A DNA stretch of 34,664 bases from Micromonospora sp. CPCC 205371 (GTDB lineage Bacteria > Actinomycetota > Actinomycetes > Mycobacteriales > Micromonosporaceae), in contig NZ_JAIBNX010000088.1 of the NCBI RefSeq assembly GCF_026130045.1, positions 1-34,664 of the forward strand, read 5' to 3'. Shown piece after piece: positions 1 to 34,664 of the stretch; within the stretch, counting starts at the first letter, position 1; every line of letters begins with the position of its first letter. The notes beneath the pieces were generated by a model. It saw only the letters and a program-made list of their open reading frames with translations, was not told where the DNA came from and made no database searches. Made by a program: the position numbers and the translations under genes.

Positions 1-339
1 CGGGCGCCCGCCCCCCCGGCGCCCCCCGCGGGGCCCCGGCCGCCGCCCGCGGGCCGGGGCGGGGGCGGGAGCCAGCCGGGTGGCGGCGACGCGGGCTCTG
101 GTGTCGGCGGCGCCGGCGGCGAGGTGCCACCGGGTGCCGCGCCGGGCGACGCCACCACACCGGTCGCCAGCAACGAGTGGCCGGTGTTCCCCGGCGTGCC
201 CTGGTACGCCTTCGTCATCGGCCTCGCCATCGCCGCCGCTGTCTCGTACGGGTTGCGCGGATACGTCGCGCTGATGTTCGGCGGTGGCGGCTGCGACCTG
301 GGCGTACCGAACGGCGTGCCCAACCTGAGGGAGCGGTGA
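1..339 (+). CDS. C-terminal end of a membrane-anchored protein (partial)
   Basis: Frame 1 is open from the first base to the TGA at 337-339, so the gene begins left of the window; the GTG at 124 need not be its start. The visible part is a Gly/Pro/Ala-rich low-complexity linker of about 55 residues. One hydrophobic segment follows (about WYAFVIGLAIAAAVSYGL) and then a short tail with a single Cys and the end PNLRER. This fits a surface or secreted protein with a C-terminal membrane anchor, but no family can be named. The first 70 bases are nearly pure G/C and may be miscalled, so the linker residues are unreliable. It ends 1 nt before the next gene, so the two are probably co-transcribed. Confidence 0.6.
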   Translation, partial: RAPAPPAPPAGPRPPPAGRGGGGSQPGGGDAGSGVGGAGGEVPPGAAPGDATTPVASNEWPVFPGVPWYAFVIGLAIAAAVSYGLRGYVALMFGGGGCDLGVPNGVPNLRER

Positions 340-340
340 G

Positions 341-676
341 ATGAAAGAGCAGCGCCTTCAACAGATACTGACGCTCGCCGGCGGCTTCCTGATGCCGCTT
401 GGCCTCGCGGTGATCGGCATCGGCTGGTACGGCACCGCTCACACCGGGTATGTGTTCGAGCAGGTGCCGTACCTGGTCTCCGGCGGGCTCTTCGGGCTCG
501 GGTTGACGATCTGCGGCGCGCTGATCTTCTTCAGCTCGTGGCTGGCCCGGCTCGTCTCCCTCCAGCGGGAGCAGGCCGAACTGATCCGGCGCTTGGCCGA
601 CCGCCCGTCCGGCGCGGAGCCGGACTCGACGCGGCAGTTGCCCACCGTCGAGCCCGACCGCGTCGGCGTCTCCTAG
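341..676 (+). CDS. Small two-TM membrane protein
   Basis: A protein of 111 residues with no family I recognise. Two hydrophobic helices are visible, at about residues 8-31 (LTLAGGFLMPLGLAVIGIGW) and 45-72 (PYLVSGGLFGLGLTICGALI). A charged, probably cytoplasmic tail with a short helical stretch (LVSLQREQAELIRRLAD) ends it. The ATG at 341 is preceded by GAGGGAGCGG, a good ribosome site, and starts 1 nt after the previous stop. The spacing suggests it works with the upstream membrane-anchored protein. It converges on the SDR gene with only a 6-nt gap. Confidence 0.8.
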   Translation: MKEQRLQQILTLAGGFLMPLGLAVIGIGWYGTAHTGYVFEQVPYLVSGGLFGLGLTICGALIFFSSWLARLVSLQREQAELIRRLADRPSGAEPDSTRQLPTVEPDRVGVS

Positions 677-682
677 GGCCGG

Positions 683-1438
683 TCAGCCCTGCGCCGTGGG
701 TACGGCGATGATCTCGGCCAGGTTGAGCCGGGCCGGTGCCGCGGTGGCGTACGCGATGACGTCCGCGATGTCCTCCGGCGGCAGCGGCGGCACGGTACGC
801 CGCATGTCGTCGAGGATCTCGCGCTGCTGGCGGTCCTGCATGCCGTCGCCGAGTTCGGTGCTGACGAAGCCGGGCTCGACGTTCTTGACCCGTACGCCGC
901 GCGGGCCGAACTCCGCCCGCAGGCCGCGGGTCAGGTGCGCGACCGCCGCCTTCGTCGCCGTGTACACCGCGTAGTTCGGAAACACGGTGTGGCCGCCGAT
1001 CGAGCCGACGAGCACCAGGTCGGCCCGCTGGTCGTCGGCCGCGGCGGCGAGCAGGTCGTCGATGAACGCGCGGGCGGTGTACAGCAGGCCGTTGATGTTG
1101 GTGCCGACCATCTGGTCCCACTCGTCGGTCCGGCCCGCCTCGAAGGGCGCGGCGAGCATCACGCCCGCGTTCGCCACGACCAGGTCGGCCGGCCCGAGCG
1201 TCGAGCGGATGGTCGCCGCTGCCGCGTACACGGCCTGCTGGTCGGTGATGTCGACGGCGACCGGCAGTGCGGCCGTGCCGAGCTCGTTGGCCAGCTCCTT
1301 GAGGCGGTCCTCGCGCCGCCCGATGAGGGCGACCGACGCGCCGCCCGCGACCAGCCGTCGCGCGATGGCGGCGCCGATGCCGCTGGTGGCGCCGGTGACG
1401 ATGGCGACCCGGCCGGAGAGAGCGCTGTTGTCTGTCAT
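683..1438 (-). CDS. SDR family NAD(P)-dependent oxidoreductase
   Basis: A classical short-chain dehydrogenase/reductase of 251 residues, the usual size for the family. The Rossmann motif TGATSGIG is at residues 15-22, NAGV at 90-93, and the catalytic tetrad reads N114, S146, Y159 and K163 (YTATK). The basic residues after the second strand (GRRED) suggest NADP(H) preference, which is inference. The substrate cannot be read from the sequence. The gene is divergent from an MmyB-type regulator 100 bp away, a common arrangement in which the regulator controls the SDR. A GGAG-like ribosome site precedes the ATG. Confidence 0.92.
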   Translation of the reverse strand: MTDNSALSGRVAIVTGATSGIGAAIARRLVAGGASVALIGRREDRLKELANELGTAALPVAVDITDQQAVYAAAATIRSTLGPADLVVANAGVMLAAPFEAGRTDEWDQMVGTNINGLLYTARAFIDDLLAAAADDQRADLVLVGSIGGHTVFPNYAVYTATKAAVAHLTRGLRAEFGPRGVRVKNVEPGFVSTELGDGMQDRQQREILDDMRRTVPPLPPEDIADVIAYATAAPARLNLAEIIAVPTAQG

Positions 1439-1470
1439 GGCTCCACCCTCGCGGGGTGGCGGCGGTCCAT

Positions 1471-1507
1471 CCAGGACGGGCTTTTCCTGGTAGTGGCAGG
1501 GCCAGGA
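1471..1507. promoter_or_regulatory. CCAGGA/TCCTGG half-site cluster, candidate operator
   Basis: The intergenic region between the divergent SDR and regulator genes holds CCAGGA at 1471-1476, its perfect inverse TCCTGG at 1485-1490 (8-nt spacer) and a second CCAGGA at 1502-1507. Such a cluster between a regulator and its divergent neighbour is a plausible binding site for the regulator. This is inference from position and symmetry only. Confidence 0.35.
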
Positions 1508-1526
1508 TGGGCGCCGGTGGCCGGTC

Positions 1527-1532
1527 TAACCT
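1527..1532 (+). promoter_or_regulatory. -10 hexamer TAACCT of a leaderless promoter
   Basis: TAACCT fits the actinobacterial -10 consensus TANNNT. Six nucleotides (1533-1538) separate it from the ATG at 1539, which puts the expected transcription start on the start codon. No Shine-Dalgarno is present. The identical hexamer and spacing occur before the gene at 8062. No good -35 is visible. Confidence 0.6.
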
Positions 1533-1538
1533 GGGACG

Positions 1539-2399
1539 ATGACCAGCGACAACCGGCTCGGCGAGTTCCTGCGCGCGCGGCGTGAGCTGGTGCGTCCCGA
1601 GGATTTCGGCCTGCCCGATCCGGGCCGGCGCCGGGTGCCGGGCCTGCGCCGCGAAGAGGTCGCGCTGCTGGCCGGGATGAGCGCCGACTACTACGTCCGG
1701 CTGGAGCAGGGGCGCGACAAGCACCCATCCGAGCAGGTGATCGACGCCCTCGCACGGGTGTTCAGCCTCGACGAGGAAGCGGCGACGCATCTGCGCGAGC
1801 TGGCTCGCCCGCTGGCCCGCCGGCGGCGCCGGCCCGGCCAGCCGGAACGCGTCAGCCCGCGCCTGGCCCGCCTGCTGGACGCCTGGGCCGGCACGCCCGC
1901 CCTGATTCTGGGCCGCTACCTGGACGTGTTGGCCAACAACCGGCTCGCCGCGGCGGTGAACCACTGCTCGGTCAAGGGGCAGAACCAGCTGCGGCTGATG
2001 TTCCTGGAGCCGGCGACGCGCCAGATCTACCCGGACTGGTCCACCGTGGCCGCGCAGACCGTGGCGAGCCTGCGTGCGAGCGCGGGCGGCGACCTCGACG
2101 ATCCCCGGTTGACCGAGCTGGTCGGTGAGCTGACGCTCAAGAGCGAAGACTTCCGCCGGCTGTGGGCGCGCCACGACGTGCGGGCCAAGACCGCGGGCAC
2201 CAAGCGCTTCCAGCATCCGATGGTCGGCGAGCTGACGCTCGCCTACGAGACCTTCACGGTCAACGGCGCCGACGGGCAGATGCTCATCGTGTACCACGCC
2301 GAGCCGGCGAGCCCGTCCGAGCACGCCCTGAAACTGCTGGGCAGCACGGTCGCGGACGCCCCCTCGCTGGAACCCGTGACGCGAAACGCGCGTGGCTAG
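1539..2399 (+). CDS. Helix-turn-helix regulator with MmyB-like ligand domain
   Basis: A protein of 286 residues. An XRE-type helix-turn-helix lies at about residues 36-62 (LRREEVALLAGMSADYYVRL, then EQGRD), preceded by the typical N-terminus LGEFLRARRELVRPEDFGL. The C-terminal part (about 105-275) has the layout of the MmyB-like ligand-binding domain, with LLDAW and NNRLAAAVN segments. The family includes the Streptomyces methylenomycin regulator MmyB and often controls an adjacent, divergent oxidoreductase; here the SDR gene is in that position. The start is fixed by the leaderless promoter 6 nt upstream. The ligand is unknown. Confidence 0.9.
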   Translation: MTSDNRLGEFLRARRELVRPEDFGLPDPGRRRVPGLRREEVALLAGMSADYYVRLEQGRDKHPSEQVIDALARVFSLDEEAATHLRELARPLARRRRRPGQPERVSPRLARLLDAWAGTPALILGRYLDVLANNRLAAAVNHCSVKGQNQLRLMFLEPATRQIYPDWSTVAAQTVASLRASAGGDLDDPRLTELVGELTLKSEDFRRLWARHDVRAKTAGTKRFQHPMVGELTLAYETFTVNGADGQMLIVYHAEPASPSEHALKLLGSTVADAPSLEPVTRNARG

Positions 2400-2411
2400 G
2401 GCAGCGAAAGC

Positions 2412-2454
2412 TTGCCATAGTCAGTTGGGCTCCATACTCTGATTAAATGACTAT
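2412..2454 (+). promoter_or_regulatory. Promoter and 7-bp inverted repeat before PadR gene 1
   Basis: TTGCCA (2412-2417), a 17-nt spacer and TACTCT (2435-2440) form a recognisable -35/-10 pair. TACTCT lies 6 nt before the ATG at 2447, so the transcript should be leaderless. A perfect inverted repeat, ATAGTCA (2417-2423) and TGACTAT (2448-2454), overlaps the end of the -35 and the start codon and so flanks the promoter. Its arms are about three helical turns apart. Autorepression by the PadR protein is a reasonable inference. Confidence 0.5.
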
Positions 2455-2779
2455 CCGCGAACCGACGTACTTCGCGCTCGCCGCGCTGATGGACGGTCCG
2501 CTCCACGGGTACGCGATCATCAAGCGCGCCGAGGAGCTGTCCGGCGGCCGCGTGCGCATGGCGGCCGGCACGCTTTACGCGGCGCTCGACCGGCTCAGCG
2601 CCGAAGGGCTGATCCGCGTCCTATCCGAGGAAGTGGTCAACGGACGGGCCCGGCGGTACTACGGGCTCACCGACGAAGGCGCCGCCCTGCTGCGCGCCGA
2701 AGCCGATCGGATGGCCCAGGCGGCGCGCGTCGTTACCGACCGGCCGATCCGGTCCGTCGGGGTGGTGAAGCCCGCATGA
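2447..2779 (+). CDS. PadR family transcriptional regulator (copy 1)
   Basis: A protein of 110 residues made of a PadR winged helix with a short C-terminal helix. Diagnostic segments are LHGYAI (19-24), AGTLYAALDRL (40-50) and RRYYGLTDEG (69-78). PadR proteins are small dimeric repressors, usually ligand-responsive and autoregulated. The stop codon overlaps the start of the next gene by ATGA, so the two are translationally coupled. It is about 58% identical by hand count (52 of the first 89 positions) to the PadR at 34079, which has the same kind of downstream partner. The start is set by a leaderless promoter. Confidence 0.93.
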   Translation: MTIREPTYFALAALMDGPLHGYAIIKRAEELSGGRVRMAAGTLYAALDRLSAEGLIRVLSEEVVNGRARRYYGLTDEGAALLRAEADRMAQAARVVTDRPIRSVGVVKPA

Positions 2780-3720
2780 GCCAAGCACTGGAGGCCCGCT
2801 ACCGGTGGCTGCTGCGGGCATACCCGAAGGGCTATCGCCACGAGCGCGGCGCCGAGATGGTGGGCACGCTGATGGAGGCCGCCGGCGACGACCAGCGGCG
2901 CCCGACGGCGCGCGAGGCCGCGGCGCTCGTCCTGCGTGGCCTTCAGGCCCGCGCCGGAGCGCACCACGCGCGCTCCGCCCGCCAGTCCTGGCTCGGGGCG
3001 CTGCGTTTGGCGGTGCTGCTGCTGCTCGTCTACGCCACCGCTGGCTGGTTGGCCGACACTGGCGCGGTCGCCGGCCGTGTCGTCCGCGACCGCACGGTCG
3101 ACTACCCGCCGGAGCTGCTTTATCCACTGGGGATGGTCATCACGGCCCTCGCGGTCATCACGGTGGCGCGCGGCCGATACCTGTGGGGTCTGCTGGCGAC
3201 GCTCGGCGGGCTCGCCACGGCACTGGTCGTCAACTACTTCAGCATGGTCGGCATCGACAACGTCACCGGGGAGCACCACTATCCACCGGTCCGATGGGTA
3301 GTGGAGTTCATAGGCAGAGAGCCGACGTTCTGGCCGCTGCCGCTCGCACTGCTGCTGATCGCGCCGCTGATAGCGTGGCCGGCCCCGGGCACGCGGCGAC
3401 CGCTGCCGTGGCTGCTCGGCGTCCTGGTCGCGGTGTTCACGCTGCCCACCGACTACGAGGTGACGATCGGCGTGCAGCCGTGGGCGACGGTCGCGGTGAT
3501 GGTCGGCTTCCTGCTGTGGATGGTGGTCGACGCCCGGGCCACCATCGCCGCCGGCCTGCTGATCCTGCCGCTGATACTGGCGCTGCTCGTCGTCCACGTG
3601 CAGAGCGGGCTGGGAGGGCCCGAGACCTTAACCACCGGATGGTTCTGGGGGCTCGCCATCGGGGCCGTCGCCCTCGTGGCCGCGGGCGCGTTTGGCCTGC
3701 GTCGCCAGGCCCGCCTCTGA
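2776..3720 (+). CDS. Multi-pass membrane protein coupled to PadR
   Basis: A protein of 314 residues. The N-terminal 70 residues are cytoplasmic and conserved with the truncated gene at 34420 (YRWLLRAYPKGYRHERGAEM here, with matching RG-EM spacing there). About eight hydrophobic helices follow, for example at residues 75-95, 113-133, 135-157, 184-203 and several to the end. No transporter or enzyme motif is visible. The 4-nt overlap with padR shows coupled expression, so the regulator probably controls this protein, which may respond to membrane or antibiotic stress. Function is unknown. Confidence 0.85.
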   Translation: MSQALEARYRWLLRAYPKGYRHERGAEMVGTLMEAAGDDQRRPTAREAAALVLRGLQARAGAHHARSARQSWLGALRLAVLLLLVYATAGWLADTGAVAGRVVRDRTVDYPPELLYPLGMVITALAVITVARGRYLWGLLATLGGLATALVVNYFSMVGIDNVTGEHHYPPVRWVVEFIGREPTFWPLPLALLLIAPLIAWPAPGTRRPLPWLLGVLVAVFTLPTDYEVTIGVQPWATVAVMVGFLLWMVVDARATIAAGLLILPLILALLVVHVQSGLGGPETLTTGWFWGLAIGAVALVAAGAFGLRRQARL

Positions 3721-3751
3721 CGATTCGCGATTGCGTTCCGCACATCTGCCG

Positions 3752-3765
3752 TGTTCGTATGAACA
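3752..3765. promoter_or_regulatory. Palindrome TGTTC-GTAT-GAACA, candidate DeoR-type operator
   Basis: The 14-nt sequence TGTTCGTATGAACA has perfect 5-bp arms and ends 1 nt before the GTG start at 3767. It resembles the TGTTCG/CGAACA half-sites of DeoR-family operators such as that of E. coli GlpR. A site this close to the start would suit autorepression by the DeoR protein it precedes. Binding is not shown. Confidence 0.45.
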
Positions 3766-3766
3766 G

Positions 3767-4528
3767 GTGGAGAGTGCGGAACGCGTCGCGGGCATCCTGG
3801 GGACGCTGCGGGTGCGCGACAGCGTCGCCGTGGCCGAGCTGGCCACCGAGTACGGCGTCTCCGAGATGACCATCCGCCGCGACCTCGACGAGCTCGCGCA
3901 GCAGGGAGTCGTGCGGCGGGTGCGTGGCGGCGCGTTGAGCCTGCTGCTGCGCGGCGAGGAGCCGCCGTTCGCGGCCCGCGAGCGCGAGGCGGTGGAGGCC
4001 AAGCGGCGCATCGGGGTCGCGGCGGCGGGGCTGGCCGCCGACGGCGGGGCGGCGGGACTGGACGGGGGCGCCACCCGGCCGGGGGGCGCGGGGGGGGTGG
4101 GGGGACCGCGCGTCGCCGTGCTCCCACTGGCGATGCAGTCCGCCATCGAGCTGAGCACCGCACCGCGCGTACGGCTGGTGCTGCCCGGCGGCGAGGTACG
4201 GCCGGGCGAGCTGAACTTCAAGGGCCCGCTGACCGAGTCGTCACTTAGGGCACTGCGTTTCGACACCGCGGTCATCGGCTGTTGTGGCCTGTCGGCGGAG
4301 CACGGGCTCACCGCGCAAGACCTGCCGGAGGTCGCCGTCAAGCAGGCCGCGATCGCCTCGGCTCGCCGCGTCGTCGTCGTGTGCGACTCGGGCAAGTTCA
4401 CACGGGTCGCGTTCGGTGCGGTGTGCCCGCTAGAAAAGATCGACGTCGTGGTCACCGACGAAGAGATCCCGCCAGAGCAGCACGACGCGCTGACGGCGGC
4501 CGGCGTCACCGTCCACATAGCCCGATGA
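3767..4528 (+). CDS. DeoR/GlpR family transcriptional regulator
   Basis: A protein of 253 residues from the GTG at 3767, chosen because the family's N-terminus (ERVAGILGTLRVRDSVAVAE) starts there; the frame itself is open further upstream. The DeoR winged helix is at about 5-60 (VSEMTIRRDLDEL). A DeoR sensor domain follows with GGEVRPGELNFKGPL, the segment FDTAVIGCCGLSAEHGLT and the C-terminal CDSGKF. The sugar-phosphate loop, normally DGGTT followed by an aliphatic helix, reads DGGATRPGGAGGVGG in a stretch of almost pure G/C (about 4020-4110), so base-call errors are likely though the frame is intact. It overlaps the MFS gene by ATGA and probably regulates it. Confidence 0.85.
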   Translation: MESAERVAGILGTLRVRDSVAVAELATEYGVSEMTIRRDLDELAQQGVVRRVRGGALSLLLRGEEPPFAAREREAVEAKRRIGVAAAGLAADGGAAGLDGGATRPGGAGGVGGPRVAVLPLAMQSAIELSTAPRVRLVLPGGEVRPGELNFKGPLTESSLRALRFDTAVIGCCGLSAEHGLTAQDLPEVAVKQAAIASARRVVVVCDSGKFTRVAFGAVCPLEKIDVVVTDEEIPPEQHDALTAAGVTVHIAR

Positions 4529-5667
4529 TCCGCGGGCGGATAGCCACGTGTCTGGTCTTCCTCGCCTTCGGCGTGGCATTGGGGACGTGGACGGCCCGGA
4601 TTCCGGCGATCAAGCACGGGCTGGGGCTCAGCGACGGCCAGCTCAGCGTCGGGCTGCTCGCGTTCGCGGCCGGGGCGATCACAGGCATGCAGGTCGTGGG
4701 GCGGCTGGTCGACCGGCACCGCAGCACGACCGTCATGCTCCCGATGGCCGTCGCCGAAGGCGTATGCCTGATCCTTCCCGCCCTCGCCGTCGACGTGGTA
4801 ACGCTGGCCGCCGCGCTGTTCGCCTTCGGCGCGGTGCACGGCAGCCTCAACATCGCCATGAACGCCCACGCGGTCGAGGTGCAGCGGGCGTGGGGAAAGC
4901 CCATCATGTCCTCGTTCCACGCCGTCTACAGCGCCGGCGGATTCCTCGGCGCGGCGGTCGGCGGCATGTTCGCCCACGCCGCCGCCGGACCGGGCGTCAC
5001 CTTCGCGGCCGTCGGTGCCGGCGTGGTGGCACTGGCGCTGTGGGCATCCCGCTGGACGCTTCGCCTCGAAGCCCCCACGCCCACGGCGGCTCCGGACCGC
5101 AAGACCGGTACGCCCGGCGTGGTGTTCCTCGGCGTCCTGGTCTTCTGCTGCTTGGTCGGTGAGGGGGCGGCGGCCGACTGGAGCAGCGTCTACCTGCGCG
5201 ACAGCCTGGGCAGCGGCGCCGGCGTCGCGGCGGCGGCGTACGCCGCCTTCTCGATCATGATGGTCGCGGGCCGCCTGATCGGAGACCGCCTGGCCGCGCG
5301 TCTCGGGCCGGTGAATCTGGTACGCGGCTGCGGCGCGCTCGCCGGCGCCGGGCTGGGCATCGCGCTCCTCATTGGACACCCGGTCGCCGGCGTCATCGGT
5401 TTCGGCTGCCTCGGCGCTGGACTGTCGTGCATCGCGCCGCAGATCTTCTCGCAGGCCGGCGACCGCGATCCGGCCCGCGCCGGCCAGGCGATCGCCCGGG
5501 TTGCCAGCGTCGGCTATCTCGGGTTTCTCACCGGTCCCCTGCTCATCGGCGCGGCCGCCGAAGGCGTCGGCCTGCCGTGGGCGCTGACGATACCGGCGAT
5601 CCTCGCCTTCTTCGTCGCGTTGACCGCCACCGCACTGCGCCCCCGAGCCCTCGCCGCTAGGTCGTAA
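4525..5667 (+). CDS. MFS transporter, YbjJ-like
   Basis: A major facilitator of 380 residues with about 12 hydrophobic helices, a little short but normal for the YbjJ-like group. The N-terminal signature GTWTARIPAIK is typical of that group, as are a cytoplasmic loop with GRLVDRHRS after helix 2 and NIAMNAHAVEVQ in helix 4. A second similar loop, GRLIGDRLAARLG, marks the start of the other half. The substrate is unknown; coupling (4-nt overlap) to a DeoR regulator suggests a sugar or sugar-like compound, which is inference. No terminator other than the long-loop inverted repeat at 5696-5752 follows. Confidence 0.9.
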   Translation: MIRGRIATCLVFLAFGVALGTWTARIPAIKHGLGLSDGQLSVGLLAFAAGAITGMQVVGRLVDRHRSTTVMLPMAVAEGVCLILPALAVDVVTLAAALFAFGAVHGSLNIAMNAHAVEVQRAWGKPIMSSFHAVYSAGGFLGAAVGGMFAHAAAGPGVTFAAVGAGVVALALWASRWTLRLEAPTPTAAPDRKTGTPGVVFLGVLVFCCLVGEGAAADWSSVYLRDSLGSGAGVAAAAYAAFSIMMVAGRLIGDRLAARLGPVNLVRGCGALAGAGLGIALLIGHPVAGVIGFGCLGAGLSCIAPQIFSQAGDRDPARAGQAIARVASVGYLGFLTGPLLIGAAAEGVGLPWALTIPAILAFFVALTATALRPRALAARS

Positions 5668-5695
5668 GCGCGCTCGGCGCCACGCACTCGCGGTC

Positions 5696-5752
5696 GATCA
5701 AGGGCAAAGGCATGTACTTTGATCTCTTTTCCACGCGCATTCGCCCTTGATC
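5696..5752. repeat. GATCAAGGGC inverted repeat, REP-like intergenic element
   Basis: Perfect 10-bp arms GATCAAGGGC (5696-5705) and GCCCTTGATC (5743-5752) enclose a 37-nt AT-richer loop that contains TTTGATCTC. A further partial copy, CCTTGATC, ends at 5771. The clustered GATCAAGG/CCTTGATC words look like a dispersed palindromic repeat unit; that it is dispersed is inference from memory of related genomes. It sits 28 nt after the MFS stop and could also slow transcription. The rest of 5668-5866 shows nothing I can assign. Confidence 0.45.
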
Positions 5753-5866
5753 CATGCGATTCTCCTTGATCGCCGCGCGCGCGGCCCGCGGCGCTCGCCG
5801 GGGGTGGCGCTTCCGGCGCCGGCAAGACGAGCGGCGCGCCTCTACTGGTTGGTGCGGTAGCCGGCC

Positions 5867-6139
5867 GTGTTGGACTCGTACGCACTGCAGGTGCAGTTCG
5901 TCGCGGCGGCCGACGCCGATCCCCTGCCGCGTCCCACCGGCCGGAAGGGCCGGTTCCTCTTCGTCGTGATGGCGCGGAACATCCACGCCGACGGGGACGA
6001 GTCGAGGGCCACCGCCACGGCGGCGTTCCTGACCAGAGACGAGGCTGTGCGGCACATCCAGGATCAAGGTACCCCCGGCGAGAGTGGATCGGGTTTCCGC
6101 ACCGAACGCTGGGTCGACTCCGTCCCGATCGACCTCTGA
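5867..6139 (+). CDS. Hypothetical small protein
   Basis: A reading frame of 90 residues with strongly biased G/C third positions, better than the overlapping frames. It starts at GTG 5867, with an in-frame TAG only two codons earlier (5858-5860), so it cannot extend further left without a frameshift. There is no signal peptide or membrane segment. The middle, GRKGRFLFVVMARNIHADG, looks like two beta strands, followed by an acidic helix (TRDEAVRHIQDQ). No family is recognised and no clear ribosome site is seen. If it is not a gene, 5753-6248 holds nothing else assignable apart from the operator-like site at 6216. Confidence 0.5.
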   Translation: MLDSYALQVQFVAAADADPLPRPTGRKGRFLFVVMARNIHADGDESRATATAAFLTRDEAVRHIQDQGTPGESGSGFRTERWVDSVPIDL

Positions 6140-6215
6140 CAGATCCACCTATTCACCCTCGTCTCTTGCGCGATGGCGCCACGTCCGTCACAGTTACCCG
6201 CGAGTAGAAATCTTC

Positions 6216-6238
6216 TTCACGTTTGTGAACGGTGAACG
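6216..6238. promoter_or_regulatory. TTCAC-N4-GTGAA palindrome with repeated GTGAACG
   Basis: The perfect palindrome TTCAC (6216-6220), GTTT, GTGAA (6225-6229) is followed directly by a tandem repeat of GTGAACG (6225-6231 and 6232-6238). It lies immediately upstream of the ribosome site of the FAD dehydrogenase gene. It looks like an operator with an extra half-site. The cognate regulator is not evident in the window. Confidence 0.4.
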
Positions 6239-6248
6239 GAGCTCGCGG

Positions 6249-8042
6249 ATGGATACGCCCGAACAGGCCGGCTCGGTCAGTCGTCGGCACGCGCTGGGCC
6301 TGGCCGGCGGGGTGCTGGCCGGTGCCGCCGTGGCCCAGGCGGTGGCCGCGCCGGCCTTCGCCGCCGCGGCCCCGCAGGACGCGGACGCCATCGTCGTCGG
6401 CGGTGGCCTGGCCGGGCTCGTCGCGACCGCCGAGCTGGCCGCGGCTGGACGCAAGGTGATCCTGCTGGACCAGGAGCCGGAGTCCAACCTGGGCGGGCAG
6501 GCGTTCTGGTCCTTCGGCGGCCTGTTCTTCGTCGACTCGGACGAGCAGCGGCTCATGGGCGTCAAGGACTCGCACGACCTAGCGTGGCAGGACTGGCTCG
6601 GCACCGCGGGCTTCGACCGTGGCGTCGACGATCCCTCCGGGCAGGACTACTGGGCGTACCGGTGGGCCGAGGCGTACGTCAACTTCGCGGCCACCGAGAA
6701 ACGCTCCTGGCTGTACGGGCTGGGCGTGCGCTGGTTCCCGATGGTCGGCTGGGCCGAGCGCGGCGGCGGCCACGCGGACGGGCACGGCAACTCTGCGCCG
6801 CGCTTCCACGTCACCTGGGGCACCGGGCCGGCGGTGGTGGAACCGTTCGAGAAGTTGGTGCGGGCGGCGGTGGCCACGGGGAAGGTCGTCCTCAAGTTCC
6901 GCCATCGCGTCGACGAGGTCGTCCGGACCGGTGGTGCCGTCACCGGCGTACGCGGAGCGGTGCTGGAGCCCAGCACCGCCGCCCGGGGCAAACCCAGCTC
7001 GCGCACCGTCGTGGGCGACTTCGAGCTGCGCGCCCCGGTCGTGATCGTCACCTCCGGCGGTATCGGCGGCAACCACGACCTGGTCCGGCAGAACTGGCCG
7101 GCGCGGCTCGGCCCGGCGCCCGGGTACATGGCCACCGGCGTGCCGGCCCACGTCGACGGCCGGATGCTGGCGATCACCCAGCGGGCCGGCGGGCGGATCG
7201 TCAACTCAGACCGGATGTGGCACTACACCGAGGGGCTGCGCAACTTCGACCCGATCTGGCCGGGGCACGGCATCCGCATCTTGCCCGGCCCCTCGTCGAT
7301 GTGGTTCGACGCCAAGGGCAAGCGGTTCGGCGCCCCGGACTTCCCCGGGTACGACACGCTGAACACCCTCAAGTCGATCACCGCGTCCGGCTACGACTAC
7401 TCGTGGTTCGTCACCACCAAGAAGATCGTCGCCAAGGAGTTCGCGCTCTCCGGCTCGGAGCAGAACCCGGACCTCACCAACAAGAACATCTGGCAGCTGC
7501 TTTCGCGGATCTGGCAGACCCCGCAGCCGATCCAGAACTTCCTGGACAAGGGCGCGGACTTCGTCGTCGCCTCGACCCTGCCGGAGCTGGTCACCGGCAT
7601 GAACCGGCTGGTCGGCAGCGACCTGATAGACCTGGCCGACATCAAGCGACAGATCGAGGCGCGCGACCGCGAGATCGAGAACTCGTACAGCAAGGACGCC
7701 CAGGTGATGGGCATCCGCAACGCGCTCGCGTACCCCGGCGACTCGCTGAGCCGCACCGCGTCGATCCACCGCATCCTGGACCCCGGCGCAGGACCGCTGG
7801 TCGCGGTACGGCTCAACATCCTCACGCGCAAGAGCCTCGGCGGCCTCCAGACCGACCTGCGGTGCCGCGTCCTCGATACCGCCGGCCAGCCCGTCCCCGG
7901 CCTTTACGCGGCCGGCGAGGTCGCGGGCTTCGGCGGCGGCGGCGTACACGGGTACCGGTCCCTGGAGGGGACGTTCCTCGGCGGCTGCCTGTTCTCCGGG
8001 CGCCAGGCCGGCCGGGCCGCGGCAGCCGCGACCGCCTCCTGA
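6249..8042 (+). CDS. Tat-exported FAD-dependent dehydrogenase
   Basis: A protein of 597 residues. The ATG at 6249 has GGAG 7 nt upstream; the frame is open further left but without signal. A twin-arginine signal (SRRHALGLAGG, 11-21) runs to an AFA/AAAP cleavage region near 40. The FAD dinucleotide motif GGGLAG is at 51-56 with the acidic strand end ILLDQE. The C-terminus has the family's substrate/FAD segment (GLYAAGEVAGFGGGG, then HGYRSLEGTFLGG). This is the FAD_binding_2 family of fumarate reductase, 3-ketosteroid dehydrogenase and 'FAD-binding dehydrogenase' flavoproteins. The substrate is unknown; export folded across the membrane is inferred from the signal. Confidence 0.9.
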   Translation: MDTPEQAGSVSRRHALGLAGGVLAGAAVAQAVAAPAFAAAAPQDADAIVVGGGLAGLVATAELAAAGRKVILLDQEPESNLGGQAFWSFGGLFFVDSDEQRLMGVKDSHDLAWQDWLGTAGFDRGVDDPSGQDYWAYRWAEAYVNFAATEKRSWLYGLGVRWFPMVGWAERGGGHADGHGNSAPRFHVTWGTGPAVVEPFEKLVRAAVATGKVVLKFRHRVDEVVRTGGAVTGVRGAVLEPSTAARGKPSSRTVVGDFELRAPVVIVTSGGIGGNHDLVRQNWPARLGPAPGYMATGVPAHVDGRMLAITQRAGGRIVNSDRMWHYTEGLRNFDPIWPGHGIRILPGPSSMWFDAKGKRFGAPDFPGYDTLNTLKSITASGYDYSWFVTTKKIVAKEFALSGSEQNPDLTNKNIWQLLSRIWQTPQPIQNFLDKGADFVVASTLPELVTGMNRLVGSDLIDLADIKRQIEARDREIENSYSKDAQVMGIRNALAYPGDSLSRTASIHRILDPGAGPLVAVRLNILTRKSLGGLQTDLRCRVLDTAGQPVPGLYAAGEVAGFGGGGVHGYRSLEGTFLGGCLFSGRQAGRAAAAATAS

Positions 8043-8049
8043 CACGCGG

Positions 8050-8055
8050 TAACCT
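8050..8055 (+). promoter_or_regulatory. -10 hexamer TAACCT of a leaderless promoter
   Basis: TAACCT followed by exactly 6 nt and the ATG at 8062, the same hexamer and spacing as at 1527. There is no Shine-Dalgarno, so the downstream gene should be read from a leaderless transcript although it begins just after the FAD dehydrogenase. Confidence 0.6.
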
Positions 8056-8061
8056 GCGGTC

Positions 8062-8595
8062 ATGGACCGCGGGTTGGATGCCGAGCAGGTGGCCGCGTCG
8101 CTCACGGACCGGCTCGCCGCGGTGACCTTCGCCGACCTCAGCGCCGACGAGGTCACCGCGCTGCTCGTGGACTCGATCGTGGAGTGGGCGGTCGAGCAGG
8201 GCTGGCGGGCGTACCGCAGAGCGCCCAGCGTCATGCCGTTGCCGCCGCCCTACTCGCACCGTCACTCGTGGATAGACGTCGGGTGTGCCCGCCCGAACGG
8301 CACGCCGATCGCCATCGAGATAGACCGCACCGGCCGCCAGCGCACCGTCGACAAGCTACTGGCCGAAGCCGAGGCGGGCCGGGTCGCCATCTGGGTGCGG
8401 TGGGGCACCGGCAGGTTCGCGGCTCCGCCGCCGCCGGTCGCGATGGTCACCCTGGAGGTGACGGCGCGGCGCGGGTCCGGCGACAAGGACCAGCGGTACA
8501 CCCGCCAGCCGGCGCGCGAACGGCCGGCGCCGGCCCACACGGCCGCCGCCCTCAAGACCGACCAGCAGCCCGAGCTGTTCACAGGCCCGGCCTGA
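8062..8595 (+). CDS. Conserved-looking hypothetical protein, nuclease-like core
   Basis: A soluble protein of 177 residues with no family I can name. The N-terminal third is helical and acidic (ADLSADEVTALLVDSIVEWA). The core has a strand ending in Asp (SWIDVG), then PIAIEIDR, then a helix with Lys (TVDKLLAEAEAG) and a strand VAIWVRWG. D, then E-x-D, then K spaced over strands recalls PD-(D/E)XK nuclease folds, but this is only a pattern match. The C-terminal 50 residues are Pro/Ala/Lys-rich and probably disordered. The start is set by the leaderless promoter. Confidence 0.75.
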   Translation: MDRGLDAEQVAASLTDRLAAVTFADLSADEVTALLVDSIVEWAVEQGWRAYRRAPSVMPLPPPYSHRHSWIDVGCARPNGTPIAIEIDRTGRQRTVDKLLAEAEAGRVAIWVRWGTGRFAAPPPPVAMVTLEVTARRGSGDKDQRYTRQPARERPAPAHTAAALKTDQQPELFTGPA

Positions 8596-8607
8596 TCGCG
8601 GCCACGC

Positions 8608-9183
8608 TCAGCCATCGGCCCCCGGGGGACCGTCGAGCACCGTGGGGATGTATTCGAGCAATTGGATCTGGCCGTCGAAGGTGCGGCTCTCGATGAGTTC
8701 GAGGGAGATGTCCGGGTAGCCGTCGAAGATGCGCTCTTTCCCGGTGACGCCGGTGATCACCGGGAACACGACCACACGGAAACGATCGACCAGCCCGGCT
8801 GCGATCAGCGACCGGCTCAGGCTGAGGCTGCCAAGGGTGCGCAACTGCCGTGACTCGTGCTTCTTCATGTCTCGAACGGCCGCGATCGCGTCGGTGCTGA
8901 CCAGTTCGGAGTTGGCCCACGACAGCGGCCTGGTGATCGTGGAGGAGAACACCACCTTGCGCGCGGCAGTCAACGCCTGTGACCCAGGGTCGTCCGCCTC
9001 GCTGGCGAAACCCGCCATGAGCCGGTAGGTGGTCGCACCCATGAGATGGATGCGCTCCTCCGGACTATCCTCCCCCAGCCAGGCGAGGTATTCGGGTCCT
9101 TGCATACCCCAGAAGCCGGGCCAGCCTTCGCCGGCTCCGTAGCCGTCGAGCGAAATGATGAAATCCACCATCAACGTTGACAT
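8608..9183 (-). CDS. Dihydrofolate reductase family protein (RibD C-terminal type)
   Basis: A protein of 191 residues. Typical features are the N-terminal DFIISLDGYGAG, the LMGATTYRLMAGF segment, KVVFSSTI, and the LGSLSLSRSLIAAGLVDRF stretch followed by VVFPVITG with GKERIFDG. This matches the RibD_C/YyaP-YwjB group of DHFR-like proteins, which bind NADPH but whose substrates are mostly unknown; it is not the housekeeping DHFR. It has a GGAAGG ribosome site and lies 45 nt downstream of the serine hydrolase on the same strand, probably in one operon. Confidence 0.88.
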   Translation of the reverse strand: MSTLMVDFIISLDGYGAGEGWPGFWGMQGPEYLAWLGEDSPEERIHLMGATTYRLMAGFASEADDPGSQALTAARKVVFSSTITRPLSWANSELVSTDAIAAVRDMKKHESRQLRTLGSLSLSRSLIAAGLVDRFRVVVFPVITGVTGKERIFDGYPDISLELIESRTFDGQIQLLEYIPTVLDGPPGADG

Positions 9184-9228
9184 CGCAATCGCCTTCCATT
9201 GGTGTGCGCGGCCGTGCCGGTGCGACGC

Positions 9229-10512
9229 TCAGCAGACGCCCGCCGCCAGGCGCTGGAACTCGGCCGCTCCGCCGTTCACGAAGAAGTCGACGGTCTGGGT
9301 CAGCGCGATCGCGATCAGGTCGCGGTTCGGGTCGTTGTACCAGACCGTACCGAAGCCGCCCTCCCAGCCGTAGCGTCCCGGTGCCGAGATCTCGTCCGGC
9401 ACGACGCTGACGGCCATGCCGTACCCCCAACCGCGCCCGACGAGCGGGAAGAACCCGGCGCCCGCGACCTGCTCCGGCGTCAGGTGATTCGTGGTGAGCA
9501 GCCGGACCGACTCGGCGGATAGCAGGCGCCTGCCGTGATGCACTCCCCCGTCGCGCATCATGCGCGCGAACGCCAGGTAGTCGTCGATGGTGGAGGCCAG
9601 CCCGGCCGCGCCATCCGGGAACGCCGGCGGCCGGGTCCACTCGCTCGGCGTGGATGCGGGCACCGGCTCCAGCTGGTTGGTCTCCGGGTTCGTCGCGTAC
9701 ATGTCGGGCAGCCGGGCGGCGTCGCTGGCCGGCAGCCAGAACCCGGTCCGCCGCATGCCCAGCGGCCGAAACAGGCGCGTGCGCATGAAGTCCGGCAACG
9801 ACTGACCCGAGGCCCGCGCGAGCAGCACGCTCAGCACGCGCGCGCCGGCGTTGTACTGCCACTGCTCCCCCGGCTGACGCATCAACGGCAGCGTCCCGAA
9901 CCGCCGGATCCACTCGTCAGGCTTGTGCGGCGTGGGCGGGTACGGCACCGACATCACCAGCTGTAGATCGTTGGCCGCCTTGATGATCGGGTAGTTCTCC
10001 GGCTCGAAGGTCGGCTCGAAGATGATGCCGTACCCCATCCGGAACGTCAGCAGATCCTCGACCGTGATCGGTCGTGCCGCCGGCACCGTGTCGTCGAGCG
10101 GCCCGTCGATCCGCCTCAGCACTCGCCTGCCGGCCAGCTCCGGCAGCAGCCGGTCGACCGGTTCGTCCAGCGCGAGCTTGCCCTCCTCGACCAGCAGCAT
10201 CGTCGCCGCACCGATGATCGGCTTCGTCAACGACGCGAGCCGGAAAGGCGTGCCGCGCCGCATCGGCTCGTCGCCGTCCAGCGACCGACGTCCGAGCGTT
10301 TCGACGTGTACCGCGCCGCGGTGCGCGACGAGGTAGACGATCCCGACCAGCTCGCCACCGGCGACAAGGGCCGCCATGGCCTCGCGCAGCCGAGCCAGCC
10401 CAGCCGGCCGCAGCCTCGGTGTGCCGCTCCGGCTCGCCGACGCCTCCCCCGCGCCCGCGAGCAGCGACGCGCCGACCGCGCCTGCCCCCGTCAACAGCCC
10501 ACGCCTGTTCAC
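9229..10512 (-). CDS. Exported serine hydrolase, beta-lactamase/esterase family
   Basis: A protein of 427 residues starting at GTG 10512 with AAGGAG 7 nt upstream. A short Tat-like leader (MNRRGLLTGAGAVGASLLAG) precedes the mature domain. Catalytic SxxK is S94-LT-K97 and the tyrosine motif is Y220 in WQYNAG. The third motif is GWEGGFGT near the C-terminus rather than KTG. These features place it with class C beta-lactamase-like hydrolases and family VIII esterases; the variant third motif favours an esterase or peptidase over a true beta-lactamase. It leads a two-gene operon with the DHFR-like gene and is divergent from the GNAT gene. Confidence 0.9.
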   Translation of the reverse strand: MNRRGLLTGAGAVGASLLAGAGEASASRSGTPRLRPAGLARLREAMAALVAGGELVGIVYLVAHRGAVHVETLGRRSLDGDEPMRRGTPFRLASLTKPIIGAATMLLVEEGKLALDEPVDRLLPELAGRRVLRRIDGPLDDTVPAARPITVEDLLTFRMGYGIIFEPTFEPENYPIIKAANDLQLVMSVPYPPTPHKPDEWIRRFGTLPLMRQPGEQWQYNAGARVLSVLLARASGQSLPDFMRTRLFRPLGMRRTGFWLPASDAARLPDMYATNPETNQLEPVPASTPSEWTRPPAFPDGAAGLASTIDDYLAFARMMRDGGVHHGRRLLSAESVRLLTTNHLTPEQVAGAGFFPLVGRGWGYGMAVSVVPDEISAPGRYGWEGGFGTVWYNDPNRDLIAIALTQTVDFFVNGGAAEFQRLAAGVC

Positions 10513-10592
10513 ACGCGATCTCCTTCCATTCGACCGACAGTAGAACCGAGACCTGTTTCATTTCAGCTTCATGCCGTCCGAGGCGGCGCGGG

Positions 10593-10598
10593 TATCGT
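10593..10598 (+). promoter_or_regulatory. -10 hexamer TATCGT of a leaderless promoter
   Basis: TATCGT fits TANNNT and is separated by 6 nt from the GTG at 10605, supporting that GTG as the start of the acetyltransferase rather than an upstream codon in the same open frame. Confidence 0.55.
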
Positions 10599-10604
10599 GC
10601 TCCG

Positions 10605-11090
10605 GTGCAGATCCGACCGTTCGCAGAAGGTGACTGGGCGGCCGTGTGGGCCATCGTGCGCGACGTCGTGCGGGAGCAGGAGACGTTTCCGTACGACCCC
10701 GCCATGACCGAGGCCCAAGCGCGCCAGACCTGGATCGAGACCCCGCCGGGGCAGACCGTCGTCGCCGTCGAGAACGGCGCGATTCTCGGTACGGCGAAGA
10801 TGGGCGCGAACCGTTCCGGACCGGGGTCGCACGTGTCGACGGCGAGCTTCATGGTCGCCGCCGGCGCGCGGGGGCGCGGCGTCGGCGGCGGGCTATGCCA
10901 GTACGCGCTGGACTGGGCGAAGGACGCCGGATACGCGGGAATGCAGTTCAACGCCGTCGTCGAAACCAACCATGCGGCTGTCAAGCTCTACGAACGAAAC
11001 GGTTTCACCATCGTGGGCACGGTGCCCCGCGCCTTCGCCCATCCGACCCAGGGCCGCGTCGGGCTACACGTCATGTACCACGAGTTCTGA
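10605..11090 (+). CDS. GNAT family N-acetyltransferase
   Basis: A protein of 161 residues starting IRPFAEGDW, the usual GNAT opening. The acetyl-CoA pyrophosphate loop is ARGRGVGGGL in motif A, followed by QYALDWAKDAGYAGMQFN and the motif B segment NHAAVKLYERNGFTIVGT. The group resembles PhnO/Pat-type acetyltransferases of small molecules; the substrate is unknown. The frame is open upstream over the divergent hydrolase start, but the leaderless promoter and family N-terminus fix GTG 10605. It is 21 nt before the RmlD-like gene, so the two may be co-transcribed. Confidence 0.9.
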   Translation: MQIRPFAEGDWAAVWAIVRDVVREQETFPYDPAMTEAQARQTWIETPPGQTVVAVENGAILGTAKMGANRSGPGSHVSTASFMVAAGARGRGVGGGLCQYALDWAKDAGYAGMQFNAVVETNHAAVKLYERNGFTIVGTVPRAFAHPTQGRVGLHVMYHEF

Positions 11091-11111
11091 GCACGGCCTC
11101 GGGAGGACCTG

Positions 11112-11951
11112 ATGCATGTTCTCGTGGTGGGTGGCAGCGGCCTTCTCGGGCTGGAAGTCACGCGCCAGGCGCTGGCGGCCGGCCACAGCGTCACCGCGAC
11201 GTTCCACAGTGGCGCCCCCTCCCTCGCCAGCGTGGCGTGGCGAAGCCTGGACATCCGCCGCCGCGACGACGTCGGTGCGCTGGTCGATGCGGCAGGACCC
11301 GACGTGATCGTCAACGCCGCGTACCGCCAGGCCGACTGGGTGACCACCGCCGAAGGCGCCACGCACGTCGCCCTCGCGGCGGCGGTGACGGGAGCCCGGC
11401 TCGTGCACGTATCCAGCGACGCGGTCTTCTCTGGCGCGGCGGTCCGCTACGACGAGACGCACGTTCCGGATCCGACGACACCGTACGGTGCGGCCAAGGC
11501 GGCCGCGGAGACCGCCGTCAAAGGCATCATCCCGTCCGCCGTCATCGCCCGGACGTCGCTGATCATCGGCGATGGCGCTTCCCGACACGAGAAGCACGTA
11601 CACGCACTCGCCGCGGGTGCCGGGAGCGGTTTCCTGTTCACCGACGACGTGCGATGCCCCGTACACGTCACCGATCTCGCGTCCGCGCTGCTGGAGCTGG
11701 CCGCGTCGCCATACGCCGGCATCCACCACGTCGCCGGAGCGGATGCGATCAGTCGCTACGAACTCGGCGCGCTGATCGCGGGCCGAGACGGGCTCGACCC
11801 GGCCGCCCTTCCCTCCGGACCCCGCGCCAGCGCCGGCTTTCCGGGACCTATCGACGTGCGCTTGGACTGCACCATGACCCAGGCGCGCCTGAACACGCGC
11901 CTACGAGGCGCGCGCGAGTTCCTGCCCGCTCGCCAACGGGGCACGATGTAG
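11112..11951 (+). CDS. RmlD-like NAD-dependent sugar-nucleotide reductase
   Basis: An extended-SDR protein of 279 residues. The Rossmann motif GGSGLLG is at 7-13; SSDAVFSG (101-108) and the catalytic pair Y125-GAA-K129 follow. These match the dTDP-4-dehydrorhamnose reductase (RmlD) and sugar-nucleotide-binding family. It stands outside any rhamnose cluster, so a role in dTDP-rhamnose synthesis is not supported; many such stand-alone proteins have unknown substrates. GGGAGG at 11100-11105 gives a good ribosome site before the ATG. Confidence 0.87.
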   Translation: MHVLVVGGSGLLGLEVTRQALAAGHSVTATFHSGAPSLASVAWRSLDIRRRDDVGALVDAAGPDVIVNAAYRQADWVTTAEGATHVALAAAVTGARLVHVSSDAVFSGAAVRYDETHVPDPTTPYGAAKAAAETAVKGIIPSAVIARTSLIIGDGASRHEKHVHALAAGAGSGFLFTDDVRCPVHVTDLASALLELAASPYAGIHHVAGADAISRYELGALIAGRDGLDPAALPSGPRASAGFPGPIDVRLDCTMTQARLNTRLRGAREFLPARQRGTM

Positions 11952-11957
11952 GCGTCG

Positions 11958-12228
11958 TCAGAGCACGATCTTGGCGATCTCGGCCGCGCGCCGCCTCGCC
12001 CTCGGCATGTGCGAGACGAACATCCACGAACCGGCGTCGCACGCGCGGCAGGCCCGAGCCCGGCCGATCTCGGCGCGCCGGCCGTCGGGCGCGACCAGCA
12101 GCATGTGGTGCCGCTCCTGCAACCGGTGGTCGCAGCGCCGGCAGACGCCGAGCTCGACCCAGGTGGCTGCTCACCGTCCGGCCCCGCACCGTCGGGCGCG
12201 CCACCACGTGCGGCGGGGGCTTCCACAT
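11958..12228 (-). pseudogene. Frameshifted small zinc-ribbon protein
   Basis: The minus-strand frame ending at the TGA (11958-11960) encodes two CxxC pairs, VCRRCDH and ACRACDAG, in a compact block ending AAEIAKIVL, but it is closed by a stop at 12171-12173 with no start codon before the first CxxC. The adjacent frame starting ATG 12228 gives MWKPPPHVVARPTVRGRTVS and runs into the zinc frame if one base near 12163-12172 is removed. The repaired protein would be about 90 residues with one four-Cys zinc site. It lies 35 nt downstream of the methyltransferase on the same strand. A sequencing indel or a true frameshift are both possible. Confidence 0.55.
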
Positions 12229-12263
12229 CCGGGCCCTGAGCGGGCCGGCGGTGCACGCGTGGG

Positions 12264-12968
12264 TCAGCCAGCCGTGTAGTACGACGTCACGGCTGGCTGG
12301 CCGGTGTAGTTCGGGCCGGCGCGGTCATCGGCCCCGAGGTACGTGTACGGCAACGACACCTGCCCCGGGCCGGTCCGCGAGACCTTTCGCCGCCGTAGGT
12401 CGACCGTGAAGCCGGCCGCCTGCAACGCCGTGACGAGTGGCCGTCCGGCTGGCCGGCCGGAAGCGAGCCCCACACTGGCCATATCCAGGTCCGCGACGAA
12501 GAGCCCACCCTGGGTGAGCCAGCCCGCCGCGCGGGCCAGCAGGCCCAGCTTGTCGCCGACGTAGTGCAGCCCGTGCACGCAGGTGATCAGGTCGAACCGG
12601 CGCGATGGCGACCAAGCTGTGGCCGATGCGCAGGTCAGGCTCAGCAGTTCGGTGGGGTGTGGATTGGGGTCGAAGAAATCGACCAGGTCGACGCCGACGA
12701 TCCGCACCCGGTGCGCCAGGCCGGCTCGGGTCAGCTGGTCCGCGGCCTGCACCAGCGGGCGGCCGGTGCCGCAGCACAGGTCGAGCCAGGCCACCGGCCG
12801 GTCGTCGTCACGCTGCCCAAGCCGGCTGAGAAGCCACTCCAGGGGCTGGAAGCCGAGCTCGCGCTCGTAGCTGTTGACGCCGTCGAGCTGGCGCTCGCGG
12901 TTCATGGCGCAGTTGGCCACGACCGACGACGACTCCAACTGCTCGTCGCTCAACAACCGATCGGCCAC
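12264..12968 (-). CDS. Class I SAM-dependent methyltransferase
   Basis: A protein of 234 residues from GTG 12968. Motif I is WLDLCCGTGRP (61-71), followed by the acidic strand VGVDLVDFF and the post-motif segment FDLITCVHGLHYVGDK. The N-terminus SSSVVANCAMNRERQL is typical of actinobacterial methyltransferases of this kind. An in-frame ATG at 13007 would add 13 residues but would overlap the remnant gene start on the other strand; a -10-like CAGTCT 7 nt before the GTG supports the shorter form. The methyl acceptor is unknown. Confidence 0.8.
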   Translation of the reverse strand: MADRLLSDEQLESSSVVANCAMNRERQLDGVNSYERELGFQPLEWLLSRLGQRDDDRPVAWLDLCCGTGRPLVQAADQLTRAGLAHRVRIVGVDLVDFFDPNPHPTELLSLTCASATAWSPSRRFDLITCVHGLHYVGDKLGLLARAAGWLTQGGLFVADLDMASVGLASGRPAGRPLVTALQAAGFTVDLRRRKVSRTGPGQVSLPYTYLGADDRAGPNYTGQPAVTSYYTAG

Positions 12969-12995
12969 GACGCCCAGACTGCCACAATCGGCGGC

Positions 12996-13049
12996 GTGAC
13001 CACGCATCAGCTGACTCGTGAGCAGGCGCGGCGCATCGCGGTACGGGCG
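12996..13049 (+). pseudogene. N-terminal remnant of a YcaQ/AlkX-type DNA glycosylase gene
   Basis: From GTG 12996 the plus strand reads VTTHQLTREQARRIAVRA, which looks like the first residues of actinobacterial winged-helix proteins of the YcaQ (AlkX, crosslink-repair DNA glycosylase) family. After about 18 codons the similarity stops and the frame continues through G/C-rich low-complexity sequence to the VOC gene. A CACAAT -10-like hexamer 7 nt before the GTG is divergent from the methyltransferase promoter. It looks like a gene truncated by deletion. The family call rests on a short N-terminus remembered from the family. Confidence 0.4.
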
Positions 13050-13192
13050 CGCGCCCTCCCGCGCGCGGGAGAGGCGGCGCTGCACGGCGGCGCGCGGCGC
13101 GGGCGGGGACGGTGGACGGCGCGGGCGATGCGGAACGGGGCGGGGCTTTGCGTACGGGCGGTCTTGTCGGTCGGGCGTGTGAGGATGGCGTG

Positions 13193-13654
13193 ATGAGTCG
13201 TCATATTCAGGTCACCTTTGACGCCCATGATCCGCAGGCGCTGTCGTTGTTCTGGCGCGATGCGCTGGGCTATGTGCATCCCGGGCCGCCCGGTGTCGAC
13301 CTGCCCGAGGGCGCCGACCCGCTGGCGGCGTGGGAAGAGTTTCTCGACCGGATCGGTGTGCCACCGGAGGAGCGCAGCACCAGGTCGGCCCTCGAAGATC
13401 CCGACGGGCACGGCCCGCGGCTGTTCTTCCAGAAGGTGCCGGAGGGCAAGACCGCCAAGAACCGCGTCCACCTCGACGTCCGCGCGGCGCCCGGCCTCCA
13501 GGGCGAGGAGCGGATGGCGGCGCTGGAGGCCGAGTGCGACCGGCTCGTCGCGCTGGGGGCGACTCGGGTACGCCGCTATGAGCCCGTGCCCCCGATGAGT
13601 TTCGGCCACATCGTGATGACCGACCCCGAGGGCAACGAGTTCTGCCTGGACTGA
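13193..13654 (+). CDS. VOC (glyoxalase-like) family protein
   Basis: A protein of 153 residues. It has the two beta-alpha-beta-beta-beta halves of the vicinal oxygen chelate fold: VTFDAHDPQALSLFWRDALG at the start, NRVHLDVRAAP in the middle and HIVMTDPEGNEFCLD at the end. The matching members are actinobacterial glyoxalase-like domain proteins of unknown substrate, some linked to drug binding. A GAGGA ribosome site precedes the ATG at 13193. It converges on the crotonase gene with a 12-nt gap. Confidence 0.88.
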   Translation: MSRHIQVTFDAHDPQALSLFWRDALGYVHPGPPGVDLPEGADPLAAWEEFLDRIGVPPEERSTRSALEDPDGHGPRLFFQKVPEGKTAKNRVHLDVRAAPGLQGEERMAALEAECDRLVALGATRVRRYEPVPPMSFGHIVMTDPEGNEFCLD

Positions 13655-13666
13655 GCGGCGTGCGGT

Positions 13667-14434
13667 CTACCGGCCGGTGAAGCGGGCGGGCCGCTTCTCC
13701 AGGAACGCCCGCATCCCCTCGGTCTGGTCCTCGGTGGCGAACAGGGCGTGAAACAGGCGCCGTTCGAAGAGCACGCCTTCCCGCAGTCCGACTTCCTGGG
13801 CCCGGTCCACCGCCTCGCGGGCGGTCATCCCGGCCGGCTTGCCGTAAGAGGCGATCTTCTCGGCCGCGGCCAGCGCCTCCGGCAGCAGCCGGTCGGCGGG
13901 GAACACCCGGGCGACCAGGCCGGCCCGCTCCGCCTCGCCGGCGTCCATCAAGCGTCCGGTGAGGATCATGTCCATCGCCTTGGCCTTGCCGACGAGCCTG
14001 GCCAGGCGCTGCGTGCCGCCGATGCCCGGTATGACGCCGAGCGTGATCTCCGGCTGTCCGAACCGGGCGTTGTCGGCGGCGTAGATGATGTCGCACATCA
14101 TGGCCAGTTCGCAGCCGCCGCCGAGCGCGTAACCGGCCACGGCGGCGATCTTCGGGGTACGCAGCGCCGTGAAGCCGTCCCAGCCGGCGAAGAAGTCTTC
14201 GGTGAACATCTCGACGGAGGACTTCGGTGCCATCTCCCGGATGTCGGCGCCGGCGGCGAAGGCTCGTTCGGAGCCGGTGATGACGAAGCAGCCCACCGTA
14301 GGGTCACGGTCGAGTGGCCGGAGCGCGTCGACCAGTTCGGTCATCAGTTCGGTGTCGAGTGCGTTCAGCACCTCCGGCCGGTGCAGCCGCACGAGGACGA
14401 CCCGGTCGCGCTGTTCGATCTTGATATGGTTCAT
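13667..14434 (-). CDS. Enoyl-CoA hydratase/isomerase (crotonase)
   Basis: A crotonase of 255 residues, normal family length. The oxyanion-hole segment AFAAGADI (58-65) and [10 protein letters not shown] (101-110) are intact. The two hydratase glutamates are present, E109 in GGGCE and E129 in FGQPEITLG, 20 residues apart as in rat mitochondrial enoyl-CoA hydratase, so hydratase chemistry on a 2-enoyl thioester is likely. GAGGGAGA precedes the ATG. It is the last gene of the five-gene operon, 17 nt after the membrane flavoprotein. Its presence suggests a CoA- or carrier-bound unsaturated acyl substrate in the pathway, although no acyl-CoA dehydrogenase is nearby. Confidence 0.92.
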
Positions 14435-14451
14435 GCCGCTCTCCCTCTCGT

Positions 14452-15789
14452 TCAGGAGTCCCAGATGGCGCCGTACGCGGGGATTCCTCGGCATTCCAGG
14501 CCATGGACGACCTGCCAGGTCAACTTCTTGTTCGAGATGCAGATGACTGCCTCGGCCCCGAACGCCACGTACGCGGCGTAGGCCAGTCGGACCATGTCGG
14601 GCTTGCCGTGCTCGGCGGTGTCCCAGACGGTCGCGTCGGGCTGGTCGGCGAGGATCTCGTCCACCAGCGCGTCGCCGTAGGTGGCTCGCGGGCTGCGCGT
14701 CGCCCAGACCAGCCGGGACGGCACTTTCCGGGCCAGCAGGTGCGGGAGCACCGGGCCGATGCCGCTGCCGGTGGCGACGTATACCACCTTGGTGAACAGG
14801 GTCTCGATGTTGGCGACGCCCGCGGTCGTGATGCCCTTGACCCAGACGTGCGTCGGCATATCGTCGATGAACGATCCGGTCCAGTCGCCGGCGCGCGAGA
14901 TGGTGAGCCGGAATCCGGACTCGCCCGGCGTGGGCACGTTGGCGAACGAGTGCCACTCCCACAGCGGGCGGCGGCTGATCGCGGTGGACGAGCCGGCGAA
15001 CGGCGTGACCCCATGGTTGAAGCGGGCCAGCGCCACATGGTTGGAGGGCCGGCTGACCTCGACACGTACTCGACGCAGGCGCAGCCACGGCAGCGCGACG
15101 CTGACGGTGACAACGGCGAGCACCCAGATCTGGGGCGCGGCCAGCGGGCTGCCGGGCTCCGTCCGGACGGACAGCACGGTCTGCGTCCAGAACAGGACCA
15201 GCGCGGTCCAGCCGCCGAACCGGTGCGCCCGCTCGAACCGGTCATGCCGCCTGGCCCGGTAGCCGGGTCGCGCCATCACCACGATGACGACCAGCACGGC
15301 CAGCAGCGCGTACGAGACCGCGAGCAGACCCGCGGGGACCGCTGGGTCATCGCGCAGCGCGGCGACGGTGAGCGTGGCGGTGAGCACGACGAACCACAGC
15401 GTTCCGGCGAGGGCTCCGCCGACGTGCAGCCCGCCGAAGTGGTACACCTTCGCCAGCGTCCAGCGAATCCGCAAGGGCCAGTGCGTGGGCGCCCGGGTGG
15501 CGAGCCAGAACAGCAGGTTGATGACGTACTGCTGGCGGATGAGGATGGCGAGCGCGAAGTTGGCCAGTACCGCGGCGGAGATGGCCGGAAGGTCGACGTG
15601 GTCGCCGGACCACCAACCGCCAGCGGTGAGGGCGTGGCCGAGCAGTGCCAGGTTCGCGATACCGACGAGGGCGACGAGGCGGTTGTGGTGCGTCAGCCGG
15701 GGATGCTTGAGGACGCTCCGGAGCGGTGATGTCGGCGGCGGCAGGGTGAGGTGCTCGACGGCGGGAGCGGCGGGACTGATGACGCTCAT
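14452..15789 (-). CDS. Membrane flavoprotein, TmpA/TmpB-like, with NAD(P)H/FAD reductase tail
   Basis: A protein of 445 residues. The N-terminal half has about six helices (roughly 37-58, 68-95, 122-145, 150-172, 192-210, 219-238). Histidines sit near helix ends, in [10 protein letters not shown] (115-124) and RAHRFGGW (187-194), possible haem or metal ligands. From about 245 a ferredoxin-NADP reductase-like domain follows, with WHSFANVP in place of the usual FAD RxYS motif and the nucleotide loop [13 protein letters not shown] (340-352). The layout matches the fungal TmpA/TmpB transmembrane flavoproteins, in Aspergillus paired with the adenylate-forming enzyme AfeA. Here it overlaps an adenylation gene by 4 nt. 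A membrane redox step on an activated acid is inference. Confidence 0.75.
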
Positions 15790-17342
15790 GCCGCCAACTC
15801 CAGGATGTGCCGCAGCGCCGCCTTGTCGATCTTTCCGCGGCTGGTCTCGGGCAGGTCGGGCAGCGGGTACACGGCCGCCGGGACGCAGTAGTAGGGCAGG
15901 GCGGAGGCGACGGCCTGCTTGGCCGTCTCCGGGTCGACGTGGCCGGGCGCGACGAAGGAGACGAGGCTGCGGTCGTCGAGCTTCAGCGTGACCGCCCGTC
16001 GGCAGCCGGGTACCGACTCGAGGATGGCCGATACCGAATCCAGCTCCACGCGGAATCCGCGAACCTTGACCTGGTCGTCCGTGCGGCCGAGGTGCTCCAG
16101 TTGGCCGTCCGGGGTCCAGCGGCCGAGGTCTCGGGTGCGGAACATCAGCCGGTCGCCGCCGAGGAACGGGTCCGGCACGTACCGGTCCGCGGTCAGTGCC
16201 GCGTCGCCCAGGTATCCGGCGGAGACGCAGTCTCCGCCGGCCCACATCTCGCCGGTGGCGCCGATGGGGCATGGACGTCCGGTCGGGTCGAGGATGTACA
16301 CGGTGTTGTTGGGTGTGGGCCGCCCGATGGTGAGCGGGGCGGCGGGGTCGTGGCGGTGCATGGTGTTCACGATGGTGGTCTCGGTGGGGCCGCACGCGTT
16401 GTAGAAGGCGCACCGGCGGGCCCACCGGTCGGCCAGCGGTCGTGGGCAGGGTTCGCCGGCGACCGCCACCACCTTCACCGACTCGCACCCGTCGGGGTCG
16501 ATACCACTGAGGACGGTCGGGGTGGCGACGATGACGTCGACGCGCTGAGCGGTCGCGGCGATGTCCTGGCCCCGGATGACGAGGGTGGCGCCGTGGCTGA
16601 GGCAGCCGAGGATCTCCCACGCCGCCATGTCGAACGCGACGTTGAGCAGCTGCCCCACCCGCCATCCCGGGCGGATGCCGAGGTCTCCGGGCGCGGTGAG
16701 CAGGATGTTGCAGACGTTACGGTGTGTGACGGCGACGCCGTTGGCGCGTCCGGTGGTGCCGGATGTGAAAAGCACGTAGCAGTTATCGCCGGCGCCGGTC
16801 GGTCGGTGCGGGTCGAGCCTGTCGCCCGAGGCCATCAGGGCGTCGATGGCGATGAGGTGATGGCCGGCCGGCACCGGCACCCGGTCGGCGACGCTGGTCG
16901 TGGTCAGGATGACCCGGGTCGCCGCGGCGTCGATGACGTGGCGGAGGTGGGCGGCTGGGGCGAGGCCCGCGTCCTGCGGCACGTACGCGGCGCCGGCCTT
17001 CAGTACGCCGAGTATCCCGACCAGCATGGGGATACCTCGCCGGACGAACACCGCGACGTTGTCGCCGGGGCGGACGCCGTGGCGGGCCAGCCGTGCGGCG
17101 AGCCGGTTCGCCTGGCGGTCCAGCTCGCCGTAGGTGATGGTCTCGCCGTGGTGTTCGGCGGCGGTGGCCTCCGGGCGGCGGGCCGCCTGCCGCTCGAACG
17201 CGTGATGGACGTGGGTGTCCGGGACCGCCGCGATCGGCCCCTGCCCGAAGAGCTGAAACCTTCGGCGGTCATGGTCTGGCAGGTGGTCCAGCAGGGGGGT
17301 GGACCAGGCCGTCGACGTCCGCTCGATCAGTTGCTGATACAT
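15786..17342 (-). CDS. Stand-alone amino-acid-type adenylation enzyme (NRPS A domain)
   Basis: A protein of 518 residues made only of an adenylate-forming domain. A3 is FTSGTTGRANG (192-202), lacking the usual Lys of PKG; A4 starts FDMAAWE (237-243), A5 is NACGPTETT (315-323), A7 RTRDLGRW (402-409), A8 GRTDDQVKVRGFRVEL (419-434), and A10 SRGKIDKAAL carries the catalytic K504. D238 at the first specificity position predicts an alpha-amino acid. There is no condensation, carrier or thioesterase domain. GGAGGGAC precedes ATG 17342. Its start lies inside the histidine kinase gene (74-nt overlap) and its stop overlaps the membrane flavoprotein start (4 nt), so it is strongly coupled to both. Confidence 0.9.
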   Translation of the reverse strand: MYQQLIERTSTAWSTPLLDHLPDHDRRRFQLFGQGPIAAVPDTHVHHAFERQAARRPEATAAEHHGETITYGELDRQANRLAARLARHGVRPGDNVAVFVRRGIPMLVGILGVLKAGAAYVPQDAGLAPAAHLRHVIDAAATRVILTTTSVADRVPVPAGHHLIAIDALMASGDRLDPHRPTGAGDNCYVLFTSGTTGRANGVAVTHRNVCNILLTAPGDLGIRPGWRVGQLLNVAFDMAAWEILGCLSHGATLVIRGQDIAATAQRVDVIVATPTVLSGIDPDGCESVKVVAVAGEPCPRPLADRWARRCAFYNACGPTETTIVNTMHRHDPAAPLTIGRPTPNNTVYILDPTGRPCPIGATGEMWAGGDCVSAGYLGDAALTADRYVPDPFLGGDRLMFRTRDLGRWTPDGQLEHLGRTDDQVKVRGFRVELDSVSAILESVPGCRRAVTLKLDDRSLVSFVAPGHVDPETAKQAVASALPYYCVPAAVYPLPDLPETSRGKIDKAALRHILELAA

Positions 17343-18315
17343 CGCGGCATGTCCCTCCGATCGATGTGAGTGCGGCCTTCGCCGCACACATACGTCGATG
17401 CTTGTGGAGAGATCTCAGAACGTTCTTAGAACCCGTCCGCCCGGGCGCAGCGGGCAACCGCACGGTGAATCGCGCGCCCCGGCCCGGTTGGCCGGCTGCG
17501 GCGATCGTGCCACCGTGGCTCTCGACGACCTCCCGGGTCAGGGCGAGCCCGACACCGAACCGCTGGCCTGTGCCGGCGGTGCCCCGGGCGAACCGGTCGA
17601 ACATCGTGCGGTGTCCCGCCGGGTCGAAGCCGACGCCGGTGTCCGCGACGACCAGCTCGACCGCTCGACCGTCGTCGACGGTCGCGACGGAGACCGTGAT
17701 CCGGCCGTCGGGTGGCGTGTGCCCGATGGCGTTGTCCACCAGGGCCGAGACCATCCGTCGCAGGGCGGATCCGACCCCGAGCACCACGGGTGGCCCGGCT
17801 CCCACCCGCAGGTCCGCGGACAGCCGTCGCTCGCCCAGGCGCCCCGCCTCCGCCGCGAGCAGGTCGGCGGCGACCGCGGCGAGGTCGACCCGATCGTTCC
17901 CCGCGGTGTCCGAGCGCAGCCGCGCGCCGCGCAACACGTCGTCGAGCACCTCGCCGAGCTCGCGGGTGCCCGCCACCATCCGGCGTAACTCGGTCGCGAG
18001 CGGCTCGGGCAGTTCGTCGGCCCGGCGCAGAAGGAGCTGGCTTCGCACGTGCAGGCGCGTGAGCGGTGCCCGCAGCTCGTGGCTCGCGTCCGCGACGAGT
18101 CGTGAGCGCCGGTCCAGCAGCTCCGCCATCGGATCCAGCACTCGCCGGGCGACGAGGCCGCCGACGGTCACCGCCACCACCAGCCCCACCAGGAGGCAGG
18201 CCACACCACCGGCCAGAAAGACCATCCCGCTGATGGCGGAGGCGACACTCGCCGCCATCACCAGTCGGGCCCGGCGCAGCAGACGCCTTTCCCTGTCCTG
18301 GTTCGCTCCGATCAC
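17269..18315 (-). CDS. Sensor histidine kinase
   Basis: A protein of 348 residues from GTG 18315. Two helices at about 18-35 and 38-57 are joined by almost no loop, so there is no extracellular sensor domain, and no full HAMP is evident. The H box is DASHELRAPLTRL with H79, the N box ALVDNAIGH, G1 ADTGVGFD, the F box MFDRFAR and G2 GVGLALTREVV. After the catalytic domain ends (FTVRLPAAPG) a basic, Cys-containing tail of about 55 residues runs into the adenylation gene. It overlaps the response regulator by GTGA. The stimulus may be membrane-borne or passed by a neighbour; that is inference. Confidence 0.92.
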   Translation of the reverse strand: MIGANQDRERRLLRRARLVMAASVASAISGMVFLAGGVACLLVGLVVAVTVGGLVARRVLDPMAELLDRRSRLVADASHELRAPLTRLHVRSQLLLRRADELPEPLATELRRMVAGTRELGEVLDDVLRGARLRSDTAGNDRVDLAAVAADLLAAEAGRLGERRLSADLRVGAGPPVVLGVGSALRRMVSALVDNAIGHTPPDGRITVSVATVDDGRAVELVVADTGVGFDPAGHRTMFDRFARGTAGTGQRFGVGLALTREVVESHGGTIAAAGQPGRGARFTVRLPAAPGRTGSKNVLRSLHKHRRMCAAKAALTSIGGTCRDVSATDRADVDGLVHPPAGPPARP

Positions 18316-18992
18316 AGGGCGCCGATCTGGTAGCCCAACCCGTGTACGGTGCGCACGATTCCGGGCCCCAGTTTGCGCCGCAAATAGTGCACATAGGTAT
18401 CCACTATGGACTCGGAGTCGGCACCATCGAATACCCGGCCGCGCAATTGGGCACGGCTGTGCACCGCCCGTGGGCGCGTCGCGAGCGAACGGATCAGCGC
18501 GAACTCCCGACCGGACAGGCTGACGAATTCACCGTTGGGTAAATGCGCGCCGCGCAGCGTGATGTCGAGCTGGGCCGCACCCAGCGGAATCAATTCCGCG
18601 TCGTCGACCGCGCGCCGGCTCAACGCCCGCGCCCTGGCCAGCAATTCCGCTAACTCGAACGGCTTGGCGAGGTAGTCGTCGGCGCCGGCGTCGAGCCCGT
18701 CGACCAGGTGAGCGGTGCCGCCGAGTGCGGTCAGCATGAGTATGCGGGCGCTGACGGCCCGCTGGCGCAGGCGTGCGACGACGTCCAGGCCGTCCATTCC
18801 CGGCAGGCCCCGATCCACGACGATCAGCCTGTACTGCCGGGCCAGTCCGAAGTGGAGGCCGCGCTGACCGTCGGGCGCGTGATCCGTGAGATAGCCCTCG
18901 CCGGTGAACAGGTCAACCAACATTTCAGCGAGTTCGCCATCGTCTTCCATGAGGAGAAGCCGCCGCGAGTCGTCGGTTGAACGCTCATCCAC
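18312..18992 (-). CDS. OmpR-family response regulator
   Basis: A protein of 226 residues from GTG 18992. The receiver domain has the acidic pocket in LLLMEDDGE, phospho-acceptor D60 (VVDRGLPG), T88 (MLTALG) and K110 (DYLAKPF). The OmpR/PhoB winged helix follows (LSGREFALIRSLATRP through VDTYVHYLRRKLG to VHGLGYQIG). The frame is open upstream to 19079 but those residues resemble nothing, and a receiver normally starts just before the LLLMEDD strand; the exact start is uncertain because no good ribosome site is seen. It is the first gene of the operon and likely controls it through the upstream AT-rich region. Confidence 0.9.
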   Translation of the reverse strand: MDERSTDDSRRLLLMEDDGELAEMLVDLFTGEGYLTDHAPDGQRGLHFGLARQYRLIVVDRGLPGMDGLDVVARLRQRAVSARILMLTALGGTAHLVDGLDAGADDYLAKPFELAELLARARALSRRAVDDAELIPLGAAQLDITLRGAHLPNGEFVSLSGREFALIRSLATRPRAVHSRAQLRGRVFDGADSESIVDTYVHYLRRKLGPGIVRTVHGLGYQIGAL

Positions 18993-19056
18993 TCCAACAT
19001 CATGACATCTGCCGGCGCGGTTGTCAGGAAGCAGGAACCAAAAACATTGTTGCCTG

Positions 19057-19084
19057 CCAATACTTTTGAAGTATTCCAAATTGG
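19057..19084. promoter_or_regulatory. AT-rich nested palindrome upstream of the two-component operon
   Basis: A perfect 7-bp inverted repeat AATACTT-TTG-AAGTATT (19059-19075) sits inside an outer pair CCAAT (19057-19061) and ATTGG (19080-19084). The surrounding 19035-19085 is far richer in A+T than the rest of the window. It lies between the terminator of the RHS operon and the response regulator start, so it probably contains the operon's promoter and a regulator site. I could not place -35 and -10 elements with confidence. Confidence 0.45.
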
Positions 19085-19101
19085 ATTCGAGGAAGGGACA
19101 C

Positions 19102-19130
19102 GGGGGTGCCGAGTCTTGCCCGGCACCCCC
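19102..19130 (-). terminator. Terminator of the LamG/RHS operon
   Basis: A perfect 10-bp stem, GGGGGTGCCG (19102-19111) with CGGCACCCCC (19121-19130) and a 9-nt loop, begins 7 nt after the RHS stop codon in the minus direction. A weak T-containing tract follows on that strand. It separates the RHS operon from the two-component operon. Confidence 0.85.
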
Positions 19131-19137
19131 ACGCGCG

Positions 19138-22100
19138 TCAGGGGAAGTACTCGAACAGCGAACGGGTGAACGAGACGTTGATCTCTCGCGGCCCGAACCA
19201 GCCCCCCTTGGGATTGGTGGATACCTTGGCTTCCCAGTCGCTGAAGTTGATCAGGCCGTTGTCCTTGATGCCCCAACCGACGGAGTAGCGACCGACCGTG
19301 ATCGACATGCTTTGCTTCTCGCGTCCGCCGGCCTTAGCCGAGTACCCGTAGGTGGGGAACAGCGTGTCGATGCTCGGCTTCGAGTACTTGAGCTGCCCCG
19401 CGACGCCGAACCGGAATTTGCCGTCCTGAATCTTGATCTTGGTGCACTTGTGGCCGTGGCACAACGACCACTCGGAGAAGAGCCGCTTCTTGAGGTGGTC
19501 GATGATGCCGCCACCGCTCGACTTGGCCGCGATGGGTCGCGAGCCGCACTTCGCCGAGCGCTGCGCGCCGTACTGCGCGACGCAGGCGTTCCACTTCTTC
19601 TGTGCCGCCTTCTTCGCGGCCTGCCTGGCCTTCTTCGCCGCCTCCTCGCGGGCCTTCTTGGCGGCGTACTCCCGGGCCAGCCGGCGCGCCTCCGCCGCGA
19701 TCCGGTTGTCGTGCTGGCGCAGGTCACCCGGGTACACCTTCTTCGCCGGCCGCTGCTTGTAGTAGTGGCAGCTGTCGCAGTAGTACGTGGTCGTCTTCTT
19801 GTTGCCGCCGCCGCCCTTCTTCTTGCCCTTCTTCTTCTTGGCCTTGGACGGCTTGTGCACGTAGTCGCCGCTGCAACCGTCGCAGTAGTGCCCACCGGGC
19901 AGCACCGCCCACCGGCCATCCGGGTCGTGCAAGGTGACCGGGGTGTTGTTGGAGTAGGCGTACGCGTTCATCTGCTGCGGGTCGTTGTGGTCGATCACCG
20001 GGTCGACCGACATGAACCGGCCCAGGTCCGGGTCGTACTCCCGAGCACCCAGGTGGGTCAGCCCCGTGCCGTCGACCGTGCCGCCGATGTAGCCCTTCTG
20101 CGTCGGCCAGCTCGCCGGCACCACACCACGCTGCTCACCGAACGGCAGGTACCGCCGCTGCGTCACCGCCAGATCGTCGGCGTCGACCGAGATCTGCGCC
20201 GTGCCCAACCGGTCCTTGGCCTCGAACGACAGGCCGCCACCCGTGGAGCGCACCGCGGTCACGCCGCCCAGCTGGTAAAACCGGGTCGCCGCGACCGCGT
20301 TGGTCGCCTTCGTCAGCTCCAGCTCGGTGCCCTCCATGTAGAGGGTCACGGTGTCGGCGTCCTCGCGGATGAGCCGGTTGCCTTCCGCGTCGTACAGGAA
20401 CTCGGACGTCTTCCCGCCTTCGGTGACGGTGGCCAGGTGGCCCTCGACGTCCCAGGTGAGCGTCTGGCCCGGCCGCGCCGTGGTGTTGCCGGTGGCGTCG
20501 TAGCCGTAGCTGGTGGTCTGGCCGCCGGTCGTCACGCTGCTCAGCGCGTGTGGCCGGGCCGCGCCCGCCGCCGGATACGTGTAGGCGCTGACCGTGCCGG
20601 CACCGCTGGCGGTGTCGTGGTTGGTTTCGGTGAGCCGGTTACCGGTCTTGTCGTAAGTCCACGCCTGCCAGTACGGCGCCGGCCCACCCAGCACAGACGC
20701 GCTCGGACCGGTGGCGCAGTTGTTCGTCGCCGTCCACGCGCTCGACAACCGCTTCAAATAGTCGTACGTGAAACACTGCACGTCCGCACCATCGGTGATC
20801 CTCGTGACATTGCCCGCCGCGTCGTAGCTGTAGTTCACATCGGCCAGACGGGTCGGTGAGACGTTCCGGTCCACGATGGTCCGGCTCAGCTTCCGCGTCG
20901 CGTCGTCGTACATGAACGTCTGCACCATCTGTTTACCGGTAACCGCCTGCAACGTGTACTGCGCCGGCTCCCCGTACGGCGTATACGTCGCTGCCGTGAG
21001 CAACGTGGACAGTCCCGTCTGGGCGGTGACGAGCCGGTCGTGCGTGTCATAGCTGTAGCGCAGCGTCTCCGCCGCGAGGCCGCCCGCCGCCGGGTAGCTG
21101 ATGAGCAGCGGCTGGCCGGTGTCGGTGTACCCGTTGTTGACCCGGTAGCTGCCGGCGAGCGCGCCTTCCGCCGCGGGGATCGACACGGTCGAGCCCAGCG
21201 AGCGGTACATCGGGTCGTAGGCGTTGACCGCGGTGGTGTAGGCGTTGCCATTGACGTATCGGGTGGACGAGGTGAGCTTGCCCTTCACGAGCGTGTCGTA
21301 TGTCCACTCCGAGAGCTTGGTCCCTGACGTCGAGCCCTCGTACATGGCCGCCCGCCGGCCCAACGCGTCGTAGCTGAACGCCAGCGTCTTGTTGCGCGCG
21401 TCGGTCGCGGTGAGCATCTGGTCGGCGTTGTCGAACGTGTACGTCGTGGCGCCCTTGTCCGGGTCCTCGTCCCTGGTCTTCCGGCCACGCAGGTCGTAGC
21501 CGTACCGCCACACGTTGCCGGCCGCGTCCGTGACGCTCGCGATCTCACCGGCACGCGTGTAGGTGTACCTCGTCGCGTCGTACCCGCTGGACGGCGTGGC
21601 TCCGGTGTGCTGCCACAGCTCGGTCGTCTTGCCGGCGGCGTCGCTGATCGTCGTGGTGGCGGTGCCGCCGCTGGGCGGGGTGACAGAGACCCGGTCACCG
21701 CCGTACGTGGTGAGCGTGCGCCACTTCTCGGTGCCGTACGAGCGGAAGATCTCGGTGGTCTCCCGCTCGTCACCGTCGTACACGTACACGGTCTGAGCGG
21801 GCACCGTGTTGTCGGTGACCGTGGCGAGCGTGGTGCCGGCCGTCCCGTCGTTCCAGTAGACGTCGTTGGTCTTGGCCTTCAGGCCGCGCGAGTCGTAGAA
21901 GACGTCGGTGATGACCCGGCCGCCGTCGGGCGCCGGCTTCTGGGTCTGGCGCGGCCGCAGCCTGCCGTCGAAGAACTCGTACTCGGCGTCGTATCCGCCG
22001 TCGTCGCGCACCGCCTCGGTGGTGATGACGCTGGGCGCGCCGGTGCGCACGAGGTACGTGTACTTCTCGTTCGGCGTGGCACCGTCCGCCTTGGACCGGT

Positions 22101-25100
22101 CCGCCAACCACACCGCCGTGAGCTGGCCGAGCGGGTCGTAGGTCAGGTCGGTACGCCGCCCGTTGGCGTCCACGATGGAGGTTTCCTCACCCCACGCCGT
22201 CTCGTACGTGGTGGTCACCACGTGCCCGAGCGGGTTGGTGAGCGTGCTGCTCGTCACCAGGCCGCCCGTCGCCGGCGTGAACCGGGTGCTCGTCTTGCGG
22301 TCCAGCGCGTCGAAGCTGTCCAGCGTGCGGCCGTAGATGTCGTACGTGGCCCGCGTCGACTGCACGTACACCGGTGTGGTGCCCGAGTATGAGGCCAGCT
22401 CCTGGGTCAGCGTCACGTCACCCTTGGTCGGCGCGGCACCGGCGGTGGTCGAGCCGTCGTAGAAGGTACGCACGTCGGAGAGCACATCGTTCGGGCGCGA
22501 CGGCGTCGCCGTACAGGCGACCGAGACCCGCTCCTCACGCGCCGGGAACGCGACCAGCCACTTCGCGGTGTCCCTCGCGGTGTAGGTGGTGCGCACACAC
22601 TCGTCGTCGTCGCTCCTGGACGTGTCGCCCAGGTCGTTGACCTGATTCGGCTGGCCGTACGAGTCGTACGAGGTCTGCTCCTCGGTGCGCCGCCAGCCAC
22701 CCGCCGCGAGCGCGAGGCGGTTGCGCTTCTTCGACACGTCACTGAGGTACGCCCTGGTGGCGCCGCGCGTCGCGGTGGCCGCCGACACCCAGTAGTCGCG
22801 GATCTCCCCGTCGAGCACCGCACCACCCGGCCCGTTGTACGTGACGACCTCACGAGGCTGGCCAGCGAGCGCCTCATGGTCCGTGACCGCCACACCCTCC
22901 GAGTCGGTCACCGACGCGCTACGTGTGCCGCTGCCCAGCTTGTCGCCGTGCATGCCCCGGTGGTACAGCGTCTCGGTCTGGGACCGCACGTCGCCCGAGG
23001 CGCCGTGCGTCACCTTGACCCGCGCGAACCCGCGCCACTCGCTCCACGTCCGGTACTTGGCCGGCGTCAGCTCGTTGTCGTCGTACCGCCACGCGCCGCC
23101 GCCCACGTACTCGTAGTCGGTCTGCTCGATCCCGGCCACACCGGACTGGTCGTCCTGCAACACCTGCACCGCGACGTACTTGTGGAACCAGTCCAGCTTC
23201 GGCGCGGTCGCACCCTCCGGCGTCCAGTAGTGCGGGAAACACCGCTTGGTGTTCGAGTCCGGCGCCGGCACGCTGGCCCGCGCGCACTCCTTGCCCGAGT
23301 AGTTCACCCGCACGTGCCCGCCGAACTCGTCGTACACGTCGGTCAGGCGCCACCGGTACATCGGAGGGATGCCCTCCTCGGCGTCCACCCGGTTCTCCAG
23401 CTGGGTGCCCTCGAAGGTGACCGGCGGCAGCGACGTGCTGCCACCCACCTTGCCGCTGTGCGCGATCGACGACAGCCACAGTTGCTGCGAGGTGCCGTCG
23501 CCGGGCTCCCGGAAGGCGTACCCGAGGGTGTAGGCGTCGACGTCCTTGTAGGTGGTTCCGGACACCAGCACCCTCGTCGTGACCGTCTTGAGCCGCTTGC
23601 GTGACCAGAACGTCGGCGCGAACAGGTCCGTACAGGTCGCGCCCTCGTTGCAGTTCTGGTCGTACGGCACGTCCGGCCAGTTCTTCGCGGTGTCCTTCGT
23701 GATGGTGCCGGTGCCACAGGTGGCGCCCGCGGCGCACCGCTCCTCCACGCCCAAGACCACCTGCGCCGGCGCCGCCGCGGTGTAGATGGTGTTCGAACGC
23801 TGACCGTAGTCGATCCGGCTCAGGTAGCCGCCGCGCACGTACGCGGTATCGTCGGTCGCGACCCGGTTACGGCCGTAGTGGTTCCACTCTTTCGAGTACC
23901 AGTACGACATCGCGTTGCCGTTCGGGTCGACCACATAGTCGAGGTTCCACCGCCACGCCTGCGCGCAGTGTGAGGCGGCGAACGTCGACGCGTGACACGG
24001 CTCGCCGGAGTCGTTGCCGTAGACCGGCGCGGTCCACACCGACTGGGTCACCGCCGCGCCGTCGGTCCAGCCGGGCAGCCGGTGCATGCCGAAGAAGTAC
24101 TGCGTGCCGTCCGTGGTCGTCAGTTTCCAGTACTCGCCGTCGTTGTCCCAGTTGGTCGCGCCGGTCAGGCGCTCCACCTTGGACCCGTCGTCGTTGCGCA
24201 GCTTCCAGGCGCCGCTGGTGGCGTCCTTGACCAGTTCGGTGGTCTTGTCACCCAGGTTCAGGAACGCGTTGTCGGTCTCCCAGCACAGGTCGTACGGCTT
24301 GGTCGTGGTCGTCACATCGTCCGAACAGGACTTGTAGCGCCGCTCGACGAAGCCCTCGGTCAGGTCCCAGCCCTCGCCCACCCAGGAGGTCTGGTTGTTG
24401 GTGGACGCGGTCCGGCCGTCGACCGCGCTGGAGCTGTACCGCAGGTCCAGGTCGGGTGCGGGGCCACCGAACGCCGGCGGCGCGTCCATCTGGTACGACC
24501 AGGAGAAGTCGCCGGCCGAGCCACCGACCTCCCAGGAGGAGGAGCGCGACAGGGCGGTCGCCTTGTAGTCGCCCGCGCTGCCCGACGGGGCCGCCGCCGC
24601 GGCGAGCACGGTGGCCGCGCCAACGGTCACGTCCGCGCTCAGCGTGCCCGAACGGACCTCGTTGGTGGTCGGCAGCGGTGTGGCCGTGCGGCACTCGGCA
24701 CGGTCCGGAGTGGACAGCGCGCACGCCGGCAGCTCGACCAGGCGCAGCCGGGACGCCCAGTCACCGCCGTAGGCGTGCCGGAACGAGGAGTAGTCCACCT
24801 CGACGGACATCCGCGACCGTGCGGGCGTGCCGACGGTGAACAGCAGGCCGGGCACGCCGGCCCTGTCGGCGGCCGCCCGGTCGAGCACCTCCACCTTCGC
24901 AGCACCGTTGCCGCCACCGGCCACCCACACGGGCAGGCCGCCGGCTCGGGCGCGCGTCCCGCGCAGCGGCACCGACGCCTCGCCGGCCGATGGCCACACC
25001 ACCGTGGCCGGCTTCGCCGCTGCCGCCGGCTTGGCCCGCTGGCCGCGCGGCACGAAGTCCTTGACCGGCACCGACTTCTCGTGCTGGATAGCGGGTGCCC

Positions 25101-25197
25101 GCCATGGCGCTGGTTTCGGCTTCGCCTCGGCCGGATCGACGGCCAGCAGGCTGGCCACCATCACCGCCGCGCTAACGGATGCGATCCAACGTCTCAT
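19138..25197 (-). CDS. Secreted RHS/YD-repeat protein
   Basis: A protein of 2019 residues. The ATG at 25197 is preceded by GGGGGAC and starts a Sec signal (IASVSAAVMVASLLAVDPAE, cut near AEA). Around residues 190-600 is an SpvB-like beta-rich region. From about 1000 to 1600 there are many YD repeats (for example YDALGRR, YDLRGRK, YDPLGQL). The RHS core at about 1680-1761 ends with REYDPDLGRFMSVDP and HDPDG. In this family the repeats form a shell around a C-terminal module that may be a toxin; here the last 258 residues are unrecognised (described separately). It follows the LamG gene by 11 nt, and no immunity gene lies before the terminator. Confidence 0.93.
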   Translation of the reverse strand: MRRWIASVSAAVMVASLLAVDPAEAKPKPAPWRAPAIQHEKSVPVKDFVPRGQRAKPAAAAKPATVVWPSAGEASVPLRGTRARAGGLPVWVAGGGNGAAKVEVLDRAAADRAGVPGLLFTVGTPARSRMSVEVDYSSFRHAYGGDWASRLRLVELPACALSTPDRAECRTATPLPTTNEVRSGTLSADVTVGAATVLAAAAAPSGSAGDYKATALSRSSSWEVGGSAGDFSWSYQMDAPPAFGGPAPDLDLRYSSSAVDGRTASTNNQTSWVGEGWDLTEGFVERRYKSCSDDVTTTTKPYDLCWETDNAFLNLGDKTTELVKDATSGAWKLRNDDGSKVERLTGATNWDNDGEYWKLTTTDGTQYFFGMHRLPGWTDGAAVTQSVWTAPVYGNDSGEPCHASTFAASHCAQAWRWNLDYVVDPNGNAMSYWYSKEWNHYGRNRVATDDTAYVRGGYLSRIDYGQRSNTIYTAAAPAQVVLGVEERCAAGATCGTGTITKDTAKNWPDVPYDQNCNEGATCTDLFAPTFWSRKRLKTVTTRVLVSGTTYKDVDAYTLGYAFREPGDGTSQQLWLSSIAHSGKVGGSTSLPPVTFEGTQLENRVDAEEGIPPMYRWRLTDVYDEFGGHVRVNYSGKECARASVPAPDSNTKRCFPHYWTPEGATAPKLDWFHKYVAVQVLQDDQSGVAGIEQTDYEYVGGGAWRYDDNELTPAKYRTWSEWRGFARVKVTHGASGDVRSQTETLYHRGMHGDKLGSGTRSASVTDSEGVAVTDHEALAGQPREVVTYNGPGGAVLDGEIRDYWVSAATATRGATRAYLSDVSKKRNRLALAAGGWRRTEEQTSYDSYGQPNQVNDLGDTSRSDDDECVRTTYTARDTAKWLVAFPAREERVSVACTATPSRPNDVLSDVRTFYDGSTTAGAAPTKGDVTLTQELASYSGTTPVYVQSTRATYDIYGRTLDSFDALDRKTSTRFTPATGGLVTSSTLTNPLGHVVTTTYETAWGEETSIVDANGRRTDLTYDPLGQLTAVWLADRSKADGATPNEKYTYLVRTGAPSVITTEAVRDDGGYDAEYEFFDGRLRPRQTQKPAPDGGRVITDVFYDSRGLKAKTNDVYWNDGTAGTTLATVTDNTVPAQTVYVYDGDERETTEIFRSYGTEKWRTLTTYGGDRVSVTPPSGGTATTTISDAAGKTTELWQHTGATPSSGYDATRYTYTRAGEIASVTDAAGNVWRYGYDLRGRKTRDEDPDKGATTYTFDNADQMLTATDARNKTLAFSYDALGRRAAMYEGSTSGTKLSEWTYDTLVKGKLTSSTRYVNGNAYTTAVNAYDPMYRSLGSTVSIPAAEGALAGSYRVNNGYTDTGQPLLISYPAAGGLAAETLRYSYDTHDRLVTAQTGLSTLLTAATYTPYGEPAQYTLQAVTGKQMVQTFMYDDATRKLSRTIVDRNVSPTRLADVNYSYDAAGNVTRITDGADVQCFTYDYLKRLSSAWTATNNCATGPSASVLGGPAPYWQAWTYDKTGNRLTETNHDTASGAGTVSAYTYPAAGAARPHALSSVTTGGQTTSYGYDATGNTTARPGQTLTWDVEGHLATVTEGGKTSEFLYDAEGNRLIREDADTVTLYMEGTELELTKATNAVAATRFYQLGGVTAVRSTGGGLSFEAKDRLGTAQISVDADDLAVTQRRYLPFGEQRGVVPASWPTQKGYIGGTVDGTGLTHLGAREYDPDLGRFMSVDPVIDHNDPQQMNAYAYSNNTPVTLHDPDGRWAVLPGGHYCDGCSGDYVHKPSKAKKKKGKKKGGGGNKKTTTYYCDSCHYYKQRPAKKVYPGDLRQHDNRIAAEARRLAREYAAKKAREEAAKKARQAAKKAAQKKWNACVAQYGAQRSAKCGSRPIAAKSSGGGIIDHLKKRLFSEWSLCHGHKCTKIKIQDGKFRFGVAGQLKYSKPSIDTLFPTYGYSAKAGGREKQSMSITVGRYSVGWGIKDNGLINFSDWEAKVSTNPKGGWFGPREINVSFTRSLFEYFP
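19141..19914 (-). other. Variable C-terminal module of the RHS protein
   Basis: These 258 residues follow the RHS core sequence HDPDG. They begin with two related Cys knuckles, YCDGC and YCDSC, about 35 residues apart and separated by a Lys/Gly tract. A long Ala/Lys/Arg helix follows (about residues 72-108 of the module). The last 120 residues form a probably beta-rich domain with CHGHKC, FGVAGQLKYSKPSIDTLFP and SITVGRYSVGWGIKDNG, ending FTRSLFEYFP. I recognise no nuclease, deaminase, protease or ADP-ribosyltransferase motif. Toxin function is possible by family analogy only. Confidence 0.6.
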
Positions 25198-25208
25198 CGT
25201 GTCCCCCG

Positions 25209-28200
25209 TCACGCCGCTTGAACAGCGGTGTAGATGTCGAAGATCTCCTGGTCGCTGAGGACTCCCGAGTACGTCCGGACGTCGTCGATGCCGCCCGTCA
25301 GGTACTGCGAGAACGTCACGTTCGACGCCTGGCCACGCCCCAGCAGGACGCTGCCGCCCGCGTTCCACCCGCTGGCGTGGTACGTCTCGTCGACGGCCTG
25401 ACCGTCCACATAGAGCCGCAGCTTGTGCGCCTCCGCGTCGTACACGGCCACCAGGTGCGTCCAGGTGCCGACCGTGGGCACGTCGAACAGGTCCGAGGCC
25501 TCGCGCAGCGCCGCGCCGGAGGCGTCGGTCGACGAGGTACGGATCGACCACAGGTAGGCGGAGTAGTCGGTATCCCACGCCCAGCCGAGGTTGAAGCCGC
25601 CGACCGCGCCACCCAACTGGCTGACCGCGATCCCGTTCTTGCCCAGGGCGTCGGGGCGCACCCAGGCGCTCACCGAGAAGCTGCTGTCGGTACGCACCGC
25701 GGGTGTCGCGGTGGTGAGCACCCCCGTGGTGCCGTTGACGGCCACACCGTTGCCGCTGACGCCGGTGGTGCGGGACACGCCGCTGGCCGACCAGGTCGCG
25801 GTACGCCCACCGACGGCGTCCGCCGCCGTCGTGCCCGAGGTCTCGTCGAGCTTCCAGTGGCTGGTCAGCCGGGGCACCTGCTGCAACTCGCCGGGCAGCA
25901 GGACCCGGTCGTACACCTGGACCCCGTCGAGGTCACCGGGGAAGAAGTCGACGAGCGTGTCGTTGGTCTTCGCCCGCCCGATGGTCAGCGGCCCGGTGCC
26001 GTTCCACGCCGCGCTGTAGCTGGCCGTGCCCTGGAGGGCACCGTTGACGTAGAGCCGGATCTGGCCCGCGTTCTTGTCGTACACACCGGTGAGGTGCACC
26101 CACTCGCCCACCGGTACCGACGACGTCGAGTCGACCGTCACGTAGCTCGGGCGTTCCACGCTGTCGGCCACCGGGAACGACCACCGCCACCGGTCGGTCG
26201 CCGAGAAGTACTGGAGGTAGAAGGCGCTGCGGTGGGTGCCGTCCTGGCTGAGCACCGCGCGGTTACCGGTCTTGCTGGTGATGCGCGCCCAGGCGGAGAC
26301 GGAGAACGACGCCGAGGTGTCCAGCACGGGGCCGGCCGTCTGGGCGTACCCGGTCGTGCCGTCCAGGCGCAGCGCACCACCGGCGACGCCGTCCTCCCAG
26401 GTGGCGCCGCCCGTCACAGTGGCGTGCCGGGCGGCGGCGGTGGAGTCCTCGGCGACCAGGCCGTCGGCGGTCTCGTCGAGCGCCCAGCTTCCGGTCGGGC
26501 CGGACGGGACGTCGGCGTAGAAGACCACGGTCGCCACCGCGGACTTGTTCGACGCCCCGTCCACCGACCGCACGTGCAGCCAGTTGACGAACCGGTCGGG
26601 CGTCACCGACACGGTGACCGAGCCGCCGCGCGTGCCGGGCGTCGCCTTCTTGCTCAGGGCGGTCGAGTCGCCGTTGAGCACGTACTCGTACGAGGCGACG
26701 TCGGTGCCGCCGTTCGCCGACATCGTGACGCTGGAGGAGCGGCCCATCACCGCGTCACCCTCGGCGCCGTCCGGGAACGCGGTCGAGGTGAGCGCCGGGA
26801 TCGGCGGCCTGCTGGTGTCTATCTGGAACTCGCAGAACGAGCTCCACGCGCTGCTGTCGGTGCCGTCGGTCGCGCGTACCCGCCACTTGGCGACCGCGCC
26901 GTTGGTGAACGCGCCGGACGGGATCGCCTTCGCCACCGTCGTCGGTTTCTTACCGGCCACCGACGCCGAGGTCCACTCCCCCACCGGCGCGGTGCCGTCG
27001 ACCTTCCACCACTGGAAGTGCGCCTTCACCGCGTTGTCCGCGTCGCTGACCGAGGCCCGCAGGGTCGGCGTGGCGGTGCCGATGACCAGCCGGCCGGAAC
27101 CGGTGGTGCAGGTCGGGGAGCCGTCGGTGGTCAGGTTGGTCGGCTTGCCCGGCACCGTGTTGTACACGATCGTGATGGACGGGTTGTTGCGGAACCGCTT
27201 CCACGAGTGCGGGTCCCGGTTGGACTCCGCGGTCGCCGAGGCGCGCAGCCCCTGCGTGATCGAGCTCCAGCCGTTCTTGGCCGCCTTCGCCACGTGCCCG
27301 GTCACGGTGAACTCCGCACCGCCGGCCGGGCAACTCGACGGCGACCAGCCCTTGGCGAAGCTCTTCGCGGTCAGCTTCGTGATCCAGCTCGGCTGCTTGC
27401 TCCACGTGGTGGCCGAGGAGACCCCGCCGGTCTCCCAGACCTGCACCTCGCGGGCGGTGCACGAGTACGACCACACCTCGAACGTCTGCAGTGTCGCCTT
27501 GAGGATGTGCTTGCCCCTCACGCCCGTGGTGTCGAAGCGGAAGAACGAGCGCGTCTTCTTGCCGTCCAGGGCGTCGTAACCGACGCGCGCCTCGTCCTCG
27601 GCGTCGTTGGCGCCGTTCCAGAACGAGGTCGTCGGCAGGTTGCTCCACACCTGCGTCCACGCGGTACGTGAACCCGACCACGACGGGTCGATGTAGACCG
27701 GGTACCTCGTGCGGGCACCGGTCAGCAGTGACCTGTCGGGGATCAGCGCGAGTTCGCCGGCGCTGAGGCCGACCCGCATCGCGCGGACCGTGCCGGCCGG
27801 CTTCAGGGCGGCTCTGCCGGCCACACCCGCCGACGAGTCCCACATGTACGGGGCGGGCGCCTCGAACACCGCGGTGCCGCTCGGGTCGGTGGCCGCCAGC
27901 GCGCCGTTCGCCGCGGCCCGCACGCTCAGGCCCTTGGCCGCCGTACGCAGCCGCACCCGGGACAGCGCCGGGTTGGTCGCCGCCTGTGCCGACTTGACCA
28001 CGAGCAGCTGCGAGAAGCCCTCCACGGCGGCGCGGACTGTCAGGTCGACACCGGGAAGTACCTCCGGATAGGTGGCGGTGTCGCCGCTGAGTATCGGCTC
28101 AGGCAGCCGCCCCGGCCAGCCCAGCACCAGCTCGCGGCCGTCGCGCCGCAGGCGTACCAGAGGCTCCGAACCGCCCCCGGAGAAGGCCATGTCCAGCGTG

Positions 28201-28550
28201 GTCGCGCCCGGAGCGACCATTCCGTCAGCGGTCTTGCGCAGCGTGGTGTCGACCGCCGTCCAGGCGGCGCCCCGCCGCACCCGCACGGGGATGACCGACT
28301 GCTCCAGGGTGAACGAACCGTTCGGGTTCGCGAACACCTGCTGCCGCTCGGTCCGCAAGGCGGTGGCCTCGACCCGCCGGCCCGACGCCAGGGCGGCGGC
28401 GCGGGCCTCGGCCTCGCTCACCACCCGCGGCGCCGGCTCGGCGACCGCTGTCTGCGCGGGGGCCACCACGACCGCGGACGCCGCCACGATCATGCCCGCG
28501 ATGAACCAACTCCGGGTACGCATGATCAGCAGAATCCGGGCGGACGCCAT
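25209..28550 (-). CDS. Secreted LamG/DNRLRE domain protein
   Basis: A protein of about 1113 residues. A Sec signal is plain (WFIAGMIVAASAVVVAPAQT, then AVAEP); the start may be ATG 28550, GTG 28553 or ATG 28523, none with a strong ribosome site. After a 250-residue N-terminal region, a DNRLRE-like beta domain is at about 283-455 (YPVYIDPSWSG, SFFRFDTTGV). Fibronectin-like stretches precede two LamG jelly-roll domains at about 687-885 and 890-1105 (GSWALDETADG and SHWKLDETSGT mark their starts). Such proteins are commonly encoded next to RHS proteins in actinomycetes and may bind surface polymers. It is the first gene of the operon with the RHS protein. Confidence 0.9.
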   Translation of the reverse strand: MASARILLIMRTRSWFIAGMIVAASAVVVAPAQTAVAEPAPRVVSEAEARAAALASGRRVEATALRTERQQVFANPNGSFTLEQSVIPVRVRRGAAWTAVDTTLRKTADGMVAPGATTLDMAFSGGGSEPLVRLRRDGRELVLGWPGRLPEPILSGDTATYPEVLPGVDLTVRAAVEGFSQLLVVKSAQAATNPALSRVRLRTAAKGLSVRAAANGALAATDPSGTAVFEAPAPYMWDSSAGVAGRAALKPAGTVRAMRVGLSAGELALIPDRSLLTGARTRYPVYIDPSWSGSRTAWTQVWSNLPTTSFWNGANDAEDEARVGYDALDGKKTRSFFRFDTTGVRGKHILKATLQTFEVWSYSCTAREVQVWETGGVSSATTWSKQPSWITKLTAKSFAKGWSPSSCPAGGAEFTVTGHVAKAAKNGWSSITQGLRASATAESNRDPHSWKRFRNNPSITIVYNTVPGKPTNLTTDGSPTCTTGSGRLVIGTATPTLRASVSDADNAVKAHFQWWKVDGTAPVGEWTSASVAGKKPTTVAKAIPSGAFTNGAVAKWRVRATDGTDSSAWSSFCEFQIDTSRPPIPALTSTAFPDGAEGDAVMGRSSSVTMSANGGTDVASYEYVLNGDSTALSKKATPGTRGGSVTVSVTPDRFVNWLHVRSVDGASNKSAVATVVFYADVPSGPTGSWALDETADGLVAEDSTAAARHATVTGGATWEDGVAGGALRLDGTTGYAQTAGPVLDTSASFSVSAWARITSKTGNRAVLSQDGTHRSAFYLQYFSATDRWRWSFPVADSVERPSYVTVDSTSSVPVGEWVHLTGVYDKNAGQIRLYVNGALQGTASYSAAWNGTGPLTIGRAKTNDTLVDFFPGDLDGVQVYDRVLLPGELQQVPRLTSHWKLDETSGTTAADAVGGRTATWSASGVSRTTGVSGNGVAVNGTTGVLTTATPAVRTDSSFSVSAWVRPDALGKNGIAVSQLGGAVGGFNLGWAWDTDYSAYLWSIRTSSTDASGAALREASDLFDVPTVGTWTHLVAVYDAEAHKLRLYVDGQAVDETYHASGWNAGGSVLLGRGQASNVTFSQYLTGGIDDVRTYSGVLSDQEIFDIYTAVQAA

Positions 28551-28699
28551 CACGCCGCCACCGCGCCGCCACCGTCAAACCTGCCTTGACCTGCGAGAAG
28601 TCCGCCATTTACCGGCCGTTCAGCCCTCGCTCACACAGGCACCGAGATGGCACTCTTGATGGCCGGGAACCGATCGGAGGCGTCAACGGTGTACCTCGC

Positions 28700-29227
28700 A
28701 TGAACCTCCAATCGACCCGCGAGCGAGCCGGGCCCGCCGACGAGGCGGGCCCGTCCGATGACCGATCGTTCGAGGCCTTCTACCGCAGCCACGTCGACCG
28801 CGTGTACCGCGCGCTGGCGCTGACGCTGGGCAACGTGGAACTGGCCCGCGAAGCCACGGATGAGGCCATGGCGCGCGCCTACGCCCGGTGGGATCGCTTG
28901 TCCACCTACGACAATCCGGGTGGCTGGGTGTTTCGCGTCGGGTCGAACTGGGCCACCTCGTGGTGGCAGAAGCTGCGCCGGGAACGGCCGATGCCCGACC
29001 AGCCGATGGGTGCCGCGTACGCCCACGATCCGGCCGGCCAGTACGCCCTCGACGCGTTGGGGCGGCTGCCGCGACCGCAGCGGGCCGTGGTGGTGTGCCG
29101 GGTCCTGCTGGACCTGTCGACCATCGAGACCGCGACCGCCCTGGGCATCGCCGAGGGCACCGTGAAGAGCCGACTCGCCCGTGGCCTGGCCACACTTCGA
29201 GGCATCGTGACGGAGGAAAGAGGATGA
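28700..29227 (+). CDS. ECF-type sigma-70 factor
   Basis: A protein of 175 residues from ATG 28700. Region 2 is visible as FEAFYRSHVDRVYRALALTL through EATDEAMARAYARWDRL and NPGGWVFRVGSNWA. Region 4 is ALGRLPRPQRAVVVCRVLLD, with the helix-turn-helix IETATALGIAEGTVKSRL. The start is uncertain: the nearest GGAGG (28676-28680) is 19 nt away and the frame is open to 28586. It overlaps the next gene by ATGA, the usual arrangement of a sigma factor and its anti-sigma. It is divergent from the LamG/RHS operon, which could be a target (inference). Confidence 0.9.
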   Translation: MNLQSTRERAGPADEAGPSDDRSFEAFYRSHVDRVYRALALTLGNVELAREATDEAMARAYARWDRLSTYDNPGGWVFRVGSNWATSWWQKLRRERPMPDQPMGAAYAHDPAGQYALDALGRLPRPQRAVVVCRVLLDLSTIETATALGIAEGTVKSRLARGLATLRGIVTEERG

Positions 29228-30375
29228 CAACCGTACGGGAAGAGGCCCTGCCTGAGGAGCTGAGCGCCGTCGTTCGCGACGCGGCGGCAGCGCTGCCACC
29301 GGGCGGGCACCAACTGCGGCATGTGGCGCCGCGGCGGCGGGCGCAGCGCCGCCGGACCATGACGCTGTCGATGGCGATGGCCGGTGTCACGGCGCTCGCG
29401 GCGGCTGTCACGCTGCCGCTCGTGCTGCGCTCCGCGCCCGAGCCGGATCATGCGGCGAGGCCGGCGAGCGTCCCCGCGCAGCGAATGTTCGTCTACGGTT
29501 TCGGCGACGGCCTCGCCGAGGGCATCCGCAGGCCCAAGAATCCCGGCGATAGGAAGGGCGGGGTCGGGGTCGGGGTCCGCGTCCCGGTAGGGCTCGTTGA
29601 GATCACCGATTCTGGGCCGGTTGTCCTCAATGACAACCCCGACCTGGACATGATGCAGGACAGTGTGGTCGGTCTGCCAGACGGCAGGGTGGTGGCCTTC
29701 GGCGCGTGGGACCGGTCGAATGGCGCCACCAAGCCGGACGGCACGGCCGTGATGGACATGCGCTACACGCTCGTCGTGCTGGGCAGGGACGGCACGACCC
29801 AGGCCAAGCGCGACCTGGGCGCCGCCAACGGCACCATGCGCATCCTCGGGGTCACCGGCGACGCGGCGTACATCCTGCGCGGTGACTGGCTCGTGCGGCA
29901 CGATCTGGCGACGGGCACCGAACAGGACGTGCCAGCCGCCCCCCAGGTCCGCGCCTTGCTCGGCCAGGGTTGGGAGCCGATAGCGGTCGGCGGCGGGCGC
30001 GCCATCCTCGAGAAGGACCAGGATCTCAACACCGTCGCCAAGGTGGTGAACCTCGACGGAAGCGGTGCCGCCGACATGCGCGTGTGCGGCTTGATCTGCT
30101 ACCGCATCAGCCTGGTCCGGCTGTCGCCTGACGGGCGGCACATCGCCCACGCCTACAAGACGGGGTCGGACGAAACCCGGTTGGTCGTCACGGACCTGAC
30201 CACCGGCCGGCAGGTGGTCGAGCGGGACCTAGGCGGGACCGTCCAATTCGGCGGCTCGGGGCTGATCGGCTGGGCCGACGACGACACGCTGCGGCTGGGT
30301 CTGGTCGTGGCGCCGGAGAAGGACGGCACGTACGACCTGAAGGACGTGCTGCGCGTCGAGACCGTCAACCTCTGA
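29224..30375 (+). CDS. Membrane protein with extracytoplasmic beta-propeller-like domain, putative anti-sigma
   Basis: A protein of 383 residues. A 45-residue cytoplasmic N-terminus with a basic cluster (RRRAQRRR) is followed by one membrane helix at about 47-67. A large outer domain of repeated beta strands follows, with Asp/Gly turns (VVGLPDGRVVAFG, RLSPDGRHIAHAY, WADDDTLRLGL) like WD40/TolB-type blades. The ATGA overlap with the sigma gene and single-TM topology make it the likely anti-sigma factor, but the zinc anti-sigma motif (HxxxCxxC) is absent. A strong terminator follows. Confidence 0.8.
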   Translation: MTTVREEALPEELSAVVRDAAAALPPGGHQLRHVAPRRRAQRRRTMTLSMAMAGVTALAAAVTLPLVLRSAPEPDHAARPASVPAQRMFVYGFGDGLAEGIRRPKNPGDRKGGVGVGVRVPVGLVEITDSGPVVLNDNPDLDMMQDSVVGLPDGRVVAFGAWDRSNGATKPDGTAVMDMRYTLVVLGRDGTTQAKRDLGAANGTMRILGVTGDAAYILRGDWLVRHDLATGTEQDVPAAPQVRALLGQGWEPIAVGGGRAILEKDQDLNTVAKVVNLDGSGAADMRVCGLICYRISLVRLSPDGRHIAHAYKTGSDETRLVVTDLTTGRQVVERDLGGTVQFGGSGLIGWADDDTLRLGLVVAPEKDGTYDLKDVLRVETVNL

Positions 30376-30385
30376 GTCAGAGCCG

Positions 30386-30416
30386 ATGCCCAGCCCGGCG
30401 CCGCCGGGCTGGGCAT
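30386..30416. terminator. Bidirectional hairpin terminator
   Basis: A perfect 13-bp stem, ATGCCCAGCCCGG (30386-30398) and CCGGGCTGGGCAT (30404-30416), with a 5-nt loop, lies 10 nt after the stop of the putative anti-sigma gene and 25 nt from the end of the convergent gene at 30442. It can serve both strands. Confidence 0.88.
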
Positions 30417-30441
30417 TCCTCAGTCGTCCATCAATGGTCCA

Positions 30442-31149
30442 TCAGTAGTCCATGAGAAGCGGCTGGCGGTGCTGTACCGCCTTCGCCACCAGGTCGAGCA
30501 TCACCGCGAGGCCGAAGCGGGCGGTCTCCTCCAGCGACGCGCCCGCGCTGGGGCCGGCGGTCCGGAGTTCCTCCGGATCGTGCCCGGCGAAGACGTCCAC
30601 GCGTTCGTTCAGCAGGCGCAGCTCCGCGGCCAGCCGGTCGATCGAGGCCATCCGGGTCGGCTGTCCGGTCGGCCGGGGAGCCTCGATCACCACGGGATCG
30701 TCGGTCAGCGGCAACCACCATTCCACCCCGGCGAGCAGGCTGATATAGCGCTGCGGCTGTTCCGACGCCGCCTGGTAAGCGGGAGCGTCGGCGAACTCGC
30801 GCGGGCTGTCCTGCGTGGACCCGGCGGCCGGACGCAGGTCGGGGCGCTCGTCGTAGGCGGCGAGCAGGATGACGGCGCCGAAGCCGTCCCAGTCGGGTTT
30901 GTCGGTCCAGTACGGCTGGGACGGGCTCTCCAGCCACGCGGCGGGGCTGCCGAGCGCCTCGCCGAGCCACTGCTGCCACTCCCGTACGGCGTTGTGCACG
31001 ACGGCGGGGTCGGTCTCGGCTTCCTCCTCCTCGTGCGCCCGGACGATACGCACGTCGTACCCGTTCTGCGCGCCGATTTGCTGCATGATCGTCTGCCAGT
31101 CACCCAGGTGATAGCGGGTCAGCGGTCCGACGTAAAGATCAAGGCCCAT
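30442..31149 (-). CDS. Conserved-type hypothetical protein
   Basis: A soluble, acidic protein of 235 residues starting MGLDLYVGPLTRYHLGDW, an N-terminus I associate with a widespread bacterial family of unknown function. Other visible features are an acidic run (AHEEEEAETDP), WTDKPDWDGFGAVILLAAYD and a C-terminal helix (FGLAVMLDLVAKAVQ). There is no catalytic motif, signal peptide or membrane helix. ATG 31149 is preferred over an upstream in-frame start at 31179 because a -10-like hexamer lies 6 nt before it. Confidence 0.78.
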   Translation of the reverse strand: MGLDLYVGPLTRYHLGDWQTIMQQIGAQNGYDVRIVRAHEEEEAETDPAVVHNAVREWQQWLGEALGSPAAWLESPSQPYWTDKPDWDGFGAVILLAAYDERPDLRPAAGSTQDSPREFADAPAYQAASEQPQRYISLLAGVEWWLPLTDDPVVIEAPRPTGQPTRMASIDRLAAELRLLNERVDVFAGHDPEELRTAGPSAGASLEETARFGLAVMLDLVAKAVQHRQPLLMDY

Positions 31150-31155
31150 GCGGGC

Positions 31156-31161
31156 ATTCTG
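31156..31161 (-). promoter_or_regulatory. -10-like hexamer CAGAAT, probable leaderless promoter
   Basis: On the minus strand CAGAAT (one mismatch to TANNNT) is separated by 6 nt from the ATG at 31149. There is no Shine-Dalgarno. Spacing is the same as in the six plus-strand cases in this window. Confidence 0.4.
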
Positions 31162-31205
31162 TCCCATACGCCGCGACATCGATCAAGCGCCCCGCGGTAA
31201 GTGAA

Positions 31206-31242
31206 GCGGCGTGGTCGTGTTTGCGGTTGACGACCACGCCGC
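31206..31242 (-). terminator. Hairpin terminator of the SWIM protein gene
   Basis: A perfect 13-bp stem, GCGGCGTGGTCGT (31206-31218) and ACGACCACGCCGC (31230-31242), with an 11-nt loop, lies 28 nt after the stop of the minus-strand gene at 31271. It separates that gene from the next one on the strand. Confidence 0.85.
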
Positions 31243-31270
31243 GTGCAAGATCGTAGCGTCCGCGCTGGTC

Positions 31271-32110
31271 TTAGAGCACATCCAGGTCGACGGTGCCGTT
31301 GTCGCACTTGTCGGCCAACTGGCTGAGCCGCTGTGACAGCTCGGCGGGATCGGGATCAAGCTGCTCGAACAGATCGATGTACGCCTCCACCAGTGGGGTA
31401 CCGACCTCCTCCGGGTCGATGCCCCTGACCTCGTAGGCGTCGATCAGGTGTCCGGCCAACCCGTCCCAGACGAGGATGGCCCGCTCGACCAGGTCCAGGG
31501 CGTCAGCGGTGGCCGGCAGCTCGCACAGCACCGTCGCCTCCTCCGCCAGCCGCAGACCGGCCGCCTCCAGGTCGCTGATCTGCCAACGCGATCCGCAGGT
31601 GACCGCCGCGGCCTGCCCCAGGACCAGGTCGAACCGGCGGTGGGCGTCGTCGTGGTCGGCCGCGTCGAGCATTCCGGCGGTACGCAGCAGCGTCGTCGCG
31701 AACAGCCGGTCCTCGGTAGCCTGGTCGACCACGAGCGCGGCCAGCTGCCGGGGTGCGAGCCGCTCCACCGCCGCCGCGTACCGGAGCCGTTCGGACGGCA
31801 CCTCGGCGGCGCTGGGCGGCACAGCGGCCCCGGACCAGCGCAGGTCCTCGTCGAACGCGGCCAGCGCCACCGCGACCGCGTGGACACACAGGCCGTGATC
31901 CCCACACTCACACTCGCCGGTGAACGCACCGTCCACAATGCCGATCCAGGGCCGCAGGATGGTGGAGCCGTCGCGGACGACCGCCTGCGCCCCTCCCCCA
32001 GCCCCCTCCAACGCACTGACAGCGCCCGAGCGCCACAGCGCGGACGCCGCCTCCCGTGTCGCGGGCCGGATCGCCTCGCCGAACGCCTCGATGTCTATTC
32101 GCACTGCCAC
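31271..32110 (-). CDS. SWIM zinc-finger protein
   Basis: A protein of 279 residues from GTG 32110. The SWIM zinc motif is CECGDHGLCVH in the N-terminal third, a CxC...CxH pattern. SWIM domains bind DNA or protein and occur with SWI2/SNF2 helicases and in stand-alone bacterial proteins. The C-terminal part is helical (QLAALVVDQATEDRLFATTL, EEATVLCELPATADALDL) and resembles the helical region that follows SWIM in bacterial members. The frame is open to 32158, but a TAGGGT hexamer (32119-32124) 8 nt before GTG 32110 supports this start. No helicase partner is in the window. Confidence 0.83.
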   Translation of the reverse strand: MAVRIDIEAFGEAIRPATREAASALWRSGAVSALEGAGGGAQAVVRDGSTILRPWIGIVDGAFTGECECGDHGLCVHAVAVALAAFDEDLRWSGAAVPPSAAEVPSERLRYAAAVERLAPRQLAALVVDQATEDRLFATTLLRTAGMLDAADHDDAHRRFDLVLGQAAAVTCGSRWQISDLEAAGLRLAEEATVLCELPATADALDLVERAILVWDGLAGHLIDAYEVRGIDPEEVGTPLVEAYIDLFEQLDPDPAELSQRLSQLADKCDNGTVDLDVL

Positions 32111-32163
32111 GGCCGCCGACCCTACGCCACCCCCACTGACCCGAACCCGCCGCTCCACTGGGA

Positions 32164-32169
32164 TAGGTT
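32164..32169 (+). promoter_or_regulatory. -10 hexamer TAGGTT of a leaderless promoter
   Basis: TAGGTT fits TANNNT and lies exactly 6 nt before the GTG at 32176. No Shine-Dalgarno is present. The -10 of the divergent SWIM gene is only about 40 nt away. Confidence 0.55.
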
Positions 32170-32175
32170 CGGCGG

Positions 32176-32889
32176 GTGGATGCGACGCGGGCGGCTCTGG
32201 TGGTGCGAGGTGGATGGGAGGGGCATCAGCCGGTGCGAGCCACCGAGCTGTTCATCCCCTTCCTCGAAGACAACGGCTACGCGGTGCGGGTCGAGGAGAC
32301 GACCGAGGTGTACGCCGACGCCGAGGCGCTCGCCGCCACCGACCTCATCGTCCAGTGCGTCACGATGTCGCAAATCACCGGCGACCAGCTCGCGGGCCTG
32401 CGCTCCGCCGTCGAGGCCGGCACCGGGTTCACCGGCTGGCACGGCGGCATCTGCGACTCGTTCCGCGCGTCGTCGGACTATCTGCAGCTGGTCGGCGGCC
32501 AATTCGCGACTCACCCGGGCAAGGAGCCGTGCGAGCGCGTGGGCGACGAGCGGGACAACTTCCTGCCGTACACGGTCAACGTCACCGACCTCGGCCGCAC
32601 ACACCCGATCACCGCCGGCATCGACGACTTCGACCTGCGCACCGAGCAGTACTGGGTGCTGCACGACGACCTCATCGACGTGCTCGCCACCACCACGCAC
32701 CCGACCCAGCCGTGGCACCCGTGGCACCGGCCGATCACCTCGCCGGCGATCTGGACCAGGCGGTGGGGCGCCGGGCGGATCGTCGTGACGACTCCTGGAC
32801 ACAGTCTCGACGTGCTGGAGAACCCCACGGTCCGCACGATCATCGAAAGGGGCATGGTGTGGGCGACCCGCACGGCATCGGCATCGTAG
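32176..32889 (+). CDS. ThuA domain protein
   Basis: A protein of 237 residues of the ThuA (trehalose utilisation) family with a class I glutamine amidotransferase-like fold. Visible features are ALVVRGGWEGHQP at the start, TDLIVQCVTM, the conserved GFTGWHGGICDSFR and RTEQYWVLHDD, ending with GRIVVTTPGHSLDVLENP. ThuA-like proteins act in sugar or glycoside metabolism, often beside Gfo/Idh/MocA dehydrogenases, as here; the exact reaction is not settled. The start is set by a leaderless promoter and the 3' end overlaps the next gene by 31 nt. Confidence 0.9.
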   Translation: MDATRAALVVRGGWEGHQPVRATELFIPFLEDNGYAVRVEETTEVYADAEALAATDLIVQCVTMSQITGDQLAGLRSAVEAGTGFTGWHGGICDSFRASSDYLQLVGGQFATHPGKEPCERVGDERDNFLPYTVNVTDLGRTHPITAGIDDFDLRTEQYWVLHDDLIDVLATTTHPTQPWHPWHRPITSPAIWTRRWGAGRIVVTTPGHSLDVLENPTVRTIIERGMVWATRTASAS

Positions 32890-34004
32890 GTCTTGGCGTC
32901 ATCTCCCGGGCGTACCTGAACACGCTCGCCGGCCATCCCGGCGTGCGCGTCGCCGCGGTCGCCGACCTCGACGCGTCGCGCTCGGCGGCCATCGCCGCCA
33001 AGCTTCCCGATGCCGAGGCGCTGAGCGTAGAGCGGCTGCTCGACAGCCCGGACGTCCAGACCGTGGTCAACCTGACCGTCCCGGCGGCGCACGCGCAGAT
33101 CGCGCACGCCGCGATCGAGCGCGGCAGGAACGTGTACGCCGAGAAGCCGCTGGCCGTCACCTTCGCCGACGCCCGCGCGATCATCGACCGCGCGGACGCG
33201 GCCGGCGTCGTGGTCGGTTGCGCTCCGGACACGGTCCTGGGCACCGGTACGCAGACAGCGCGCGCCGCGATCGATACCGGCCTGATCGGGCGGCCGCTGA
33301 GCGCGACGGCGGTCATGGTGACGCCGGGACACGAGCGCTGGCACCCCAACCCTGACTTCTACTACACCGCTGGCGGCGGTCCGCTGCTCGACATGGGCCC
33401 GTACTACGTCACCGCTCTGGTCCACCTGCTGGGCCCGATCCGCGCGGTAACCGGCGCGTCCAGCCGGCTGCGGCGCGTACGGGTCATCGGGTCCGGCCCG
33501 CGCATCGGCGAGATCATCCCCGTCGAGGTCGACAGCCACGTGTCCGGAGTGCTCGAACACGTGAACGGCGCGCTGTCGACGATCACGACCAGCTTCGACG
33601 GGGTGGCCACGACGGCGGCGCCGATCGAGGTGCACGGCGAGACCGGCAGCCTCTCCGTGCCGGACCCGAACCAGTTCGACGGCGAGGTCCGGCACTTCGC
33701 GCTGGGCGGCATCGGGTGGACCACGCTCGCGACGTCCGCGGGGTACGCCGGCGGCGGCCGGGGGCTTGGCCTGCTCGACCAGATCGCCGCCGACGGCCAG
33801 CGGGCGCCGCGCACCAGCGGCGAGGTGGCCCTGCACGTACTGGAGGCGATGACCGCCCTGCAGCGCTCGGCGGGCGAGGGGCGCCGGATCGAGCTGACCA
33901 CGACCGTCGAGCGCCCGGCCCTGGTGCCGCTGACCCCAGTCGAGGACTGGCGCACCCTCCCCGTCCGTCCCGGCCTTGATGGCGCTACACCGGCCGAGGG
34001 CTGA
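32859..34004 (+). CDS. Gfo/Idh/MocA family oxidoreductase
   Basis: A protein of 381 residues from GTG 32859 with GAAAGGGG 7-8 nt upstream. The NAD(P) motif GIGIVGLGVIS is at the N-terminus, followed by AAVADLDASR. The family signature EKPLAV lies in NVYAEKPLAVTFADA, and the second domain carries GGGPLLDMGPYYVTALVHLL, where D and H positions fit the usual catalytic region. These enzymes oxidise or reduce sugar and cyclitol hydroxyls with NAD(P). The 31-nt overlap with the ThuA gene shows coupled expression. The substrate is unknown. Confidence 0.92.
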   Translation: MGDPHGIGIVGLGVISRAYLNTLAGHPGVRVAAVADLDASRSAAIAAKLPDAEALSVERLLDSPDVQTVVNLTVPAAHAQIAHAAIERGRNVYAEKPLAVTFADARAIIDRADAAGVVVGCAPDTVLGTGTQTARAAIDTGLIGRPLSATAVMVTPGHERWHPNPDFYYTAGGGPLLDMGPYYVTALVHLLGPIRAVTGASSRLRRVRVIGSGPRIGEIIPVEVDSHVSGVLEHVNGALSTITTSFDGVATTAAPIEVHGETGSLSVPDPNQFDGEVRHFALGGIGWTTLATSAGYAGGGRGLGLLDQIAADGQRAPRTSGEVALHVLEAMTALQRSAGEGRRIELTTTVERPALVPLTPVEDWRTLPVRPGLDGATPAEG

Positions 34005-34042
34005 AGCCGGCGCACTCACAGCGGCACGCCGACGTGTGCCGA

Positions 34043-34079
34043 TTGACGGCATATACCGATGGTCGGTACGTTGACGTCA
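34043..34079 (+). promoter_or_regulatory. Promoter and operator-like palindromes before PadR gene 2
   Basis: TTGACG (34043-34048), an 18-nt spacer and TACGTT (34067-34072) form a good -35/-10 pair, with 6 nt to the ATG at 34079. The palindrome TACCGA-TGG-TCGGTA (34054-34068) fills the spacer and touches the -10. The perfect 8-bp palindrome TGACGTCA (34072-34079) runs to the start codon. Autorepression by PadR is likely but inferred. Confidence 0.6.
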
Positions 34080-34423
34080 TGGCAGTCCAGGAACCGACGT
34101 TCTTCATACTCACCGCGCTGGCCGAGCAGCCGCTGCACGGTTACGGCGTCATGCGGGCCGTGGACGAGTTGTCCGGCGGCCGGCTGAAGCTGCGCGCCGG
34201 CACGCTGTACGCGGCGCTCGACCGGCTCACCGACGACGGCCTGGTCGTCGTCGACCGGGAGGAGGCCGTCGACGGGCGGCTGCGCCGGTACTACCGGCTC
34301 ACCGACCACGGCGCGGCCCAATTGCAGGCGGAGGTGGAGCGGCTGCGCGCCAACGCCAGCCTCGCCGCCGCCCGGCTGCGCAAGGCCGGCCACCTGCGCC
34401 CGGCACCGGGCGGTGCCGGGTGA
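34079..34423 (+). CDS. PadR family transcriptional regulator (copy 2)
   Basis: A protein of 114 residues with the PadR winged helix: PLHGYGVMRAVDELSGG, AGTLYAALDRL and RRYYRLTDHGA. It has a short C-terminal helix (LQAEVERLRANASLAAARLR) for dimerisation. It is a clear paralogue of the PadR at 2447 (52 of the first 89 positions identical by hand count) and is likewise coupled, by a GTGA overlap, to a membrane-protein gene. Its upstream palindromes differ from those of copy 1, so the two may have separate operators. Confidence 0.93.
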   Translation: MAVQEPTFFILTALAEQPLHGYGVMRAVDELSGGRLKLRAGTLYAALDRLTDDGLVVVDREEAVDGRLRRYYRLTDHGAAQLQAEVERLRANASLAAARLRKAGHLRPAPGGAG

Positions 34424-34664
34424 CCCGCTGGTACCGGTTGCTCCTGCACGCCTACCCCCGCTGGTACCGGCGCGAGCGCGGCACCGAGATGCTGACCACG
34501 CTGCTCGACGCGGCCGAACCAGGCCAGCAGCGCCCACACCCGCGCGACGCGCTCGACCTGCTCCTCGGCGGCCTGCGGTGCCGATTCGCGGTTCCGCGCG
34601 GCCCAGCGTTCGCGGCGCACCTGGCGTACGCGGTCGTCGTGGCCGCCTTCACCGGCCTGGCCGC
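34420..34664 (+). CDS. Membrane protein coupled to PadR 2 (partial, cut by window edge)
   Basis: From GTG 34420, overlapping the PadR stop by 4 nt, the frame is open to the last base and gives 81 residues. The start RWYRLLLHAYPRWYRRERG, with GTEMLTTLLDAAEPGQQRP after it, aligns with the N-terminus of the protein at 2776 (YRWLLRAYPKGYRHERG, then AEMVGTLMEAAG). A first membrane helix begins near residue 66 (HLAYAVVVAAFTGLA). It is therefore the paralogous membrane partner of PadR 2. The rest lies outside the window. Confidence 0.82.
   Translation, partial: MTRWYRLLLHAYPRWYRRERGTEMLTTLLDAAEPGQQRPHPRDALDLLLGGLRCRFAVPRGPAFAAHLAYAVVVAAFTGLA

Follow-up and report, generated by a model that had tools for sequence, protein, structure and literature searches.

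We analyzed a 34,664-nucleotide stretch of DNA from Micromonospora sp. CPCC 205371 (hereafter, the window), which carries five minus-strand genes in the order regulator, kinase, adenylation enzyme (A), membrane flavoprotein (Tmp) and enoyl-CoA hydratase/crotonase (ECH). The first three junctions are overlaps of 4, 74 and 4 nt, whereas 17 nt separate the last two genes (Table 1). On rechecking, the five genes and these spacings agreed exactly with a preliminary description of the locus.

Table 1. Features of the five-gene locus in the window
Feature	Position	Strand	Basis
Response regulator gene, OmpR-type, P0001	18312..18992	minus	Pfam Response_reg and Trans_reg_C above cut-off
Sensor histidine kinase gene, P0002	17269..18315	minus	HisKA and HATPase_c above cut-off
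Direct repeat TCTAAGA-n4-TCTGAGA, 11-bp period, candidate response-regulator box upstream of A	17413..17430	minus	Conserved blocks
Stand-alone NRPS-type adenylation enzyme (A), P0003	15786..17342	minus	TIGR01733 above cut-off
Membrane flavoprotein (Tmp, predicted TmpA/TmpB-type oxidoreductase), P0004	14452..15789	minus	GSGIGP, remote ferric-reductase homology
Enoyl-CoA hydratase/crotonase (ECH), P0005	13667..14434	minus	PRK05862 barely above cut-off

The 74-nt overlap between the kinase and A genes exists because the kinase frame of CPCC 205371 and its congener continues through a conserved promoter-like box, so that the final ~50 codons of P0002 traverse it. At locus L004, sequence comparison places the end of the kinase frame ahead of this box. 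Thus, the five genes may form two transcription units.

No carrier, condensation or thioesterase parts were found in the five proteins (Pfam and NCBIfam) or in the ten other frames of the window. We therefore rejected a standard, direct NRPS cluster, as the preliminary description had also done.

Conservation of the cassette and its regulators

Our main comparison set, drawn from Actinobacteria and Proteobacteria, comprised 53 related loci. An adjacent A gene is present in 51 of them, and an adjacent ECH gene in 49. In the window and in all 51 measurable loci of this set, the stop of A and the start of Tmp share a 4-nt overlap (ATGA or GTGA). The pairwise identities of A, Tmp and ECH also correlate over 46 loci (Pearson 0.92, 0.80 and 0.76). 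Since adjacency is kept across phyla, the three enzymes are not together by chance, and the architecture of the cassette is well supported. A, Tmp and ECH constitute a fixed unit in scattered bacteria and probably serve to activate and modify an amino acid at the membrane.

In three Micromonosporaceae genomes, A and Tmp form a single open reading frame of 1000-1056 residues, stop to stop (L096, L097 and L140). Long open frames had raised the suspicion of a widespread A-Tmp fusion, which held only for L063/L096, L064/L097 and L065/L140. In CPCC 205371 the two are separate genes and not one polypeptide. Micromonosporaceae also yielded six divergent Tmp genes that stand alone, with no A gene accompanying them.

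The preliminary description treated the sensor kinase and regulator as belonging to the operon. A linked two-component system is indeed present, but it is not part of the core: the kinase pair lies beside 7 of the 16 cassettes in the Micromonosporaceae family set and is absent from the other 9 (L093 ends at a contig end). Adjacency across phyla holds for the three enzymes, whereas the five-gene orthologous set was seen only in Micromonosporaceae; elsewhere the unit is three genes. Regulator orthologues that are 63-87% identical adjoin the cassette in other Micromonosporaceae loci.

The candidate box upstream of A contains blocks of 8 and 7 nt that are invariant in 6/6 aligned loci, and it has a single match across the 9.36-Mb genome when at most one mismatch is allowed. 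The box of this first locus group is not retained as such in the second. Given that six genomes share the repeat preceding A and that CPCC 205371 has a single match to it, we conclude that the two-component system regulates the cassette in a lineage-specific way; its response regulator would bind this box. As judged by hydropathy, P0002 has two hydrophobic stretches without a gap between them, in contrast to its counterparts at L002, L006 and L047; we claim a missing sensor loop only for kinases whose H-box was located by regular expression (6 of 14).

The three enzymes and their known relatives

P0003 scored 349.4 bits against TIGR01733 (cut-off 317.4), while, among the matches listed, the fatty-acid and benzoate CoA-ligase models scored under their own cut-offs. 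Its pocket code is DMWVAAAIVK. It carries D238, W242 and K504, which we take, by PheA numbering, to be the alpha-amino Asp, the Trp and the C-terminal Lys; among the 50 A sequences from which pocket residues were extracted, these are conserved in 49, 50 and 50, respectively. The commonest code across the A family is DMWIAAAIVK. This is the code of Sare0718 from Salinispora arenicola, which had been predicted to specify Val and activated L-alanine in vitro, in a panel limited to the 20 proteinogenic amino acids (PMC3360062). Our literature search returned the code string in one paper. The substrate of A is most likely a small amino acid, with L-alanine favoured, an assignment that the pocket comparison reasonably supports.

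The resemblance to Sare0718 extends to its locus (sare0716-0719), where ECH and a hypothetical protein follow in the same order as in the window; a phosphopantetheinyl transferase (PPTase) gene stands in place of the kinase and regulator, and the authors of that study did not assign an identity to the hypothetical protein (PMC3360062). The same order, PPTase-A-Tmp-ECH, occurs at L098 (PPTase by Pfam), and relatives of this transferase are found at L099 and L101. The layout was called possibly undescribed in the preliminary description. This does not apply to its parts: a 2010 study already placed bacterial stand-alone A domains within the NPS12 clade (PMC2823734), and an assay of one such domain followed in 2012 (PMC3360062). 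In contrast, our literature search, which covered titles and abstract openings, found no treatment of bacterial A-Tmp-ECH as one system, and no assay of a Tmp or ECH from this cassette family.

Neither Pfam (E 0.1) nor NCBIfam (E 0.001) yielded a match for P0004. The NAD(P)H-binding motif GSGIGP is invariant in all 53 Tmp sequences, and in P0004 it is preceded by hydrophobic segments (hydropathy). By eye, the stretch comparable to the fungal FAD motif RLHFD / RxYS reads EWHSFAN, with no clear RxYS. Searching with the Tmp alignment against PDB profiles gave only two chance-level matches (E 0.32).

A remote relationship to the ferric reductase/NADPH oxidase superfamily was observed. P0004 itself did not match PF01794 up to E 5, but ten of the 53 family members did (best E 0.0013), and a Tmp profile built on the 6 of 12 loci passing a motif filter aligned colinearly with ferric reductase; the 269 aligned columns begin in the later membrane helices and reach the NAD domain (hhalign probability only 27%). 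Unlike that superfamily, the outer haem histidines are not conserved. Alignment positions 131 and 202 are never His, and position 203 is His in 7/53; by the spacing of true ferric reductases, these positions correspond to the second His in either pair of haem ligands. The membrane domain of Tmp appears to retain only the cytoplasmic-side haem ligands.

P0005 scored 398.7 bits against PRK05862 (cut-off 396). E109 and E129, presumably the two catalytic Glu residues by reference to rat ECH, are invariant in all 50 cassette ECHs. In the tree, 49 of these 50 cluster together (support 92/87); the exception is L041, where an unrelated crotonase occupies the same slot. In a second Pseudomonas set, the adjacent ECH is missing from 6 of 15 loci, indicating that a neighbouring ECH is not always needed.

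We then compared the cassette with fungal systems. In TmpB, an NRPS-type A domain and a TmpA-like oxidoreductase are joined in one polypeptide, and an enoyl-CoA hydratase gene, described for tmpB only, neighbours its gene in Aspergilli (PMC4804170). Fungal TmpB, TmpL and ChNPS12 follow the same succession as the bacterial proteins: an NRPS-type A domain, then a membrane domain, then an FAD/NAD(P) domain containing GSGIGP. The crotonase beside the window's pair resembles the tmpB neighbour. TmpB (989 aa) and TmpL (1025 aa) are similar in length to the three bacterial fusions. In contrast to the fungal proteins, the window and, apart from these three, the other bacterial loci seen carry two overlapping genes, and the window's cassette is under putative two-component control. 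The putative homology between Tmp and TmpA/TmpB is based on shared architecture, on the presence of the published GSGIGP motif and on the remote similarity to ferric reductases. Because the A-Tmp fusions share the TmpB/TmpL/NPS12 layout and Aspergillus tmpB has an enoyl-CoA hydratase neighbour, the cassette looks like a bacterial, split form of this fungal system together with its hydratase.

The preliminary description had correctly recognized both a kinship with the Aspergillus Tmp system and the type of the membrane flavoprotein, but took AfeA, said to work with TmpB, as the counterpart of A. In A. nidulans, AfeA partners TmpA, and TmpB acts in a separate pathway (PMC4804170). The AfeA-TmpA pair does resemble the window in that an acyl-activating enzyme adjoins a TmpA-type flavoprotein; the literature consulted mentions no crotonase beside afeA-tmpA. 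However, AfeA is coumarate-ligase-like, and we rejected it as being of the wrong ligase class: P0003 scores as an NRPS-type A, so A and Tmp correspond to a split TmpB.

A proposed carrier-free pathway

Our model, to which we assign a probability of roughly 60%, is that A, Tmp and ECH form a carrier-free alanine cassette of split TmpB type, controlled through the box in the Micromonosporaceae lineage. A would adenylate a small amino acid, L-alanine being the likeliest, and the activated residue would pass directly to Tmp, perhaps as a CoA thioester, without a carrier protein. Tmp would combine an FNR-type FAD/NAD(P)H domain with a membrane domain resembling that of ferric reductases and, driven by NAD(P)H, perform a redox step on this residue. 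The crotonase could then hydrate or rearrange the resulting unsaturated thioester, yielding a small product that is probably a signal or a protective metabolite. In the lineage of CPCC 205371, the two-component system would govern the cassette via the box ahead of A. Here we infer the CoA acceptor, the haem, the redox direction, the product, the signalling role and the recognition of the box by the response regulator.

A different, rather unlikely, explanation is that Tmp acts chiefly as a membrane-bound NAD(P)H oxidase or reductase while A and ECH supply or remove a small ligand, so that the system as a whole manages reactive oxygen and makes no signal. The remote ferric-reductase homology fits this, as does the altered ROS homeostasis seen in Alternaria brassicicola and Aspergillus fumigatus when tmpL is mutated (PMC2766074), but conidia of the A. 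nidulans tmpB mutant were reported not to be sensitive to H2O2 or menadione (PMC4804170), and Tmp does not conserve the second His in either haem-ligand pair of true ferric reductases. With two catalase queries (E 1e-4; Pfam confirmation for L034 and L021), a catalase frame was found within the retrieved stretch at 26 of 95 loci, namely 24 from Pseudomonas (one locus counted twice), L021 and L046, and no match was obtained in the remaining 69, including the window. Catalase adjacency was thus rejected as a general rule.

Less plausible still is a reductive route, in which Tmp would reduce alanyl-AMP or an alanyl thioester to an amino aldehyde whose condensation gives pyrazine-type volatiles, with the crotonase handling a side product. 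This agrees with the invariant NAD(P)H-binding motif and requires no carrier protein, but it leaves a hydratase that is catalytically intact, as judged by its residues, without a clear job, and the carboxylate reductases known to us differ in using a carrier and a different reductase. Least probable is that A loads the carrier of an NRPS or PKS encoded elsewhere in the genome while Tmp and ECH act as tailoring enzymes on the loaded residue: stand-alone A domains working in trans are known and a PPTase gene adjoins both sare0718 and the L098 cassette, but such genes occur at just 3 of 95 loci, a carrier motif at 0 of 90 (regular expression scan without a positive control), and, beyond the core, regulators and catalase, the gene groups found in at least three genera are generic and variably placed, as judged by eye.

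An extension of the carrier-free alanine model, which we offer only tentatively, is that bacteria and fungi have this system in common. Within an A-Tmp complex, the activated alanine would reach Tmp, a single-haem flavohaem membrane enzyme; ECH would complete the reaction, and the released product would act as a signal in development or stress, its level being sensed by the linked kinase in Micromonosporaceae.

Excerpts of the TmpB/TmpL literature surveyed describe an influence of this fungal pathway on spore formation and redox balance, and in them we found no identification of its product. Our analysis relates both Sare0718, an orphan among bacterial enzymes, and a membrane protein family lacking a name to the fungal system. 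With a compact three-gene bacterial version, natural fusions and a relative whose substrate has been measured, the cassette offers a tractable route to the chemistry of TmpB/TmpL.

A conserved three-gene cassette

The five-gene layout on the minus strand that the preliminary description had reported was borne out in the sequence, in both coordinates and spacings. P0001 and P0002 are an OmpR-type regulator/kinase pair, the third protein (P0003, hereafter A) is an NRPS-type adenylation enzyme and the fifth (P0005, ECH) is an enoyl-CoA hydratase. P0004, the membrane flavoprotein (Tmp), is encoded once in the genome and matched no Pfam family at E 0.1 and no NCBIfam family at E 0.001.

With the membrane protein as query, a search of genomes from bacteria and archaea yielded a main set of 53 loci, whose hosts include Micromonospora, Streptomyces, Glycomyces, Streptosporangium, Longimycelium, Pseudomonas, Paraburkholderia and Endozoicomonas. 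By scripted scoring, a same-strand A gene adjoins Tmp in 51/53 loci; the exceptions are L026, a locus that starts 199 nt before Tmp, and L053, which has an incomplete Tmp match with A upstream of it. ECH stands immediately 3' of Tmp in 49/53, being absent in L023, L026, L037 and L046. When neighbouring frames of at least 100 residues were clustered, the frames of the core genes, along with their antisense shadows, were present in 48-56 loci, and the next groups spanning at least three genera were catalases (14 loci), regulators (13) and kinases (12); the remaining groups in at least three genera, judged by eye, are small and generic and vary in position (ABC ATPases, for example).

Twenty Micromonosporaceae stretches were chosen from 38 long matches in 300 genomes of the family. 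A occurs in 16 of them and ECH in 16; the remaining four hold divergent Tmp genes that stand alone. Eight stretches duplicate main-set loci, and eight cassettes are new. In a second Pseudomonas set (15 of 17 matches, one duplicating a main-set locus) A was found in 15/15 and ECH in 9/15, and in three new Pseudomonadota loci A in 3/3 and ECH in 2/3. L127, L128, L130, L131, L132 and L133, all from Pseudomonas, keep A and Tmp without an adjoining ECH. The A-Tmp-ECH cassette is real, and its occurrence is low and patchy, a wide but thin spread: 3/396 genomes in Actinomycetota (single-protein query), 17/199 in Pseudomonas and 4/398 in Pseudomonadota, each count including the centre genome.

The A stop and Tmp start overlap by 4 nt in all 51 measurable main-set loci and in 14/16 family-set cassettes, the other two being fused; the second Pseudomonas set has this overlap in 8/15, and its junction is variable. 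One genus of the window's family has A and Tmp fused into a single open frame in three genomes (1016, 1000 and 1056 residues), joined through a proline-rich linker; in L080, from a fourth genome of this genus that was positive, the two are split. Pairwise identities across 46 loci correlate (Pearson) at 0.92 for Tmp-A, 0.80 for ECH-A and 0.76 for Tmp-ECH; because shared ancestry of the hosts adds to these values, they indicate joint inheritance, not interaction.

Features of the three proteins

GSGIGP is present in 53/53 bacterial Tmp members. Ten of the 53 weakly matched the ferric reductase family (best E 0.0013), and P0004 gave no match to it up to E 5. A comparison of the Tmp profile with six actinobacterial ferric reductases reached a score of 36.7 (E 0.0007, probability 27%) along 269 colinear columns; 20 column shuffles gave 15.1-21.7, and the reversed profile gave 19.5. 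H117, H122, H182 and H189 are invariant (53/53), His occurs at positions 131 and 202 in 0/53 and at 203 in 7/53, and this pattern suggests a single haem on the cytoplasmic side.

With PheA numbering, the pocket code of A reads DMW(I/V)AA(A/G/C/S)I(V/I)K in 49/50 sequences; in L037, Gly replaces the first Asp. Sare0718, a Salinispora arenicola A enzyme, activates L-Ala in vitro, and the study that reports this warns that a different substrate may be used in vivo; the adjoining genes encode an enoyl-CoA hydratase, a hypothetical protein and a PPTase (PMC3360062). The gene order on a 5.18-Mb chromosome of the family set (L098) is PPTase-A-Tmp-ECH, so the hypothetical neighbour of Sare0718 is most likely Tmp. 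Across 95 loci, further relatives of this PPTase turned up in L099 and L101 alone.

In a tree of 50 cassette ECHs and 24 paralogues from five genomes, 49/50 cassette members form one group, whose nearest outgroup is a single Pseudomonas paralogue; the group's support of 92/87 falls short of the starred threshold. Both catalytic Glu are invariant in cassette ECH. An unrelated crotonase occupies the slot in Kibdelosporangium (L041), which argues that a crotonase would be needed at that place.

Regulation and gene surroundings

Co-occurrence, which the initial proposal had named as a check, holds for A, Tmp and ECH in most of the main set and not for the kinase pair: among the loci scanned, regulator and kinase orthologues lie beside the cassette only in Micromonosporaceae. 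They are upstream on the same strand in a first group (L002, L004, L006, L047, L091 and the window), and downstream and convergent in a second (L030, L033, L042, L046, L053, L088, and L102 with the regulator only). The pair accompanies 7/16 family-set cassettes; L021 and L029 carry a different two-component pair.

Loci of the first group share a direct repeat, TCTAAGA-n4-TCTGAGA, that starts 83-92 nt upstream of the beginning of A and has blocks of 8 and 7 nt that are invariant in the six loci. It is the sole match in the window's genome at up to one mismatch and, since so long a pattern is seldom expected by chance, is consistent with a single target, though not proof of one. A related element was seen by eye in the second group. 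In the gammaproteobacterial L021 and L029, a repeat of the GTGATA/GTGAGA type with an 11-bp period was seen by eye just upstream of A; its layout resembles that of the window's repeat. The kinases of the window and a congener have two hydrophobic stretches without a gap; a gap is present in L002, L006 and L047.

Coordinates of frames in the window and in loci with Tmp relatives
Locus	Positions	Source	Observation
Window	19138-25578		RHS-repeat frame, 2146 aa, directly upstream of regulator gene, same strand
Window	25209-28553		LamG-like domains (PF13385) in a frame of 1114 aa, adjoins RHS gene
L043	5296-6150	alphaproteobacterial	divergent gene upstream of A, similar-looking to that of L178 (by eye); possibly a local regulator
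L178	5352-6170	alphaproteobacterial	as L043
L046	13723-15180	Micromonospora haikouensis	KatA-type catalase frame ~4 kb from cassette
L089	7270-9996		divergent lone Tmp adjoining a PLP-dependent aminotransferase-fold enzyme (resembles alpha-oxoamine synthase, by eye) and ABC transporter; partner set unlike A/ECH
L091	7709-9069	congener (G425)	Tmp match broken across two frames near end; frameshift or sequencing error
L171	9070-10245	Pantoea plasmid	lone Tmp relative; no A or ECH annotated nearby; siderophore genes some kilobases away
L172	6475-9078	cyanobacterial plasmid	distant Tmp relative, annotated hypothetical, then HlyD-type membrane fusion protein gene
L173	8917-11632	cyanobacterial plasmid	as L172

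Relation to the fungal proteins and possible function

In the fungal proteins TmpB, TmpL and ChNPS12, an A domain is fused to a TmpA-like membrane flavoprotein. Bushley and Turgeon describe ChNPS12 as an A domain joined to a membrane domain that resembles ferric reductases, and assign to its subfamily A domains that stand alone in the bacteria Hahella and Salinispora (PMC2823734). A regular expression, run without a positive control, found no carrier motif in 90 loci, some of which overlap. Most likely, A would make alanyl-AMP and hand it over to Tmp, possibly via CoA; Tmp would carry out a redox step that depends on NAD(P)H and flavin, and ECH would add water to its product or rearrange it.

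A signalling role for the cassette product, borrowed from A. nidulans, would hold by analogy. Its main rival is a redox role, for which TmpL offers a precedent and to which the catalase neighbours in Pseudomonas also point: in 7/9 loci examined there (not L131 or L133), the cassette lies between a sigma-factor/anti-sigma region (by eye) and a catalase gene.

The layout had been called undescribed; its pieces are already known separately, and our literature searches found no account joining them. The proposed kinship with the Aspergillus system survives in modified form. On the basis of architecture, the published GSGIGP motif and remote ferric-reductase similarity, the cassette is best described as a split bacterial version of the fungal system made up of TmpB/TmpL/NPS12 and a crotonase, and its two-component control in the window's genome is lineage-specific.
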